Shown: one piece after another, positions 1 through 64,000 of the stretch
How positions within the stretch are numbered: the stretch's first letter is position 1
Layout of the letters: every line of letters begins with the position of its first letter
DNA from: Deltaproteobacteria bacterium
GTDB lineage: Bacteria; Desulfobacterota; Desulfuromonadia; Desulfuromonadales; BM103
Length of the DNA stretch: 64,000 nucleotides
Assembly (NCBI GenBank): GCA_024279915.1
Contig: JAJRRB010000085.1
Span: 1 to 64,000, forward strand
Direction: 5' to 3'
Made by a program: the position numbers and the translations under genes
Notes under the pieces: generated by a model
Told to the model about the DNA's origin: nothing
Database searches by the model: none
Seen by the model: only the letters and a program-made list of their open reading frames with translations

Positions 1-17
1 ATCAAACCCTTCTTATT

Positions 18-118
18 TAGTCGCGGTCAGGATCTGTGAACATCTGTAAGGATCAAAAGCTTCAGGCTCTTGGGTTTGCTTTGAACAACAGACCTTGACA
101 GATTTTCACCGCGGCCAA
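18..118. repeat. ~95 bp palindromic repeat, copy A
   Basis: First of seven copies of a dispersed element whose ends are inverted GCCGCGGT words (here the left one is degenerate, TCGCGGT). Inside each arm are units about 10 bases long ending in TCTGT, so the arms are iterated as well as inverted. The right arm reads ACAGATTTTCACCGCGGC. Other copies are at 299-395, 26811-26907, 26988-27083, 27523-27620, 27714-27808 and 27902-27997. Confidence 0.85.
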
Positions 119-298
119 CATTGCTTTTTATGTTCAAGATCTAACCTCGTATATGGGGTTTACACATTCCATTTTTTTGCATTAGAAATCTGAACTCATA
201 ATAATCAGCAAGCTCATCTAAAAACAAACCTACGCGATAATAGTCGATAACAGTTTAAGATTAAAGGGGTTTGTTTGACAGATCGTGAATCGCGATTT

Positions 299-395
299 TG
301 CCGCGATCAGGATCTATGAAAATCTATGTAAAGCAGAAATCATACACATTTAGGGTTTGGCTCTAACCATAGACCTTGATAGATTTTCATTGCCT
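299..395. repeat. ~95 bp palindromic repeat, copy B (degenerate)
   Basis: A decayed copy of the same element as 18-118. It keeps the CAGGATCTATGAAAATCTAT left arm and the GATAGATTTTCA right arm, but the GC-rich outer ends are eroded. It lies just beyond a decayed cysQ fragment. The 180 bases between copies A and B hold no gene that can be supported. Confidence 0.7.
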
Positions 396-435
396 CCAGG
401 TACCTAATTCTGGCGCGGCTAATAAAGCTTTTGAT

Positions 436-569
436 CTAACATTTACCCGTGACAATAAAATAAGGGTTCAGCAAATTCTCCTTGTTGTAAACAAGCACCT
501 CACCATCAGGCTGCACAACCGTGCCACCAGCAGCTTCAACCACGGCATGGCCTGCAGCGAGGTATCAAC
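436..569 (-). pseudogene. C-terminal remnant of a CysQ-like 3'(2'),5'-bisphosphate nucleotidase
   Basis: Minus-strand translation gives the characteristic tail of the CysQ family: AGHAVVEAAGGTVV, then a short variable stretch, then YNKENLLNPYFIV and a stop at 436-438. Upstream the expected aspartate-threonine (VDT, 561-569) is present, but two extra bases (559-560) separate it from the AAG that normally follows. The remnant therefore holds only about 45 residues of a ~250-residue enzyme plus a frameshift, and no start. CysQ recycles the adenosine 3',5'-bisphosphate released by sulfotransferases; the window has a sulfotransferase gene at 12339-13124 and a second remnant, so the location makes sense. 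The plus-strand ORF over this stretch is a shadow. Confidence 0.75.
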
Positions 570-597
570 GACGACCATCATTGAGGAAGCTCTTGAT

Positions 598-1626
598 TTA
601 AAAAGGCAGGCTGCGTGAGAGGGGATAGTTAATTATCATAGCGGCCTTGTCTGAGAAACGTTCACGACAGGCCAGAAGATAACCAAGTTTCCAGAGAAGA
701 GAAGGTTGAAAGGTCGCTGGCGGAGGCCAGAACTTGGCAACTCGACGGGCGAGGCTGGCGACCTTCGGATCTGCCTGTAATTCTACGGTAACACTTTCAG
801 GCATTTCGAGACCACAGCATTGCCGGGCGAGAAACAAGGCCAGACGCACGACACGAGCACAGCCACGTTCACGCGCCCTGGCGAAGAGATCTTCCCAATC
901 CAGCGCTTGCATGCGCCTCGCGCAACGATCGACATCAACCACCCATTTGAGTTGTATCCACCAATGGGCCGCGCCATGGATACAAAGGTAAAGCAAAGTC
1001 TCTACAGCATCCCCTTCTCCCAGAGCTGATGACACTTCAGAGCTCTGCAACCCCCTCCAGGAGTCAAAAAGTTGCCAATGCACCTCGACCATCCAACGAC
1101 CTGATGGATGTTGCAGAATGCAATGATTCTCCTGCGACCCCGGGTGGATCCACTGTTGCAACTCCTTCGACTTGAAAGTCGGCAGATAGCCTTCATCGAT
1201 CAGAAGAGTAACCATCGTGCAAACCTGGCCAGCGGGTACCAGTAGATCGAGGGCGGCGGACATCCTCAGGGCGGAATCACCATAGAGACGTTCCGAAAGG
1301 ATCGGCCCCTTGAAGGGCACGACAGGGATGTTGGCAGCTGTAGAGAGCTTCAACAGGCGCTGCAGCTCACGGTGCATGGTCAGACTAAGCAAGGTATAAG
1401 TGGCGACGGCCGAGCGCCATCGCTCCTGGCCATCGGCAGAAAAGATATTGTGGTGCAACCCTCTCAGACCCTGGTTGACAATCAGCAGGATGCCGTGGTC
1501 CTGGCAGATAGAGAGTAGTTCGTTTTCATCTGGGTGTTCTGCAACAATGAGTTCCAGCTTCTCGGAATCCGGATCGGGCTTCAAGGCTTCGAATACAATT
1601 TGCCAGGCTGGGGTGTTGGGGAGCAT
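598..1626 (-). CDS. nucleotidyltransferase-fold family protein (NTP_transf_5 type)
   Basis: A 342-residue protein of the uncharacterised nucleotidyltransferase family often found in exopolysaccharide loci. The recognisable core is FKGPILSERLYGDSALRMS followed by ALDLLV around residues 105-132, then a C-terminal helical region containing EVHWQLF. In family members the DLDLLV-type strand carries two metal-binding aspartates. Here the first is alanine (SAALDLLV), so catalysis is doubtful. Substrate is unknown. It is the last intact gene of the leftward polysaccharide locus and is followed after about 30 bases by the cysQ remnant. Start is ATG at 1626. The family call is fairly safe; the function is not known. 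Confidence 0.75.
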   Translation of the reverse strand: MLPNTPAWQIVFEALKPDPDSEKLELIVAEHPDENELLSICQDHGILLIVNQGLRGLHHNIFSADGQERWRSAVATYTLLSLTMHRELQRLLKLSTAANIPVVPFKGPILSERLYGDSALRMSAALDLLVPAGQVCTMVTLLIDEGYLPTFKSKELQQWIHPGSQENHCILQHPSGRWMVEVHWQLFDSWRGLQSSEVSSALGEGDAVETLLYLCIHGAAHWWIQLKWVVDVDRCARRMQALDWEDLFARARERGCARVVRLALFLARQCCGLEMPESVTVELQADPKVASLARRVAKFWPPPATFQPSLLWKLGYLLACRERFSDKAAMIINYPLSRSLPF

Positions 1627-1679
1627 AGTCTTAAGCTATCAGCTGTAAGTTATACGAGTTGACATTACCACAAGAGGGA

Positions 1680-2507
1680 TCAATCGCTGGTTTGCGTCAG
1701 CAGCTGTTCTGCAATCTGCCCTGACATGACAAGCTCGTCAGAGCTCAGCTTTGTTTTAAGTTTTTTCATCATATTCAGGGCCACCTGGTCTCCCTGGTCA
1801 GCAGCCAGAGCATACCAGGCATAGGCGACAACCTTGTTCGGCAGGACTCCCCGGCCCACATCATACATAACACCAAGACTGTACTGTGCCTTGACATCCC
1901 CTTCCAAAGCAGCCATGTGAAACCATTTGGCCGCCTCCTTGTCATTTTGCGGAACACCGCGTCCCCGGGCATACAAAACGCCAAGATAACTTTTCGCGTT
2001 GGTGTCTCCTTGCTCTGCCGCCTTGAGAAACCACTTCGCCGCCTCTTTATCATCCTGCGTAACGCCATGGCCTGTCGCATAGAGAGCACCGAGGTTGGTT
2101 TGTGCGGCAACATCTCCCTGTTCTGCAGCCTTGCGGAACCACTCTGCCGCTTTTGTGCCGTTCCGTGGGACGCCTTTCCCTTTCGCATACAAAATGCCCA
2201 GGTAACTCTGGGCGAGCACATGGCCACGCTCCGCCTCGTTTAGCCAGAGCTGGTAAGCTTGCTTGAAATCGCCTGCTTCTGCTGCTTCGAGACCATGTTC
2301 AAAATCACCGGCCACCTTGTGTGTCTTTTGCTTCTGCCAACGTTGAAAGGCGGCTTTGAAATCAACCATGCCCGTTGCATCGCTGCCAGCTTCAGCGTTA
2401 GCTGAGATCGCGACCGTAGCCAAGATAGTGAAAACAAAAGCAAACAAAAGTGTATGACGCAACCTGTGCCAGGGTGCCTGTTCCATCTTTTTTGGACTGC
2501 TTTTCAA
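1680..2507 (-). CDS. Sel1-repeat (SLR) exported protein
   Basis: A 275-residue protein with a basic N terminus, one hydrophobic signal or anchor segment (about residues 18-38), then a TPR-like Sel1 array. At least four repeats of the form A-x-LGxLYAxGxGVxxDxxEAAKWFxKAAEQGD are visible between about residues 90 and 245. Sel1 repeats form helical scaffolds for protein-protein contacts, so this is probably a periplasmic or membrane-anchored scaffold for envelope assembly; partners are unknown. The start is probably TTG at 2507, which has a GGAGA seven bases upstream; an ATG at 2486 has no clear ribosome binding site. It lies 42 bases downstream of the WecA-like gene in the same direction. Confidence 0.85.
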   Translation of the reverse strand: MKSSPKKMEQAPWHRLRHTLLFAFVFTILATVAISANAEAGSDATGMVDFKAAFQRWQKQKTHKVAGDFEHGLEAAEAGDFKQAYQLWLNEAERGHVLAQSYLGILYAKGKGVPRNGTKAAEWFRKAAEQGDVAAQTNLGALYATGHGVTQDDKEAAKWFLKAAEQGDTNAKSYLGVLYARGRGVPQNDKEAAKWFHMAALEGDVKAQYSLGVMYDVGRGVLPNKVVAYAWYALAADQGDQVALNMMKKLKTKLSSDELVMSGQIAEQLLTQTSD

Positions 2508-2549
2508 ACTTGGCTCTCCACGTCCTACCTCCCCCTGCTTCTCTCTTTA

Positions 2550-4220
2550 TTACAATACCGACCCAACCACCGTCACCAGGAGTAAAAACAGAGTACTGCA
2601 ACCAATAACCACGCGTTGCGTAACGAGTGCGCGAGTGACAATTGTACGCAGGGCGACAATACCGACGACCGTCCGGAAGAGTGGCCCGTTGATGTTATAA
2701 CCGAGGACTGCTTGCTGTGAAGCGATTGCCATGAAAATGCACACTGCCAGAGCCAGGTAATCGGCAGTCGTCAAGAAGAGCTCTCCTTCCTTCCGGAACT
2801 GAATCTTCAGCACAGACAGCAGGCCGGCAACACCTAAGAGCAGGTCACCAAGGCGCTTGAGGGTTAGCCCGCCAAACAGATCCAGATCGGCAGACCACAC
2901 CTGGGTTGCAGCCAGGCCGAAGGTCGTATAAACGACGAGCATCAGAAATTGCCGGTTATCGGTTAAGCGGCTTAACCACAGGTAAGTCCCGGCGGCGAGC
3001 AGAACCAGAGCAACTTGCCAGGGCAACACATCCCGGCTGAAGACCGCCATAACGGCAACTATGAAATAAGCCGCAAGCAGGAACTTGACCCCGAGCAACA
3101 GCTTGTCAGAAAGGTCAGAAAGCTTTTTGTAAGTCGTTGACCTGCGCACTTCGGTAGCGGCGTCTCGATCGAGAAACGGAAACTTTTCGCGATTCTGCAT
3201 TACGTACCGCAAGAGGAGATAACCGGAGATTGTGACAACAAGATAGAACAACAATAAGAGGTACTCTGGCAGTTCATGAAGCAGAAGTGCAAAACAGGCC
3301 CAGAAGAGCGAGATACCATAAATAAAGATCACGGTAAAACGGTGTTCAAAGCCAAGGCTCAGGAACTTGTGGTGAACGTGCGTCTGATCGGCCGCAAATG
3401 GGCTGACACCTGACACGATCCGCCGCATCATCACCCAGACCGTGTCAAGCAAAGGCAGACCAAGCACCAGGACTGGAACCATCGGACTGGTCGTGGAGGT
3501 GCTGCTTTGGGTCAGGAAAACAGCGAAAAAGCCGATCACATAGCCAACCACGAGCGAGCCGGTATCACCCATAAAGATACGTGCCGGATAGAAGTTATAT
3601 TTAAGAAAACCAAAGATGGTACCAACCATCGCGGCAGCCAATATCATGATGACCGGGTCATTTTCAAGCCAACCAAGCAGAAAGAAAGCCATCAGGGCGA
3701 TCGTGCTGACTCCACCCGCCAAACCATCCAGGCCATCTATCAGGTTAATGGCATTGATAACTCCGACCACGGCAAACACGGTAAATGGGATCCCCACCCA
3801 TGCGGGCAGCAGGATATCACCAAAACCGAAGAGGTTGCCGAGATTGGTCAGGTAGATATTACCAACTAGAATCGTTATCAGGCAGGCAGCCGCCTGACCG
3901 ACGAACTTGCCGCGCGAAGAGAGTCCATTGAGGTCGTCGACGACCCCGGTTGCGAAGACGATAAGCGCCCCGGCCAGCAGACCGCGAACACCCTGGTTGA
4001 TGGGCAGATAGATGATTGCAGAGAAGAGAAAAGCCAGGAAAATTGCGATGCCGCCGAGACGCGGCATGGGGTGATCGTGTACCTTGCGGGCATCAGGGAT
4101 ATCGACGGTGTCTTTATCGAGCGCCCATTGGCGCAGGAAAGGCACCATGATCAGCGCAGCGAAGAGCGCCGTCATGAAGCTGTAGAAGCAAGTGAGAAGT
4201 TTTCCGCCGACAAAAACCAT
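2550..4220 (-). CDS. WecA/MraY-type polyprenyl-phosphate sugar-1-phosphate transferase with C-terminal membrane extension
   Basis: This 556-residue integral membrane protein would start glycan synthesis by transferring a sugar-1-phosphate (commonly GlcNAc-1-P) from UDP-sugar to undecaprenyl phosphate. Diagnostic motifs appear in order: the VVDDLNGL aspartate pair near residue 93, INLIDGLDGLAGG, ARIFMGDTGS, and the histidine motif HVHHKFLSLG. Typical WecA/TagO proteins are about 350 residues. Here about 200 more hydrophobic residues follow, predicting extra membrane helices of unknown role. The start overlaps the upstream glycosyltransferase reading frame by about 107 bases. A second initiating enzyme of a different family (WbaP-like) is encoded at 56574-57995. 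Confidence 0.9.
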   Translation of the reverse strand: MVFVGGKLLTCFYSFMTALFAALIMVPFLRQWALDKDTVDIPDARKVHDHPMPRLGGIAIFLAFLFSAIIYLPINQGVRGLLAGALIVFATGVVDDLNGLSSRGKFVGQAAACLITILVGNIYLTNLGNLFGFGDILLPAWVGIPFTVFAVVGVINAINLIDGLDGLAGGVSTIALMAFFLLGWLENDPVIMILAAAMVGTIFGFLKYNFYPARIFMGDTGSLVVGYVIGFFAVFLTQSSTSTTSPMVPVLVLGLPLLDTVWVMMRRIVSGVSPFAADQTHVHHKFLSLGFEHRFTVIFIYGISLFWACFALLLHELPEYLLLLFYLVVTISGYLLLRYVMQNREKFPFLDRDAATEVRRSTTYKKLSDLSDKLLLGVKFLLAAYFIVAVMAVFSRDVLPWQVALVLLAAGTYLWLSRLTDNRQFLMLVVYTTFGLAATQVWSADLDLFGGLTLKRLGDLLLGVAGLLSVLKIQFRKEGELFLTTADYLALAVCIFMAIASQQAVLGYNINGPLFRTVVGIVALRTIVTRALVTQRVVIGCSTLFLLLVTVVGSVL

Positions 4221-5387
4221 CGAATACGACCTTGAAGAGGAGTTGGCGACTATTATACTTCAATTTAAGTAATTCGTGGAAAATATTAATGGTTTTCGTA
4301 TTCACTTGAATCTGGTCAAATTCAGTCAAAACAATCTGTCGCCCTGCTCCGCCCATTCGTTTTCGCAGTTCATTATCAATGATAAGTTTTTCCAGAGCGT
4401 CCGCTAGTGGCTCGACACTTTTGACCGGAACAAGAAAGCCGTTCACACCTTCTCTAACCAAGCCACGGCAACCCGCAATATCTGTCGCCACGATCGGCAA
4501 TTCCATCGCTGCCGCTTCAATCAGATCCTCGGTGTCCCTTCGGCATATGAAGGGAGCACCACGATATCGGCATTGGCCAGCAGACCAGCCATATCCTCAA
4601 CATGACCAAGATAATTAACGCCGTCGGACGTCTTCAAAACCTTGACATCTTCATCAGTCAAAGAAGACGGATTCTCTGGATAAAGTTCGCCGGCGATCAA
4701 CAGCTCGGCATCACACCCTTTTGCCCGCAGCAACTTGAACGCTTCAACCAGCTCAAACACTCCCTTTTCACGCAAAAGACGCGAGGCAAAGAGAATCTTG
4801 ATTGTTTCGCATCCCGCGTCCCGCGTTCCGCGTCCCGCGAACTTCCCCACATCTACCCCGGAACCGCGGATCAGAAATGTGTGTTTTTTATCAACCAGGC
4901 CCCAGGTGACAAAAGTGTGTCGGTCATCACTATTTTGGAAGACGGTCCGCACCTTGGCACCACCAAGCGCCAGACGGTAGAGACTTTTCACCAACGGCCT
5001 GAGCAGTTTTGCCTTCAGACCCGGATCAGTAAAGATATGCCCTAACCCGGTCACCGCGTTGACGATATTGATGCCACCGGTAAGTTTCGCAGCAATGCTG
5101 CCATAGAGGACACATTTGATGGTGAAATGATGGACGATCTGCGGGCGTTCCTGGCGGTAGAATTTTAGCAGCGTTAAGAGCAGCTTGGCTTCGTGCAAAG
5201 GGTTTGCGCTGCGCGTGGAAAAAGGCAGAGGGACCCAGCGAAAACCCAACTCACGCAATCGCTCGCCATACTCTCCCGGAGGTGACGTCAGAAGCACATC
5301 CCACCCTTCGTTGCGTAAGCGTTCGGCAAGGGCCAAGCGGAAGTTGTAGAGGTACCAGTCGGTGGTGGCGAAGAGGATGATTTTCAT
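4114..5387 (-). CDS. glycosyltransferase family 4, interrupted by a single-base frameshift
   Basis: A retaining GT-B glycosyltransferase split over two frames. The first part (5387 down to about 4521) starts MKIILFATTDWYLYNFRLAL and contains the KILFASRLLREKG nucleotide-sugar strand. The second (about 4530 to 4114) resumes DLIEAAAMELPIVATDIAG, the conserved C-terminal E-x7-E region. Restoring one G or C near 4526-4530 gives YAEGTPRDLIEAAAME, the family consensus, so this is either a sequencing error or a very recent frameshift. A heptanucleotide tandem repeat is inserted in frame at 4808-4842, encoding GRGTRDAGCE. The start codon overlaps the asnB stop by four bases. Acceptor and donor sugars are unknown. 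Confidence 0.8.
4808..4842. repeat. heptanucleotide tandem repeat, five units, in frame inside a GT4 gene
   Basis: Five consecutive 7-base units read CGCATCC, CGCGTCC, CGCGTTC, CGCGTCC and CGCGAAC on the plus strand. They lie in the linker before the second Rossmann domain of the glycosyltransferase and keep its frame open. A related four-unit repeat is at 25575-25602. Confidence 0.85.
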
Positions 5388-7339
5388 CGGTACTCATCCA
5401 GCCAGGCCTGGAACATCAAAATATCCCAGAGATGAAATTGCCAGTTGCGTTTACCGGCAAGATGCTCTTCCCATCTCTGCCGTATCAATCCAGGGTAAAA
5501 ATACCCGTCATCTCTGAGTCTGGCTTCACTCAGCAATGCTTCCGCCCAATCTCGTAGCGGCCCTCGCAGCCAGTCGACGATCGGCAGTTCAAACCCCATT
5601 TTGGGACGCTCGATCAATTCTCTCGGTATGTAGCGATCAAGGACCTTGCGTAACAGATACTTGCCCTGTCGATTTTTGATTTTCAGATCTAATGGTAATT
5701 TTGCTGCAAACTCTGCAACGCGATAATCGAGCAACGGCGCACGAGCCTCAAGACCCACGCCCATGGTTGCTCGATCAACTTTGGTCAGTATATCATCCGG
5801 TAGATAGGTCATCTGATCGAGACACATCATGCCCTCTGCGAATCCTAATTTGTCGATAATTTCACTTGCGTTGAGTAGATGAGTCACTGGTTCTCGTCCA
5901 TCAATGACGACTTCACCCGGGCTGTCCCAATGTGACACTAAAGCCTTATAAACCTCACTCCGCCTGGATGATTTTAGGACTCTAGCCAGTTTCAGGATTT
6001 TATCAGCAGGAGTACGATGATTAATATTCAAGAGAGACATGAACCGGGGCCAGGCCTTTGGGGGGACTCCTTCAAGCAATACCCCCACAGCACCCCTGAT
6101 GGGCGCTGGCCATAAGCTCATTTTCTTCCAGATTTCAGGAGCCCAATTGTAACGATTATACCCCCCGAAAAATTCGTCACCGCCATCGCCGGAAAGTGCA
6201 ACGGTTACATGCTCTCTAGCGAATTTTGACACAAGGTAGGTCGGTATCTGAGAAGAATCTGCAAATGGCTCATCATACAAAACCGGGAGTCTGGGCACAA
6301 CATCCATCACATCCTGTGGCGACAGATAGAGTTCGTGGTGCTCAGTGCCCAGATGTCTGGCAACACGCTCAGCATCTTTGGCCTCGTTGTGCGCAGCCTC
6401 TTCAAATCCAATCGTGAACGTTTTCACAGGCCGGTCAGACTGTGCCTGCATAAGCGCAACTACCAGGGATGAATCTATTCCACCAGACAGGAAGGCACCC
6501 AACGGCACATCCGAGATCATCCGACTCGAAACTGCGTCGCGTAACAAACAATCCAATTGTTCCTCAAGAGTTTCTGCTGAATCAGAGGACAAGTTCGCAA
6601 GACCGTCTCCACATACCTGCAAGGCCGACCAATAAGGCCGGATTTCTCCTGAAACATCTTCATAACAAGAGGCTTTGGTCGCAAGGCTTTCCGATAGGTT
6701 AAGACAAGTTACTGGCGGGAGCTTATAAATGTTTTGGTAAATGGAATAAGGTGCAGGAATGCAATTATGGCGCAGATAGAGAGATAGGGCCTGGCGATTA
6801 ATGTCGTTTGAGAAACCCGGACAGGCCTTTAAAGCTTTTAACTCTGAGCCAAAGACAAAAGCACCAGCAACCCAACCAAAGTAGAGAGGTTTTTTACCTA
6901 AGCGATCACGTACCAGGGAAAGGCTTCTCTCTTCGCGATCCCAGAGAGCAAAAGCAGACATGCCGTTGAGCTTTTGCAGTGCTGGCTCAACACCATACTC
7001 AACAATAGCTGCTAACAGAACTTCTGTGTCTGAATGACCACGGAAAGTATGCCCTGACGCTTCGAGGTCGCTGCGCAATGCAGGGAAGTTGTAAATTTCG
7101 CCATTGTAAACGATGACGTAACGACCATCGGCCGAAAGCATCGGCTGATTGCCTTCTTCAGACAAATCAATAATCGATAAGCGACGGTGTCCAAAAGCAA
7201 AAGGCGTAGAGGGATCAACCCATCTCCCGGAGGAATCAGGACCTCGATGCTGGAGGGTATTCGACATGGAATCGATAATGTGGTCGAGCCCTTCAAGGAA
7301 CCTGTCTTCAGAAGCTATGATTCCGGCAAATCCGCACAT
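5384..7339 (-). CDS. asnB: asparagine synthetase (glutamine-hydrolysing) family amidotransferase
   Basis: A 651-residue AsnB-family enzyme. The ATG at 7339 is chosen because it places cysteine directly after the initiator methionine (MCGFAGII), as required for the N-terminal glutaminase nucleophile; the frame is open 16 codons further upstream. The glutaminase domain shows RHRGPDSSGRW and FAFGHRRLSIID. The C-terminal ATP-pyrophosphatase domain carries FLSGGIDSSLVVAL and LSGDGGDEFFGGYNRY. AsnB paralogues in polysaccharide loci are thought to amidate sugar carboxylates or amino-acid substituents, so the true substrate may be a uronic acid residue rather than aspartate. The stop overlaps the downstream GT4 start (ATGA). 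Confidence 0.92.
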   Translation of the reverse strand: MCGFAGIIASEDRFLEGLDHIIDSMSNTLQHRGPDSSGRWVDPSTPFAFGHRRLSIIDLSEEGNQPMLSADGRYVIVYNGEIYNFPALRSDLEASGHTFRGHSDTEVLLAAIVEYGVEPALQKLNGMSAFALWDREERSLSLVRDRLGKKPLYFGWVAGAFVFGSELKALKACPGFSNDINRQALSLYLRHNCIPAPYSIYQNIYKLPPVTCLNLSESLATKASCYEDVSGEIRPYWSALQVCGDGLANLSSDSAETLEEQLDCLLRDAVSSRMISDVPLGAFLSGGIDSSLVVALMQAQSDRPVKTFTIGFEEAAHNEAKDAERVARHLGTEHHELYLSPQDVMDVVPRLPVLYDEPFADSSQIPTYLVSKFAREHVTVALSGDGGDEFFGGYNRYNWAPEIWKKMSLWPAPIRGAVGVLLEGVPPKAWPRFMSLLNINHRTPADKILKLARVLKSSRRSEVYKALVSHWDSPGEVVIDGREPVTHLLNASEIIDKLGFAEGMMCLDQMTYLPDDILTKVDRATMGVGLEARAPLLDYRVAEFAAKLPLDLKIKNRQGKYLLRKVLDRYIPRELIERPKMGFELPIVDWLRGPLRDWAEALLSEARLRDDGYFYPGLIRQRWEEHLAGKRNWQFHLWDILMFQAWLDEYR

Positions 7340-7434
7340 TGATTGAGTCTTCCGTTCCGAGTTGCATTTGATTGAGTCAGAGTTCACATTTCGTCTCTAT
7401 TTTAAGCAAAACATCAAGCAATGTGGCCGTTCAA

Positions 7435-8535
7435 TCATGATTTTAAGAAGTTTGTGCTTTGCTCAATCAACGGGTAGAAACGATATGGCACCCATGAAGA
7501 CGAATGTGCAGCGTAGTTAAGCCAGACAAATTGGATAGAAGCATAATACAGTAATATCGCTAATGTAAAAAAAGTATTGCGGCGGCTACGTACACCGAAC
7601 ACTTCGGGAACATAGGAGAACACCACCAATTGCAGTGGCAAAAATAGCAAGGCAACCCGGTCGACCGCTGTACTGGAGGGACTAACGAATAGCAGTGCAA
7701 GCAAACCCAAGGAGATGATGGAGCACCATTTCCAGAGGTTAAACTGGGCAAAGGTCATTTCGAAATGGCGTCGCCAGGCCAACAAAACAACCGCCGGCAA
7801 GGCGTGCATTAACACGCGGATCATCGCACCCGCAGACTGGTACTCAGCCTCCAGGTAACTGCCTTTGTAATAGTCAATCGACTCTTCCAACATCAAAGCA
7901 TAGGCGCCAAAAGTGATCACCGAGACCCAAAAAGCGGTCCAAATCCGGCGCTTTGTCACTGCTAATGCAGCGACTGGCAACAGCAGAACCGCAGATTTAT
8001 GAAAAGTGGCGGCCAGAAGTACCCAACAAACAAATTTCATTACCGACTGGCGCCCTAGAGCCACCAAGCCAAGCATCGCCAGACCGATAGCTATCCCCTG
8101 TCGAGTATAGCCCATACCGACAACGGTGACTAAATAGGGAACGGCGACTGCCAGCGCCAGCCATGGGCGAGGGAGATTGCGACAGAAAACGATTAGGCCC
8201 AACGAAAAAAGAGCGCCCCCGATTAGATTAGCACCATAAATCCCCCAATTATTCTGTACGCTTACCCATTGAATCAGCTGATAGCCAGGATCGCCAACCG
8301 ACAAAGCATCACTCAGGCTCTGATCGCGGAAGACATTAAGCTTTCGCAGATAATTGCCCCAGTCACCGCCAACCTCGAAGCGATAGCCAATCAGTAGCGT
8401 CAGAGCAACGACGACAATGAACCAACTACGATTTAGCGAGACAAAACGTCCCGACAAAAGTTGGCCTGCGACAACCCGGCCATTGTGCAGGGCAGCAAAC
8501 GCAGGCAATAGAAACATCAACCAATAAGGCCACAT
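7435..8535 (-). CDS. EpsG-family membrane protein, probable Wzy-type polysaccharide polymerase
   Basis: A 366-residue polytopic membrane protein. Family features are YRFEVGGDWGNYLRK near residue 52, DPGYQLIQW near residue 82, GYTRQGIAIG in a central helix and ATFHKSAVLLLPV shortly after. These match the EpsG family, which replaces classical Wzy as the polymerase in many exopolysaccharide clusters. It would act at the outer face of the inner membrane, joining lipid-linked repeat units flipped by the product of 24200-25522. It is the only polymerase candidate in the window. ATG start at 8535. Confidence 0.85.
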   Translation of the reverse strand: MWPYWLMFLLPAFAALHNGRVVAGQLLSGRFVSLNRSWFIVVVALTLLIGYRFEVGGDWGNYLRKLNVFRDQSLSDALSVGDPGYQLIQWVSVQNNWGIYGANLIGGALFSLGLIVFCRNLPRPWLALAVAVPYLVTVVGMGYTRQGIAIGLAMLGLVALGRQSVMKFVCWVLLAATFHKSAVLLLPVAALAVTKRRIWTAFWVSVITFGAYALMLEESIDYYKGSYLEAEYQSAGAMIRVLMHALPAVVLLAWRRHFEMTFAQFNLWKWCSIISLGLLALLFVSPSSTAVDRVALLFLPLQLVVFSYVPEVFGVRSRRNTFFTLAILLYYASIQFVWLNYAAHSSSWVPYRFYPLIEQSTNFLKS

Positions 8536-8594
8536 TGATTCATATCCAAGTTACAGAAGTCAAAGTGCATAAGAGTTTAACGTAGTACAGAACC

Positions 8595-9419
8595 TTAGTC
8601 CTTGATCCCCACTACACACCAGAAAGGAGCCTTTTCAGAAAACCGCACGTGCACTAAACCTGCTTTTTCCATCATTGTGGCAATCTGGGTTTGTGTGAAC
8701 CTTTGCTCCAGTGGTGTACCAAAGCGATCCCTCGAATCCGTACGCATTGTATAAAAACTGTGATGCCGATAATACGACAGCGGAATGACATCCACCTTCA
8801 TTCTCAAGCGCTCAGCAAATTGACTCAACTTTGCCAATGGCCAATAGACCAACGCTGCAATCATATCCGTAACAGCGTGCTTCAAGCTCGCCGGCAGGTG
8901 AAAGATTAACCGACGGCCCCAATCTGACACCCTCCACAGAACCCGGAACCACCAGGGCCGGTTATCGAAAGCGTAGTAGAGATACAACAGCAAGGGCGCA
9001 CCTGGCTTCAACAGGTCCACGCACGAACGAATCGCCGCAGCAGTATCCGGCACATGGTGTAAAACGCCCAGAGAATAGCCAAAATCTTGACTGGTTGACG
9101 ACAACCCCGGCGCATCCACCGACGCACAATGAAACACCACATTTACATTGTCCACAAGATTAACGCGCGCCACTTCAATGGCCACCGACGGGTCGATACA
9201 ATGCAACCGGCCCACCCGCGGCGCCACCCAGCGCGCCCAACGGCCACTCCCGCAGCCCATGTCAAAACCCTCGGCATCCGGCGGCAAGATATCCCATGGA
9301 AACACTGAGAAATACTCACTAAAAACCTTACGCGCCTCATCTTCCGTCATGCCAGACTGATCGAAGCGAGACCACTCATCACCAAAGCTTGTAACAGTTT
9401 TAGAATCAAGGTTTTTCAA
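8595..9419 (-). CDS. class I SAM-dependent methyltransferase
   Basis: A 274-residue methyltransferase with motif I GFDMGCGSGRWARWVA near residue 50, the acidic strand-2 end LHCIDPS, and a motif IV/post-motif region DFGYSLGVLHHVPDT. The C-terminal third has long helical and aromatic segments seen in methyltransferases of surface polysaccharide loci. The probable target is a sugar hydroxyl or a lipid-linked intermediate; it cannot be assigned. The probable start is TTG at 9419, with GAGG a few bases upstream. Confidence 0.8.
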   Translation of the reverse strand: MKNLDSKTVTSFGDEWSRFDQSGMTEDEARKVFSEYFSVFPWDILPPDAEGFDMGCGSGRWARWVAPRVGRLHCIDPSVAIEVARVNLVDNVNVVFHCASVDAPGLSSTSQDFGYSLGVLHHVPDTAAAIRSCVDLLKPGAPLLLYLYYAFDNRPWWFRVLWRVSDWGRRLIFHLPASLKHAVTDMIAALVYWPLAKLSQFAERLRMKVDVIPLSYYRHHSFYTMRTDSRDRFGTPLEQRFTQTQIATMMEKAGLVHVRFSEKAPFWCVVGIKD

Positions 9420-9561
9420 GCAGGCCTCGTTGACTTATCAGAGTTCTTCTATTTCTCTTGAAATGCCTCTAAAAACAAGAGAGCCATATATCAAAAATAA
9501 ATACACAGCATCATTTGGTAACGGCTTGCAAAAAAATCCAAAGTGAATATACAAATACGCA

Positions 9562-10701
9562 CTAAATCAACGATTGATAAAGACCAGCCAACTGAATTGC
9601 CAAATTCTCAAAACTGAAAGTCTTGATCCTTTCTGTACCATATTCTATCAAGCGGTCACGCTCGCAATTGGAAGTAAGGGCAAGAGCAATCGATTCCGCC
9701 ATAGCCTCAACATTCTCACAAGGGAAGTAAAGACCTTGATTTTGAGTGATTTCACGGAATACGGGTATGTCGCTCAACACTACTGGCTGTTCTGCGGCCA
9801 TGGCTTCGAGAATGGGGATACCGAACCCCTCGTATAAGGAGGGGAAAACAAACAGGCCGCAGAGTTTGTAGGCACAGGAGACTTCGGAATCAGTCAATCC
9901 CGTCAATATCTTCACACTGGATTCAAGCCCTAACGCAACTACCTTTGCTTCGACAGCCTTTTTTTGTCCACTGTCGTTACCAATAATCACAAGTGGACAA
10001 GGGCAACCACGATCTCTGAGCAAAGCCATTGAATCAATTAGGCGTAGATAATTTTTGCGCTTTTCAAAATGACCAACGGCTAGAACATATTTTTGAGGTA
10101 AGGCAAACTTTCTTTGAAAATTGTTCAAGGTTTCATCGGCAACCGGCCCAAAATTGTTGGGATCCAAGCCGTTGTAAATTACAGAGATGGGGGCGTTGGG
10201 GGAAAAGCTTTGTATCTCTTTCTTCATTGACTCTGAAACAGTAATCACATGGTCGGCAGCTTTGAGTGATCTGCCTAGTACATTTTTTTGAATAGACCGG
10301 CCAAACGAACCATATTCCGGATATATTCCTCGAATATCATGGACAGTCAGCAGTGTTTTACCACTTGGAGATTTAACTATGGGGAAGTTAAAACATTCAA
10401 AAATATCAAACGAATATTTCTTGAACGCAAGCGGCCAATAACTTAGACCGGCTGAGAGCTTGCGAAGTCGCCCTACACTGGGGATCTGGGTGGTTTTAGC
10501 GACAACATTTGCAGGCATATCGAACCAATCTGCAACACGACAGTCCCTCGGTTCAAAAACAACAAACTCGACATCCGGCAACTGTTTTATCAGTTCACCG
10601 TAAATACCGACAAATCGCTGTTTAGCCCCCGATGGTCTATCATTGAGACATGTCGCATTCAATCCGACTCTCAAAAAATCATCTCCTCTGTCACCAAACA
10701 T
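9562..10701 (-). CDS. glycosyltransferase family 4
   Basis: A 379-residue GT-B glycosyltransferase. The N-terminal domain includes KTLLTVHDIRGIYPEYG and a VITVSESMKKEI segment. The nucleotide-sugar domain carries LAVGHFEKRKNYLRLIDSM and the signature FPSLYEGFGIPILEAMA with both conserved glutamates (E-x7-E). This architecture is typical of WbaZ/mannosyltransferase-like enzymes, but the sugar cannot be read from sequence. The ATG at 10701 has a GGAGAA only a few bases away, so the start could be slightly downstream. The gap to the next upstream gene is about 180 bases. Confidence 0.88.
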   Translation of the reverse strand: MFGDRGDDFLRVGLNATCLNDRPSGAKQRFVGIYGELIKQLPDVEFVVFEPRDCRVADWFDMPANVVAKTTQIPSVGRLRKLSAGLSYWPLAFKKYSFDIFECFNFPIVKSPSGKTLLTVHDIRGIYPEYGSFGRSIQKNVLGRSLKAADHVITVSESMKKEIQSFSPNAPISVIYNGLDPNNFGPVADETLNNFQRKFALPQKYVLAVGHFEKRKNYLRLIDSMALLRDRGCPCPLVIIGNDSGQKKAVEAKVVALGLESSVKILTGLTDSEVSCAYKLCGLFVFPSLYEGFGIPILEAMAAEQPVVLSDIPVFREITQNQGLYFPCENVEAMAESIALALTSNCERDRLIEYGTERIKTFSFENLAIQLAGLYQSLI

Positions 10702-10878
10702 TTCTCCAAATCCAAATCCTAAAAATGACGAACCATCACATTAGCAAACGAAAAGAAACGCAACACTTATGCAAGAAGTTCCATTAAAAAGCGCCGCACC
10801 TCTGCCTGATCGATTGCAGTACCCATTGTAAAGGAGTAATTGTAACAATAAATCGATGTGGTGAAAGAACCGTAATAG

Positions 10879-11682
10879 CTACTTATAATCACTTAAGATT
10901 TCCCTATATGCACCTGAAGCAAGTCTGTCACGGTGCAGAAAAAGGAAGTTGTTAATGTAACGGCCTTTCATACTCCCCAAGTTAAAGATGGATTGATCAC
11001 GATCAACATTAAAGTCTTCAATCGCTCTTAAACCGCCTGGGCCCATGAAATAAATGCAATAGCCAATTTCCAGGAGTTTATCGAACGTCTCATTAATTGG
11101 TCGGCTACTATGTCGTTCTTCGATCTCTATCAACAATGCAGGGCGTGAAGAAACAAGAATCTCGACAGCACCCTCAATAACACTATACTCGTGCCCCTCA
11201 ACATCAATTTTGATAAAGACAACATTTTGGAATCCATAACTATCCAACGTGCGCAATGGAACTAGCTCGTCACGGGTCTCAGCAAAGGCTTCATGCTCTA
11301 GAGAAGCCGAAGAATCGTGCTCTATGCCAGACGGGTCCACTGGAATGCGTAAATTAGCCTCACCAGACACATTTGACAACGCTACCGAATGAATATTAAT
11401 AGAAGTTTTCCCATCCGCCCATGCAGACAACACAGAGGAACACATTGGATTGGGTTCAAATGCTTCAACCTTAGCACCTAGTTTCCACAACTTATAGGTA
11501 TAGATGCCACGATTACCCCCTATATCAATTACTAGGTCCTGATTGTTTACCAACAAAGAAAGGAGACTCATTTCCTCTTCAAGGTGACCCAGCAATTTGT
11601 TCACTAAGTATTTAACTGGCACTTGGTAGCGTTTCGGGAGTAATTCCCTGAGTCGAGTTTTTAGATTACGAATCAAAGTCAT
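10879..11682 (-). CDS. FkbM family methyltransferase
   Basis: A 267-residue FkbM-type SAM methyltransferase (O-methylation of sugars or polyketides in characterised members). Visible motifs are LVIDIGGNRGIYTYKLWKLG near residue 50, VEAFEPNP, and the family signature FIKIDVEGHEYSVIEGA near residue 163 followed by PALLIEIEERH. One of three FkbM genes in the locus (others at 16758-17492 and 23383-24177). The ATG shares one base with the preceding stop (TAATG), suggesting translational coupling to the small upstream ORF. Confidence 0.9.
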   Translation of the reverse strand: MTLIRNLKTRLRELLPKRYQVPVKYLVNKLLGHLEEEMSLLSLLVNNQDLVIDIGGNRGIYTYKLWKLGAKVEAFEPNPMCSSVLSAWADGKTSINIHSVALSNVSGEANLRIPVDPSGIEHDSSASLEHEAFAETRDELVPLRTLDSYGFQNVVFIKIDVEGHEYSVIEGAVEILVSSRPALLIEIEERHSSRPINETFDKLLEIGYCIYFMGPGGLRAIEDFNVDRDQSIFNLGSMKGRYINNFLFLHRDRLASGAYREILSDYK

Positions 11683-11912
11683 TAATTACCCCTGGCCATG
11701 AAAAAGATGACTCGCTTCTTAGCTGCACGGGAAGAGAACTTAGTCATCGGAATATGCTGTGGTGCAGAAGCAAACATATACTCCTTAACGGCTTGAGTCT
11801 CTCCAATAACAAGATACAAAGTCATCCGTTGGAGCACCCATACTAAATAATCAGCAGTGTATTCAGAACAGGAGAACGCCTTAGCCGTACTAACAATCAT
11901 CCCAGCAAACAC
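11682..11912 (-). CDS. small hypothetical protein or gene fragment
   Basis: A 76-residue ORF with no family I recognise. It begins with GTG, has no strong ribosome binding site, and is cysteine-poor with several aromatic residues. Its stop overlaps the FkbM start in TAATG, the only argument that it is translated. It lies in a decayed stretch next to a sulfotransferase remnant, so it may be the tail of a lost gene. Confidence 0.3.
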   Translation of the reverse strand: MFAGMIVSTAKAFSCSEYTADYLVWVLQRMTLYLVIGETQAVKEYMFASAPQHIPMTKFSSRAAKKRVIFFMARGN

Positions 11913-11977
11913 CGGACATCACTCACTTAATGGTTTGCATTGCATGATAGAATTGGTTCACCATAGTAGAGTAATGA

Positions 11978-12262
11978 CTATTCATCAAAGAATACCTCCC
12001 ATTCTGTTCCTTTGAATTCCGACTTCAATTGTTCATAATTTTCCAACAGATCTCGTAATTTCTGAGTAGTTTGCTTCTTGAAATCCATCTTCGGCATCAT
12101 CAAGGCCAAAACACGGCTGGTTCGTTTTCGTGGCATGGCTCCAAGCACCTTCAACTTGCATCTCAAAGAATGCGAGTTTAGTTTTAACCATAGATGGCAG
12201 GCTCTCAGTCGTCTGATCCTTAAAATTCTTGGGAAACTACCTCTAAACTGGTCACGACCCAT
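11978..12262 (-). pseudogene. C-terminal remnant of a second sulfotransferase
   Basis: The last ~45 residues of this open frame (FKKQTTQK, LLENYEQLKSEFKGTEW, FFDE) closely resemble the tail of the intact sulfotransferase immediately upstream (FIKQRTKC, LVENYDVLKKNFKGTQW, FFDE). The rest of the frame has no sulfotransferase character and the PAPS-binding loop is absent. It is best read as the end of a tandem duplicate that lost most of its coding region. Confidence 0.65.
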
Positions 12263-12338
12263 ATATTTAAATGGTGTTTGGTGACATCTTTGCAGAAGAA
12301 TGATCTTGTCAACAATTGAAATTCAAAACGTTCATGAA

Positions 12339-13124
12339 TTATTCGTCAAAAAAATCCTCCCACTGAGTGCCCTTAAAGTTCTTTTTCAGTACATCGTAGT
12401 TCTCTACCAATTCCGACATACACTTTGTACGCTGCTTGATAAAGTCGGTGCTAGTGGGGTGGTAGTTCAGACCTAAAAAAGCCATTATCTTGCCATACTC
12501 CCGCTGGGGGGTAGCCACCACATCCTCGTAGTAGATCTCAAGCATGGGATGGTCTTTAAAACGTTTGCACGCTTCATTTTGCCACTGCTGATCACGGATA
12601 AAGGTTTCCTCCAGCTTTTTAGGCTCAAAGGAAATATTCGGCACATTATTCTGATAAGATGTGTTCTGCTTTTCAGAGCGCACCCCGAACACGCCAGTAG
12701 TGACTGCAATTTTACATGAGACTTGGGAATGAAGGGTGTTACGCCTGATCAGATGGATGATATACAGATCCTTATCATCTTCCAGTAGAGACCAAATGGT
12801 GCTATTCTCTTGATCCCTTGGGTGATAGTAAAAAATCTTGAAACCCTTAGCTTTCACATAGAACGGTTGCTTGGAGAAACAGCGTCGTAGAATGTCCTGC
12901 TCCTGACGACCCTCCAGTTTGCCAAACAACTCATAATCGGCGGCAATATTGGGGTGGGAGTTCAACGATTGAATCGTCATGTTCGAACCGGTTCGGTCCC
13001 TTGTCAAAACGATGAATCGGCGATATTTGTAATGACCAAACAAAGAGAAAAGCCGATGTAGCAATATTTTAATCGACTTTTTGGGGTCATTTATAACCTT
13101 AAACAGATTTGTCATGACATGCAT
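12339..13124 (-). CDS. sulfotransferase family protein
   Basis: A 261-residue protein with an N-terminal PAPS-binding loop of the sulfotransferase fold: FIVLTRDRTGSNMTIQSL followed by NSHPNI around residues 38-60. The second nucleotide-contact region, LYIIHLIRRNTLHSQVS, is near residue 125. The C terminus has EIYYEDVVATPQ and ends in FFDE. Such enzymes transfer sulfate from PAPS to carbohydrate or lipid hydroxyls, consistent with sulfation of the polysaccharide; some family members in glycan loci may use other donors. Start ATG at 13124 or 13115. A truncated copy follows downstream, and a cysQ remnant lies at the end of the locus. Confidence 0.82.
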   Translation of the reverse strand: MHVMTNLFKVINDPKKSIKILLHRLFSLFGHYKYRRFIVLTRDRTGSNMTIQSLNSHPNIAADYELFGKLEGRQEQDILRRCFSKQPFYVKAKGFKIFYYHPRDQENSTIWSLLEDDKDLYIIHLIRRNTLHSQVSCKIAVTTGVFGVRSEKQNTSYQNNVPNISFEPKKLEETFIRDQQWQNEACKRFKDHPMLEIYYEDVVATPQREYGKIMAFLGLNYHPTSTDFIKQRTKCMSELVENYDVLKKNFKGTQWEDFFDE

Positions 13125-13215
13125 AAAGGATTTTACCTTCTCTAAACAAAAAAGAGCAGTACGATTTCGCTTAGAAGTCGGCCCTTAGATATAGACCCTA
13201 CTTGTATCCGCTCTA

Positions 13216-14733
13216 TCAAGAGGACAATAGACGTCGAATTCTTCCAAAGATTTTGTTGAAATCGAGAACATCTAGTAGTAGATCCATGTTTTTCATGGGG
13301 TTGAGCAACGCTTTTTTCAACTTTAGACGTACCATTTGCTTGTAAAGCTGCTGAGAAAAGTTTCGTAAATCACCGACTGAGAACTCCGGCGTCTGGATCA
13401 GATAACGACCCTCAACGGCCTGGGTTGCCTTGGAGAGGGACTCTGGGGTCAAGTCTTCAACTAGGTAAGAGTTCTCAACAACGGTATCATAAAGATCTGT
13501 GCCAATAAGCGGGGTCGCCACCATCAACTGAGGCATCACATCATACTGCTTATATAACGACAGAGCAAAATCAATTGTTTTCGCAATTTTCTCCTTGGTT
13601 TCACCGGGGAAGCCTATAACATAGAAGGCATTAGTACTCAAACCTACCTGTTTGCACCAACGGGATGCGTTCACTGCATGCTTGAGCTGCAGGTTCTTCT
13701 TGATGATGTTGTTCAACGTCTCCTGGTCTCCGGACTCGATTCCGAAAGTCAATGATGTACACTTTGCTTTTTTAATAATCTCAAGCAATTCCTGATTCAG
13801 TGTATCCACCCGCACCCCGTTGGGGGTGTCCCAAGTTAGGTCCAGATCCCATTCCACCAGAGTTTCGAACACCTCTTTGATACGGCTGGGCTTGTAGGTT
13901 AGGTTATCATCTTCGAAATGGATGTGGCGCACTCCGTAGGCATCATAGACATGTCTGATATGTTTCAACACATAGTCAGATGCGTGGGCACGCACATCTT
14001 TCCCCATATGCAGGTGGATTGAGCAGAAGCTACAATCAAAGGGGCAGCCACGACTGGTGATCATGGAGATAGCTCGACCTGTACCTTTGTGCCCTCTGTA
14101 CTCAAGTTCCTGTTGGTACTCAAAGAACAGATCCATATCTAGCAGGTGGTAGGCTGGGAAAGGGAGATTATCCATATCACTGACCCGTTCAGCTTTGGTC
14201 TCGTGAACACTGATTTTGCCATCGGCTCCTTTAACTTTAAACGCGATCCCCCTGATATCATTCAGCATTTTTTTCTGTGCCAGGGCTCTCACCATTTCCA
14301 CAACAACCTTTTCCCCTTCAGCTAGTACGTAGCTATCCACATAGGGGTATTCGATCAAAAACTCCGATGGAACAACCGAAAAGTGTGCCCCCCCCGCCAC
14401 AACAAATGCGTTAGGAAGAGTTGATTTTACAAGGCTAGCAGTGCGCAAAAAGCTATCCAACTGGGCCGTAAAGGGGCAGGTAATGCCCACGATATCCGGG
14501 GCTTCATCCAATAACACCTGTACGATGACTTCATCGCTAAGACCATGGAAGGTTTTATCTCCAATTTTGGTGATCTTAGTTTCAGGATGGATCATACAGT
14601 CAAGTACGAAGACCTCATATCCAACCTGTTCCAGAACGGCTCCCAGATAGAGGAGCCCCAGTGGCAGGTTAAGGCTGACATTCATGGACTCTGAGTAGTA
14701 AAATCGTGAAGGATTGATTAGAGCAATCTTCAT
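13216..14733 (-). CDS. B12-binding-domain radical SAM protein
   Basis: A 505-residue protein with an N-terminal cobalamin-binding Rossmann-like domain (about residues 1-150, with LGLLYLGAVLEQVGYEV and IVGITCPFTAQ). A radical SAM domain follows, with the cluster motif CPFDCSFCS (CxxxCxxC) near residue 230 and SLTFGIESGDQETL further on. The class includes methylases of unactivated carbons and other radical enzymes, many uncharacterised. Here it lies among polysaccharide genes, so C-methylation or rearrangement of a sugar or lipid component is possible but unproven. ATG at 14733. Confidence 0.88.
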   Translation of the reverse strand: MKIALINPSRFYYSESMNVSLNLPLGLLYLGAVLEQVGYEVFVLDCMIHPETKITKIGDKTFHGLSDEVIVQVLLDEAPDIVGITCPFTAQLDSFLRTASLVKSTLPNAFVVAGGAHFSVVPSEFLIEYPYVDSYVLAEGEKVVVEMVRALAQKKMLNDIRGIAFKVKGADGKISVHETKAERVSDMDNLPFPAYHLLDMDLFFEYQQELEYRGHKGTGRAISMITSRGCPFDCSFCSIHLHMGKDVRAHASDYVLKHIRHVYDAYGVRHIHFEDDNLTYKPSRIKEVFETLVEWDLDLTWDTPNGVRVDTLNQELLEIIKKAKCTSLTFGIESGDQETLNNIIKKNLQLKHAVNASRWCKQVGLSTNAFYVIGFPGETKEKIAKTIDFALSLYKQYDVMPQLMVATPLIGTDLYDTVVENSYLVEDLTPESLSKATQAVEGRYLIQTPEFSVGDLRNFSQQLYKQMVRLKLKKALLNPMKNMDLLLDVLDFNKIFGRIRRLLSS

Positions 14734-14892
14734 GTTTATAAGCCTTTAGTAGAAACAGTGTTGTCATACAAATGAGCCAATAAAATTCAAGGGCATGGCT
14801 CACTTCAGACAAAAGTTTCAAATAAGCTGTTACTGGTATCTTGTAGAAGTTTTTATTGCCCTAGATGTCCAATTTTTTAAAACGAAGCGTCT

Positions 14893-15852
14893 TCATTCTA
14901 CTTCAGACTGAAACAGCCTAAATGCACGATTACCAAAAAAGTTTGGCAGAGCCATCATTAGGCGTTTTGCTGTTAGGACTGGGTACCTGAACCCGACTAC
15001 CGCTAATTTACTTGCAAAGGGAATGCGATCATTTCCAAGCCAGTCACATTTCAAATCTGTCCAATCCCGGCAGAATTGGTAAGAGGCTTTACTCTCAAAA
15101 AAATACTCGTGTTTTTCCAACAACATCAGCATAAAAACACGAAGCTGATCAAGGGTCTTGTCAGATGTAGGGGTCATCTTCTGAACTACTAAGGGATCGG
15201 CGATCCCAACAAAATGACCCCCTTCAATTGCTAAACGAATCGCAAGATCTGCATCTTCACACCGGCGAAAAATTGGGTCGAAGCCACCAAGCATACGATA
15301 CAGATCCGTACGCCCCATTTGGGAGCAGGTCGCACACGAACCATAGCCATCTTCCAAGGGTTCACCCATCAGCGCTCTTCGTGCCACAGCAGGCCCTGAT
15401 GGCGCCTTTTGTCCTAATCGTATACCCATCGTGGGTTCAATTCGTTCGTCACCGTTCGGGTAGAGCTGTTTTCTTGCCGTATGACAGAGAACGGGGGCAC
15501 CGTTGGAAAATTCCTGTTCGTAGTTGAGAATTCTTTTGAGTTGAGCCTCTATACGGTTAGGTAAACTAAAGTCGTCATCATCAAAAAACGCAATAAAATC
15601 TCCCTTGGCGTGATCTATTATTACGTTACGTGACACAGCCACACCCGAGTTTATTGAGTTCTGAAATATCTCTATTTCCGGGTAGAGATCAAATTGTTCC
15701 ACGATCTTCAAAGTATCATCAGTCGATTTGTCATCAACGACCACAATCTGGGCGATTTCGACAGACTGGTTAGCGGCTGAATTCAGTACTTCCAGAATCG
15801 TTTCCTGTGCATTGTATGTGGTAACACCAATAGTGACCGCAGGATAATTCAT
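14893..15852 (-). CDS. glycosyltransferase family 2
   Basis: A 319-residue GT-A glycosyltransferase. The N terminus shows VTIGVTTYNAQETILEVLNS and VVVDDKSTDDT. The metal-binding acidic motif is FIAFFDDDDFSLPNR near residue 90, and a later region reads GGFDPIFRRCEDADLAIRL, the usual acceptor-side ED motif. It is inverting by family; sugar and linkage are unknown. The start overlaps the stop of the upstream GT2 gene by four bases (ATGA), so the two are probably co-translated. Confidence 0.9.
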   Translation of the reverse strand: MNYPAVTIGVTTYNAQETILEVLNSAANQSVEIAQIVVVDDKSTDDTLKIVEQFDLYPEIEIFQNSINSGVAVSRNVIIDHAKGDFIAFFDDDDFSLPNRIEAQLKRILNYEQEFSNGAPVLCHTARKQLYPNGDERIEPTMGIRLGQKAPSGPAVARRALMGEPLEDGYGSCATCSQMGRTDLYRMLGGFDPIFRRCEDADLAIRLAIEGGHFVGIADPLVVQKMTPTSDKTLDQLRVFMLMLLEKHEYFFESKASYQFCRDWTDLKCDWLGNDRIPFASKLAVVGFRYPVLTAKRLMMALPNFFGNRAFRLFQSEVE

Positions 15853-16748
15853 AAAACACCAGACCTATTTTGAGACGAACCGAATACCCGGGCAAGGCGG
15901 AACCATGCATGTCTGAACCAAACTGTGAGGTACGGAGATATCCACAAAAATGGCCATAGTGGCCCACCATGCCGCTTGTAAAATTGATACCGCTGACGAA
16001 ATGGTTCACGCTTAATATCTGCAAGCAGACGGAGCCTTTGTATAAGAGTCAGCGAGAATTCGTCCGGCGGCTCCATTTGTGTATTCAGATCGCACGTCCC
16101 AATATGTTTCCCAGCAACAATAACTGCTCCGCCTGCCTTGATGAGCCTTAATCCGTACTCGTAATCAGCCCCACTGTGAATGAAGTACTCAGATAAAAAG
16201 CCTACTCCGCTCAGTGCGTCTGCCGAAATCAAAGCTCCGTTCATAGCCAGAGTGTCCGCCCTTTGGGGCAGTCCATTTGGTTCAACGGTCGCGGCAAATT
16301 TGAGGGGATGCCAGTTCGATGACCTTCGTCGCCCGCCATACGTTGTTATCAACCCATCAGTACTTTTGAACGAACCTACAATCGCATGCGGCCTTTCATT
16401 TATCCCCTCAGATTGCCCTAGCGTTTCAAGCAGGTCTGTAATAGCCGACCTATGTAGTCGCACATCGTCATTAAAAACAAACAGATAGTCGAAGTTTTTC
16501 TTGCTTGCAGACTGTTCCCATCCATAACGCATACCACCAGCCCAAAAAAGATGACCATCTCCTTCGACTATTTCAACCTTTGGAAAACGCTCACGCACAG
16601 TCGCTGTAGTTCCATCCGTCGAGCCGTCATCAACAACCACATGAAAGAGCGAAACGCCCTTTGGCAATTTCTGCTCATGAAGATCAGAAAGCACCGCTAG
16701 TGTGCAATCGCGGCGATTATGACAAGTCGTGAGTGTCACAATGTGCAT
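15849..16748 (-). CDS. glycosyltransferase family 2
   Basis: A 299-residue GT-A enzyme of the WcaA/RfbF-like group. Motifs include VTLTTCHNRRDCTLAVLSDL at the N terminus, VVVDDGSTDGT, the donor-site motif YLFVFNDDVRLH near residue 90, and a later GADYEYGLRLIKAGG. The C terminus is rich in aromatic and basic residues that may contact the membrane. It overlaps the downstream GT2 gene by four bases and follows an FkbM gene by nine bases, so it is part of a tight operon. Confidence 0.9.
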   Translation of the reverse strand: MHIVTLTTCHNRRDCTLAVLSDLHEQKLPKGVSLFHVVVDDGSTDGTTATVRERFPKVEIVEGDGHLFWAGGMRYGWEQSASKKNFDYLFVFNDDVRLHRSAITDLLETLGQSEGINERPHAIVGSFKSTDGLITTYGGRRRSSNWHPLKFAATVEPNGLPQRADTLAMNGALISADALSGVGFLSEYFIHSGADYEYGLRLIKAGGAVIVAGKHIGTCDLNTQMEPPDEFSLTLIQRLRLLADIKREPFRQRYQFYKRHGGPLWPFLWISPYLTVWFRHAWFRLARVFGSSQNRSGVL

Positions 16749-16757
16749 CTTCTTTCG

Positions 16758-17492
16758 TTAACTCCTTCCGTCTTCTTCCCTAAGGAAAATCGCATCAACT
16801 TGCAATGAACGTACATTTTGTTTGTCGGTAAAACCTTTCTGAATGGCCCAGAGCGTAAAACCTTCAGCTTCCAGACGATCAATCACTTCTCGCCAAGGGC
16901 GCTGACCTTTGTAGAGAGGCTCGAGAGACAGTTCACAGAGTACCCCCTGTGCGTTTCTTAGCGTCTCCGCGGCACCATCTAGCACCTCCCATTCGAAACC
17001 TTGTGTATCAATTTTAAGGAAATATCGGCTGCCATGCTTTATATATGTAGGGATGACAGTGTCGAGTTTGGAAATAGGCACACGTTCAGAACCGACATAA
17101 GCCGCCCCCTCCTCCGAGGACTGATGCAAATCAAGCATGGGAAGTACCGACGACGAAACAGAATTGCCAGCAATATTAATTTCAATCTCGCCATCTATAT
17201 TGCCGATCGCAGCGCGCGGGTGAACACACCAGAGAGGGTCTTTACTTGCCGCTGTGAGCAGTTTTCCAAAAGCATCACTCAATGGCTCAAAACTCACGAT
17301 CTCACCTTTAAACCCTATCCATCTTAGATCCTGGGCAAACTGCCCTGCATTCGCTCCGATATCGAAAACCAGGTTCACACCTACATGATCCAGACTATGC
17401 AGTAATTGAAAAGAGTCGTGTGCATGGGGATCGAATCGGTGAATAACCCACCCGGCCCGATGAATCAGGTCTTTTACTATCTTTTTCAACAT
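16758..17492 (-). CDS. FkbM family methyltransferase
   Basis: A 244-residue FkbM methyltransferase with LVFDIGANAGQFAQDLR near residue 41, IVSFEPLSDAF, and the signature YFLKIDTQGFEWEVLDGA near residue 165 followed by GVLCELSLEPLY. The D-x-Q-G-F-E form of the signature differs from the D-V-E-G-H-E form of the other two FkbM genes here and is common in polysaccharide-associated members. The start overlaps the stop of the GT9 gene by seven bases. Confidence 0.9.
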   Translation of the reverse strand: MLKKIVKDLIHRAGWVIHRFDPHAHDSFQLLHSLDHVGVNLVFDIGANAGQFAQDLRWIGFKGEIVSFEPLSDAFGKLLTAASKDPLWCVHPRAAIGNIDGEIEINIAGNSVSSSVLPMLDLHQSSEEGAAYVGSERVPISKLDTVIPTYIKHGSRYFLKIDTQGFEWEVLDGAAETLRNAQGVLCELSLEPLYKGQRPWREVIDRLEAEGFTLWAIQKGFTDKQNVRSLQVDAIFLREEDGRS

Positions 17493-18661
17493 AGGGATTC
17501 TCTCTCAGCAACAGCAAAATCTACGGCGTCCAACACCGCCTGGGTTTGTATCGCAGCAACACAAGGGACAGGCCCGCCCTTTTGAAAGGGGAATATGCAA
17601 TGCCAATTGCAGCCGAAGCAATCCATGTGTTCATAAACTGCAACGGGTTTAATTCCTTCCAATTTTTCAGGGTAAGGCATGAAACGATCGAAATGACCTC
17701 CACCCAACAAACAAACCGAAGGCGTACCCACAGCAGCCGCAATGTGAATGGCTGAGGTTTCGTTCGAAATCAGCAAACAGGCACCTCGAACCAACTCCAC
17801 GAACTCCGGCAACGATGTTCTTCCTACCATATTGTATGCATCCGGCAATCCCGCTTGACCGATGAGACGCTGTGCAATTTCACCCTCTGCCGAAGTACCA
17901 CAGACAACCATTTGCCAAACATACTCCTCAGCAACAGAGCGCGCGACTACCCCGAACGAGTCGGCTGGCCACATCCTGCGGATATTCCCAGCACCTGGGA
18001 AAATGATAAAATATTCGCCATCGATATTGAGCGAATCTGGAAGTTCTGCAATTTGAGGAATCTCCGCCAGAGAGTATCTGACCTTACCAACCCCAAGGCC
18101 CTTGAGGAACTCCCAATTACGCTCCAACTCTGAAAGTTGCTCTTCTGTGGAAGGAATGAGCCGAGTATACCAACGATCACCAACATTTCGCTGCCAAGGG
18201 GTCCTAATGGTTAGATCACCATCAAAACCAATTCGTTCCACCGCACCGGTCGCACGTACCAAGGCATCTCCAGTAACAAACACCCTTGAATAGGCAGGCT
18301 GAATAGCGATTTGCGCACCCAACCGAAAAACTTTGCGAATCACTTTAAAGCGATAGCGCCAATCATTTTCAAAATTATTTAGATCGACCTCTACTACCTG
18401 GTCAAAAAAATCTATTTTCTCAGCCAGATCAACGAAAATTTCATTCGCTATTAATACAATCTCCCGACCATTATAGTGCTGTCGCAATGCCCGGGCGGAT
18501 TCAAGCCAGAGCACAAAGTCCCCGATACCATCGACCTTAACCAAAACAATGAGATTAGAGGGCGTGCGTGTCGCGCTGGACCTTGCGACTAGATCCAGTA
18601 GATACCGCGCTATATGTTTGATCAGATTGAATGGTTTGGAATAACAAGATTTAATGCCCAT
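17486..18661 (-). CDS. glycosyltransferase family 9 (heptosyltransferase-like)
   Basis: A 391-residue GT-B enzyme related to ADP-heptose:LPS heptosyltransferases. It has VKVDGIGDFVLWLESARALR near residue 42, YFIIFPGAGNIRRMWP around residue 218, and the donor-site region LLISNETSAIHIAAAVGTPSV followed by CLLGGGHFDRFMPYP. A cysteine-rich C terminus (CFGCNWHC) is unusual and could bind a metal. In this context it probably adds a sugar to the polysaccharide rather than building LPS core. Confidence 0.85.
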   Translation of the reverse strand: MGIKSCYSKPFNLIKHIARYLLDLVARSSATRTPSNLIVLVKVDGIGDFVLWLESARALRQHYNGREIVLIANEIFVDLAEKIDFFDQVVEVDLNNFENDWRYRFKVIRKVFRLGAQIAIQPAYSRVFVTGDALVRATGAVERIGFDGDLTIRTPWQRNVGDRWYTRLIPSTEEQLSELERNWEFLKGLGVGKVRYSLAEIPQIAELPDSLNIDGEYFIIFPGAGNIRRMWPADSFGVVARSVAEEYVWQMVVCGTSAEGEIAQRLIGQAGLPDAYNMVGRTSLPEFVELVRGACLLISNETSAIHIAAAVGTPSVCLLGGGHFDRFMPYPEKLEGIKPVAVYEHMDCFGCNWHCIFPFQKGGPVPCVAAIQTQAVLDAVDFAVAERESLC

Positions 18662-18704
18662 AAGTACACACTATTTTTTTGCAAATCAATTTAGGCTCTA
18701 TCAA

Positions 18705-19781
18705 TCAGTGAATGAGATCGCAAAGAGCAACTATAGATTTCTCTGCCATCATAGCTTTTTCTTCGAGTAGATCTCTTGATACGGTTACAGCCTTTGAATA
18801 ACCATCGTATAGCGCATCCACCGTAAACGGTGACCTTACGATTGGGATATTTAATTCGTCCGCCAAATTTCTAATTTTTGAACTACGATCCAGTGCGACA
18901 ACCCGACATCCCGCCCATGCTGCAGTCAAGATCGCATGGTAGCGAGAGGCCATAACCGTTTCACAACTTGAAAAATGCCTTACCAAATCGGCTACATCTG
19001 AGCAGCCATAATCAGGTGAGAAAATTTTTGGTTTAAACCCAAAGAGCCCACCCAATCCGCCGAACATGTCTTTGTAAATCGCAAACTCGAAACCCTTTTT
19101 ACGTCTTATGTCATTTGCAGCGAATACTACCTGTTTTTCTTTTGAGACTCTCAAAACGAATTTTTTGATAGCCCGCAAACTATCGCGATCAGGACATTCT
19201 GCGTTGTAAATAATCCCCAACACACTTCCATCTCCCAACGTTGAGTTATGTTTTGTGAAAATCTCTTTCAGTGCAATATGAGCCAGATCGCCCCCAGTTG
19301 TTACATTATTATTGTTCACACCAAGTGAATCAACCAACAACTCTCTGCTTTTCTCATCTCGCGCCCATATATGGTCAACATCAAGAGCAACCTTGCGGGC
19401 AATCATTTTCTCCCGAAGCACCTCTTCTTCGCAACCAACTCCAATCATCCACTTCTTCTTATCTTGGCTGCAGTCAAAATCTTGGTTTATTCTGTTAAGC
19501 AACCATCGACCAATTGACGCTTGAAATGGTGTGCCGCCTACACCAATCCAACAATCACATGCCAAGATCAAATCCTCCCTCTCTTCGCTGTCAACGGACA
19601 ACCACTCAACCTGGCTGAATCTCTTTTTTTGAGATGGAATTAAATCTTTAGGCAGAGCACAAGACAACCTTGCGTCACAGTTTTGGCTAAAAACATCCAA
19701 AAAGCCTTTAAGCATCAAGTCATCACCGATATTTCCAGCTCCATAGAAATCAAAGCCCAAGAGTAAGCGTGACCTGTCCAA
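18705..19781 (-). CDS. polysaccharide pyruvyl transferase family protein
   Basis: A 358-residue member of the CsaB/WcaK pyruvyltransferase family, which adds ketal pyruvate to sugars using phosphoenolpyruvate. The N-terminal GFDFYGAGNIGDDLMLKGFL is diagnostic, as is the C-terminal ETVMASRYHAILTAAWAG with its conserved R-Y-H. Start is TTG at 19781, preceded by GGAGG nine bases upstream; the nearby ATG is out of frame. Base composition from here to about 24.2 kb looks more AT-rich than the flanking genes. Some family members have other roles, so the reaction is inferred. Confidence 0.85.
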   Translation of the reverse strand: MDRSRLLLGFDFYGAGNIGDDLMLKGFLDVFSQNCDARLSCALPKDLIPSQKKRFSQVEWLSVDSEEREDLILACDCWIGVGGTPFQASIGRWLLNRINQDFDCSQDKKKWMIGVGCEEEVLREKMIARKVALDVDHIWARDEKSRELLVDSLGVNNNNVTTGGDLAHIALKEIFTKHNSTLGDGSVLGIIYNAECPDRDSLRAIKKFVLRVSKEKQVVFAANDIRRKKGFEFAIYKDMFGGLGGLFGFKPKIFSPDYGCSDVADLVRHFSSCETVMASRYHAILTAAWAGCRVVALDRSSKIRNLADELNIPIVRSPFTVDALYDGYSKAVTVSRDLLEEKAMMAEKSIVALCDLIH

Positions 19782-19828
19782 AATTCATTACCTCCCTATT
19801 ACAGAATTACCTTACTTGCCACTTGACA

Positions 19829-20755
19829 TCACAAACTCTCAATTTGACCATTGCTAATGTTAATTACAGGCATTCCTTTAATAATCTTTATTCGGTTTGT
19901 TCCGGTAAGATGGGTTAACCTTCCTTTTCTGTCCCTACTTTCTCTCGATCTTGATAGGACATATCCTTTGCCCAGTTCAATCTCTTTAACGATGTTATTC
20001 AATTTATCGCTTCTTACAAAATATGCATTATTCCCTGCACTATTACACCCTATAAAAGAGTAACCTTTAGCCTTGGATAATTGATGAAGTGCACGGAGAG
20101 AAGCGCCGAAATATAAATTGGAACAATGGGCTTTTGTTCTTAAGAAATTTTTGTCGTAAGGTATGGTTATAGCTCTATCGATTCCGAAGATACTGTTGTA
20201 TTCAAGGATGACCACCACGGGAGATATTGCGTCAATTTCTTTCCATATCCAATAATCATTTCCATCCAGGTCAATATGCAGAAGACCGACCTCTCTATCC
20301 AAGCCTGAAGACGAAATAAGACTGTTGATGTTTTCCTTATCAATGAATACTGATTTTGCAGTTAACTCGTACCTCCAATAATATTCGGAATTGACTATTT
20401 GCGCCACATTAGACTCAGCGCCATCCATTACGAAGCCAGACCAGTTATTATTCATCATCAGGAATCTGGTGTTAGATTCACGGTAATTCGCAACTCCAAA
20501 TTCTACAAAAGTCTTGTGAGGAAATTCCAAGTTACTAACGAGCCACTGGATAATCCCGTCGTCACCCCACTCGGAAAAAACTCTGAATTCTACTTCACTC
20601 AAAGAGGATATATGTTTTTTTGATGTTATGGTCTCAGATAGCCCCCGTCCAAGCAATAACATCTGGCGTTCAGAATATGAACGGATCATCGCTGCATTAT
20701 TGACTGCGGTCTTAATCTGCCGAAAGTAACTTGAAACTTTCAATAAAATCATCAC
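19829..20755 (-). CDS. FkbM-like protein of unknown function from polysaccharide loci
   Basis: A 308-residue protein. The middle reads SEWGDDGIIQWLV, then KTFVEFGVANYRESNTRFL and NNWSGFVMDGAES, followed by LLHIDLDGNDYWIWKEI. This is the layout of a SAM-dependent methyltransferase of the FkbM superfamily (glycine-poor motif I, then an L-H-I-D-L-D-G-N-D signature in place of K-I-D-V-E-G-H-E). It belongs to a recurrent but uncharacterised group in glycan clusters. Methyltransfer is an inference. Low-complexity Asn, Ser and Lys codons fit the AT-rich composition. GTG at 20755 or ATG at 20752 could be the start. Confidence 0.7.
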   Translation of the reverse strand: MMILLKVSSYFRQIKTAVNNAAMIRSYSERQMLLLGRGLSETITSKKHISSLSEVEFRVFSEWGDDGIIQWLVSNLEFPHKTFVEFGVANYRESNTRFLMMNNNWSGFVMDGAESNVAQIVNSEYYWRYELTAKSVFIDKENINSLISSSGLDREVGLLHIDLDGNDYWIWKEIDAISPVVVILEYNSIFGIDRAITIPYDKNFLRTKAHCSNLYFGASLRALHQLSKAKGYSFIGCNSAGNNAYFVRSDKLNNIVKEIELGKGYVLSRSRESRDRKGRLTHLTGTNRIKIIKGMPVINISNGQIESL

Positions 20756-20974
20756 TGCCTCTCTTAAGACACTACTTAAAATTACTCAACAGAGTAAGGT
20801 TGCCACTTTCTAAGGGAGTTTTCCCCACCACAAAGAGTATGTCAACTTAGTGCCGCGGCGCAGCTATGACATAGATATAGAACAGTATAAAATTATATTA
20901 TCAACAACATCTTCTGCACGATACAAACAGAAACAAAAAGGTTACCAAACAGACTCGCAACCCATCATTGTTCA

Positions 20975-21958
20975 TTACTTTATTGATTGGAAAACCCAAT
21001 GAAACCATGAGGAAACATAATTTTTAACCCTCTGGCGAAAAGGGCGACGCACATATCTTGTAATATATTCAATATCTCTGACTTTGTCTCTAATAAGACA
21101 AGGCGGAGATTTGAGGGGGAACACTAATTCCTGAAGGGTTAGAAAAGACTGCGGTCCCGAAGTAAATGTATGAGTCGCATCCTCTCCGAAACCGATATTT
21201 GAGATTAAATTTAAAGTAGGCACAACGGACAAGCCGGAGTTAGATACCCGCGTGAAGAACCACTGATAATCCCAGGTATCAAGACCATTGATAACCCGGT
21301 TGAACTCCTCCAACCGCTGTTTTGGTAATTCTCTTTTCTCTAGGCTATCGAGAACAATGTCAAACAAACCAAGACTTTTTGCATGCAACAATTCAGGATC
21401 AAAACATCGCCACCGGTTACGCCAAGTCGCCCAACCCCAGATCAAACCATAGCGGGAATAACAATAACTGGAAGCGACAGGAGATGACACTTTTGTCAAA
21501 GAATTCGAGCCAGTGACATCCCAAATCCTAAGGTCGTTTTTATACTTATCCAGACAACCCTCACAAAACCAAAAAAAACTTTGTGACGGCAAGCAGTCAT
21601 CCTCCAGAATAATGCCTTGCTCTTCGTTTTCAAAAAACCAGGTAATTGCTCCGCTAACGGCATACTTGCACCCAAGATTTTCTTGCCGAAACAGCGTCTT
21701 GACTTCGCAGGGCCAGTCAACATCGGTCGAAATTTTCCTAACAGCGTCAACTTTCTCTTGCTCTCCTTCTCGACCTTCACGTGATCCGTCTGCCGCCACA
21801 TAGAGACGTGGCGGTTTCGCTTTACGGATTTCCTCAAACACCTGGGAAGTAGTATCCGGTCTATTGAACACAATGAATAGAACTGCAGTCTGAAGTGGTG
21901 CGCTCTTCTCAAAGGGTTTCGTCACTATATCAATGAATTCATTTGTGCTTTTTTTCAT
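20975..21958 (-). CDS. GT-A fold glycosyltransferase-like protein
   Basis: A 327-residue protein of the nucleotide-diphospho-sugar transferase superfamily, often labelled HlpA-like in databases. It begins its fold with TAVLFIVFNRPDTTSQVFEE and shows RLYVAADGSREG, then the acidic motif GIILEDDCLPSQSFFWFCE near residue 130 and WGWATWRNRWRCFDPEL near residue 187. The conserved EDD and WATW motifs support a glycosyltransferase, but no family member with this layout has a function I can cite. ATG at 21958. Confidence 0.75.
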   Translation of the reverse strand: MKKSTNEFIDIVTKPFEKSAPLQTAVLFIVFNRPDTTSQVFEEIRKAKPPRLYVAADGSREGREGEQEKVDAVRKISTDVDWPCEVKTLFRQENLGCKYAVSGAITWFFENEEQGIILEDDCLPSQSFFWFCEGCLDKYKNDLRIWDVTGSNSLTKVSSPVASSYCYSRYGLIWGWATWRNRWRCFDPELLHAKSLGLFDIVLDSLEKRELPKQRLEEFNRVINGLDTWDYQWFFTRVSNSGLSVVPTLNLISNIGFGEDATHTFTSGPQSFLTLQELVFPLKSPPCLIRDKVRDIEYITRYVRRPFRQRVKNYVSSWFHWVFQSIK

Positions 21959-21999
21959 AACAACCCTGAGTACAGGGCTCCTCGTAAGTGGCTCTTAGT

Positions 22000-22614
22000 T
22001 TATCTTTTGTCAAATACCATTATGGCATTATAGGTTTTATTGGTTATCACGTCCGTTTTTGCTGACAATCCAAAGTTTCGCTTATTGAACATGGCCTCGA
22101 TTTCGGGTAGTGACAAATCATTTTTCCAACCAGCTCGCGCTCGGACTAATAGATCTCCCTGTGTTTCAATGGGACAGTAGGAAATAATACAACGTGAACA
22201 GGACATAGTAACTTGGTCTAGAAACCAATCTGGATCAGGAATAAATTCAAGAGCACCACTAATAAAAGCAACGTCTTTGGTTATTGATGGGAACTCATGA
22301 TGGCTAAAATCACATACAAGTGTTTCTGGACTCCTGCTTACATAGTCAACCCCTGTATATCTAGTAATACCTACGACATCTTTGAGCCATTCCTTTCCAC
22401 AACCGAGATCAAGAACACTTGCTTCTGCTGGAATATATGAGGCCATTTTCTGGATGCGGACCTTCCATTCGTCGTCAAACGACTCAACATCTTTCCAATC
22501 TACCTGAATTATCTTTTTCCAAAGCGAGCTCGACGAAAGCTTTGGCCATCGCAGGCCAATCTGATAGAGCCTTCTTGAAAAATAATTTCTAGCGGATTGA
22601 AAAGTTCTTGTCAT
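22000..22614 (-). CDS. SAM-dependent methyltransferase-like protein
   Basis: A 204-residue protein with a short class I methyltransferase core: SVLDLGCGKEWLKDVVG near residue 80, YTGVDYVSRSP, and DVAFISGALEFIPDPDWFLDQV. The motif I spacing is compact and the domain is smaller than usual, so it may be specialised or partly degenerate. ATG at 22614 has AAGGGAAGG close upstream. Substrate unknown. Confidence 0.7.
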   Translation of the reverse strand: MTRTFQSARNYFSRRLYQIGLRWPKLSSSSLWKKIIQVDWKDVESFDDEWKVRIQKMASYIPAEASVLDLGCGKEWLKDVVGITRYTGVDYVSRSPETLVCDFSHHEFPSITKDVAFISGALEFIPDPDWFLDQVTMSCSRCIISYCPIETQGDLLVRARAGWKNDLSLPEIEAMFNKRNFGLSAKTDVITNKTYNAIMVFDKR

Positions 22615-22707
22615 ATTGCCTTCCCTTATAAATTATTCAATTTCGTATCATACGTTTTCACCAACAAAAGAGGATAACTCCACCATTCACAGTAGTAGGC
22701 ATTGAGT

Positions 22708-23367
22708 TTAATCTGACACCTTTCGAGCTTCAACATAGAGCGTCTCCCAGGCCCGGTGGTCAAGATCCAAACAAAGCCTTGGATTTGAACATTCACGATA
22801 TTGCTTTTGTGTGATTTCTCTAAAACCGACGCCATCAAGATAGTGTCTTAATTCATCAAAATCCCAAACAGACCTGTGAAAATAATTTTGCGTCAAGTTC
22901 CTGAACGCAGAGGCACCTGTATGAAATTTTTCTTTAAATGTATCCATTTCTTCGTCACAAACATTTTCCGTATAATAGGCAACGTATTTTTTTAAATCCG
23001 GAACTGTCAGTCTAATAACTGCACCAACCTTCATGATACGATAAAGTTCTTTCAGCAACTCTTCCGCTTCGTCTATATACAGATGTTCGAGAGTGTGCTC
23101 AGTAAAGACACCATCGAAAATCGAATCATCACAATTCAACGGATAACGGAGATCAAGGTGCCACTCAAGCTTTCTTTGTTTGCGCCAAAATCGAAAAGCA
23201 CCAAAAAAATCCGCATTCACCATCCCGTTTATGTAATTCGGACCACACCCAAGATTTAGGAAATTAGGCTCTGGAAATAGTTTCGGCCTATCGAGTCCAA
23301 CAAAACGGAACAAAAAACTTCGTATCTCGAATTTAATCACATCCATTACTGACATTTTATATTTCAT
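22708..23367 (-). CDS. SAM-dependent methyltransferase
   Basis: A 219-residue class I methyltransferase. FLNLGCGPNYINGMVNADFF is motif I; DGVFTEHTLEHLYIDEAEEL is the type-11 methyltransferase region; RIMKVGAVIRLTVPDLKKYV follows. This pattern is typical of methyltransferases acting on sugar nucleotides or lipid-linked glycans in polysaccharide clusters. The gene lies 15 bases after the FkbM gene. The start could be 23367 or the internal ATG five codons later. Confidence 0.8.
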   Translation of the reverse strand: MKYKMSVMDVIKFEIRSFLFRFVGLDRPKLFPEPNFLNLGCGPNYINGMVNADFFGAFRFWRKQRKLEWHLDLRYPLNCDDSIFDGVFTEHTLEHLYIDEAEELLKELYRIMKVGAVIRLTVPDLKKYVAYYTENVCDEEMDTFKEKFHTGASAFRNLTQNYFHRSVWDFDELRHYLDGVGFREITQKQYRECSNPRLCLDLDHRAWETLYVEARKVSD

Positions 23368-23382
23368 ATTCTAACCACCACA

Positions 23383-24177
23383 TTAGTCTTTAAGTATCGT
23401 GAGAGAGTTCTGGTATCCAAATATTTCGCACAAAGGTGGATCATATTCGTCAATAGGTAGCAGACCATGGGGAAGCAGACGATAAACTCTGTAGTGAGGC
23501 GATAGTTTCTCCCAGAACTCCTTGAAGAAAACACCTACAGCTGCATTTAGTTGAGTAAACTCAAATTGAATTGCCCGGACCCTCTTCTCTTCAAGCATTT
23601 TTTCTGCACCTCTAAGCACGTTCAACTCATGACCTTCAACATCAATTTTCAAAAAATCTATATACTCAATCGATTCGTTCGCACAAAATACATCCAAAGT
23701 ATCGGCATTAACTCGATATTCACGGTGTTGTACTCGGTAAATATCGGAAAAAACGTCAGCATGGATAGACGCATGACTAGTCCCATCATCTACATCCCGG
23801 TCATAAAAACTCACTTCACCAGCCGAATCCGACACAGCAATATTCACACACACTATATTTTGCAAATCATTTGTATTGTCAACTAAGCGCTGGTATGTCT
23901 TTGGATGTGGTTCAAAAGCAAATATTTGTTTTACGGACACACCGCTATTGACCATTAATCTTGAATAGTCACCAACATTTGCACCGACATCAAATATCAC
24001 CAGGTTAGAGCCGAGGTTTCGAACTATGTTCACAACAACCCATTCTTCGCCACTGATACGGCTGTTTTCGTAGTTGTATACACCCATGCCCCTAAGTGCC
24101 AAACGATGCAACAGTCTGTTAAAATTTGCAAATCTAGGAGAACCAAACAAAGTTCCATATAAACGATATACATTCAT
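23383..24177 (-). CDS. FkbM family methyltransferase
   Basis: A 264-residue FkbM methyltransferase. LVIFDVGANVGDYSRLMVNS is motif I, IFAFEPHPKTYQRL follows, and the signature is FLKIDVEGHELNVLRGAEKM. The C terminus has PHYRVYRLLPHGLLPIDEYD, seen in other polysaccharide-associated FkbM proteins. The frame is open to 24222, but that start would overlap the flippase gene by 23 bases; ATG at 24177, with TGAGGT upstream, is preferred. Confidence 0.88.
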   Translation of the reverse strand: MNVYRLYGTLFGSPRFANFNRLLHRLALRGMGVYNYENSRISGEEWVVVNIVRNLGSNLVIFDVGANVGDYSRLMVNSGVSVKQIFAFEPHPKTYQRLVDNTNDLQNIVCVNIAVSDSAGEVSFYDRDVDDGTSHASIHADVFSDIYRVQHREYRVNADTLDVFCANESIEYIDFLKIDVEGHELNVLRGAEKMLEEKRVRAIQFEFTQLNAAVGVFFKEFWEKLSPHYRVYRLLPHGLLPIDEYDPPLCEIFGYQNSLTILKD

Positions 24178-24199
24178 AAGCTCATACCTCAGTTGCAAT

Positions 24200-25522
24200 T
24201 TATCGGATGATACGAAAGACATTAAAAGATTTGAGCTTCATCTTAAACATAAAATGTGTTTCACTTTGAATCATGTCGTAAAACATACCTGAGATGGCAT
24301 AAGAACCGACTGTCGCCCACGCAGCCCCGACAACACCATACTTCGGAATAAGCATAAGATTTAAGACAACATTGAAAATGGCCCCAAGTGCAGTACGCTG
24401 CAGAGTCAAAATCTGGCGATTCTCGATTAGAAACCACTTCCCGCTTGCAACACCCAGGAACACAAAGACTGATGCCCAGACATGTATAGCAAGTACCGTC
24501 CCCGCCTGCTGATAGACACCCCCAAAGAGCAACACAACGACCCTGTCTGACAAAAAAGTCAGCGGGATGGCAACTGCAACAGACAACCCCACCATAAGAT
24601 CGTATAACTGTTGCAGACGTCGATAATAATGTTCCTCAGACTGTTTTTTTGCTTCAAGAATCGCAGGGAAAACCGAGGCTACAATCGCCATGGGAATGAA
24701 GTACCACACCTCACTGATGCGAACCGCTACGCTATAAACTCCAACTGCCTCATCACCCACCATTTGACCAAGCATAACCTGGTCGATTTTCATGTATATG
24801 GCAATCGCGATACCTGAAAGGATGAGTGGCCAACTGTCTCGCAATAAACCGATAGCTCTGTGTAAACTCACACGCACTCCTCGCAGTCCGGGACCTCGCC
24901 ACACAAAAACAAAAAGCATGGCAATTGCTATCACAGCTGTTTCCGCTAACATGACCCATACAAACGAGATGAGGGGAGATTGCTGCAAAATCAATGCAAT
25001 CTTGATAATCACCATAATAATGAATACGGTATTGGTGACCCACACGGTGTATTTGGACTGAACTTTTGCCTCAAACCAGTAATTGGTAAAGGCGGTCACC
25101 TTGAAGATCATGGCCACACCAAGGATCACAACTATTAATCTAACAAGAGCGTCATCCGGTCTGAGAAAATGGATAACCGTTACTGCTAATCCAAAGGCGG
25201 TAACTCCACCAACAAGCTGCAGCGCAGCGGCAGTGCCCATTGTTTCGTTCGCTCTTTCTGGATCGACCACAAGATCGCGAACAACAATATTTTGGAGGCC
25301 TAGCATGGAAAGCGTGCCGAACAGCCCGACAAATGCAGTTGCGAAACTGAACAAACCAAACTGTTCCGGACCTAGGTAGCGTGCCAGCCACACACCAACG
25401 AATAAGCCCACACCCATCCGCAACAATCTGTCAAAAAAAAGCCAACCGATGTTATCAACAATCTTGAACAGATTGGGTCGGTGTTCGATCCGGCGACGAA
25501 GAAAAAGCGGAAGGATATTCAC
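24200..25522 (-). CDS. Wzx-type oligosaccharide flippase
   Basis: A 440-residue polytopic protein of the polysaccharide transporter branch of the MOP superfamily. The N terminus (IVDNIGWLFFDRLLRMGVGL, then WLARYLGPEQFGLFSFA) is the classical start of bacterial flippases in this group, and about 12 hydrophobic segments follow. It would move undecaprenyl-linked repeat units across the inner membrane for polymerisation by the EpsG-like protein. It is the first gene left of the accessory patch at 25.6-28.0 kb, and its upstream flank holds a heptanucleotide repeat and a decayed epimerase end. Confidence 0.9.
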   Translation of the reverse strand: MNILPLFLRRRIEHRPNLFKIVDNIGWLFFDRLLRMGVGLFVGVWLARYLGPEQFGLFSFATAFVGLFGTLSMLGLQNIVVRDLVVDPERANETMGTAAALQLVGGVTAFGLAVTVIHFLRPDDALVRLIVVILGVAMIFKVTAFTNYWFEAKVQSKYTVWVTNTVFIIMVIIKIALILQQSPLISFVWVMLAETAVIAIAMLFVFVWRGPGLRGVRVSLHRAIGLLRDSWPLILSGIAIAIYMKIDQVMLGQMVGDEAVGVYSVAVRISEVWYFIPMAIVASVFPAILEAKKQSEEHYYRRLQQLYDLMVGLSVAVAIPLTFLSDRVVVLLFGGVYQQAGTVLAIHVWASVFVFLGVASGKWFLIENRQILTLQRTALGAIFNVVLNLMLIPKYGVVGAAWATVGSYAISGMFYDMIQSETHFMFKMKLKSFNVFRIIR

Positions 25523-25574
25523 AGATCAGACAACCCTTTTTTCAGGTTTAGATGGTGGCCAGGCTCCGTCTGGA

Positions 25575-25602
25575 GGGACGCGGGACGCGGAGCGAGGGAC
25601 GA
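25575..25602. repeat. heptanucleotide tandem repeat, four units
   Basis: Units GGGACGC, GGGACGC, GGAGCGA and GGGACGA lie between the flippase start and the epimerase remnant. On the other strand they resemble the five-unit repeat inside the GT4 gene at 4808-4842. Confidence 0.8.
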
Positions 25603-25609
25603 GAAAACC

Positions 25610-25730
25610 TCAATCCTCGTTCTTTAAGTATTCGTCGAAATATTCAATGGTTTTACTCAAACCATCTCTCAATACAACTGTCGGCTCCCAACCCAGAATA
25701 TCTCTGAATACCATTGGGTCGGACCACACA
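25610..25730 (-). pseudogene. C-terminal remnant of a second NAD-dependent sugar epimerase/decarboxylase
   Basis: Minus-strand translation gives RDILGWEPTVVLRDGLSKTI followed by EYFDEYLKNED and a stop at 25610-25612. This matches the end of the intact UDP-glucuronate decarboxylase at 28021 ([20 protein letters not shown]). By eye, nucleotide agreement is only about three in four bases, so it is an old or separately acquired paralogue, not a fresh duplication. About 37 residues survive; no start or Rossmann domain remains. It marks the left edge of the accessory patch. Confidence 0.8.
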
Positions 25731-25737
25731 ACTCCCT

Positions 25738-25817
25738 GTTATCACATCGCTTTTCCAAAATAAACCGTCAAAAACACCCTTAAAAGCCCCATTTTTATGG
25801 CAAAATGACATCGTAAC
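25738..25817. repeat. ~80 bp repeat P, copy 1, directly after hepT
   Basis: An element running from GTTATCACATCG to GACATCGTAAC, with partly inverted ends (GTTA and TAAC). Copy 2, in the same orientation, is at 26576-26654. Both contain ACACCCTTAAAA-like or GCACCCTTAAAC middles. On the minus strand each begins with codons reading YDVILP then stop. Copy 1 starts within ten bases of the hepT stop codon. Confidence 0.75.
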
Positions 25818-25824
25818 GCCAGGC

Positions 25825-26241
25825 TCATATCTCAAGAGCGCCAATATCCCTACGGAAGCGGTCAAAAATCTCTACAGCTCGTTGATGCAAAGGCTCCATG
25901 CGTTCGGGAAAAAGATCTAGTGCGTACGCATGACTAAAGAAGTGGCGAAACGCAAGGTAGCGGCTGAGTTCGTCAACCAGAGCCGCAGAAAGAATGTTCG
26001 CATCTCCGGCAGTCAACAATAGATCTCGATGCCAGGAAGAGCCTGACGGAATATCAATTTGTTGAGCCCTGCACACCTGCTTCAGAATATTTTCCAAGCC
26101 ATTGTAAAAGTTGTGCAACAACGCTGCAACGCCAGCCAATTCCAACTTTGTAAGTTCGGCAAGAGGAGTTGATGGAAGTGAGGACAAGGTACGTTCAATT
26201 GCTTCGTACTCGGCTTCAACACGCAAGCGATAATCAACCAT
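25825..26241 (-). CDS. hepT: HepT-like HEPN ribonuclease toxin
   Basis: A 138-residue all-helical HEPN protein. The HepT signature R-x4-H-x-Y is present as RHFFSHAY (R99, H104, Y106). In characterised pairs HepT is an RNase toxin, and MntA neutralises it by adding AMP to the tyrosine of this motif. The start at 26241 is preferred over the longer open frame because it follows AGGAAGGAG and overlaps the mntA stop by eight bases, giving the usual antitoxin-first order. The pair is bracketed by two copies of repeat P. Confidence 0.88.
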   Translation of the reverse strand: MVDYRLRVEAEYEAIERTLSSLPSTPLAELTKLELAGVAALLHNFYNGLENILKQVCRAQQIDIPSGSSWHRDLLLTAGDANILSAALVDELSRYLAFRHFFSHAYALDLFPERMEPLHQRAVEIFDRFRRDIGALEI

Positions 26242-26503
26242 GGAGCGGTACTCCTTCCTGCAAAACCATTTCAGCAAATTTTGTTTTTTTTGACAGATCA
26301 ATCACATCAACCGGCTTGTAAAGTGCGCACATCAAATCCCCATAGAAGGCAAAGTAGTCTTTATCAGCAATACCTTCAATTGCAATATCGATGTCTCTGC
26401 TTTCTACGTTTTCGGAGATAGAAGACCCGAACAACAGCACCCGAGACACACGATATTTACGTGCGATCTCCTGAATTACCACTCTGTCTTTTTCAGAAAT
26501 CAT
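26234..26503 (-). CDS. mntA: MntA-like minimal nucleotidyltransferase antitoxin
   Basis: An 89-residue minimal polymerase-beta-fold nucleotidyltransferase. The catalytic pattern is FGSSISENVESRDIDIAI: glycine-serine at residues 26-27, nine residues, then D37-x-D39, with a likely third carboxylate in VDVIDL (D66/D69). The usual spacing is ten residues between GS and the first Asp, so this is one short. MntA enzymes AMPylate and silence HepT. ATG at 26503 has GGAGGAG upstream; the frame is open seven codons further. Confidence 0.88.
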   Translation of the reverse strand: MISEKDRVVIQEIARKYRVSRVLLFGSSISENVESRDIDIAIEGIADKDYFAFYGDLMCALYKPVDVIDLSKKTKFAEMVLQEGVPLHG

Positions 26504-26575
26504 GATAGTTCTCCTCCAAAACAAAAACCAAGGACTTTAATAATTTAATAAGGGTTAGGACCAAGCCAACCACCT

Positions 26576-26654
26576 GTTATCACTTCGTTTTATCTATTTG
26601 CCAGCCGTAAAGCACCCTTAAACACTCCATTTTACGGTAAAATGACATCGTAAC
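26576..26654. repeat. ~80 bp repeat P, copy 2, upstream of mntA
   Basis: Same orientation and layout as 25738-25817, with GTTATCACTTCG at one end and GACATCGTAAC at the other. Its minus-strand beginning supplies the last codons and the stop of the small ORF at 26632-26751. Confidence 0.75.
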
Positions 26655-26751
26655 AGGTTTCCTCTTCCCGCAATGACTCCTGACCTTCGAGAACCAGATC
26701 AAACTTGCTATCCATGTTTTCCAAAAGCATCTCCAGATACTCCTTTTCCAT
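26632..26751 (-). CDS. small ORF, probably truncated by repeat P
   Basis: A 39-codon ORF starting MEKEYLEMLLENMDSKFDLV, with a strong AGGAGGGA ribosome binding site and ATG at 26751. The residues look like the start of a charged coiled-coil protein. The reading frame enters repeat P and stops at the sixth codon inside it (YDVILP, stop). The natural gene was probably longer and lost its end when the repeat arrived. It lies just upstream of mntA-hepT. Function unknown. Confidence 0.5.
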   Translation of the reverse strand: MEKEYLEMLLENMDSKFDLVLEGQESLREEETCYDVILP

Positions 26752-26810
26752 ACGTTCCCTCCTAAGCAAAACATTAAATACAAAACAACAAAAGATCAAA
26801 ACCCTCTTTT

Positions 26811-26907
26811 GCCGCGGCCAGAATCTGTGAACATCTGCGGAGTCAAAAACTATAGGCTCTTGAGTTTGCTTTAAACAACAGACCTTGACAGACTTTCACC
26901 GCGGCTA
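26811..26907. repeat. ~95 bp palindromic repeat, copy C
   Basis: Same family as 18-118: GCCGCGGCCAGAATCTGTGA at one end and CAGACTTTCACCGCGGC at the other. It begins the five-copy array around the GxxExxY gene. The linker to copy D ends TACCAAGCGAAGCATTAAAC then CTGCAAACC, shared with the other linkers. Confidence 0.88.
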
Positions 26908-26987
26908 ATTTTGCCTTTAGTGCCAGGATCAGGATATCAGCCTTGACACTTACCAAGCGAAGCATTAAACCTGCAAACCTTCTTTTA

Positions 26988-27083
26988 GCCGCGGTCAGAA
27001 TCTGTGAACATCTGTAAAGGCAAAACTACAGGCTTTTGGGTTAGGGTCTAACCACAGACCTTGACAGATTTTCACCGCGGCTA
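26988..27083. repeat. ~95 bp palindromic repeat, copy D
   Basis: Starts GCCGCGGTCAGAATCTGTGA and ends ACAGATTTTCACCGCGGC. It ends nine bases before the stop codon of the GxxExxY gene, in the same orientation as all other array copies. Confidence 0.9.
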
Positions 27084-27091
27084 ATCTGCCT

Positions 27092-27475
27092 TTAAATGCC
27101 GTTTGCTACACGCCTGACTTTAACCTTCTCTTCACCAAAGTTAATAACAAGACCGAGCTTCTTACCAGTAGCCTTCAGATAATTCTGACATTGAGCAAAG
27201 TGAATGTTTTCTATCGCCTTGACCGCTTTCAATTCGACAACAATCTCGTCTTCAACAATCATGTCCGCATAATAATCACCGACAATCTGTCCCTCATAAT
27301 GGACTTTAATCATTTTTTGAGTCTCAATGTTTAAACCTGCAGCTGTCAACTCTATGTTCAATGAGTTTTCATAAACTTTCTCAAGGAAACCACAACCAAG
27401 AGTTCTGCTAACCTTGTATGCACAGCTCACAATTGAATCAACCAAAGCGTCATAATACGCTTTATCTCTCACCAT
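27092..27475 (-). CDS. GxxExxY family protein (PD-(D/E)XK-like fold)
   Basis: A 127-residue protein with the name-giving motif GFLEKVYENSL near residue 29. The rest reads DYYADMIVEDEIVVELKAVK, an acidic-strand pattern like the D...ExK core of PD-(D/E)XK nucleases, then FAQCQNYLKATGKKLGLVIN. Family members are frequent, often several per genome, and their function is unknown. ATG at 27475 is preceded by AGGAGGGG. Direct copies of a ~95 bp palindromic repeat lie 9 bases past its stop and about 48 bases before its start, so the gene is bracketed like a cassette. Confidence 0.88.
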   Translation of the reverse strand: MVRDKAYYDALVDSIVSCAYKVSRTLGCGFLEKVYENSLNIELTAAGLNIETQKMIKVHYEGQIVGDYYADMIVEDEIVVELKAVKAIENIHFAQCQNYLKATGKKLGLVINFGEEKVKVRRVANGI

Positions 27476-27522
27476 CGTCCCCTCCTAAAAAATCAAATTA
27501 TAAAATCAAAAACCACTATTTA

Positions 27523-27620
27523 GCCGCGGTTAGAATCTGTGAAAATCTGCAGGATCAAAAGCTCTAAACCTGTATTCTTTTTGGTTTAAACAACAGACCT
27601 TGACAGACTTTCACCGCGGC
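27523..27620. repeat. ~95 bp palindromic repeat, copy E
   Basis: Starts GCCGCGGTTAGAATCTGTGA and ends CAGACTTTCACCGCGGC, just upstream of the GxxExxY gene. The start-to-start distance to copy F is 191 bases. Confidence 0.88.
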
Positions 27621-27713
27621 TAACATTGCTTTTAAAAGAAAAACTGCCAGGGTCAGGCTTCCTACCTTGACACTTACCAAGCATAACCTTAAACCTGCAA
27701 ACCTTTTTATTTA

Positions 27714-27808
27714 GCCGCGGTCAGAATCTGTGAAAGTCTGCAGGATCAAAGGCTATGGGCTCTTGGGTTTGGGGCTAACCGCAGACCTTGACAGATTTTC
27801 AGCGCGGC
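27714..27808. repeat. ~95 bp palindromic repeat, copy F
   Basis: Starts GCCGCGGTCAGAATCTGTGA and ends ACAGATTTTCAGCGCGGC. Start-to-start distance to copy G is 188 bases. The linkers E-F and F-G are nearly identical (both contain CTGCCAGGGTCAGGCTTCCT). Confidence 0.88.
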
Positions 27809-27901
27809 TAACAATGCTTTTAAAAGAAAAACTGCCAGGGTCAGGCTTCCTACCTTGACACTTACCAAGCATAACCTTAAACCTGCAAACCTTTTTATTT
27901 A

Positions 27902-27997
27902 GCCGCGGTCAGAATCTGTGAAAATCTGTAAAGGCAAAACTACAGGCTTTTGGGTTAGGGTCTAACCGCAGACCTTGACAGATTTTCACCGCGGCCA
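27902..27997. repeat. ~95 bp palindromic repeat, copy G
   Basis: Cleanest copy: GCCGCGGTCAGAATCTGTGA at the left and ACAGATTTTCACCGCGGCC at the right, with a central inverted GGTTAGGGTCTAACC. It ends 23 bases before the stop codon of the UDP-glucuronate decarboxylase gene. No coding signal is seen between 27476 and 28020. Confidence 0.9.
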
Positions 27998-28020
27998 ATC
28001 TGCCCTTAAGCATCTAAACC

Positions 28021-28983
28021 TCAATCATCCTTTTTCAGATACTCATCAAAATAATCAATGGTCTTGGTCAGACCATCCCGCAACACAATCGACGGTTCCC
28101 AACCCAACGTTTCTTTTGCAAAAGAGATATCCGGCTGTCTTTGTTTCGGATCGTCACTCGGCAACGGCTTGTAAATCAGTTCCGACCCGGAACCAACCAT
28201 CTCAATAACAATCTCAGCGAGTTGTTTGATGGTGAACTCGACCGGGTTGCCAAGATTCATGGGGCCAGTAACCTCATCACCTGTAGTCATCAGCCGTACA
28301 AAACCTTCGATAAGATCGTCGCAATAACAGAAAGAACGAGTCTGGGAACCATCACCATAGATGGTGATATCTTCACCGCGCAACGCCTGAACCACAAAGT
28401 TGGAAACCACACGGCCATCGTTTACGTGCATACGCGGCCCGTAGGTGTTGAAGATGCGTGCCACCTTGATACGCACTCCATTCTGACGATGATAGTCGAA
28501 AAAAAGCGTTTCGGCACAGCGTTTACCCTCGTCATAGCATGAGCGGATACCGATCGGGTTGACGTTGCCCCAATAGTCTTCCTTCTGCGGATGCACGGTT
28601 GGATCACCATAGACCTCACTGGTTGAGGCTTGAAAGACTTTCGCTTTGGTGCGCTTGGCCAGGCCAAGAACATTGATGGCACCGTGCACGCTGACCTTGG
28701 TCGTCTGCACCGGGTCATACTGGTAGTGAATTGGCGCTGCGGGGCAAGCCAGATTGTAGATCTCGTCGACTTCGACGTAGAGAGGAAAAGTGATATCGTG
28801 GCGCATCACTTCGAAGTTGGGGTTGTGGAGCAGGTGGGCAATGTTAGCTCGCCTCCCTGTGAAATAATTGTCGACACAAAGAACATCGTGACCATCGTTT
28901 AATAACCGTTCGCAGAGATGGGAGCCAAGAAATCCTGCTCCTCCGGTTACCAATACTCTTTTTATGCTGTCATAATGGCGCAT
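28021..28983 (-). CDS. uxs: UDP-glucuronate decarboxylase (UDP-xylose synthase)
   Basis: A 320-residue short-chain dehydrogenase that converts UDP-glucuronate to UDP-xylose using bound NAD. The N-terminal NAD loop is [19 protein letters not shown]. The family-typical stretch [20 protein letters not shown] follows, and the catalytic Y-x3-K is in [11 protein letters not shown] with TSEVYGDP before it. [11 protein letters not shown] and [17 protein letters not shown] complete the match to the UXS group. It supplies a pentose donor for the locus. A decayed paralogue end lies at 25610-25730. ATG at 28983. Confidence 0.93.
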
Positions 28984-29010
28984 GTAAAAATCTCCGATTT
29001 TTCCGAAACA

Positions 29011-29031
29011 CGTCCTTCGTCCCTCATCCCG
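29011..29031. repeat. heptanucleotide tandem repeat, three units
   Basis: Units CGTCCTT, CGTCCCT and CATCCCG lie between wzc2 and the decarboxylase gene, with weaker 7-base periodicity on both sides. Short, so less certain than the others. Confidence 0.5.
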
Positions 29032-29035
29032 GATT

Positions 29036-29071
29036 CATCAATGGTTAGCCCGTGTGGGCTAACCATTGATG
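29036..29071 (-). terminator. perfect 16 bp hairpin over the stop codon of the second tyrosine kinase gene
   Basis: CATCAATGGTTAGCCC and its exact reverse complement flank a four-base GTGT loop. The stem includes the TAG stop codon of the gene at 29059-31407. There is no following U tract, so it may protect the mRNA end or attenuate transcription rather than act as a standard intrinsic terminator. Confidence 0.55.
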
Positions 29072-31407
29072 GATCCCCAAATCTTCGCAATCACCCTCCT
29101 GAACAGAGAAGGTTTAGGCCCATCAGTGGCGCGGCGATAATACCCTTGATAATACTTGCTGTTGTAATAGCTGTAACCACCATAGAATTTAGCGCCTTTG
29201 CCGGTTTTGTCGTTAAGAACAACGCCGGCGATGGTAGCTTCGTGATTATTCAAGAGCTTGATGGCCTGTTTGGCAAGGCGTTCAGGGACACGACAGGGCT
29301 CAATAATCAGCACATTGAGATCAACCCAGGGCGAAAGGATCAGGGCATCGGCAACCGGCAAGAGTGGTGGGACATCGAGGAAGACATAGTCATACTTCTC
29401 TCGAACGGTCTCAAGAAAGTTCTGCATCGATTTGGAACCAAGTAATTGGGTCGGGTTAGGTGGCTCTGTCCCGGCCGGGATGAAATCGAGGTTCAGTTTA
29501 GTGATATGTCGTAAGGCACCCTTACCACCGTGGACAAGCAAGTCTGTGAGTCCTGGGGTTTCTTTCTGGTCAAGAGCCGCAGAAAGAGAAGGACGACGCA
29601 AATCACAGCCGACCAGCAAGACTTTCGCACCAGTCTGTGCCATGGTGGCGGCCAGATTGACGGCAACAGTCGACTTCCCTTCGTCGGCCAGACAACTTGT
29701 GAGCATAATTGTTTTGTGTTTCTGGTTAGTGACAATAAAACGCAGGTTGGTGCGCATGGCAAGGAAAGCTGCGGCGGGGATGGAGTGTGGCGCCAGATGA
29801 GTCACAAGTTGCCCCTGCTCACTGCTGACTGCCGATTCGATGCGCGGTATAGAGCCAATCACAACCTGATTTAGATGCTCTTGGACATCATCCTCATCCT
29901 TGATGGTCTGATCGAAATAATCGATGAGGAAGGTCATGCCAACGCCGAGGAGTAAACCAAGCAGCAGCCCCATGCCGAGATTTTTCTTTTTGTTCGGCTT
30001 GACCGGTGAGAGTGGCAACTGAGCCTGGTTAATGATTTCAACGTTACTGGTAATCGATGCCTGCGCGATACGCTCCTCTTGTTGCCGTTGCAGAAGATAG
30101 CTGTAGAGTTCGGCGTTGACGGCACTGGAACGACTTAACCTGGCCAGCTCCAACTCCTCTTCAGGGACCTGTTCAAGACGCTTGGCATTAGCTGCCAACT
30201 CCTGGTCAATCGCTGCGATTTCCGCGTCGAGACCGTTGATAGCAAGTCGGGCAGAAGCCATGATTTCCTGGCGTAGCAGACTGATCTTGTCGTTGACCTC
30301 TCCGACATCGGGATGGGAAGGCGTATATTCACGCAACAGGTCGTTACGAATGCTGCGAAGCTCCCACAGACGGCTCAACAGCTCCTGCACCCCGGGCAAA
30401 GAATCCACGACAGACGACTCGTAGCTACTGAATCCCGGGTTGCCAAGAAAGCCCTCGATGCGCTGTTGCTTCTGCAAAAGTCCGGCGCGCTGCTTTTCAA
30501 GAGCCACTGCAACATCGATCATACTGGACCCTTCCGGGCTTAGCCTTTGCAGACCAGTGCTAATTCTGAATTTTTGCAGATTCTGCTCGGAGATATTCAG
30601 CTGACGACCTAAGGCAACTAACTGCTGGTCGATCAGTTCAAGGATGGTGTTTGCTTCCTTGACTTTGGCATCACGGGCCTGCTCCTGATAAGCGCGAGCT
30701 AGCGCATTGGCAACATCACGGGCCTGTTTCGGGTCTGTGCGTTGCACCGACAGACGAATCATGGAAATCTGGTCGCCCGTTGGGAAGACACTGACACCCT
30801 GGCTGACCATGTCGGTCGCTTCATCGAGGGTGAGCCGCACCAGTGGGTAAGTGGCCCCGAGAGCCACCTCTTGAAGGTCGACCAGGCCACTGACCTCCCC
30901 GTGCTTAAATGGAATGCCGCTTTGACCGGAAGCCAGGACAGCTCCTGATGGGGCAAAGAGGCGGAAGCTCTTCTCGTCAATAGCCTGCAACGTCAGAGAA
31001 GGGATATCAACCGGGACAACTAACCGGCGGATATGCAGTGCAGTGCTTTTAGCCGTTGCAGCAAGACGCCACTCCAGCTGCAAAAGCTTGGCAGCGCGTT
31101 CGGAGATAAGGCTTGACTGCAGTATATAAATTTCAGAATCAACGCTGAAATAGTATTCTTTTCTCTTTTCAAGGATTTTCTGGGAGGTGTCCGGTTGAAG
31201 GCTGACCCGCACCACTGCACTTGATTCGTAAACCGGAATTTCGAGAAAGGTTTTGACCGCTGTCACGCTAAAGACCACAACAAGAACCAGCAGTGCCACT
31301 CTCCAGCGGCGTTGAACGACACGCAGGTAGTCGAGGAGGTGAGTTTCTTTCTCGTTTTGCTCAGGCAGGTTGTATGGAGCTTGCTCAGACATGAAAAGTC
31401 TCGCCAT
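29059..31407 (-). CDS. Wzc-like polysaccharide co-polymerase/tyrosine autokinase, second copy
   Basis: A 782-residue inner membrane protein that would control chain length and export with the Wza-like protein. Order: N-terminal Wzz domain after a first membrane helix (about residues 33-53), periplasmic coiled coils, a second helix near residue 480, then a cytoplasmic BY-kinase domain. Walker A is TSCLADEGKSTVAVN near residue 570, where most BY-kinases have PGEGK; Walker A' is LLVGCDLRRPSL; Walker B is YDYVFLDVPPLLPV. The C-terminal tail carries the tyrosine cluster YGGYSYYNSKYYQGYYRR. Start ATG at 31407 or 31392. Paralogue of the next upstream gene. Confidence 0.93.
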   Translation of the reverse strand: MARLFMSEQAPYNLPEQNEKETHLLDYLRVVQRRWRVALLVLVVVFSVTAVKTFLEIPVYESSAVVRVSLQPDTSQKILEKRKEYYFSVDSEIYILQSSLISERAAKLLQLEWRLAATAKSTALHIRRLVVPVDIPSLTLQAIDEKSFRLFAPSGAVLASGQSGIPFKHGEVSGLVDLQEVALGATYPLVRLTLDEATDMVSQGVSVFPTGDQISMIRLSVQRTDPKQARDVANALARAYQEQARDAKVKEANTILELIDQQLVALGRQLNISEQNLQKFRISTGLQRLSPEGSSMIDVAVALEKQRAGLLQKQQRIEGFLGNPGFSSYESSVVDSLPGVQELLSRLWELRSIRNDLLREYTPSHPDVGEVNDKISLLRQEIMASARLAINGLDAEIAAIDQELAANAKRLEQVPEEELELARLSRSSAVNAELYSYLLQRQQEERIAQASITSNVEIINQAQLPLSPVKPNKKKNLGMGLLLGLLLGVGMTFLIDYFDQTIKDEDDVQEHLNQVVIGSIPRIESAVSSEQGQLVTHLAPHSIPAAAFLAMRTNLRFIVTNQKHKTIMLTSCLADEGKSTVAVNLAATMAQTGAKVLLVGCDLRRPSLSAALDQKETPGLTDLLVHGGKGALRHITKLNLDFIPAGTEPPNPTQLLGSKSMQNFLETVREKYDYVFLDVPPLLPVADALILSPWVDLNVLIIEPCRVPERLAKQAIKLLNNHEATIAGVVLNDKTGKGAKFYGGYSYYNSKYYQGYYRRATDGPKPSLFRRVIAKIWGSING

Positions 31408-31496
31408 TCGGTTCAGGTAGTATGGCCTATTTGTTCAAAAATCAAGCAATTACAACTCAATATAGCAAAGCGAAGCGAGCATTACCAGTTGCCACT

Positions 31497-31531
31497 AGTT
31501 ATCAGTTATCAGTAGTCAGTTTTCAGTGACT
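31497..31531. repeat. heptanucleotide tandem repeat, five units
   Basis: Units AGTTATC, AGTTATC, AGTAGTC, AGTTTTC and AGTGACT fill the gap between the two tyrosine kinase genes. The sequence differs from the GC-rich heptamers elsewhere, but the period is the same. Confidence 0.8.
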
Positions 31532-31550
31532 AACTTAGAACTTTGTTTTT

Positions 31551-33842
31551 TTACGAATTCAACTTCTCCCAGGCTTTTTTCACAGCACTTCCCAGCGCTC
31601 CATCCTGGAGTTCATCAATACTTTCTCCGTAGTAGCCGGCGAAATTCCGATTACCGTAGTAGCTGTAAGACCCGTAAAATTTGAAGCCCTGCCCGGTCTT
31701 GTCGTTGATGACAACCCCGGAGATCTTGGCACCAACATCCTGTAACGATTTCACCATCTGTCTAGCAGCTTTTTCCGGCACCCGGCAAGGTTCCAGAACC
31801 ACGAGGTTGATATCTGCAAGCGGTGCCAGTATTTCCGTGTCAGTCACCGGAAGAACCGGAGGGGCGTCAATCACGACATAGTCATAACGCTCCTTTGCCA
31901 TGTCGAGGAATTTGCGCATCCTTTGTGAATCCAGGATTTCGGCCGGATTGCTTGTCGCAGCTCCAGCCGGTAAAAAATCAAGGCGCGGATGCTGCAAAGA
32001 TCTGATAGCGGACTGGTTCTGGTCTCGTAACAGTTCAACAAGCCCGGGCTCATTGCTCTCGCGGAACACCTTATGCAACGATGGGCGGCGCAGGTCACAA
32101 CCGATCAGTAAGACTTTCGCTCCGGTCATACTGAGGACCACGCCAAGATTCGCCGAAATGGTTGATTTGCCTTCGCCAGGAAGACTACTGGTTACAAGTA
32201 TCGTTTTGTGTTTCTCCCGGCCGGTCACATAATGCAGTCGGGTACGAAGCGCGCGGAAAGCTTCCACAACGGGTGCTTTAGGCACCAGTACAGCAACCGG
32301 GAACTCACTGTTTTCTGCAAAATCCGGAATCATCGGGATGACCCCATAGATCGGAAGATTCAGCTTGCCGACAACCTCATCAATCGTTCTAAAGGTAGGG
32401 TCTAAGATGCTGAGAACAAACGCACAGCAAAGACCCAGGAACAAACCAGAAAGGCCACCCAGAGTCAGATTTTTTGTCATGTTCGGTTTGATCGGCAGTT
32501 TGGGACTGATTGCAGGATCGACAACTTTGACTTCATTGATTGCAGCCAATTGCGTCACGCGTATTTCTTGCTGTTTATCCAACAGGAAACCAAGCAGCTC
32601 CGTTTGCGATTTGCGGTCGCGAGTACGTCTGGCCAATTCTGCTTCGGGAACTTCGTTCATTTGCCCGTCTAAAACTGCAATTTTTTCTGCAAGTCTTGCA
32701 TCTTCAAGTGCAAGCTCTCTGCTTGCAGTTAAATAAAGAGCAAGCAGATCACGCTGGGCCAGTAGAATTCCTTCTGTCATTTCCTCAACTTCGGGATGTG
32801 CTTCAGTAAAATCAACCAGCAAGGCTCGTTTCTGGGACTCGAGAGTTGAGAGCCGGGTCGCCGCTTCATTTATCTGCGCAAAACCCTCAATACGAGGAGC
32901 AACGAAAAAAGCCTGATTCTTCATAGCCTGCTGCAGTCTTTCTGTAGCAAAACCAACCTGGCTGGCCTGCCAATCCAACCCGGTTTTTCTCTGCTCCAGT
33001 TGGGTCACCTTGCCCACCAGGCGCTCTCCCTGTGGGGCAAGTTCAGACAAACCGCTCTGTTGCCGATATTCACGGAGATCTTTCTCTGCGGCTTCCAGAC
33101 TTTTCTGAACTTCGACAATTTGCCGATCAACCTGCTCCAGAGATTCAATACTCTCCTGCTGAATCCTGGCTTGATAAATTTCAATCAGGGTATTGACCAC
33201 ATCACGGATATATTCAGGGTCTTCTCCATGCATGGAGATCTTGAGAATATTACTATTGCCTGGCAACGCGACGATCTCAAGGACAGACAACAATTTATCT
33301 ATGTGAGGGCTCACAGACTGGCGTTCAACAGTCAGAGACTGCCCTGCCAGACCACTATTGATATGCAATAAAAGAGTAACAGCTGCTGTTTCCAACATTT
33401 TACCGCTTTCACCTTCGGCAATAAAGCGGCCCGACAAATCGTAAACTGAGAAGTTTTTTTGATCAGTCAGCTTGATATGTAGCCCTGGCAATAAACCGGG
33501 CACGACAAACTGTTCAACGGTCACGTTGAGTTCAGGTGAGTATTCGGTGACTTGCCAGGCAAGATTCAAACGCTGGACAATCTGATCAGCCAGAGCACGG
33601 GAGCTCAGATACACCATCGCGTCTACTGATGAATGTTCCCTGGAGCCCGATCCTGAAGAAGGATTTAATTCGATCGTTGCTGTCGTTTCGAAAATTCGAG
33701 GTTGTATGAGTGTATAGACGAGTGTTGAGAAGAAGGTTAGCAGAAAAACCAGCAGTACGATTTTCCAGCGACGCCGTACAACATTAAAGAGGTTATGTGA
33801 ACCTGAGATTCCTAGAGAGACAGGGGTTATATTATTCTGCAT
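31551..33842 (-). CDS. Wzc-like polysaccharide co-polymerase/tyrosine autokinase, first copy
   Basis: About 763 residues with the same architecture as the downstream paralogue: first membrane helix near residue 25-45, Wzz and coiled-coil periplasmic region, second helix with a PIKPNMTKNLTLGGLSGLF-type junction, and BY-kinase domain. Walker A is canonical here (TSSLPGEGKSTISAN), Walker A' is LLIGCDLRRPSL, Walker B is YDYVVIDAPPVLPV, and the tail has YGSYSYYGNRNFAGYYGES. ATG at 33842 follows AGGACG; a GTG at 33857 is the alternative. It is separated from the Wza-like gene by about 130 bases. Confidence 0.93.
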   Translation of the reverse strand: MQNNITPVSLGISGSHNLFNVVRRRWKIVLLVFLLTFFSTLVYTLIQPRIFETTATIELNPSSGSGSREHSSVDAMVYLSSRALADQIVQRLNLAWQVTEYSPELNVTVEQFVVPGLLPGLHIKLTDQKNFSVYDLSGRFIAEGESGKMLETAAVTLLLHINSGLAGQSLTVERQSVSPHIDKLLSVLEIVALPGNSNILKISMHGEDPEYIRDVVNTLIEIYQARIQQESIESLEQVDRQIVEVQKSLEAAEKDLREYRQQSGLSELAPQGERLVGKVTQLEQRKTGLDWQASQVGFATERLQQAMKNQAFFVAPRIEGFAQINEAATRLSTLESQKRALLVDFTEAHPEVEEMTEGILLAQRDLLALYLTASRELALEDARLAEKIAVLDGQMNEVPEAELARRTRDRKSQTELLGFLLDKQQEIRVTQLAAINEVKVVDPAISPKLPIKPNMTKNLTLGGLSGLFLGLCCAFVLSILDPTFRTIDEVVGKLNLPIYGVIPMIPDFAENSEFPVAVLVPKAPVVEAFRALRTRLHYVTGREKHKTILVTSSLPGEGKSTISANLGVVLSMTGAKVLLIGCDLRRPSLHKVFRESNEPGLVELLRDQNQSAIRSLQHPRLDFLPAGAATSNPAEILDSQRMRKFLDMAKERYDYVVIDAPPVLPVTDTEILAPLADINLVVLEPCRVPEKAARQMVKSLQDVGAKISGVVINDKTGQGFKFYGSYSYYGNRNFAGYYGESIDELQDGALGSAVKKAWEKLNS

Positions 33843-33973
33843 AAGGTCGTCCTGCACTCAAGCTCAGCGCGTAAAGACAATGTAAAGAGACATAGTAGCC
33901 TTATAAACGAAGACCACTCGACCTATGTGGCCAAATGGTCTTCACAACGACATCATCAGTGATTGCACGTCTA

Positions 33974-35038
33974 TCAATTGTCTTTCAGATACTCGATCTG
34001 CACAAATGGCTGCAGAACACCTGAAATTACCTGCAAGGTTGGTAAAAGCTGGTTCATAGCTTCGTTCCAATTGCCAACCGGTGTCTTCGGGATAAAAACG
34101 ATATCTCCATCCATGAGCGGTATCGGCATGGCATAGCCATCAATCATGCGGGACAAATCGACGACCATCAGTTGGCCATGGGTCGGTGTAAGCGAGCGGA
34201 TAATACGGACATGCTCGCCATCATAAGGTTCGCCCCGATTTGCAGAATAGCCGAGATTAGCACTGCTGACTGCCTGTAGCAGGTTCAAACGGCCATTAAT
34301 TAATGGGACCGGGCCCGGCTTACCAACAGCGCCGAAGACATAAACTCGCTGTTCCTCGCTACCCGGTACATAGATGGTATCCCCTGCACGCAACTGGACG
34401 TTCTGACGCAGGTCATTGTTGTAGAGAAGACGATAGATGTCTACCGGCATAAGTCGCTCGGCACGCAAGAGGCGTGCACCACGCAGGTTAGCCTTTTCGT
34501 TGAGGCCTTTGCCCATGGAAATACCATGCAGTAATGAGGTGGGGCGATCAAGGAAGTGTAGGCCGGGTTCATTGAAATTACCGAGGAGATAAAGAGGCTG
34601 GGACTTAAATTCATTGATCTCAATCGTGACGATCGGTTTTTTGATGTAAGTTTTGAGTTCCGCGATCAGGACAGTCTGGATTTCTTCAGAAGTCAGGCCG
34701 GCAACTTCGACAGCGCCGACGAGTGGCAGGACGATCTTGCCACTTGAATTCACTCGAAAGCCCACGAAATTCTGAGTTCTTTCGGAAGACCCATGCGTAT
34801 CAATGAGCCCGGGGACATTAATTTGCAGGACATCTCCAGGGCCAACCAGGTATTCGGTGATCACCTCATCATCAGAGGTTGGTGGTGGGATATTGACATC
34901 CTCTAGCTCTAGAATTGCACTGGAATCATCGTTGATTTCGAGTAGGGTACCCGGAGGGTAGGACTCATAGCGCGTACAAGCCTGCAATATGAGGAGTGTA
35001 AGTAGTCCTGTGACTGCTATCAGACCTGCGCGGATCAT
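33974..35038 (-). CDS. Wza-like outer membrane polysaccharide export lipoprotein
   Basis: A 354-residue export protein. The signal peptide ends in a lipobox (LILQAC, Cys21), so it is probably lipidated and moved to the outer membrane. The polysaccharide export domain (EYLVGPGDVLQINVPGL near residue 70, then IVLPLVGAVEVAGLTSEEI) is followed by SLBB-type repeats (LYLLGNFNEPGLHFL and VYVFGAVGKPGPVPL). It would form the export channel paired with the Wzc-like proteins. It is the first gene of the leftward locus. ATG at 35038 is preceded by AAGGAATC, with a strong promoter about 95 bases upstream. Confidence 0.93.
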   Translation of the reverse strand: MIRAGLIAVTGLLTLLILQACTRYESYPPGTLLEINDDSSAILELEDVNIPPPTSDDEVITEYLVGPGDVLQINVPGLIDTHGSSERTQNFVGFRVNSSGKIVLPLVGAVEVAGLTSEEIQTVLIAELKTYIKKPIVTIEINEFKSQPLYLLGNFNEPGLHFLDRPTSLLHGISMGKGLNEKANLRGARLLRAERLMPVDIYRLLYNNDLRQNVQLRAGDTIYVPGSEEQRVYVFGAVGKPGPVPLINGRLNLLQAVSSANLGYSANRGEPYDGEHVRIIRSLTPTHGQLMVVDLSRMIDGYAMPIPLMDGDIVFIPKTPVGNWNEAMNQLLPTLQVISGVLQPFVQIEYLKDN

Positions 35039-35117
35039 AAAAGATTCCTTGTGTTGGACACAACATTAAGAGACCAACAACCAAAGAGTAACCAGATATG
35101 GTAACTAACAACAATCT

Positions 35118-35130
35118 CGATAATTTATCG
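35118..35130. promoter_or_regulatory. 13 bp palindrome just downstream of the export-operon promoter
   Basis: CGATAATTTATCG is a perfect palindrome around a central T, located within about 20 bases after the -10 box. The position suits an operator, but no regulator is known and the palindrome could be coincidental in AT-rich DNA. Confidence 0.35.
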
Positions 35131-35136
35131 AATCTA

Positions 35137-35166
35137 TTTATACACAATTATACGTTATTATGTCAA
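35137..35166 (-). promoter_or_regulatory. sigma70-type promoter of the polysaccharide export operon
   Basis: On the minus strand TTGACA (35166-35161) and TATAAA (35142-35137) are 18 bases apart. Transcription would start near 35130, leaving a leader of about 90 bases before the Wza-like ATG. It lies downstream of a terminator (35255-35282), so this promoter is separate from the riboswitch promoter. Confidence 0.65.
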
Positions 35167-35254
35167 ATTAAAGTTAAAGTCAAAAAGATGTTATTGTCAA
35201 TTCAAGCTCTTAGTATAGATTTTTATCGCGGCCAATATCTTTTTGCTCTGAAAA

Positions 35255-35282
35255 AAAGTTGGCCCGCCATTACTGGCGGGCC
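35255..35282 (-). terminator. intrinsic terminator closing the riboswitch transcription unit
   Basis: GGCCCGCC, a six-base loop and GGCGGGCC form a perfect 8 bp GC stem, followed on the minus strand by a run of seven U residues. It ends transcripts arriving from the riboswitch side before the export-operon promoter. Confidence 0.8.
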
Positions 35283-35647
35283 ATAACATATATCCCATAA
35301 AAATGAGACATCACAAAATGGGCTAGAAAGATTCCCACATCCCTCCTTATGACAATTGCATAACATCACATCCCCCTCCATCGCCACCGGTTCCCCTCCA
35401 AAAGTACCAGGGCGTGGCATTACCGCTTAAGCGGCCATCACATGACATTTGCGGGAATCTTTCTTATCGGTATAGCGTTAAGACTATTTACCTCCCATCA
35501 AATAGCGACCATGCATATCCCTGGCCGCAAATAAAAATTTCACTTAACCTGAAGTTTGCTGATCAATGGCACGTCGACTTGCAATCAGAAGTTAGCAGCA
35601 CCATGACGGTAACATTTTCATTCTCACGTAAACCATGAAGAGAGTAT
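35283..35647. other. 365 bp stretch without a recognisable gene
   Basis: This lies between the 33-codon ORF and the terminator. No minus-strand frame looks coding. A plus-strand frame (35414-35638) ends in TMTVTFSFSRKP, which resembles the last strand of an outer membrane protein, but there is no upstream gene body. The region may be a decayed gene or an untranslated RNA segment. Confidence 0.4.
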
Positions 35648-35749
35648 TTAAATTTTGTTGGGGTATTGGTGCCCCAGATCTGGGGCGTGATCGATGTTTC
35701 CGGATTGAGTTAAAGCAAGAATCCCACAAAAAGCTATGGTCTTCTTCAT
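35648..35749 (-). CDS. 33-codon ORF downstream of a c-di-GMP riboswitch
   Basis: The ORF begins MKKTIAFCGILALTQSG, which looks like the first part of a signal peptide, and runs only 33 codons. GGAGGGGG is located 8-10 bases before the ATG at 35749. It directly follows the riboswitch terminator, so it is the regulated gene by position. The abrupt end suggests a truncated exported protein or a real short peptide. No family recognised. Confidence 0.45.
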   Translation of the reverse strand: MKKTIAFCGILALTQSGNIDHAPDLGHQYPNKI

Positions 35750-35775
35750 CCAGGAGCCCCCTCCACAAAATCAAA

Positions 35776-35822
35776 TAAACAAAACCGGGCTGCGAAGATT
35801 AGATAATCTTTCGGCAACCCGG
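35776..35822 (-). terminator. riboswitch expression-platform terminator
   Basis: On the minus strand CCGGGTTGCCGAAAGATTA pairs with TAATCTTCGCAGCCCGG, followed by TTTTGTTT. The left half of this hairpin is the 3' strand of the aptamer (CCGGGTTGCCG). Ligand binding and terminator formation are thus mutually exclusive, predicting an ON switch. Confidence 0.8.
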
Positions 35823-35905
35823 CTGTCTTGTTGATTCAGTAAGACCCGTGGCTTTCCGCCCCACCCTCACAGGTGGTTTGGCTACTTGAGTTTCAGCACC
35901 CAGCA
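35812..35905 (-). ncRNA. cyclic di-GMP-I (GEMM-I) riboswitch
   Basis: The minus strand shows the GEMM-I core in order: AGTAGCCAAACC, the P2 hairpin ending GGTGGGGCGGAAAGCC, the P3 arm ACGGGTCTT...AAGACAGCC, and GGGTTGCCG. Aligned to the Vibrio Vc2 aptamer, the position equivalent to G20 (ligand contact) is G, and the pair equivalent to 21-46 is C-G instead of G-C, a covariation. G20 favours c-di-GMP; the cGAMP-selective variants of this class usually have A. Its promoter is at 35932-35960 and its terminator at 35776-35822. Confidence 0.85.
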
Positions 35906-35931
35906 ATTAAAACTGTTTAACAAGTGCCGGG

Positions 35932-35960
35932 AGCTTAAAGTTTTCCAATCATTCTGTCAA
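35932..35960 (-). promoter_or_regulatory. sigma70-type promoter of the riboswitch transcript
   Basis: TTGACA (35960-35955), a 17-base spacer and TAAGCT (35937-35932) on the minus strand. Transcription would begin about 20 bases before the riboswitch aptamer, consistent with a short 5' flank. Confidence 0.6.
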
Positions 35961-36159
35961 GGGGAAAATCTAGCAACATACTGAAAGCTTTCATCTATAA
36001 AGAGGTTCGTCAAACGCAAGTATTTGAAACAGAAAGGGAAGCGAGTACATCCTTGGCAAAACTAAAGGTCTGCATCTTTTGACTTTTCTCTTCAAAACAC
36101 TTTTCAAACAATGTTATATTGCCACTCCTCAACAAATCATCCTTTAACAGGAGATAACC

Positions 36160-37227
36160 ATGCCAATCTCTCCCCCAATTGAAACTCTGCTGGAACAACC
36201 ACCAATGCAATTGATGGACCTGTTCGGCCGGATGCGTTCACTCACAGATGAGGCTGGCTTTTCTGGCACGTTACCTATTGTGTGGCAATGTTCGGATGAA
36301 AGCCAAAAAATCAAGAAAAGTCTGTTCGGCTACGTTTACGACTGTCCGGTCTTTAACCTTGGCAGGGTTGGCGCCCTGATCGACCCAACCCGTCTGATTC
36401 CAGCATCACACCACGGCCGTGACCTCGTCATTCTCGGCGGTAGCCACATCGGTGGCACCGAAAAAAATGGCATCGGCTATGTCGAGCGCATTCACGGCCA
36501 GACTGTCCCCTGCTGCGGTATGATGCATCGGTTGATGACTCCCTACCTGACCCTCTATCAGCGCGCCGCAACCCTGATCACCATTTTCCGCGGGCCCGGA
36601 GGATTAAAAATAGAGGTCCCCTACAAATACCTGCTGCGCAAAAGTACTGATGAGCATGTCCACCCTCACCTGCATCTGAATATTGAGAGACTCGTCGATG
36701 GTGAACCGCTACGAGACGCCAGTCAGGGCAAAGTTTATCGTCTGAACCCTGAATTTACCAAACATCACCAACACAGCTTGGCCAACATCAAGAAAACCCC
36801 TGTCTCGATCAGACAGCTACTCGATCCGGCTACTTTCTTTTTCACCAAACGCCTGAGCACAGAGAGTCACGATCCGGATTCATTGCTTGAGGGCACCGTG
36901 TTCGACTTCATGCCAGACATCGTGACTTCGGCCTATCCCCACCGCCGCATAGCTGACATCAATACCTGGCGGCAATTTCACAAACTGGCAGCGTACCTGA
37001 CCGATTCATTTGACAGCGGCGAGCGTAACATTCTCGTTATCGCTGGTCAGACCATCGATCACACGATCAAGCGTAACAGCTTCATTCCACAGTTTGGTTT
37101 TTGGATGGAACAGGGTCGTGCGCTCCAGGCACGTTATTTCAATGCACCGGAGCTCAACGAGCTACTCAACAAGCAGAAGGTGGTTACGCCGAAAAAGACA
37201 TTCTTGGAGTATGCGGAGATTGATTAG
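36160..37227 (+). CDS. LCIB/C-type beta-carbonic-anhydrase-like protein
   Basis: A 355-residue protein whose middle resembles the limiting-CO2-inducible B/C domain: YDCPVFNLGRVGALIDP, then ASHHGRDLVILGGSHIGG and VPCCGMM. Candidate zinc ligands are C62, H96 and C118 or C119, matching the Cys-His-Cys pattern of that fold. The last ~150 residues are not recognised. The first plus-strand gene in the window, it is divergent from the riboswitch unit and convergent with the phosphohexomutase. AGGAG precedes the ATG. The enzyme class is an inference from motif order; no neighbour supports a CO2-concentrating role. Confidence 0.6.
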   Translation: MPISPPIETLLEQPPMQLMDLFGRMRSLTDEAGFSGTLPIVWQCSDESQKIKKSLFGYVYDCPVFNLGRVGALIDPTRLIPASHHGRDLVILGGSHIGGTEKNGIGYVERIHGQTVPCCGMMHRLMTPYLTLYQRAATLITIFRGPGGLKIEVPYKYLLRKSTDEHVHPHLHLNIERLVDGEPLRDASQGKVYRLNPEFTKHHQHSLANIKKTPVSIRQLLDPATFFFTKRLSTESHDPDSLLEGTVFDFMPDIVTSAYPHRRIADINTWRQFHKLAAYLTDSFDSGERNILVIAGQTIDHTIKRNSFIPQFGFWMEQGRALQARYFNAPELNELLNKQKVVTPKKTFLEYAEID

Positions 37228-37235
37228 TTTCCGGA

Positions 37236-37257
37236 CAGAAACGCACACTGCACCCAT
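37236..37257. repeat. 22 bp inverted repeat, left member
   Basis: CAGAAACGCACACTGCACCC and two further bases match, in reverse complement, 39157-39178 at 21 of 22 positions. The pair brackets the phosphohexomutase and YkgJ-like genes. Confidence 0.75.
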
Positions 37258-37280
37258 CCATAATTTCCAAATGGCACTAA

Positions 37281-38702
37281 TTAGTCCTCCACAAACCGAA
37301 CCGCCGCCGCAGTCAAACTCTCCAACTCTTCCCGGCTACCAGCCTCAGTATAAACCCTCACCACCGGTTCCGTACCCGACTTACGGAAAAGCGCCCAGGA
37401 CCCATCGTCCATCATCATCTTGACGCCATCAGTTGTAATCAATTCTTTGACCGACTTTCCAGCCAAATGATCGGGTGGAGGCGCTAGTTTATCATCGATT
37501 TTTTCCGCAAGTTCCATGGAAAGAAGCAGATTTTTACGCGAGGTATGGAACTCACCAACACGGCTATAAAGGTCTGCCAACAGCTGACCAAGAGTCTTGC
37601 CTTCAACAGCCACCATTTCGGCAACCAGCAGACAGGCAAGGACACCATCTTTATCTGGCACATGGTCACGCAGGCTCAAACCAGCACTCTCTTCACCACC
37701 TATGACGATCTCATTGTCACGAATGAATTCACCTATATATTTAAAACCGACCGGTGTCTCGCGCACAGCATAACCATGATGTGCAGCTACGGCATCAATG
37801 AAGTGGGAAGTAGCAACCGAGCGGGCGGCATCGCCAGTTTCACCTTTTCTTCTGATCAGGTAATCGTAAAGCAGCGCAAGAATATAATTAGGTTCAATGA
37901 AGGAACCGTCGGCATCAACAATTCCATAACGATCAGCATCTCCATCGGTGGCCAGACCAAGCACGATCTGCTTGTCACCTTTGACCCGGTTAATCAGATC
38001 GTTGAGGTGCGCTGGTGATGGGTCTGGAGGCATTCCACCAAAGTAAGGATCTCGTGTACCATTAATCGTCTGTACCAGCAAACCGGCTTCTACTAACAGG
38101 CTGTCGACATAATCACGACCGGCTCCATACATCGGGTCAAAAACCACGGTCATGCCGGATTTGCCAATAGCTTCAAGATCAACCTTTTGGCGCAAGACAT
38201 CCAAATAATCCGGCATGGGATCAATTTCTTCAACCAGGCCAGCGCGCACCGCCTGATCGAGAGGCATATCACGATAGCAAACTTCACCGAGCATGGCATT
38301 CGCCAACCGCTCAATTTCGGCAGTGACTTCAGGCAGAGCCGGACCACCCCAGGCGGTCGAGAACTTAATGCCGTTATAGTCATAGGGATTATGGCTGGCG
38401 GTAAAGTTGATCGCTCCAGCCGTGCCGCGACGCATGATTTCGTAGGCAATAACCGGCGTTGGTGTATCGTCTTTGCAGATAAAAACCGGAACCCCGGAGC
38501 CAGTAAGCACCCGAGCTGTTTCCCTGGCAAAACGCGCACCCATAAAACGGCTGTCATGTCCAATCACCAGACCTTGCCCGGCACATTTTTCTGACCGCAA
38601 AAAGTCAGCAATAGCCTGGGTGACAATACGAACATTCTCCAAGGTAAAGTCTTCGGCGAGAATGCCGCGCCAGCCTGAGGTTCCAAACTTTATTTGGTTC
38701 AT
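37281..38702 (-). CDS. alpha-D-phosphohexomutase (phosphoglucomutase/phosphomannomutase)
   Basis: A 473-residue phosphohexomutase interconverting hexose 1- and 6-phosphates, supplying sugar-1-phosphates for nucleotide-sugar synthesis. All four domains are visible: KFGTSGWRGILAEDF at the N terminus, phosphoserine loop FTASHNPYDYNGIKFS near residue 100, metal loop ATDGDADRYGIVD near residue 235, sugar loop IGGEESAGLS near residue 325, and phosphate loop RKSGTEPVVRVYTEA near residue 440. Glucose versus mannose preference cannot be set from sequence. Likely feeds both polysaccharide blocks. Confidence 0.93.
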   Translation of the reverse strand: MNQIKFGTSGWRGILAEDFTLENVRIVTQAIADFLRSEKCAGQGLVIGHDSRFMGARFARETARVLTGSGVPVFICKDDTPTPVIAYEIMRRGTAGAINFTASHNPYDYNGIKFSTAWGGPALPEVTAEIERLANAMLGEVCYRDMPLDQAVRAGLVEEIDPMPDYLDVLRQKVDLEAIGKSGMTVVFDPMYGAGRDYVDSLLVEAGLLVQTINGTRDPYFGGMPPDPSPAHLNDLINRVKGDKQIVLGLATDGDADRYGIVDADGSFIEPNYILALLYDYLIRRKGETGDAARSVATSHFIDAVAAHHGYAVRETPVGFKYIGEFIRDNEIVIGGEESAGLSLRDHVPDKDGVLACLLVAEMVAVEGKTLGQLLADLYSRVGEFHTSRKNLLLSMELAEKIDDKLAPPPDHLAGKSVKELITTDGVKMMMDDGSWALFRKSGTEPVVRVYTEAGSREELESLTAAAVRFVED

Positions 38703-38786
38703 TAAAACTCTCCTGATAACAATATTTTGACACTACCAAAACTTTAGCATAGAAAAGCACAATGACACGGTTAAGACGTGTGCTTG

Positions 38787-39125
38787 TCAAGACTCTTCTG
38801 AATCGTCCTCATCCGACATACTTGGCGCCGGATAGTTTGCAATATCAGTAACGTAAGGACAGTCTGCAGGAAGGAAACCTGACTTGACGTATGCTGGCGT
38901 CAAACGAATACAACCAGGCCGTTTGCTATCACGATCAGCATAGACACGGCACATTTTAGTCTCTGTATTGAGGAATTCGCAAGGTAGATCCGTGTAGTAA
39001 ATCTTCCCCTCAAAATCTATTTTTTCATAGCAACACCTGCCGCACCTGCAACAGATAGAGTCCCATTCTTTTTCGCCGACTTCTCTGGTTTTCTTCATAT
39101 CGGCCTTAGTCTTCTTCATATCCAC
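38787..39125 (-). CDS. YkgJ-family cysteine-cluster protein
   Basis: A 112-residue protein with the YkgJ zinc/iron-binding cluster: CCRCGRCCYEK near residue 25, then LPCEFLNTETKMCRVYADRD and RPGCIR. The family is soluble and binds a metal or Fe-S cluster; function is not established. The N terminus is lysine-rich and the last 15 residues are acidic. GTG at 39125 or ATG at 39119 is the start. Confidence 0.8.
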   Translation of the reverse strand: MDMKKTKADMKKTREVGEKEWDSICCRCGRCCYEKIDFEGKIYYTDLPCEFLNTETKMCRVYADRDSKRPGCIRLTPAYVKSGFLPADCPYVTDIANYPAPSMSDEDDSEES

Positions 39126-39156
39126 AAGCTACCTAGTACCCAACCGGAAACTCTAG

Positions 39157-39320
39157 ATGGGTGCAGTGTCCGTTTCTGATTTGAAAACCAGCAATTTTTC
39201 GCAAGGTCAAGGAAATCAGGCATTTGAGCGGAGGCGTAGCACTTTACGCCGCACAATCAAATGTGCAGATTGACGCAGAGATTGCGGAAAAGGGCGGTTT
39301 CCAGACAGAAACTACCTAAT
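39157..39320. repeat. ~160 bp near-palindromic intergenic element
   Basis: An imperfect palindrome filling most of the 300-base gap between the YkgJ-like and PxxKW genes. The left arm has GTTTCTGATTTGAAAACCAG and the right arm, in reverse complement, GTTTCTGTCTGGAAACCGCC, with a centre around CGTAGCACTTTACG. Its first 22 bases are the right member of the inverted repeat pair with 37236-37257. Apart from this element, no gene is seen in 39126-39433. Confidence 0.65.
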
Positions 39321-39433
39321 CAGGGAAATTAGGTCAATTGCAAAACGTGTCTTTTAAGGTTGACACACATCAGCAAAAGGGGGTAGAAATCTTCTTTGGA
39401 AATCAGATAAAGCTTGAATAGAAGGAGTACCCC

Positions 39434-39712
39434 ATGCAGTGTCAAACAGTTCTTCCCGGTACAGAATGTACTTTCTGGAGTAAAAAAGGTTGCATTGCCG
39501 AAGGCGGCAGCTGTCAGAACGTTATTGAAATGTGTGAAGGTTGTAATCACATCGTTGAAGGTAGCATCGGCCCTGTTTGCGCCAAAGCTCCTACACCAGT
39601 CAAAAAATGGTCCGCCGGTCTTTGCAACTTTGCCACTCACCGTAAAGTGGAAGTCAAGATCGAAGAAGTCAAGGTCAACCCGATCAAAGCTTCGAAGCGA
39701 GCGGGTCGTTAA
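39434..39712 (+). CDS. PxxKW family cysteine-rich protein
   Basis: A 92-residue protein with eight cysteines, including CTFWSKKGC, CQNVIEMCEGC and CAKAPTPVKKWSAGLCN, where PVKKW is the name-giving motif of this deltaproteobacterial family. Metal or Fe-S binding is likely, but the role is unknown. The C terminus is lysine-rich (KVEVKIEEVKVNPIKASK). AGAAGGAG precedes the ATG, and a clear terminator follows at 39744-39782, so it forms a single-gene unit. Confidence 0.85.
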   Translation: MQCQTVLPGTECTFWSKKGCIAEGGSCQNVIEMCEGCNHIVEGSIGPVCAKAPTPVKKWSAGLCNFATHRKVEVKIEEVKVNPIKASKRAGR

Positions 39713-39743
39713 CAACCCGTTTCATACATCGCGTTACATTATT

Positions 39744-39782
39744 CAGGCCGACAACCCTCTGGTTGCCGGCCTGTTTTTTTGT
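39744..39782 (+). terminator. intrinsic terminator after the PxxKW gene
   Basis: AGGCCGACAACC pairs with GGTTGCCGGCCT around a short loop, followed by eight T residues. The reverse side could also help end scpB transcripts. Confidence 0.85.
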
Positions 39783-39851
39783 TTTTTAAATGATTCCGTT
39801 CATACCTGTAAATCTATGATTTGAATATTTGGTTTTTGTTTGTGTTAAAGG

Positions 39852-40514
39852 TTAAGCTTCTTCTGGTTGCTCACCAGAAGTTTCCAAACTTAACGCAGAG
39901 CCCTCCTCGACAGCATCCTCATCAATCAATAGCGGCAGACTTGCCCCCTCATCATCCCAACCCTGTCTTTCATTCTCCTCATCTGACACCAGTTCACTGA
40001 ATTCACGCAAGGTCGGCAATGCAGTGAGGTCGGCCAGTCCGAACAGTTCCAAAAACTCACGGGTAGTGCCGTAAATCATCGGTTTGCCAGGAATGTCTTT
40101 CTTCCCGAGGATTCTTACCAGCCGCTTTTCGAGCAAAGTTTTCAGGACGCTACCGGAATCGACTCCGCGCAGATACTCGACTTCTGAGCGGGTGACTGGC
40201 TGCCGATAAGCAATGATGGCCAAAGTCTCAAGAGCAGGCCGGGAGAATTTGAAGGGTCGGTTGTGGCCTAGTTTCCTTAAGAAGTCTGCGTATTCAGGAC
40301 GCGTTCTGAGTTGATAGCCACCGGAGACTTCTTGCAGAAAAAATCCGCGAGGACGTTCAGCATAATCGACTTCCAACGCTTCGATTGCAGCGAGAATCTC
40401 AGTTTGCTCCGTATCCAGAGCTTCGGCCATACGCTCGGCCTTAATTGGCCCATCGGCGGCAAAGATCAAAGCTTCGACCAATGGTATAAGATCAAGAGTA
40501 TCCAAGGGCATCAT
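39852..40514 (-). CDS. scpB: segregation and condensation protein B
   Basis: About 220 residues; ScpB binds ScpA and the SMC ATPase to form the chromosome condensin. Two winged-helix domains are visible: LVEALIFAADGPIKAERMAE at the start, then SRPALETLAIIAYRQPVTRS and RGVDSGSVLKTLLEKRLVRI, and YGTTREFLELFGL near the end. The C-terminal 45 residues are acidic and poorly conserved. Start at 40514 overlaps scpA by about 20 bases; longer starts up to 40544 are possible. Third gene of the M50-scpA-scpB run. Confidence 0.93.
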   Translation of the reverse strand: MMPLDTLDLIPLVEALIFAADGPIKAERMAEALDTEQTEILAAIEALEVDYAERPRGFFLQEVSGGYQLRTRPEYADFLRKLGHNRPFKFSRPALETLAIIAYRQPVTRSEVEYLRGVDSGSVLKTLLEKRLVRILGKKDIPGKPMIYGTTREFLELFGLADLTALPTLREFSELVSDEENERQGWDDEGASLPLLIDEDAVEEGSALSLETSGEQPEEA

Positions 40515-41274
40515 CTCCAACGTCCAGCTCTTCATTTTCGTCAATCACCACCGCAGGGAAGAGCCAGATTGTTCCATGGTGAACATTCTGCATAAACCTG
40601 ACCAGGTGCAGCTTCACCAGCTCCAGCAGCGCCAGAAAGGTTACAATCACCTCGTTGCGTTTGAGACCATCGCTGAAAAGATCGACAAAAGCCACACTTT
40701 CCTTGCCTTGTAAAGCTGAGAGAATGGCATTGATACGATCCGTAACGGAAAGTTGTTCCATATTGACTTCATGAACAAGTTGTTCGGGATTTTCCTTAAG
40801 GACTTCCCGCAAAGCCTCCAGCAGATCAAAGAGGCCCACAGCGACAAAACCTGCCTCGGCTTCTTCAAGGACTTCCGGCTGTGGGGCAACACGGGCAAAA
40901 ACATCGCGTCCCAGCTGGGGTTTGTGATCAAGAGTCAGGGAGACTTCTTTATATTTCTGATACTCAAGCAAACGCCGAACCAACTCTGCACGCGGGTCAT
41001 CTTCTTCCTCTTCCAGATCTTCCTCAACAATCTTTGGCAGAAGCTGCTTTGACTTGATATGCAGCAAGGTCGCCGCCATCAGCAGGAATTCTCCTGCCAG
41101 GTCAAGATTGAGGGTTTTCATTGTATCCAGAATCGCCAGGTATTGCTCAGTGATTGCTGCCATGGGGATATCATAAATATCCATCTCATTCTTCTTGATG
41201 AGATGCAGCAACAGGTCGAGAGGCCCCTCGAAGTTTTCCAACTGAATAGAGTAGCTGTCCATATCGCGGCTCAT
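40492..41274 (-). CDS. scpA: segregation and condensation protein A
   Basis: A 260-residue kleisin subunit of the SMC-ScpAB complex. The N terminus has the invariant LENFEGPLDLLLHLIKKNEM and DIYDIPMAAITEQYL; the mid region is acidic (EEDLEEEEDD), and the C-terminal winged helix has EVIVTFLALLELVKLH. The start overlaps the M50 protease stop (ATGA), and the stop lies inside the scpB start region. Confidence 0.95.
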   Translation of the reverse strand: MSRDMDSYSIQLENFEGPLDLLLHLIKKNEMDIYDIPMAAITEQYLAILDTMKTLNLDLAGEFLLMAATLLHIKSKQLLPKIVEEDLEEEEDDPRAELVRRLLEYQKYKEVSLTLDHKPQLGRDVFARVAPQPEVLEEAEAGFVAVGLFDLLEALREVLKENPEQLVHEVNMEQLSVTDRINAILSALQGKESVAFVDLFSDGLKRNEVIVTFLALLELVKLHLVRFMQNVHHGTIWLFPAVVIDENEELDVGDDALGYS

Positions 41275-41954
41275 CGATAGAAAAGCAGGCGCATGGTCTG
41301 CTCAACGACGTTCATATGAGGCCCAGCCATCATGCTTACCACATGATGAACCACCGGACCGAAAGTCGTCTTCCAGAGTGACGTGCCAAAAATAATAAAG
41401 ACGATCAGTAACATGCCAAAGGGTTCAATGCGACGGAGCATCTGCGATTGCTTTTCCGGCAGGATGCCCATAAGGACTCTGCCACCATCGAGAGGTGGAA
41501 TTGGCAAGAGATTAAAGAGACAAAGGATGACGTTGATATAGAGCCCGAAGGCCGCCATCAGGCCAATCGGGTTAATCAATGGTTGCAACGAGCTTCCTTC
41601 AGGAAGCATGGCCGCGGTATAGACGATGACACGCAGCAACAGGGCAGAGAAGAGAGCCAGCAAAAGATTTGCTGAAGGACCTGCCAGAGAGACCCAGATC
41701 ATATCTTTTTGTGCGTGACGCAGATTATTCGGGTTGACCGGTACCGGCCGAGCCCAACCAAAGCCAAAGACCAGCAGAGCAATGGTGCCAATGGGATCAA
41801 GATGTTTAATCGGGTTCAAAGTCAATCGACCAAGCAGTCGCGCCGTCGGATCGCCGAACTTGTCAGCAATAAAGCCGTGAGCAACTTCGTGCAAGGTAAC
41901 CGCAAGCAGAGCCGGAACCAGCATGATTGAAACTTTAAGTAGGATATGTTCCAT
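41271..41954 (-). CDS. site-2-protease-type M50 membrane metallopeptidase
   Basis: A 227-residue integral membrane peptidase with HEVAHGF (zinc-binding HExxH) near residue 24, a second conserved region [16 protein letters not shown], and [16 protein letters not shown] near residue 155 with the third zinc ligand aspartate. This small form without a PDZ domain is commonly next to scpA. ATG at 41954 is preferred over TTG at 41975. Substrates unknown. Confidence 0.88.
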
Positions 41955-42090
41955 AATAAAGAGCTCTGTAAGCAATCAAAAGAATGCGTATTTTTAACAG
42001 ATGCACCAAAGTAAGTCAACGACCTGTAGACGACAAAACCATCTAACTAACTGATTTAACAGGAGCAGCCATCAGCTCTGTTCTCTATTC

Positions 42091-44745
42091 TCAGCCTTGC
42101 TGTTTCAAATACTTACGCTGTGCCAAAGCTATCTCGTCATCTGCCGTCACCACACGCCCATCGAGGCGCGCGTAAAGAAGATCGTCAAGAACGGTTTTGT
42201 AGATCGGACCGGAGGCAAGACCGAGCTTTGCGAGGTCATGTCCGGTGAGTACTGGCTGGACATTGCGCAATTGCGTTATATACAGCGAAATCCATTGACG
42301 GACGTGTTCTTTGTTGGTTCTGGCCATCATAAAAAGCAGTATTTCTGTCGATAGCGGCTTGAACCAGCGATACAAACTACTTGATTTTGGTGAACGCATC
42401 CCATGATTGCGACCTTCCAGTCGCTTCAACAAGGCCATAGCAGTTGCGCGCTGCTTGTTCAAAATATCAAGGTAACGTGGCAGGATCTGCAAACGCTCAC
42501 AAAGATGCTTGATCCCTGCGCGATCAAGTACAGCAGTAAAGGCCAGCAGATAGCAAAGCCAACGTTCGCACGGGCGCCCGGTATAAAGCAGGTCATACCA
42601 GTCGGTAGCACGTCTCGCCTCATCAAAGAACTCTGAGTAATCGACTTTGCTGGTCAGATCCGGATGGAGACATTTGAGTACATCCAGGCTGGCCAGTCGC
42701 GAAATATCCGGCAACGGTTGATGCTCATCCATAATCAACAGAAGTTCATTGAAGATCCGTTTGCCACTCACCTTCTCCATCAGACCAAGCCGCACAGCGC
42801 TTTTCAGCAAGTGTTCCGTCTGCTTGCCGATTTTAAAACCGAGGCGCTGTTCAAACCGTACGGCCCGAAAAACCCGGGTCGGATCTTCGACAAAGCTCAA
42901 GTTGTGCAGCACGCGAATCGCCTTATCATCGATGTCACGCTGACCACCGTAATAATCGAGCAGTTCACCGAAAGTATGATGATTCAGACTGATCGCCAGA
43001 GTGTTGATGGTAAAGTCACGACGACTGAGATCCATTTTCACTGAAGCGTGTTCAACATCAGGCAGAGCACCGGGTTCCAGATAATACTCCATTCTCGCTG
43101 AAGCAATATCCAGTTTAAAATCATCCGGGTAAATGAGCACTGCGGTACCAAACTTGTGGTGACAGCGCACCCGGCAGTCGTTGCCACGAGCAAAGGTCTC
43201 AGCAAAGGCAACGCCGTCACCTTCAACCACAACATCGATATCCAGGTTTTGCTTATTCAACAACAGGTCACGCACAAAGCCGCCAACCACAAAAACGTTG
43301 ACATCAAGCTCGTCACCAACCCGACCAAGTTGCGCCAGGAGATCCTGAATCCGTTTCGGCAGACGGTTACGAACCAGCCGCTGGATCTGACCAATATTAT
43401 AACGTCTACCACCACGACTGACCAGGCTGCGTTCGCCCGAACGTGGCGGCGTACCGACACTGCTGGTCAAATGGCGCAACAGGTCGGTGCGGGTAACAGC
43501 TCCAGCAAGTTTTCCATTTTCAACCACCGGCACAAAACGTTGGTTACTCTCGACAATCAACGTTTTCAAGGTAGCAACAGTCGTTTGCGGACTGACCTGA
43601 TGGAAATCGCTGGACATAATCTCGCTGACCAGTTGCTGTTGCAGGCCGTGATAGACCGCCTTGTCGACCAGTTGGCGTGAGATGGTGCCGACGACGACAT
43701 CTCCTCTGACCACAGGCACAGCGTTGATATTATAACGGGAGAGAGGCTGGTGCGCATCAGCCACAGAATCATCCTCTGCCACAGTCTTGACCGGTGTCGA
43801 CATCAAATGTCGAGCCTGCCATTGTGGCTGGACGTGCTCTTGCAGAAGAGCCGGTAATCGATCGAGCACCTGCAGCAAAGTCAGATCACGGACAGCACAG
43901 GAGGCCGCTGAAGCGTGTCCACCACCCCCGAATTCCGCCATGATATCGCCGACATGAATTTCCTTCAGTCGCGAACGGGCGACGATGAAAATCCGGCGTT
44001 CCATGCGCACGATCACAAAGAGAACATCGAGGTTCTCCATATCTTTTAGCTTATGCGTAAGGGTGGCGATATCACTGACAAAATGATCAATGGTTGCGTG
44101 AGCAAGAGCAATATTGAGGCCGCGAACATTAAGTATCGTCTTACTGGCGATCAGATCATTAAGCAAGCGTACCTGATCTGGAGTCAGTTCATGGGTCGTT
44201 AGATCGGCGACCACATTGAGACTGGCTCCGTTACTCAGGAGATAAGCAGCAGCCTGATAATCTTTAACTGTCGTCGTATGGAAGGTCAGACTACCGGTAT
44301 CTTCGTAGAGGCCGAGCATCATCATGGTTGCTTCATCAGCCGTCAGCTTAACCTGCTGCTCCATAAGCAGATGACTGATGACCGTGACCGTTGATCCGAG
44401 CGCTTCAACATGCTCAGTTGAACCTTTCAGGCTACCGGCCTTGGTCGCATGATGGTCGTAGATATGAATATCGACCCCTGGCCGCGTGGCAACAACAGCA
44501 AAAGGACCGATACGGGACGCCTGGCGAACATCAACAAGGATCAGGCGGGTGATAGCGTCCATATCAATGTCGCGAACACGCTTGAAACCAAAAGCATATT
44601 GCGCGCTATTCAGAAAAAACTCGCGCAGGCTACGTTCCTGGCCACCGGGGAAAACCATGACGGCATCAGGATAAAGACGCTTGGCGGCAATCATCGAACC
44701 GAGGCAATCGAAATCAGCGTGGATGTGGGTTGTGATTACTTCCAT
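42091..44745 (-). CDS. DHH phosphoesterase-CBS-poly(A) polymerase fusion (tRNA nucleotidyltransferase family)
   Basis: An 884-residue multidomain protein. Order: DHH-type phosphoesterase (HADFDCLGS near residue 10, IYDHHATKAG near residue 95, GGGGHASAA near residue 275), two CBS domains at about 310-427 (HLMSTPVKTVAEDDS and IMSSDFHQVSPQTT), then a class II poly(A) polymerase/CCA-type nucleotidyltransferase head (VFVVGGFVRDLLL then LDIDVVVEGDG near 485-505; DLSRRDFTINTLAI) and RNA-binding tail. Geobacter relatives carry this fusion beside separate CC-adding enzymes. It may act as an A-adding enzyme or RNA polymerase-like tailing enzyme coupled to nucleotide turnover. The exact role here is inferred. 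Confidence 0.88.
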   Translation of the reverse strand: MEVITTHIHADFDCLGSMIAAKRLYPDAVMVFPGGQERSLREFFLNSAQYAFGFKRVRDIDMDAITRLILVDVRQASRIGPFAVVATRPGVDIHIYDHHATKAGSLKGSTEHVEALGSTVTVISHLLMEQQVKLTADEATMMMLGLYEDTGSLTFHTTTVKDYQAAAYLLSNGASLNVVADLTTHELTPDQVRLLNDLIASKTILNVRGLNIALAHATIDHFVSDIATLTHKLKDMENLDVLFVIVRMERRIFIVARSRLKEIHVGDIMAEFGGGGHASAASCAVRDLTLLQVLDRLPALLQEHVQPQWQARHLMSTPVKTVAEDDSVADAHQPLSRYNINAVPVVRGDVVVGTISRQLVDKAVYHGLQQQLVSEIMSSDFHQVSPQTTVATLKTLIVESNQRFVPVVENGKLAGAVTRTDLLRHLTSSVGTPPRSGERSLVSRGGRRYNIGQIQRLVRNRLPKRIQDLLAQLGRVGDELDVNVFVVGGFVRDLLLNKQNLDIDVVVEGDGVAFAETFARGNDCRVRCHHKFGTAVLIYPDDFKLDIASARMEYYLEPGALPDVEHASVKMDLSRRDFTINTLAISLNHHTFGELLDYYGGQRDIDDKAIRVLHNLSFVEDPTRVFRAVRFEQRLGFKIGKQTEHLLKSAVRLGLMEKVSGKRIFNELLLIMDEHQPLPDISRLASLDVLKCLHPDLTSKVDYSEFFDEARRATDWYDLLYTGRPCERWLCYLLAFTAVLDRAGIKHLCERLQILPRYLDILNKQRATAMALLKRLEGRNHGMRSPKSSSLYRWFKPLSTEILLFMMARTNKEHVRQWISLYITQLRNVQPVLTGHDLAKLGLASGPIYKTVLDDLLYARLDGRVVTADDEIALAQRKYLKQQG

Positions 44746-44779
44746 AAGGCACCGGGGCGCGAAAAGACGATTTACAACC

Positions 44780-44878
44780 AGGGCGCGGCAAGCAGCGCCC
44801 CTACAGATAACCCATTATTCTACAGACAGAACGCGATACGCAAAAAATCAATGGTAGGGGCGCCGCTTGCTGCGCCCT
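44780..44878. repeat. inverted repeat, 25 bp arms, between the PAP fusion and pyrD
   Basis: AGGGCGCGGCAAGCAGCGCC plus five bases at 44780-44804 matches the reverse complement of 44854-44878 at 23 of 25 positions, with a 49-base spacer. Each arm is itself nearly palindromic (GGGCGC...GCGCCC). This is a common intergenic repeat type in bacteria, probably non-coding. Confidence 0.8.
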
Positions 44879-44884
44879 TACATT

Positions 44885-45826
44885 TTATAATTTTAAACTG
44901 CCGATTAACTGATGAATATCATCGATACCTTCATCAATACAGAATTCTTCAATACCGTCGATGATCGTCAACATTGCTGTCGGATCGACGAAATTGGCTG
45001 TGCCGACCTGAACCGCGGTGGCACCGACGATCAGGAATTCGAGAGCATCCATTGGCCGCGCAATGCCACCAATGCCGATCACTGGAACCGAGACAGCCTG
45101 TACGACCTGATGAACCATACGCACGGCGACCGGCCGTATCGCCGGCCCGGAGAGACCACCAGTGGTATTGGCAATGCGTGGCTTGCGGGTGTGGACATCC
45201 ACCGACATGCCAGTAAGCGTATTGATGCAGGAGATGGCGTCCGCGCCTGCCTCTTCGACGGCTCGGGCAACAACCGTTATATCAGTCACATTGGGCGTCA
45301 ACTTGACGATCAACGGCTTTTGCAGGTTCTTGCGTACCAGAGTAACAACTTCGCTGGCTGCTTGAGGATCGGTACCGAAGACGATACCACCCTGCTTGAC
45401 GTTCGGGCAGGAGATATTCAGCTCTGCAGCAGCGATTTCAGGGATATCGTTGAGACGCCTGGCAACTTCGCCATACTCCTCAAGAGTATTGCCGAAGAAA
45501 TTGGCAATCACCGGCGTATTGACGGTGCGCAGATAGGGCATCTTGTGCTTGATAAAAGCATCGATACCTACATTCTGCAGGCCAATGGCATTAAGCATGC
45601 CACTGACAGTTTCAGCGATTCTTGGCGTCGGGTTGCCAGCCTTGGGCTTTAGCGAGAGGCCCTTGGTGACGATCGCGCCGATCTTTTCCATATCCAGAAA
45701 GGGCGCATATTCTTCACCGTAACCGAAGGTTCCCGAAGCAGGCATCACCGGGTTACGCAGCTTGATCCCGGCGATTTCCACACCCAGATTGGGACGCTTG
45801 ATATTTGCTTTATTTTGTTCACTCAT
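44885..45826 (-). CDS. pyrD: dihydroorotate dehydrogenase catalytic subunit, class 1B
   Basis: A 313-residue FMN enzyme oxidising dihydroorotate to orotate in pyrimidine synthesis. MPASGTFGYGEEYAP near residue 30, the catalytic cysteine in LNISCPNVKQGG near residue 130, and TGGLSGPAIRP then IGIGGIARPMDALEF near the C terminus mark the class 1B catalytic chain. It pairs with PyrK, whose gene lies directly upstream. The ATG shares one base with the pyrK stop (TGATG). Confidence 0.95.
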   Translation of the reverse strand: MSEQNKANIKRPNLGVEIAGIKLRNPVMPASGTFGYGEEYAPFLDMEKIGAIVTKGLSLKPKAGNPTPRIAETVSGMLNAIGLQNVGIDAFIKHKMPYLRTVNTPVIANFFGNTLEEYGEVARRLNDIPEIAAAELNISCPNVKQGGIVFGTDPQAASEVVTLVRKNLQKPLIVKLTPNVTDITVVARAVEEAGADAISCINTLTGMSVDVHTRKPRIANTTGGLSGPAIRPVAVRMVHQVVQAVSVPVIGIGGIARPMDALEFLIVGATAVQVGTANFVDPTAMLTIIDGIEEFCIDEGIDDIHQLIGSLKL

Positions 45827-46683
45827 CAGACGCACCCTCCACAGCTGTTATCACTCTGCCCCAAGGCACTCCAGTCCAGATATTGCGACTTAAAGACTGG
45901 TCCGACCGTACAGGTGCAAAGATAACTTGGATTTTCATCCGTATGCCCTGCCCCCTTGACGACACAGCCAAGACAAGCACCAACACCACAGGCCATGGAT
46001 TCCTCCAGCGAGACCTGCAACGGCACCTGGCTGGCGGCACAGATGCTGTGAACGGCACCGAGCATCGGCAGAGGACCACAGGAAAAGACCTCGGCGTCAG
46101 GATATTTCTGAAGTTTACGTTCCAAAACCTGGGTCACCAGACCCTCTTCACCGAGGCTGCCATCATCAGTAGAGATAAAAGTTTCCACGCCGAGACGTTC
46201 AAACTCTGTGACGGCAAAAATATCATCCCGCGTGCGTCCGCCCATGAGGAGGCGAACAGTGCAGCCATTGGCAATCAACTCACCCGCCAGCATATACAGA
46301 GGCACCAGACCGATGCCGCCGCCAACGAGGATCTTCTCACCCTGGCGTGAAGTGCAATCAAAACCATTGCCGAGAGGGCCCAGCAGTTCAACGCGATCAC
46401 CATCATGAAGATCTGCCATGATGGATGTGCCGCTGCCGACGACCTTGTAGACGATCTCGACAAATTCTTTCGGTGGCAGACCGTCACAATCAGCAGGCAG
46501 AAAACCGGTCCGGAAGATACCGAAAGGGCGCCGCAGCAATGGTGGTAATGAACGCTGTACACGAAACATGACAAACTGACCGGGATGGGCTTTTTCTCCA
46601 AAGCCAGGAGCCAGGATCTTCATCCGGAAATATCCGGGTGAAATCTCCTGGTTGGAAATAATTTTGGTGCGGTAATTCTGCAT
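45826..46683 (-). CDS. pyrK: dihydroorotate dehydrogenase electron transfer subunit
   Basis: A 285-residue ferredoxin-NADP reductase-like subunit passing electrons to NAD. FAD-binding LLRRPFGIFR near residue 50, NAD-side LVGGGIGLVPLYMLA near residue 122, and a [2Fe-2S] cluster near the C terminus (CGVGACLGCVVKGAG then YLCTCTVGPVF), four cysteines in the PyrK pattern. Translationally coupled to pyrD. Confidence 0.95.
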   Translation of the reverse strand: MQNYRTKIISNQEISPGYFRMKILAPGFGEKAHPGQFVMFRVQRSLPPLLRRPFGIFRTGFLPADCDGLPPKEFVEIVYKVVGSGTSIMADLHDGDRVELLGPLGNGFDCTSRQGEKILVGGGIGLVPLYMLAGELIANGCTVRLLMGGRTRDDIFAVTEFERLGVETFISTDDGSLGEEGLVTQVLERKLQKYPDAEVFSCGPLPMLGAVHSICAASQVPLQVSLEESMACGVGACLGCVVKGAGHTDENPSYLCTCTVGPVFKSQYLDWSALGQSDNSCGGCV

Positions 46684-46690
46684 AATCTTT

Positions 46691-47173
46691 TTACTCTCCT
46701 GAATAAGTCATAATTCCTGAGTGTTTCATAATCAGGGCGTCTTCTCCATCTGGATAATATGCAGACCGTTTGCCGTCAGCAGAAAATCCGAACCGTTCGT
46801 ACAGGGCAATTGCCGGTGTATTGCTAACGCGAACTTCAAGCCAAATAGAGGTCAAGCCGAAGATTTTACTGCGTGCAATGACATGCTCAAGCAACCGGAC
46901 AGCAACGCCACAACGGCGCATCGCTGGCAAGGTCGCCAGATTTTGAATCTGCAGTTCACCGGCAATCAACCATGTGCAGAGGAATCCGCTCAACTGATCA
47001 TCGTGCCAATAAAGGTCCACCGACGCAACCGGGTTCTCCAACTCATCAGTAAAGTGTTGCAGATTCCAGGGCTCTTTTTGACTGGCGCATTCAAGCCGTT
47101 GCACTGCGGCAAGATCAGACCGTTGCATCGGTGCGATCCTGTCGGCGTCAGGCAAAGAGATCGATGGGTTCAT
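46691..47173 (-). CDS. rimI: ribosomal-protein-alanine N-acetyltransferase-like GNAT
   Basis: A 160-residue GNAT acetyltransferase, probably RimI, which acetylates the N-terminal alanine of ribosomal protein S18. The acetyl-CoA site is LQIQNLATLPAMRRCGVAVR and the C-terminal part reads WLEVRVSNTPAIALYERFGF. The frame is open to 47257, but those 28 codons are the translation of a REP-type repeat (47189-47268), so ATG at 47173 is chosen. It lies just downstream of pyrK. Confidence 0.85.
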   Translation of the reverse strand: MNPSISLPDADRIAPMQRSDLAAVQRLECASQKEPWNLQHFTDELENPVASVDLYWHDDQLSGFLCTWLIAGELQIQNLATLPAMRRCGVAVRLLEHVIARSKIFGLTSIWLEVRVSNTPAIALYERFGFSADGKRSAYYPDGEDALIMKHSGIMTYSGE

Positions 47174-47188
47174 ATAGGATCCATTGAT

Positions 47189-47268
47189 CGTCATTCTCGC
47201 GCATGCGGGAATCCAGAGATTTACTGGAACTGTCAAAAAATGGATCCCCGTTTTCACGAGGATGACGA
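47189..47268. repeat. REP-type palindromic element upstream of rimI
   Basis: CGTCATTCTCGCGCATGCGG at one end and CCCGTTTTCACGAGGATGACG at the other are partial inverted repeats of the CGTCATTCCCGC...GCGGGGATGACG type that is widespread in bacterial intergenic DNA. It makes a false N-terminal extension of the rimI frame. Confidence 0.8.
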
Positions 47269-47503
47269 CTTATGAAGAGGCTCGATTGTAACACTTTACA
47301 GCCTTGCAGCTTTACATCCTTACGGCGATTCATAATAGGCCACTGCTGTCGACCTGTAAAGAGGGAGAATAGTACCTGTTCTCAAGGTTTACAATTGACA
47401 ACCTGCCGAGTGGTGATTTATTTATTATGGCTACCTTTATGGTACAATTAAAATCTGGTTTTTTTATGTTGTTTTTTTGCTTTAGCGTTGAGGAGAACAA
47501 ATC
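47269..47503. other. gap between the REP element and purM
   Basis: This holds an 8-base-period repeat at about 47290-47320 (minus strand TGTAAAGC, TGCAAGGC, TGTAAAGT) and, closer to purM, TTGACA at 47395-47400 with only weak -10 candidates (TATTAT at 47423-47428, TACAAT at 47443-47448). A purM promoter is expected here but cannot be fixed. AGGAGA seven bases before 47504 supports the TTG start of purM. Confidence 0.4.
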
Positions 47504-48552
47504 TTGTCTGATCGTTCCAGTATGACCTACAAAGATGCCGGCGTTGACATTGAAGCAGGTAATCGCTTTGTCGACCTGATCAAACCCCTGGTTAAATCGA
47601 CCAACCGCCCAGAAGTCCTTACTGATATCGGTGGCTTCGGCGGTCTCTTCTCTCTAAACAAAGACAAGTACAAATCGCCGGTTCTGGTCTCCTCAACCGA
47701 CGGGGTCGGCACCAAGCTTAAACTGGCGTTTCAACTCAATCGTCACAATACAGTGGGCATCGACCTGGTCGCCATGTGTGTCAACGACATCATCGTGCAA
47801 GGTGCCGAGCCGCTCTTCTTCCTTGATTACTTTGGAACAGGCATGCTGGCTCCGGAAAAAGCCGCCGAGGTTATCGAAGGTATTGCCGAAGGCTGCCTCC
47901 AGGCCGGTTGTGCTTTGATTGGTGGCGAAACTGCTGAGATGCCCGGTTTCTACAGTGACGGTGAATACGATCTGGCCGGATTTACCGTTGGTGTGGTTGA
48001 TCGTGATTCAATCATTGATGGTTCCAGCATCCAGGTTGGTGAGTTAGTCATCGGTATCGCCTCGAACGGCTTGCACTCCAACGGCTACTCCCTGGCTCGC
48101 AACATTGTCGATAAACGTCTGCAGGGTGATCTCGATACTGTCCACCCGGATCTCGATGAATCGCTCGGTGATGCCTTGCTGCGCCCCACCAAAATTTATG
48201 TCAAATCGATTCTCAACCTGCTGCGTGACTTCGATATCCGCGGTATCGCTCACATTACAGGCGGAGGATACTGGAGAACGTGCCGCGCGTCCTGCCCCGT
48301 CACTGCGAAGCAGTGATCCGTAAAGACTCATGGCCCAAACTGCCTCTTTTCGAGCTTCTGCGTGAAGCCGGCAATCTAGAAGAGAAAGAGCTGTATCGCA
48401 CCTTCAATTACAGTATCGGTATGGTCCTTGTCGTGCCGAAGGATTCTACTGACGATATTTTGTCGCGCTTACAGGGCTTAAATGAGCAGGCTTATGTTAT
48501 TGGTGAGATTGTCGCCTGTGATGAGCAAAGTGAGCGGGTGGAGTTGGTATAA
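47504..48552 (+). CDS. purM: phosphoribosylformylglycinamidine cyclo-ligase (AIR synthetase), frameshifted in this sequence
   Basis: PurM makes aminoimidazole ribotide with ATP in purine synthesis. The first frame (TTG at 47504) shows [47 protein letters not shown] and [20 protein letters not shown]. It runs into AHITGGG and then garbage. The second frame, from about 48270, continues [10 protein letters not shown] and ends SERVELV at 48552. One missing T near 48268-48271 (GGATAC for GGATTAC) explains the break. Because purM is usually essential for purine synthesis, a sequence error is more likely than gene loss. Confidence 0.9.
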
Positions 48553-48557
48553 GCGGA

Positions 48558-48598
48558 GGCTGGGGGCTGGGGGTTGGGGGTTGGAGCCTAGAGGCTGG
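48558..48598. repeat. heptanucleotide tandem repeat, five to six units, between purM and purN
   Basis: Units GCTGGGG, GCTGGGG, GTTGGGG, GTTGGAG, CCTAGAG and a final GCTGG. The first two match the repeats inserted in frame in rfbD (61724-61755) and rfbB (63056-63087). Confidence 0.85.
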
Positions 48599-48643
48599 TA
48601 ACTTTAAACTGTGATTTGAGATTTTATCTTCCTGGAGTATTCC

Positions 48644-49306
48644 ATGTCCAAATTGTTGCGCATCGGCGTCCTGGCCTCGGGCGGCGGCACCAACCTGCAG
48701 GCGATCATCGACCGCTGTATGGATGGCACTCTCGCTGCAGAAATAGCTGTGGTCATCACCAACAATCCGGGTGCCGGGGCGTTGGATCGAGCCGGTAAAG
48801 CTGGCATCGAGACGCTCTGCATCAATCATCGGAATTTTTCACAACGCGAAGATTTTGACAACAGTGTGGTTAAAGCATTGCAGGATGCCGATGTTGATCT
48901 GGTGGTTCTGGCCGGCTTCATGCGCATCATCACCCAGACTTTTATCGATGCCTTCCCGGAGAGAGTGATCAATATTCATCCCGCGCTGCTGCCTGCCTTT
49001 CCCGGTCTGCACGTCCAGCCACAAGCCATCGATTACGGAGCACGCTTCTCCGGATGTACCGTGCACTTTGTCGATGGTGGAGTTGATACCGGGCCGATCA
49101 TCATGCAAGCGGTTGTGCCGGTGCTCCCCGATGATAGTGCTGACACTCTGGCGGCCCGCATTCTTGAGCAGGAACACAAAACCTACCCCAGGGCAATTCA
49201 GCTGATTGCTGAAGGGCGGGTTCGCGTTGACGGTCGTCAGGTGATCATTGAGCCAGCTTGTCCCCCTGCATTGACCTCTCTGGTCAACCCGTCTATTGAC
49301 GGCTGA
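48644..49306 (+). CDS. purN: phosphoribosylglycinamide formyltransferase
   Basis: A 220-residue PurN, which formylates glycinamide ribotide with 10-formyl-tetrahydrofolate. Signature residues are in VLASGGGTNLQAIID, AGFMRIITQTFIDAFP, the active-site NIHPALLPAFPG (Asn and His), and CTVHFVDGGVDTGPIIMQ (catalytic Asp). TCCTGGAG-type sequence upstream serves as ribosome binding site. Follows purM in the same direction after the heptamer repeat, so the two are probably one unit. Confidence 0.95.
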   Translation: MSKLLRIGVLASGGGTNLQAIIDRCMDGTLAAEIAVVITNNPGAGALDRAGKAGIETLCINHRNFSQREDFDNSVVKALQDADVDLVVLAGFMRIITQTFIDAFPERVINIHPALLPAFPGLHVQPQAIDYGARFSGCTVHFVDGGVDTGPIIMQAVVPVLPDDSADTLAARILEQEHKTYPRAIQLIAEGRVRVDGRQVIIEPACPPALTSLVNPSIDG

Positions 49307-49335
49307 GTCGGCAATGGACAAACACTGGACAAGCG

Positions 49336-49812
49336 ATGAACAAACAATGGCCATCAACTAAAATGCGCGAGCCAATCCTGGTCAGTGCCTGCCTGCTTGG
49401 ACTGCCGACCCGCTACGACGGTAAAGCCAAACGTTCACAAGCTGTTATCGATTACCTGCAGCGTGAGAACCTGCTGCCAATCCCTGTGTGTCCTGAACAA
49501 CTGGCTGGGATGTCGACTCCCCGCGAGAAAACTTTTTTTCATTCGGGTGACGGCCATGCTGTACTTGTGGGGCATGGAAAAGTCATTTCAGTTCACGGTC
49601 AATCAATGAATGAGGTCTTTTGCCTTGGCGCAAAGTTGACATTACAGATTGCCCGATTGAGTCATTGCGACCGAGTGCTGTTCAAAGAGCGCAGCCCGTC
49701 TTGCGGTGTTCATCAAATGTATCGAGGTGATGAATGCGTTCATGGCGTAGGTGTGACCACTGCCCTGCTGAACAGTAATGGATTTGAGGTCATATCAGAG
49801 GAAGATCTGTAA
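49336..49812 (+). CDS. DUF523 family protein
   Basis: A 158-residue DUF523 (YbbK-like) protein. LVSACLLGLPTRYDGKAK near the N terminus, VCPEQLAGMSTPREK, and CDRVLFKERSPSCGVHQMYRG are conserved. Cysteines at both ends could bind a metal. Function not known. Start 49336 or the internal ATG at 49363; the second begins right at the conserved core. Confidence 0.85.
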   Translation: MNKQWPSTKMREPILVSACLLGLPTRYDGKAKRSQAVIDYLQRENLLPIPVCPEQLAGMSTPREKTFFHSGDGHAVLVGHGKVISVHGQSMNEVFCLGAKLTLQIARLSHCDRVLFKERSPSCGVHQMYRGDECVHGVGVTTALLNSNGFEVISEEDL

Positions 49813-49838
49813 CTATTCAGTTTATGAACAAAACCTTT

Positions 49839-49930
49839 GGACACGGATAAGAATCTGATTAACACGGATCGAACAAAAAAGCCTTGATATCTTTTCTATA
49901 CATCCGTGTTCATCCGTGCAATCCGTGTCC
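49839..49930. repeat. 92 bp inverted element with iterated arms
   Basis: GGACACGGATAAGAATCTG at the left and CATCCGTGCAATCCGTGTCC at the right. In reverse complement the right arm is three consecutive ACGGAT units about 10 bases apart. The left arm has ACGGAT at both ends with a similar spacing. Length and layout match the ~95 bp palindromic repeats at 26.8-28.0 kb, although the words differ. Confidence 0.75.
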
Positions 49931-49960
49931 TGTTTATCTTTAAAAAGCGGTAATAAATTC

Positions 49961-51307
49961 ATGAGCAGTAAACATTACGATATCGCGATTATTGGCGGAT
50001 CTCTTTCGGCACGCATCGCAGCAGCCCTGCTCGCCAAGCAAGGGAACAAGGTCCTCTTCCTGCGTTATCATGAAGCCACTGCATCAGAATGGTTTCATTC
50101 TTCACTATTTCTTGAAAAACTGCTCGGTACCCTGGGCGGACGCTCCTGTTTTGTGGCACAAAAACCAATCCAGGTCATCTCACGAAAAGCTCGCGTCACC
50201 TTGAATAATGATATCTCACTCGATAACGAGCTTTGTCGAGAGTTCGGTCAGGATGGTCCCGCTGTTTTACAATGGCTGGAGCAACTGAGAGTTCATGGCA
50301 TTCAGCTAGAGAATCTCTTGTGGGAGAATAATGGGTTACCGTGGCCGTCATTCAAAACAACAGCAAGCTTCAAGCTGCTCGGTATCCGCCGCAAAATCAA
50401 CTGGGCTGAACTTGATGCACCACTTACTGACGCAATGCGCAAGATCCCGCATGTGGCGGTGGATTTTATTACTGATCTTATGCAAGGACTCGCATTGCAG
50501 AAGATCAACGCTCTGTCATATGCTCAGGCAGCCCTGTTGTGGGCTCAGGTCATACGACCTGAGAATCTTAAAGAACCTGACTTCAGTGAGTTGTTGGGGA
50601 AACGCTTCGATCAATTTCATGGTTCAAAAACCGACCTTAAAGACCTTGAACGCATAGATTTCAACGGCTCGCGATGGACCGGCGGAGAGATAAAGGGTGG
50701 TGGCCAGTTTACCGCTGCAACCTTCCTGCTTGGTGACACCCGCTGGGTTGACCGTTTTAAGCACGGCAAGGTCACAGGATTGCCATCACCACAGATTCTG
50801 TCCAGGCAGTCAACCAGCAGCCTGACCGGGCAACTGTCATCTGTGTTGGCAACGCGGGTTATCTGCGGAGGAGAGATGCCACTACGCCTGGCTATTGAAG
50901 AGGTTGATGGTGAGCCCTGTGGTCTCCCCATCAGTTCCGATGAAATAGCAGAAGATCAATTACAAGAGCAATTTGAACACATGGCCATCGAGAAGAGTGA
51001 GAAGCAACTCTACGGTCTCATTCTCGGGGCAGACAACGTAACCGAAGAGCAGTTGCGCAAACAACTTGAACCGGTGCTCCCTTTTGCTGACTATAAACTT
51101 TCAGAGCCAGAGGAAAAACTTCCAACGCAAAGAGAATCAACGACTGCCAACCAACCTCAAAAGCTGGTCAGTTTACCGATACGGATTGGAGCCAACCTTT
51201 ATTGTGCAGACAGCAATGCTTTGCTGCCGGAGATGGGAGCTTCCGGAGCGGCCCTGCTCGGCTGGACTTTGGCGAAGAACCTGATAAACAAGCGCAAATC
51301 GGGATGA
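49961..51307 (+). CDS. FAD/NAD(P)-binding oxidoreductase-like protein
   Basis: A 448-residue protein beginning a Rossmann nucleotide-binding fold: IAIIGGSLSARIAAALLAKQ at residues 8-27, like the GxGxxA loop of flavin oxidoreductases but with serines in two glycine positions. The C terminus has GANLYCADSNALLPEMGASG, which resembles an FAD-side motif. The middle ~300 residues are not recognised. The frame is open upstream to 49916 inside the 92 bp repeat, so ATG at 49961 is preferred. Function unknown. Confidence 0.65.
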   Translation: MSSKHYDIAIIGGSLSARIAAALLAKQGNKVLFLRYHEATASEWFHSSLFLEKLLGTLGGRSCFVAQKPIQVISRKARVTLNNDISLDNELCREFGQDGPAVLQWLEQLRVHGIQLENLLWENNGLPWPSFKTTASFKLLGIRRKINWAELDAPLTDAMRKIPHVAVDFITDLMQGLALQKINALSYAQAALLWAQVIRPENLKEPDFSELLGKRFDQFHGSKTDLKDLERIDFNGSRWTGGEIKGGGQFTAATFLLGDTRWVDRFKHGKVTGLPSPQILSRQSTSSLTGQLSSVLATRVICGGEMPLRLAIEEVDGEPCGLPISSDEIAEDQLQEQFEHMAIEKSEKQLYGLILGADNVTEEQLRKQLEPVLPFADYKLSEPEEKLPTQRESTTANQPQKLVSLPIRIGANLYCADSNALLPEMGASGAALLGWTLAKNLINKRKSG

Positions 51308-51311
51308 GTGC

Positions 51312-51465
51312 CGTGTAACCTATAAACTAACGCATCTTGCTTGTTATTTGGCACGCCAACTGCGTTGTGGCTTCGGTTACATAGCGGTGCTATGCGCTCT
51401 CAGCCGCGCCTTGTTGGTGCGCCAAATCCCGTCGCAATTTTGCGGCATTTTATAAGTTACAAGGT
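51312..51465. repeat. ~153 bp near-palindromic intergenic element
   Basis: The ends (TGTAACCTATAAACT and, in reverse complement, TTGTAACTTATAAAA) and the inner ATTTGGCACGCCAACTGCG versus ATTTGGCGCACCAACAAGG arms are imperfect inverted repeats around a centre near CATAGCGGTGCTATG. No ORF. It is between the oxidoreductase-like gene and rpmB. Confidence 0.7.
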
Positions 51466-51560
51466 ACTAGCATAAGCAAACCGGACAAGAATACCTCTTG
51501 CAAAGAGGTTTTCTTCATGCTACAAGGTTCCGTTCAGAACATATTAGGAGGAGCGAAAAA

Positions 51561-51752
51561 ATGGCAAACCAATGTGATGTCTGTGGAAAGAAACCAATGA
51601 CTGGCAACAATGTCAGCCATGCACACAACAAAACCAAGAGGGTCTTTCAACCGAATCTGCAAAAGGTACGGGCTGTCAAGAATGGTTCTGTGTGTAGCAT
51701 GAAAGTCTGTACACGCTGCATCCGGTCAGGGGCGATTCAAAAAGCCAGCTGA
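51561..51752 (+). CDS. rpmB: 50S ribosomal protein L28
   Basis: A 63-residue L28. [20 protein letters not shown] at the start and [15 protein letters not shown] at the end; the two CxxC pairs make it the zinc-binding (C+) form. The frame opens upstream, but ATG at 51561 has AGGAGGAG before it. A terminator shared with ridA follows at 51806-51836. Confidence 0.96.
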
Positions 51753-51805
51753 TCTGATTATTGCGAGAACCCTTTGTTGTAAAACAGGGGTTGTAAAAGT
51801 TTAAA

Positions 51806-51836
51806 GGGGGGGCCTGTTTCAGGCTGCCCCTTTTTT
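51806..51836 (+). terminator. intrinsic terminator after rpmB
   Basis: A GC-rich stem (GGGG..CCTG / CAGG..CCCC with small bulges) followed by six T residues on the plus strand. It also separates rpmB from the convergent ridA. Confidence 0.8.
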
Positions 51837-51858
51837 ATTGACCCCATTCTTCAGTAAA

Positions 51859-52245
51859 CTATTTCTGTGCAGCAGCAATCCAATCGATCTCGATTGACAC
51901 ACCTTTCGGTAAGGCTGCCACCTGCACACAAGCACGAGCCGGTGGAATTTCAGTAAAACACTCACCATAAATTTCATTGACTGTCGAAAAGTCAGCCAGA
52001 TCTGTCAGGTAGATAGTGGTTTTGACAATATCAGAGAAATCACGTCCCGAAGCATGCAGCACAGCACGCATATTTGTCATCACCTGATGGGTATGTTCAA
52101 CAATTCCCCCCGCAACAACATCACCGGTTTCCGGGTTCAGAGGTATCTGCCCGGAGTAAAAGACAAAATCACCAGCCTGAATAGCCTGCGAATATGGCCC
52201 GATTGCAGCTGGTGCAGCATTCGTTTGAATCTGTTTTTTCAACAT
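51859..52245 (-). CDS. ridA: RidA family reactive-intermediate deaminase
   Basis: A 128-residue RidA/YjgF protein that hydrolyses reactive imines and enamines. AAPAIGPYSQAIQAGDFVFY, SGQIPLNPETGDVV, then TIYLTDLADFSTVNEIY and the arginine-cysteine region PARACVQVAALPKGVSIEID are all family-typical. It is the last gene of the yicC-gmk-rpoZ-rel-ridA run. ATG at 52245. Confidence 0.95.
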   Translation of the reverse strand: MLKKQIQTNAAPAAIGPYSQAIQAGDFVFYSGQIPLNPETGDVVAGGIVEHTHQVMTNMRAVLHASGRDFSDIVKTTIYLTDLADFSTVNEIYGECFTEIPPARACVQVAALPKGVSIEIDWIAAAQK

Positions 52246-52271
52246 ATCAATCTCCTCATAGTTTCAACAGC

Positions 52272-52439
52272 CTAGCAGCCTGTCGGACAATCAGGGCTGA
52301 AGCGAAAATTTGAATGTTTGAGGCCAGATTTTGGCTCATTTGAGAGTAATAGCCGTAGCTATTGGTCGAAAAGGAGCTGAAATATGGACCAAACAAACGA
52401 ATTTGCAGCCAGTTTATTGATTGTCCGACAGGCTGCTAG
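52272..52439. repeat. 168 bp palindromic element with perfect 22 bp terminal inverted repeats
   Basis: CTAGCAGCCTGTCGGACAAT plus CA at 52272-52293 is exactly repeated in reverse complement at 52418-52439. The interior is also an imperfect palindrome centred on AATAGCCGTAGCTATT. The right end abuts the rel stop codon. There is no ORF, so it is a MITE-like or large REP-like sequence. Confidence 0.8.
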
Positions 52440-54625
52440 TCAGCTTTTATTTTTCACCCCAGCCCTCACCCGCTCAACCTTAATAACCCCTTTAACTTTC
52501 CGAACGGTATCCATAACCTTGGTCAAATGCTGAACATCTTTAACGTCCACTTCGAAATTAAGAAGACCGCGGCCTTCATTGGTTGAAAAGACACTGGCGC
52601 GCAAAATATTTGCTTCGCACTTGGTAATCACCTTGGTGACTGCAGCCAGAACGCCCTGCTGGTTCAAACTGTGTATCCTGATTTTGACGGGTCGCGTCGC
52701 ACCCTTCTGGCGATTCCATGAAACTTCAATACGACGCTCAGGATCAGTTTCTAGTACACGCGGACAATCTGCTGCATGTATGGTCACACCCATTCCCTGG
52801 GAGATAAAACCAATAACTTCATCTCCTGGCAGAGGGTTGCAGCATTTGGCATAACGCACCAGGATGCCAGCCAACCCCTGAACACTGATAGCATCAACCG
52901 ACTTCTTGCGAATCTTGCCAAGGACCTGACTGATGCGACTTGGTTTGGGTGCTTCGGCCTTGAATTGCTCGGGCAGAAGACGAGAGATCACCTGATTACA
53001 GGTTATTTTACCGTCACCGACAGCCGCCTGCAGATCTTCGAGACTTCGGAAGCCAAGCTCGGTAAAGGTTGTCTTCATCGTCTCCAGGTTGGCAGCACGA
53101 TTGAAGCTGAAACCATATTTGCGTAATTCCTTCTCCAGAAGTTCGCGGCCCAGATCCAGACTCTGATGACGCTCCTGTTCCTTGACCCAATTTCGGATCC
53201 GGTTTTTCGCCTTGGAGGTTTTGACAAACTTCAGCCAATCTTTACTTGGCGTCTGGTTTGCAGAAGTAGTGATCTCGACAACATCGCCGTTTTGCAGCTC
53301 GGTTTTCAAGGGCACCAGGCGACCATTGACCTTGGCACCGGAGCAACGCTGACCAACATCGGAGTGAACACTATAGGCGAAATCGATCGGTGTACTCTGT
53401 TTGGGTAGCTCCTTAACATCGCCATTCGGAGTAAATACGTAAACCTCATCAGGAAACAGGTCAACCTTGACCGAGGACATGAACTCACCAGAATCCTTGA
53501 GCTCTTTCTGCCATTCAAGCATCTGTCGCAGCCAACCAAAGCGACCTTCGTCGACACGGTTAGCGGACGGCCCCTCTTTATATTGCCCGGACTGACCCTC
53601 TTTATACTTCCAATGTGCCGCAATCCCCTGCTCGGCGACCCGATGCATTTCTTCAGTACGAATCTGTACTTCCATGCGCTGTTCGGCCGGGCCAAAACAG
53701 TGGTGTGCAAAGACTGATACATATTTGCCTTGGGCATAGCGACGAAATCCTTGAAACGCCCGGGCACCGGCTTCCAGAAAGAGTGGATAACACCCAGCAT
53801 AGCGTAGCAGTCACGTACAGTCGGCACAATAATGCGAAAGGCTATATGATCATGAATCTGCTCAAAATCGATTTTCTGCTTGATGATTTTCTTGTGAATT
53901 GAACTGATGTGTTTAAAGCGACCCTGGACCTGGCCACCAATCTCGTGTTCCTGAAGAATCTCCTCAAGCCTATGTTTGACGTCTGTAACATAGGTATCAC
54001 TTTTGCGACGTTGCTGATCAACCTTCTTTGCCAGTTCTTTGTAATTATCCGGATCAAGGTACTTGAAAGAAAGATCCTCAAGTTCGCTTTTCACCCAACT
54101 GATACCAAGCCGGTTGGCAAGTGGGGCGTAGATATCCGCGGTTTCCTGGGCAATTTTTTGACGAACATCACCTGCGCGAGATTTAAGCGTGCGCATGTTG
54201 TGCAAACGGTCAGCCAGTTTCACCAGAATGACACGAATGTCTCTGGCCATGGCCAACAGCATCTTGCGAAAGTTTTCCGCCTGGCGTTCCTCGTTGGTTT
54301 TAAAGGTGATCTTGCTGATCTTGGTGACGCCTTCAACCATTTCGGCCACTTCGTCACCAAACCGCTGGCGCAGTTCTTTTTCGGAGGAGGGATTATCTTC
54401 AAGAGTTGCGTGTAACAGTCCAGTTATGACCGTTGGCACATCCACACGCAGACGCGTCAGGATAGCAGCCACTTCCATGGAATGGGTCAGGTACGGTTCA
54501 CCGGACAGGTGGGTTTGACCTTGGTGTACCTCTGTAGCATACAGATAGGCCTTACGCACCACATCGAGGTCTGCTTCGGTGTGATAAGAACGGATTTCGT
54601 CCAGAATATCGTCGATACGAATCAT
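52440..54625 (-). CDS. rel: RelA/SpoT-type (p)ppGpp synthetase/hydrolase, frameshifted in this sequence
   Basis: A long RSH enzyme controlling the stringent response. Frame 1 (54625 to about 53694) covers the HD domain, the synthetase (HDHIAFRIIVPTVRDCYAML; GRFKDFVAMPKANMYQSLHT). Frame 2 (about 53690 to 52440) continues RMEVQIRTEEMHRVAEQG, then TGS, zinc-finger region (YAKCCNPLPGDEVIGFI) and ACT domains. One missing T in a run at 53694-53697 causes the break; the corrected join THT-TVFGPAEQRMEVQ is consensus. In the hydrolase domain the HD motif reads LLHATLEDN: the metal-binding Asp is Ala. The RFKD motif of bifunctional enzymes is kept. Confidence 0.88.
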
Positions 54626-54643
54626 AACCGACGCTCAGATGAG

Positions 54644-54675
54644 AAAAATGATGCCGGCCATAACTGGCCGGCATC
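54644..54675 (-). terminator. intrinsic terminator between rpoZ and rel
   Basis: GATGCCGGCCA, a four-base loop and TGGCCGGCATC form a perfect 11 bp stem, followed on the minus strand by AUUUUUC. It would separate or attenuate rel relative to rpoZ. Confidence 0.8.
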
Positions 54676-54739
54676 GTAAACTTCGCAGGGTCCCAGATCG
54701 GAGCACCTTATGCAAGGAGCGCATGATACAGCAAATTAA

Positions 54740-54949
54740 TCAGGGTTGCTTCGGAACAGGGATTTCAAAATCAACCTTACCTGCAGCAATTTCGCGTAGA
54801 GCCAAAACAATCTTACGGTTGTTCGACTTGTTTTCAACCAAGGGCTCTGACCCTTTAAAAAGCTGCTTGGCTCGTTTTGTCGCCACCATAGTCAACAGGA
54901 AGCGATTTGGAACAGCTTTTAGACAATCTTCAACAGTAATACGTGCCAT
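54740..54949 (-). CDS. rpoZ: RNA polymerase omega subunit
   Basis: A 69-residue omega subunit that helps assemble RNA polymerase and contributes to a ppGpp site in proteobacteria. [19 protein letters not shown] then [19 protein letters not shown] and [16 protein letters not shown] are characteristic. It precedes rel with a terminator between them, and follows gmk. Confidence 0.96.
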
Positions 54950-55030
54950 TTGTCCTCACTTTTTATCAGGCCGGATGCTACCGACGGGTTATAAATTTAG
55001 TAGTCACACTAAGATATACGGCTATCTATT

Positions 55031-55642
55031 CTATTTCAAGTCGAATTCTTCAGGGAGTATATTGATAATGCGTTCTGTTCGTGAAGTTTCAGCAATCATG
55101 ATCGCCCTGACCTTCTCAACGGCCTGATCCAGAACATCATTGACCACAAGGTAATCAAAGTTCTTCGCCTCGGAGATTTCGCCAGCGGCATTGGCCATGC
55201 GGCGGGTGATGATCTTTGTGTCGTCAGTATTGCGAGATTCCAGGCGTCTGCGTAATTCACTCATGTCGGGGGGCAGAATAAAGATAAAAACCCCGTTGAG
55301 TCCGCTGTCACGTAGTTGCTCGGCGCCCTGAAAATCTATCTCAAGCAAAACATCCGCACCTTCTTCACTGGCCTGTTCCAGTGTCGCTCGTGCCGTACCA
55401 TAACAATTACCATGAACTTCCGCCCATTCTGCAAAGGCGTCATCCTCGACCATCTTGGCAAAGATTTCTGGCGAGACAAAATGATAGTCTCTGCCATCCT
55501 GTTCACCGACACGCAATTCACGTGTTGTGAAGGAGATCGATTGACGGAGGCTTGGGAAGAAAGACAAGATAGCCCTGCAAATAGACGTTTTCCCTGCTCC
55601 AGACGGCGCAGAGATGATGTAAAGGATGCCTTTTCTATTCAT
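55031..55642 (-). CDS. gmk: guanylate kinase
   Basis: A 203-residue guanylate kinase phosphorylating GMP to GDP. P-loop IISAPSGAGKTSICRAI near residue 9, GMP-site residues in RELRVGEQDGRDYHFVS, and LEIDFQGAEQLRD are present. The open frame extends to 55681, but ATG at 55642 aligns with other Gmk N termini. Next to yicC, the usual order. Confidence 0.96.
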   Translation of the reverse strand: MNRKGILYIISAPSGAGKTSICRAILSFFPSLRQSISFTTRELRVGEQDGRDYHFVSPEIFAKMVEDDAFAEWAEVHGNCYGTARATLEQASEEGADVLLEIDFQGAEQLRDSGLNGVFIFILPPDMSELRRRLESRNTDDTKIITRRMANAAGEISEAKNFDYLVVNDVLDQAVEKVRAIMIAETSRTERIINILPEEFDLK

Positions 55643-55673
55643 ATTGATCTCACCACACACTGTTCTTATCTCA

Positions 55674-56552
55674 CTATTCAATATTTTGGACCTGTTCGCG
55701 AATCTTTTCGAACTCGGCCTTCAGGGCAACAACCGACATGGTCAACTCGGCATCATTAGATTTTGAACCCATGGTGTTAACCTCACGGTTTAGCTCCTGG
55801 AGAAGAAAATCCATACGCCGTCCAACCGGTTCTTTATTGTTGAAAAGAGCCCGGAACTGGATCAAGTGACTTTTGAAACGAGCGATCTCTTCGTTGATGT
55901 CGCAACGGTCAGTGAAAACAGCAATTTCCTGGGCAACCCGTTGTGGATCAAATTCAACACCCTGCTGGATACGTGTCAACCGTTCTGTCAACTTCACCTG
56001 CCATTCTATGGGAACCTGCGGTGCTCTTGTTACAACCTGTGTCAACAACTGTTCGGCTGACAGCAAGCGCGACTCCATATCCAGCTGAGTTTCTTCGCCT
56101 TCAGCCCTGCGCATGGTTAGTAGCTGTTCCAGGGCAATTTCCGTGGCACGACTAAGACAAGCACCGAGGGTCGCTTCGTCTATCTCCGACTCCTCAATCT
56201 GCACGACATCTCTCTGGTTGATAATGTGTCCGATTGAAACCGGATCTTGCAGTTCAAACTCTTTAGCCATTCCGGAAAAAAGCTTATGATACGCAGACGC
56301 CAGTTCACGATTAAGCACCGGCACTGCCTGCGCTTCGGTTGAAAGCTCATAATTCACATAAACATCAACCTTACCTCGACCCAGTACTTTCCCGATCTGC
56401 TTGCGCACACCATTTTCAAGACTCAGAAAAGTACGTGGCAATTTAACCGAGATATCTATATGGCGATGATTTACCGTTTTAATTTCTACAGTGACGGTTA
56501 TATCGTCTTGCTGGGCCTCGCCCTTACCGTAGCCAGTCATACTAGTAAGCAA
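55674..56552 (-). CDS. YicC/YloC family endoribonuclease
   Basis: A 292-residue YicC-family protein, an RNase in characterised members. SMTGYGKGEAQQDDITVTVE at the N terminus and VNHRHIDISVKLPRTFLSLE are highly conserved; FLLQELNREVNTMGSKSND is the C-terminal signature. Start is TTG at 56552, with GGAGAA seven bases upstream. First gene of the yicC-gmk-rpoZ-rel run; it follows the WbaP-like gene by about 20 bases, so read-through is possible. Confidence 0.93.
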   Translation of the reverse strand: MLTSMTGYGKGEAQQDDITVTVEIKTVNHRHIDISVKLPRTFLSLENGVRKQIGKVLGRGKVDVYVNYELSTEAQAVPVLNRELASAYHKLFSGMAKEFELQDPVSIGHIINQRDVVQIEESEIDEATLGACLSRATEIALEQLLTMRRAEGEETQLDMESRLLSAEQLLTQVVTRAPQVPIEWQVKLTERLTRIQQGVEFDPQRVAQEIAVFTDRCDINEEIARFKSHLIQFRALFNNKEPVGRRMDFLLQELNREVNTMGSKSNDAELTMSVVALKAEFEKIREQVQNIE

Positions 56553-56573
56553 AATAATTTCTCCATAGTTTTT

Positions 56574-57995
56574 TTAGCAGCTACCTTTGCGGGTCAGAAC
56601 GACCCAGATAGTTTTGACTAAAATACGCACATCCAACCCAAGAGTCCATTTATCTATATACTGCAAATCGAGCTTGACCACATCATCAAAGTTATCAATA
56701 TCGTTTCGTCCGCTAACTTGCCATAATCCAGTGATGCCAGGCTTGATACTGATCCGGCGCCGGTGCCAGTTTTCGTATTGTTCAACTTCGTCGGGCGTAG
56801 GCGGTCGCGTACCAACCAGGCTCATCTCCCCCTTCAAAACATTCCAGAATTGGGGGAGTTCATCAAGACTTGTCATTCTTAGGATTTTCCCGATGCGAGT
56901 AACACGCGGGTCATCTTTCATTTTGAAAATAGCGCCGCTCATTTCGTTCTGTTCCATAAGCTGCGACTTATGGAGATCAGCTTCTTTTGACATTGAACGG
57001 AACTTCCATATGCGAAATTGCCTGCCGTTTTCGCCAACCCTATTCTGACTATAAAAAATCCGGCCCGGAGACTCAATTTTAATACCCAGTGCCATAAAGG
57101 GGAAGAGAAATACCAGAACAATTAAACCAACCAGTGCCCCCAATATATCAAGAATTCTTTTCAGAAAAAGTTGTTGGCCATCAAGAGATTTCGTATAAAA
57201 AGTTAATATAGGAAGAGTATCATTAAAAAAGCTCAGATCCTTTCTGTAACGGTTGACATTATAAAAGTCCAGAACCATCCGCACCGTGACGCCAAGTTCT
57301 TCCAAACCTTGCAAGTGTTCCTCAATGTCAACGACTTGATCCTTGGCAAGACAGAACACCACCTCGTCGACAGGGTAACGTTTGCAACTCTCGTTCAAGT
57401 CGTCTAACCTGCCCATAACCTTATAGCCAGACACATTGTCTTTAAGATCGCCTGACGCAACCTGTAACACACCGAGTACACGAAGCCCCCAGTCGGCATG
57501 ATCCTCAACAAGCTTGATGAACTCCTGAGCACGCTCCATCGTGCCGACAAGGAGGAGTTGCCTATAATTCAAGCCTCTGCGGCGGATATAATTCAGAAGT
57601 AGTTTAAGACAGATTCTTTCGAGGACGATAAGAATAAATGCAGTTACAACAAAAACCAATATAAGTCTACGACTGTAAAAATCACGATCGAAGAACAAAA
57701 CCATCGAGGAAATAATTATTCCAGAGAAAAAATGTACGCTGGTAATTCGGTAAAGCAGGTCAAACAAACTGATTTGTCGAATTGATTTGTACAGGTTGTA
57801 TTTTGCGAGGAGATAATACCAGACAGGAAGTGCCGGCAACAGGAGCCAAGAGTATTCCTTGATTGGCCCTAGCTCTACACCACCGGCAAGAAAATGTCGC
57901 CTCAAATGATAGGCGGTGATAAAAGAGATTACGACTAGAGACAAGTCAGCAATTATTGTTAGTCGGTTCAAAAGTTTGGCTTGTTCTTTCAGCAA
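56574..57995 (-). CDS. WbaP-like polyprenyl glycosylphosphotransferase
   Basis: A 473-residue membrane enzyme that begins a repeat unit by moving hexose-1-phosphate from a UDP-sugar onto undecaprenyl phosphate. Four N-terminal membrane helices and a CoA-binding-like domain precede the catalytic domain: KRILDILGALVGLIVL, FYSQNRVGENGRQFRIWKFR, TSLDELPQFWNVLKGEMSLV, and KPGITGLWQVSGRNDIDNF. It starts with TTG at 57995 after AGAGGG. A different initiating family (WecA-like) is encoded at 2550-4220, suggesting two glycan pathways or a two-lipid-linked product set. Confidence 0.93.
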   Translation of the reverse strand: MLKEQAKLLNRLTIIADLSLVVISFITAYHLRRHFLAGGVELGPIKEYSWLLLPALPVWYYLLAKYNLYKSIRQISLFDLLYRITSVHFFSGIIISSMVLFFDRDFYSRRLILVFVVTAFILIVLERICLKLLLNYIRRRGLNYRQLLLVGTMERAQEFIKLVEDHADWGLRVLGVLQVASGDLKDNVSGYKVMGRLDDLNESCKRYPVDEVVFCLAKDQVVDIEEHLQGLEELGVTVRMVLDFYNVNRYRKDLSFFNDTLPILTFYTKSLDGQQLFLKRILDILGALVGLIVLVFLFPFMALGIKIESPGRIFYSQNRVGENGRQFRIWKFRSMSKEADLHKSQLMEQNEMSGAIFKMKDDPRVTRIGKILRMTSLDELPQFWNVLKGEMSLVGTRPPTPDEVEQYENWHRRRISIKPGITGLWQVSGRNDIDNFDDVVKLDLQYIDKWTLGLDVRILVKTIWVVLTRKGSC

Positions 57996-58010
57996 GACAC
58001 GGCCCTCTTG

Positions 58011-58946
58011 TCACTTCATCCAAAAATGCTTCTGCATACTTAACCATATTTTCAATTTATTGGGAAGATATGCCTCACAGAAACCGAGCCTGAAGCCTAA
58101 ATACTTGAAGGCTGTACGCAGCAAAGCTGATGGCATTAAAAAAAAGTGTTCTTTCATAAGAAAGGTGAGTTGTGAATGGACAAACAGCTTTCCCTCCCCC
58201 TCTGCTTGACCAAAACGACTTCGTATCCAAGGTTCACGAGAATGGAAAACCCCCAAGTCGAAATACCTCTGAAACTCTTGCGTTATTGTATAGTTGTGAG
58301 AATGATAAACTGTTGCATCAGCACAATATTTGATCTGCCATCCCGCTTCAAGAATTTTGGCGGCAACATAAGTGTCTTCACTGACAATATTGTTCTCAGG
58401 GAAACTGCCGACCTGCTGCAATGCAGAACAACGATATGCGGCAAAAGAGTTGGACATAAAGCAGGTTTTAATTCCAAATTCGGATTTGTCAGCCATTCCT
58501 TTGATGTGACTCTCAGGTGGATAATTGAAAATGCGTGCATGTGCCTCTATAGGGGTGGCACCTTTCTGCGGTAGTTGACGACCATATGCCGCACCGATAG
58601 ATTCATCTCGAAAGGCATTTACAAGATTTTCCAGGGATTGCCTATCTGCAAGAAACGCATCTTGCGTTAAATAGACAATCAAATCAACATTAGAAAGAGC
58701 TTTGAATGCAGTCTGACGTGTACCGCCGTGATTGACATTTTTCTGAGGTATAACTGTAACAGAACAGCCAGTTTCTTTAGCGAGCGTCGCTGTGTGATCA
58801 ACGGAAGATGAATCAACGACCTTAATAATGTCAGGCTGAACTGATTGGCATTTTAATGCCTGAACCCATTCAGTAAATGAGGGCCCAGCATTATAAGTTA
58901 AAACAACAACACCAAAGCGGTATCCAAGCATACTAAACCATTTCAA
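58011..58946 (-). CDS. glycosyltransferase family 2, rhamnosyltransferase-like
   Basis: A 311-residue GT2. VVVLTYNAGPSFTEWVQALK at the N terminus, then IKVVDSSSVDHTATLA, and KNVNHGGTRQTAFKAL near residue 75, the N/HGGTRQ motif typical of rhamnosyltransferases. The acidic donor motif follows as DLIVYLTQDAFLADRQSL, and GAAYGRQLPQKGATPIEAHA is further family evidence. It follows rfbC and another GT2, supporting dTDP-rhamnose as donor. Start: TTG at 58946 or ATG at 58931. Confidence 0.88.
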   Translation of the reverse strand: MKWFSMLGYRFGVVVLTYNAGPSFTEWVQALKCQSVQPDIIKVVDSSSVDHTATLAKETGCSVTVIPQKNVNHGGTRQTAFKALSNVDLIVYLTQDAFLADRQSLENLVNAFRDESIGAAYGRQLPQKGATPIEAHARIFNYPPESHIKGMADKSEFGIKTCFMSNSFAAYRCSALQQVGSFPENNIVSEDTYVAAKILEAGWQIKYCADATVYHSHNYTITQEFQRYFDLGVFHSREPWIRSRFGQAEGEGKLFVHSQLTFLMKEHFFLMPSALLRTAFKYLGFRLGFCEAYLPNKLKIWLSMQKHFWMK

Positions 58947-59906
58947 TCAAACATGGGCAAACATGCCCAAGGTACGCCAAAACCCCGCCTTAAAGTAGTT
59001 GTATTTCAGCAAGTTGTAAAGTCTAAAGATCTTTATTTGCTGAGGAAAATTCGCGTAACACTCAACCATTTGGCATTGACGTGGTGAGAGTTTATCAGCA
59101 AAACGATCGAGAAATGCCTCCGTTTGCATATATGTATTTGATAGTGACTCTTTGGCTCTTTTTTTATCTGCGGCAAGTTTAATTCTTGACGGGATGTGAT
59201 GCCAATTTCTGGCACCAACTTCATTATTAACATGCTGCCGGTATAAAATCATAGCCTCGTCAGCGTGTCCAATCTTGCCAAAGGCAGCAGCCACCAAAGC
59301 CAGCCACCAGTCGTGCATGATGGCATTACGAGGTATAGGCAATGCAAGTTCTCGCAGGCTGGCATTGATCATGACTGTGCATCCTGACACCACATTTTGT
59401 GGCAACAGACGATTAAGCGATTCACGTCCTTGCGGGTGGATGTTCTGATATGCCCAGAAAGAATCGGCAATGGAGTTAAGAGAACTGTCGACGACTTGCA
59501 AATCAGTATGAATAAGGATGGGAGTATCTTTCCCGTACTTTTTTTCATACTCCTGTATTAGCTCATAAGTTTTTTGGATTTTGTCTGGCAGCCAAACATC
59601 GTCCTGGTCGCAAAACATGACATATTCGGCACAAGACCTCGAAAGTAACGCAGAAAAGTTCCCGGAAGGCCCCAAGCGACCCAAAGTGTCTTGTGGGTTA
59701 AAAACTCTTTCTGGATAACTACTTATAAATCCATTGATGATCTTTTTTGTTACGTCATCGGATCCATCATCTCTGATCAAAAGTTTCCAGTTAGAATAGG
59801 TTTGATCAAGCAAAGAGTTGATCTGCTCCTCAAGCTTTTGTGCCCCATTGTAAGAAGCCAAAAGGATTTCAACTAAAGGAATTTCATTCACCATGAAAGC
59901 AGACAC
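58947..59906 (-). CDS. glycosyltransferase family 2
   Basis: A 319-residue GT2. VEILLASYNGAQKLEEQINS, LLIRDDGSDDVTKKI and the donor-site YVMFCDQDDVWLPDKIQKTY near residue 95. The CDQDDVW form is common in rhamnosyl and related transferases beside rfb genes. HDWWLALVAAAFGKIGHADE marks the acceptor side. The next gene begins one base after its stop. Start: ATG at 59906 or 59894. Confidence 0.88.
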   Translation of the reverse strand: MSAFMVNEIPLVEILLASYNGAQKLEEQINSLLDQTYSNWKLLIRDDGSDDVTKKIINGFISSYPERVFNPQDTLGRLGPSGNFSALLSRSCAEYVMFCDQDDVWLPDKIQKTYELIQEYEKKYGKDTPILIHTDLQVVDSSLNSIADSFWAYQNIHPQGRESLNRLLPQNVVSGCTVMINASLRELALPIPRNAIMHDWWLALVAAAFGKIGHADEAMILYRQHVNNEVGARNWHHIPSRIKLAADKKRAKESLSNTYMQTEAFLDRFADKLSPRQCQMVECYANFPQQIKIFRLYNLLKYNYFKAGFWRTLGMFAHV

Positions 59907-59992
59907 CCTTTTTCAGAGCAGTCAAAACTGAACTCAAACAGATCACCCTCTCCCATAACTATCTTCAAAGCGCAAAATTAACAAAGAAAAGT

Positions 59993-60538
59993 TCAAAAGC
60001 ACTCGGCTTCTGCAAAACCTATAGCAACCGCATCTTTGGGAGACAAAACGGGGGTGATCTCTTCAGGCCAAGCAATCCCCAGATCGGGATCGTCCCAGCG
60101 GATACTACGCTCCTTTTCAGAACAGTAATAATCCGTCGTTTTGTAAAGGAACTCTGCTGTGTCGCTAAGGACTAAAAAACCATGAGCAAAACCTTCAGGG
60201 ATCCAGAGCTGCCTCTTATTCTCAGCCGTCAGTTGAACCCCAACCCACTTGCCAAATGTCGGCGAACTTTTCCTGGTATCCACAGCCACATCAAATACCT
60301 CACCGACAACACACCGAACCAGTTTCCCCTGTGATGCAGGAGGAAGTTGATAATGCAAACCCCTCAACACCCCCTTAACTGACCGAGAGTGATTATCCTG
60401 AACAAAATGGGCATCGATACCAGTGGCTTCACGCCAGGCCTGTTCATTGAAGCTCTCGTAAAAAAAGCCACGCTCATCACCGAACACTTTCGGTTCAATG
60501 ACCAACAAATCAGGGATTTCCGTCTTAATTACATTCAC
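59993..60538 (-). CDS. rfbC: dTDP-4-dehydrorhamnose 3,5-epimerase
   Basis: A 181-residue RmlC, third step of dTDP-rhamnose synthesis. VIEPKVFGDERGFFYESFNE, FVQDNHSRSVKGVLRGLHYQ (catalytic His and Asp contacts), KLVRCVVGEVFDVAVDTRKS and WIPEGFAHGFLVLSD are all present. Follows rfbA after two bases, so co-translated. Confidence 0.96.
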   Translation of the reverse strand: MNVIKTEIPDLLVIEPKVFGDERGFFYESFNEQAWREATGIDAHFVQDNHSRSVKGVLRGLHYQLPPASQGKLVRCVVGEVFDVAVDTRKSSPTFGKWVGVQLTAENKRQLWIPEGFAHGFLVLSDTAEFLYKTTDYYCSEKERSIRWDDPDLGIAWPEEITPVLSPKDAVAIGFAEAECF

Positions 60539-60540
60539 GA

Positions 60541-61419
60541 CTAATAGCCATCCGCCAGCACTCTCTCAAGGTACTCTCTGTAGCTCGATTTTGGTGTCTC
60601 CTGAATTATCAGTGCCAATTGGTCTTTATCAATAAACCCCTTCCTGTAGGCCACCTCTTCCAGACAGGCAATCTTGAGTCCCTGACGAGCTTCCAGTGTG
60701 CCAATAAAGTGACTGGCCTCCAGCAGACTCATGTGGGTACCGGTATCGAGCCAGGCGATGCCACGCTCAAGCTTTTCGACCATCAGTTCACCGCGCCGAA
60801 GGTATTCGACATTCACATCGGTAATTTCCAACTCACCACGTGCTGATGGCTTCATTTGTTTGGTGATCTCAATAACATTGTTATCGTATAGGTAGAGTCC
60901 TGGAACAGCGTAATGAGACTTCGGTTTGGTTGGCTTTTCTTCGATACCGATAGCTTTACCGTCTTGGTCAAATTCGACGACGCCATAACGCTCGGGGTCA
61001 GTCACAGGATAACCAAAAACCCGTGCCCCTCCACTAAATTCTCCAAACACCCGACTCAGTTCCATTTTTCCATAGAAGAGGTTGTCGCCGAGAATCAAAC
61101 TCACGGGGTCATTGCCGATAAAATCTTCACCAACGAGGAACGCCTGTGCAATCCCATTGGGCTCAGCCTGAACAGCATAAGTGAGTTTCACTCCAAACCG
61201 GCTTCCATTTCCCAGAAGAGCTTCGAAACGAGGGGTATCCTGAGGGGTTGAGATAATCAATATTTCGTTAACCCCGGCCCTCATGAGGGTCGAAATAGGA
61301 TAGTAGATCATCGGTTTGTCATAAATGGGCTGCAGTTGCTTGCTAGCCACCAGTGTTAGTGGGTAAAGCCGTGTACCAGCACCACCGGCAAGGACAATCC
61401 CTTTTTTAATACCAGCCAT
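60541..61419 (-). CDS. rfbA: glucose-1-phosphate thymidylyltransferase
   Basis: A 292-residue RmlA, first step. [40 protein letters not shown] and [11 protein letters not shown] are characteristic. Later [20 protein letters not shown] and [19 protein letters not shown] match RmlA exactly. AAGGAG lies before the ATG at 61419; the TTG one codon upstream is less likely. Confidence 0.97.
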
Positions 61420-61470
61420 CAAAACTTCTCCTTAAAGATCAATCAGTAAGCAAACGTACCGAAGACCGTA

Positions 61471-62385
61471 TCATCGTTCTGTAAAATAGTTTACAAGACC
61501 CTCTTTCCAATTGGGTACTAATTTCCCGGTCACCTGAGAGTACTTCTTTTTAGAAAAGACTGAATACTTCGGCCGTCTCGCTGGCAACGGATAGTCTTCA
61601 GTATTAATCGGGTTAATCTTTTCTATCTTTAACGTCTCGCCATTTTTCTCGGCAAGAGATACAATCTCTTTTGCAAATTCGTACCAACTACACTGCCCTT
61701 CATTGGAAAAATGGTAAACACCGAAGGGGGTGGGGACTGGGGGCTGGGGGCTGGTCGAAGTTTCCAGAATATTAAAAATGGCATTAGCCAGATCGCCCGT
61801 GTAGGTTGGTGAGCCAATCTGGTCGGCAACAATTCCCAGCTCCGTCCGATCTTTAGAGAGTCGAATTATAGTTTCTACAAAGTTATTCCCACCAGGACCA
61901 TAAAGCCAGCTTGTCCTTACAATAAAATATTTCTGCAGTCCACTGGCCAGGACAGCTTGTTCACCTGATAGCTTCGAGTGTCCGTAAACCGACTGGGGGT
62001 TCGTCTGGTCATCTTCAAGATACGGAGTACTCTTTTCACCGTCAAAAACATAATCTGTGGAAATGTGGACCAATACAGCGTCTACACTTTTAGCAGCCTC
62101 TGCCAGATAACCGACGGCGACACCATTTACCTGGTCAGCCAGAGTTTGCTCTGTCTCACAACCATCAACATTGGTAAAAGCCGCACAGTTAACAATGATT
62201 CCAGGTCTTAGATCATCGACATAAGCAAGAACCTGGGCCTTGTCAGTCAAGTCGAAATCAGGCAGGTCCACCGCAGTGATTTTATAGTCTGGAGGTGCAA
62301 CAGCAGCTATTTTCCCGGCAAGCATCCCATTACCGCCGACCAGAAGTAGCTTTTTCCCCTGTGCAGTCATGCTAGCGCTCATCAT
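61471..62385 (-). CDS. rfbD: dTDP-4-dehydrorhamnose reductase
   Basis: A 304-residue RmlD, last step. NAD(P) loop LLLVGGNGMLAGKI, then NCAAFTNVDGCE, HISTDYVFDGEK and the catalytic Y-x3-K in QSVYGHSKLSGEQAV, followed by RTSWLYGPGGNNFVETI. A heptanucleotide tandem repeat (61724-61755) adds TSPQPPVPTP in frame around residues 210-221, in a surface loop before the conserved HFSNEGQCSWYEFA. The start overlaps the rfbB stop region. Confidence 0.96.
   Translation of the reverse strand: MMSASMTAQGKKLLLVGGNGMLAGKIAAVAPPDYKITAVDLPDFDLTDKAQVLAYVDDLRPGIIVNCAAFTNVDGCETEQTLADQVNGVAVGYLAEAAKSVDAVLVHISTDYVFDGEKSTPYLEDDQTNPQSVYGHSKLSGEQAVLASGLQKYFIVRTSWLYGPGGNNFVETIIRLSKDRTELGIVADQIGSPTYTGDLANAIFNILETSTSPQPPVPTPFGVYHFSNEGQCSWYEFAKEIVSLAEKNGETLKIEKINPINTEDYPLPARRPKYSVFSKKKYSQVTGKLVPNWKEGLVNYFTER
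61724..61755. repeat. heptanucleotide tandem repeat inside rfbD
   Basis: Plus-strand units GGGGGTG, GGGACTG, GGGGCTG and GGGGCTG, keeping the frame of rfbD open and encoding the proline-rich TSPQPPVPTP. It resembles the intergenic repeat at 48558-48598 and the one inside rfbB. Confidence 0.85.
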
Positions 62386-63442
62386 ACATCCTGGCGTAAT
62401 AGTCTTGATAAGAACCGTCGAGGACGCCGTTCATCCATTCTTCATTTTCAAGATACCAGTCAACTGTCGTACGAATACCGTCAGCAAACGTCACTGAGGG
62501 CTCCCAACCAAGTTCATTCTTGATTTTCGATGCATCGATAGCGTAACGACGGTCATGGCCGGCCCTGTCTTTAACGAACTTGATCAAAGAACGACGCGGC
62601 TGGTCATTGGCGAGTGGGGCAACTTTTTCATCCAGGATGTCACAGATGGTCTGAACCACCTCGATGTTCTGCTTCTCGCTGTTGCCACCTACGTTGTAAG
62701 TTTCCCCGACCCTGCCCTGCTGCAACACCTTGAGAATCGCCGTGCAGTGATCGACAACATACAGCCAATCTCGGACGTTTTTGCCATCACCATAAACCGG
62801 CAGATCTTTACCATTCCGGGCGTTGTTGATAATCAGGGGAATCAGTTTTTCCGGAAAGTGATAAGGCCCATAGTTATTCGAACAATTAGTCATCAAAATC
62901 GGCAAGCCATAGGTGTGATAATAAGCGTTCACCAAGTGGTCGGATGAAGCTTTGCTTACCGAATAAGGAGAACGTGGGTCGTAGGACGTTGTTTCAGTAA
63001 ACAAACCCGTGTCACCAAGAGAACCGTAGACTTCATCGGTCGATACATGTAAGAAGCGGGGACTGGGGCTTGGGGGCTGGGGGCTGGTTATCCAGAACTT
63101 ACGGGCGGTTTCGAGCAGAGCGAAGGTTCCCAAAATATTGGTCTGAATGAACTCTGCCGGGCCTTCGATGCTGCGATCAACGTGTGACTCGGCGGCAAAG
63201 TGGACGACTGTGTCGATCTTTTCCTCAGCAAAGAGTCTTTCCAGCAACACCTGGTCACAGATGTCGCCATTGACGAATCTGTAGTGAGGATTATTTTCGA
63301 CATCTTTGAGGTTCGCCGGATTGCCAGCGTAGGTGAGTTTATCAAGATTAAAGATGCGCGCTTCAGGAAGTGTCTCAAGAACAAGCCGGACGAAATTTGA
63401 GCCGATGAATCCACATCCGCCCGTAACAAGGACATTCTGCAT
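62372..63442 (-). CDS. rfbB: dTDP-glucose 4,6-dehydratase
   Basis: A 356-residue RmlB, second step. VTGGCGFIGSNFVRLVLE, DTVVHFAAESHVDRSIEGP, HVSTDEVYGSLG with the catalytic Asp-Glu pair, and the Y-x3-K in SPYSVSKASSDHLV. Later NCSNNYGPYHFPEKLIPL and VRDWLYVVDHC are conserved. In-frame heptamers at 63056-63087 encode TSPQPPSPSP around residues 119-129, exactly in the variable loop just before FLHVSTDEVYG. AGGAGAAG precedes the ATG. First gene of rfbB-D-A-C. Confidence 0.97.
   Translation of the reverse strand: MQNVLVTGGCGFIGSNFVRLVLETLPEARIFNLDKLTYAGNPANLKDVENNPHYRFVNGDICDQVLLERLFAEEKIDTVVHFAAESHVDRSIEGPAEFIQTNILGTFALLETARKFWITSPQPPSPSPRFLHVSTDEVYGSLGDTGLFTETTSYDPRSPYSVSKASSDHLVNAYYHTYGLPILMTNCSNNYGPYHFPEKLIPLIINNARNGKDLPVYGDGKNVRDWLYVVDHCTAILKVLQQGRVGETYNVGGNSEKQNIEVVQTICDILDEKVAPLANDQPRRSLIKFVKDRAGHDRRYAIDASKIKNELGWEPSVTFADGIRTTVDWYLENEEWMNGVLDGSYQDYYARMYDER
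63056..63087. repeat. heptanucleotide tandem repeat inside rfbB
   Basis: The plus strand has GGGGACT, GGGGCTT, GGGGGCT, GGGGGCT and GG in 7-base phase, encoding TSPQPPSPSP on the minus strand within rfbB. It is the third in-frame case in the window. Confidence 0.85.
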
Positions 63443-63464
63443 TTGCTTCTCCTACGAACTAAAC

Positions 63465-63496
63465 ACAAAAAGCCCCGGTCGACAAAGATCGGAGCT
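63465..63496 (-). terminator. intrinsic terminator after gmhB
   Basis: On the minus strand AGCTCCGATC and GACCGGGGCT pair with one mismatch, followed by UUUUUGUGUU. It separates gmhB from rfbB, so rfbBDAC probably has its own promoter. Confidence 0.6.
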
Positions 63497-63543
63497 GTAG
63501 CGAATAAACCATAATTCCCCCGAAACAACACGATTATGTATCA

Positions 63544-64000
63544 TTATTCTGAACTAATCGTCAACAAGGCATCATCATTATTTTTACTTGACTGGTCGAG
63601 AATTAACATTGAGGCACGATTAAGATCCAGGCACTTTTCCACAGAAGTGATCTCTGGTTCTGAGGCAACTGAGTCTCCATAACCTGTCAACACAAGAACA
63701 GGCGTACAACCCGCACGTTGTCCAGCCTCGATATCGGCCAGTTTGTCACCAACCATGTAGGAATTACCCAGATCGATATTATACTCATCAGCCGCCTGCA
63801 GCAGCATCCCTGGGCCACCTTTGCGACAGTCACAGACGATCTTGTAATCACCGCCCCCCTTTTCTGGATGATGGGGGCAGAAGTAGAAGGCGTCAATCGA
63901 GGTACCATGACCAGACAGTTCTTCCTGAATATGACGATGCAACACCTCGACTGCCTGCTCGTCAAAATAGCCACGGCCAATTCCAGACTGATTACTGACA
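63544..64000 (-). CDS. gmhB: D,D-heptose 1,7-bisphosphate phosphatase, 3' part (gene continues past the window)
   Basis: About 151 residues of a HAD-superfamily phosphatase. At the window edge the frame reads VSNQSGIGRGYFDEQAVEVL, the conserved GmhB N-terminal-half motif. The zinc-binding loop follows (YFCPHHPEKGGGDYKIVCDC), then SYMVGDKLADIEAGQRAGCT with the acidic HAD motif. GmhB removes the 7-phosphate in ADP-heptose synthesis for LPS core. The start is outside the window. KGG replaces the usual KP after the CxC. Confidence 0.88.
   Translation of the reverse strand, partial: VSNQSGIGRGYFDEQAVEVLHRHIQEELSGHGTSIDAFYFCPHHPEKGGGDYKIVCDCRKGGPGMLLQAADEYNIDLGNSYMVGDKLADIEAGQRAGCTPVLVLTGYGDSVASEPEITSVEKCLDLNRASMLILDQSSKNNDDALLTISSE

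Follow-up and report, generated by a model that had tools for sequence, protein, structure and literature searches.

Why should a small gene of unknown role, predicted to encode a nuclease, lie in the middle of an array of palindromic repeats, and is this arrangement a local accident or the visible part of a more general partnership between an enzyme and a class of repeats? The question was raised by a 64,000-nucleotide stretch of DNA (the window) from a Deltaproteobacteria bacterium of the order Desulfuromonadales (GCA_024279915.1, contig JAJRRB010000085.1, positions 1 to 64,000; C86 of the 99 contigs of a 3.83-Mb genome). An initial annotation, made from the sequence alone, had described five same-oriented copies of a palindrome of about 95 bp around a single GxxExxY gene, with two further copies near the start of the window, and had proposed a nuclease-linked repeat amplification unit or a cassette-like non-autonomous element. 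Below, G, C and L numbers denote the genomes (G000 being the genome of the window, the others related genomes), their contigs and the loci that were extracted. The relevant features of the window are:

16-118, plus strand: palindromic repeat copy A, 85% identical to copy D
295-399 (approximately), plus strand: palindromic repeat copy B, degenerate
26807-26908, plus strand: palindromic repeat copy C
26984-27084, plus strand: palindromic repeat copy D, 7 nt downstream of the stop codon of the gene
27092-27475, minus strand: intact GxxExxY / PDDEXK_3 gene, 127 aa, a predicted PD-(D/E)XK nuclease with E32, D71, E81-x-K83 and Q95-xxx-Y99
27519-27623, plus strand: palindromic repeat copy E, 43 nt upstream of the start of the gene
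27710-27811, plus strand: palindromic repeat copy F
27898-27998, plus strand: palindromic repeat copy G, 97% identical to copy D
27580-27928, plus strand: tandem duplication of palindrome plus linker (27580-27740 and 27768-27928, 161 nt each, 94% identical)

The arrangement that had been described is real. Copies C, E, F and G are 76–97% identical to D, the starts of E and F and of F and G are 191 and 188 nt apart, and the GCCGCGG ends and inner TCTGT units are present as annotated, although each copy measures about 101 bp rather than 95. The repeats are not a product of chance, since a 19-base inner word with up to 3 mismatches is found 10 times in the genome, of which 7 are in the seven window copies and 2 in copies on other contigs, the tenth being a 3-mismatch site on C5, whereas the reversed control pattern is found once. 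The genome holds about ten copies. Outside the window, two good copies occur between ilvH- and ilvD-like genes (C84:60113-60211) and between purD- and purH-like genes (C13:2648-2750), the gene names being read from the sequence, and weaker relatives are present on C33 and C51. The duplication in E-F-G indicates that this part of the array probably grew by tandem duplication. A search against Rfam gave no family in 26500-28100.

The surroundings of the array contain other repeated sequences. A polysaccharide-export type gene (24200-25522) lies next to it, and a HepT-like/nucleotidyltransferase gene pair (25825-26524) lies between two direct copies of another palindrome-like sequence (25778-25817 and 26615-26654, 78% identical). 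The 3' end of a sugar epimerase/decarboxylase-like gene (28021-28983) is repeated, with 77% identity over 91 nt, at 25605-25695 and 28016-28106, so that the block with the HepT and GxxExxY genes lies between two copies of that gene end. Further on, two neighbouring ORFs of 782 and 768 aa (29059-31407 and 31551-33857), which look like polysaccharide chain-length/tyrosine-kinase paralogues, share repeated stretches.

The protein belongs to the GxxExxY / PDDEXK_3 family (PF13366, TIGR04256), with profile matches well above the curated cut-offs (137.5 bits against 22 and 143.1 against 35), and PF13366 is its only Pfam match. G27, G29, E32, Y35, D71, E81, K83, Q95 and Y99 are invariant in an alignment of 14 diverse proteins, and all of these except G27 (90% or more) are also invariant in 35 proteins of the window's subtype. 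A sequence search of the PDB gave one weak match (E 0.022). The AF2 model (pLDDT 94.5, pTM 0.87) has as best Foldseek matches SSO0001, a Cas4 protein (E 5.9e-5), and lambda exonuclease (E 4.8e-4). In a second structural comparison SSO0001 gave Z 9.9 (rmsd 3.7, 101 residues aligned), followed by Wolbachia CidB and R.SwaI with Z 8.1, while Hjc had Z 7.6. The core fold, the D and ExK active-site residues and the QxxxY motif that marks the RecB/Cas4 branch are all present, and the protein is therefore a small predicted PD-(D/E)XK nuclease that is most like the Cas4/RecB branch.

The first indication that the association extends beyond the window came from the only other PF13366 match of the genome (C75:232594-232947, locus L002). 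This gene lies inside a different palindrome, with arms of AACGCAAAGACGCAAAG-type units at 1398-1453 and 1877-1932 of L002 that are 84% complementary, and a gene-less palindrome of the same type is found about 1.1 kb upstream. This suggested that each gene carries its own repeat type.

To establish how general the association is, the 250 nt preceding the profile match of each GxxExxY gene were aligned with the reverse complement of the 250 nt following the stop codon, and the same was done for pairs of stretches of the same geometry elsewhere in the same locus. In 118 related genomes, the own genome included, 72 had a match. Of 148 matches, 122 were tested; of the 26 others one is full length (G097:C40), two have in-frame stops (G002:C64, G059:C80) and the rest are partial. 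Of the 122 loci, 87 carry a strong bracketing inverted repeat (score 28 or more) and 97 beat every control of their locus, whereas 1.6% of 3,534 control pairs reach a score of 28. A second set consisted of named loci obtained by a protein-only scan, being the best 80 of 527 and sharing the window's subtype. Four of these had flanks that were too short; of the remaining 76, 59 score 28 or more and 56 beat every control, against 1.5% of 15,066 control pairs that reach 28. These 76 loci carry 29 phylum or title labels, of which 26 have at least one such case, archaea included. The two sets overlap by two genes, since L054 and L196, and likewise L055 and L170, appear to be the same gene, as judged from their arms and protein starts. 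Conversely, 35 of the 122 and 17 of the 76 loci lack a strong bracketing repeat. Some apparent exceptions were partly due to gene starts placed inside the arm: with the anchor at the profile match, L036 and L045 score 40 and 33, L035 and L047 27 and 26, and L052 21. The initial annotation had named in advance, as a result that would count against it, an absence of repeats near GxxExxY genes in relatives, and the outcome was the opposite.

ParE toxin genes (PF05016) of the same genomes served as a negative control and gave 0 of 29 at the gene itself; with the upstream anchor moved 300 nt to allow for an antitoxin gene, 2 of 28 score 28 or more and 7 of 28 beat their few controls. PF05635 (23S_rRNA_IVP, a four-helix-bundle protein), which had originally been chosen as a control, turned out to share the layout. 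Among 30 PF05635 loci of related genomes (L303-L332), 20 score 28 or more and 21 beat their controls, the genes lying between inverted arrays of another, GTGANN-like unit (GTGAGGAGTGAGG, CGTGAAACGTGAAA, GTGATTGGTGATT; period about 7). Since PF05635 is not known to be a nuclease family, this widens the phenomenon but weakens the idea that a nuclease is essential to it.

The arms consist of an outer TTARCC-like end and about three units of 7 nt with spacers of 1–3 nt, the units being for example CGCAGAT, CACAGAG, CGCAAAG, CACGAAG, CACCAAG and CACGGAA, while some subtypes, including that of the window, have units that fit this scheme less well (TCTGT, CAGGGAT, TCTGAT). In several genomes some arms end in a GCCCGTTCGCTTCGCTCACT-like stretch in place of the first unit (L254, L256, L167, L168, L212). 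Of the 146 loci with strong arms, the gene lies in the loop of one palindrome in 92, one flank holds a full palindrome in 37, and both flanks do so in 17, as in the window. When the two arms of a locus with CRCNGAT units are compared, the fixed letters hardly ever differ (C 2 of 106, C 2 of 105, G 1 of 106, A 1 of 106, T 2 of 105), whereas R (15 of 106), the free fourth position (28 of 106) and the spacers (41 of 163) do. Units were located in the upstream arm and the arms were then aligned, which favours matches overall but not the contrast between neighbouring positions. What is kept is a motif and not base pairing, so a hairpin as such is not the selected feature.

The unit type follows the protein and not the genome. 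On a tree of 141 typed proteins, unit type changes 26 times, against a mean of 68.4 (minimum 63) in 300 shuffles, and for the relatives alone (79 proteins) 21 times against 52.7 (minimum 46); for the named loci alone, where 57 of 62 are of one type, the test is uninformative (5 changes against 4.99). The types were defined after inspection of the arms, and 61 of 202 loci were left untyped. A type-free Mantel test on the 146 loci gave r 0.30 (0 of 500 permutations), and r 0.21 (0 of 500) for pairs under 50% identical, but for named pairs under 60% the value is weak (r 0.11, 22 of 500). Genes of one genome share a type in 1 of 28 pairs, whereas genes of different genomes do so in 122 of 225 pairs when the proteins are at least 55% identical, in 203 of 761 at 45–55%, and in 73 of 2,067 below 45%. 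The protein subtype of the window goes with CRCNGAT units in 54 of the 76 testable named loci, and within the window's own subclade the core is TCTGT in the window and TCTAT in the palindromes on both sides of the G001 gene (L225).

Gene-less copies are dispersed as well. Two-unit patterns were counted in the 118 relatives: CACCAAG pairs occur in 58 genomes (up to 115 in G045) and CACGGAA pairs in 22 (up to 41 in G098), while the reversed control pattern gives 0–2 in nearly all genomes, with exceptions such as 37 in G044, 12 in G065 and 6 in G082. Beyond the arms of the gene itself, the six genomes with the cognate gene (one, L215, assigned by eye) hold 9, 2, 111, 19, 85 and 18 CACCAAG pairs, against a median of 0 in 112 others, of which 25 have three or more (p 9.7e-5). 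For CACGGAA the five genomes with a cognate gene hold 6, 9, 21, 8 and 0 pairs, against a median of 0 in 113 others, of which 9 have three or more (p 7.1e-5). Genes outside the tested set could add to these genomes. The dependence is not strict, however. The window-type repeat is commonest in G007, with roughly twenty copies, yet the single GxxExxY match of that genome is of another subtype, and this is the main result against a strict dependence. G110 has 37 CACCAAG pairs but is not among the 72 genomes with a PF13366 match, and G098, G026 and G058 have 28–41 CACGGAA pairs although none of their tested genes is of the CRCNGAA type. Clusters surround the gene in G069 and G068, but a similar cluster without it exists in G087; in G087:C2 (L265) and G069:C1 (L266) CACGGAA palindromes are found at matching places of one gene cluster, and only G069 has the GxxExxY gene there. 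Copies thus persist, or spread, without a cognate gene in the assembly.

Comparison of orthologous sites shows that the palindromes differ between species. At ilvH-ilvD, of nine genus members compared, only the species of the window has the palindrome (240 nt between the genes); G001, G002 and G004 have 7 nt, G005 and G006 34 nt, G009 85 nt, and G003 and G008 145–153 nt with unrelated sequence. At purD-purH the species of the window has the window type, G007 the same type with the arms exchanged, G010 a TCTGAT type, G001-G003 CRCNGAG-like types and G009 yet another palindrome, the sequence of G006 being unreadable; palindromes of at least four types among the seven readable species (L274-L281) make this site look like an insertion hot spot. 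At meaB-epimerase six species have a GxxExxY gene with inverted unit arrays beside it, of different unit types (the gene of G002 having an in-frame stop), whereas G009 has 42 nt and no gene, which may be an empty or an emptied site. No target-site duplication or exact junction was seen at these sites, where the flanks are too diverged to place the junction.

The explanation that we favour is that the palindromes are REPIN-like mobile DNA and that the GxxExxY protein is their cognate enzyme, encoded in the loop of, or between copies of, the palindrome family on which it acts. In this view, a protein of the Cas4/RecB-like branch of PD-(D/E)XK nucleases would recognise the tandem units (in the window AATCTGTGAANATCTGT and the matching arm) and cut or nick the DNA there, perhaps when the palindrome is single-stranded or extruded, after which host replication and repair would copy the element, with or without the gene, to new intergenic sites, while local arrays such as E-F-G would arise by tandem duplication beside the gene. 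The association itself, the match of unit type to protein subtype, the differences in presence of palindromes between species and the conservation of the active-site residues are established by the analysis, whereas nuclease activity, binding, cutting and a causal role in movement are inferred. We consider it likely that the protein recognises its own arms, but the full reading, in which the nuclease also mobilises the palindromes, is about as likely as not. The interpretation given in the initial annotation is supported in part. A nuclease-linked repeat system agrees with the data, but about half of the copies in this genome lie away from the gene, several of them beside unrelated genes, which goes some way towards the competing expectation that the repeat is equally frequent next to unrelated genes, although dispersed non-autonomous copies would do this too. 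The suggestion that the inner units are spaced by one DNA turn is not general, since the spacing is about 10 in the window's subfamily but 8–9 in several others, and a cassette-like nature (integron-like cassettes were considered as well) is not shown, given the predominance of loci with the gene in the loop of one palindrome.

Of the alternatives, the one that survives best, although we regard it as unlikely, is that the arms are operators or processing sites rather than transposition ends, with the protein binding the tandem units in DNA or RNA and regulating its own gene and genes beside dispersed copies, while the palindromes spread by some other route and are kept for regulation. Paired sites of tandem 7-9-mers on opposite strands in Geobacter metallireducens were indeed taken for binding sites of unidentified global regulators (PMC2700814), conservation of the motif without base pairing fits protein binding of any kind, and PF05635 has the same layout. 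However, binding alone would not need the invariance of D71, E81, K83, Q95 and Y99, and solo copies sit beside unrelated genes and differ between species at the same site. Somewhat less probable is that another enzyme, such as a RAYT (Y1 transposase), moves the palindromes and that GxxExxY genes are passengers that happen to insert into or near them. The own genome has six Y1_Tnp matches, and some genomes have many palindromes and no cognate GxxExxY gene. Against this, of the five Y1 loci of the genome, four were examined, leaving out a fragmentary one: two are bracketed by palindromes that differ from the window type (L298, C73:17182-17544, CGCCGCTTGCGGCG; L299, C23:63460-63792, GGGGACACTTCC) and two have none, and the unit type follows GxxExxY subtype and not genome. 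That the nuclease guards against, or is neutralised by, the repeats, as a defence or addiction module with copies as tolerated decoys or self-marks, is the least likely reading, since in spite of the HepT-like/nucleotidyltransferase pair beside the window's gene and of ORFs among the repeats of L264 and L267 that by eye read like toxin-antitoxin genes, the window protein as query gave no match in 50,697 phage records and matches in only 8 of 72,556 plasmid records, thus no sign of a mobile defence gene, and the many repeats without the cognate gene in G007 would need explaining.

The finding gives a protein family of unknown function a possible job and a predicted target for each subfamily, and it provides a candidate partner for common intergenic repeats, some of which were earlier taken for sites of unidentified regulators. 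The match of unit type to protein type also makes recognition directly testable with short DNA duplexes. If the nuclease moves the repeats, this would be a second, independent invention of the REPIN/RAYT arrangement with an unrelated enzyme. A wider possibility, which remains tentative, is that of a widespread class of mobile palindromes in bacteria and archaea, each family served by a small cognate protein carried in its loop, with GxxExxY nucleases for one set and four-helix-bundle (PF05635) proteins for another, and with a subfamily-specific recognition code written as tandem short units. GxxExxY would then be a Cas4/RecB-type transposition enzyme, a role that is not known for that fold branch acting alone, and the code would give ready-made sequence-specific binders. 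In searches of openly licensed papers we found no report that links this family to palindromes: GxxExxY proteins are mentioned in passing, and passages on multicopy sequences of Geobacter and Pelobacter (PMC2700814, PMC2996986, PMC3543383) did not reveal such a link either.

Several known systems resemble the arrangement in part. Prokaryotic MITEs such as Chunjie of Geobacter uraniireducens (PMC10969869) are also short, gene-less, dispersed elements with inverted ends, but they are described with terminal inverted repeats and direct repeats, whereas no direct repeat was seen here and the linked gene matches no transposase family in Pfam. The intervening sequences of 23S rRNA that encode S23 (PF05635), for example in Coxiella (PMC4990558), likewise are short selfish elements that carry a small gene, and PF05635 genes in our set sit in palindromes of tandem units, but the unit is different and the two Pfam models are distinct. 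The paired predicted global regulator binding sites of G. metallireducens, classes 1–3, described by Aklujkar and colleagues (PMC2700814), consist of tandem 7-9-nt repeats, three to five per site, paired on opposite strands at variable distance, and the class 2 sequence TCTCCGTS reads as the complement of CRCNGAG-type units; they were taken for sites of IHF/HU or other regulators, and the passages concerned do not connect them to a nuclease gene. The closest working analogue is formed by the REPINs and their RAYTs (REP doublets and REP-associated tyrosine transposases), described by Bertels and Rainey (PMC3116915). In both cases one enzyme gene lies beside a cluster of its own palindrome type, several enzyme-repeat pairs of different type occur in one genome, gene-less doublets with two inverted palindromic arms are dispersed in intergenic space, and tandem clusters include flanking sequence. 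The GxxExxY system differs in that the linked gene encodes a predicted PD-(D/E)XK nuclease and lacks the Y1 (HUH) transposase domain of a RAYT, in that no RAYT of the same repeat type was found among the four Y1 loci examined, in that the arms are built from about three tandem 7-bp units with short spacers, and in that in 92 of 146 loci the gene is inside the palindrome loop.
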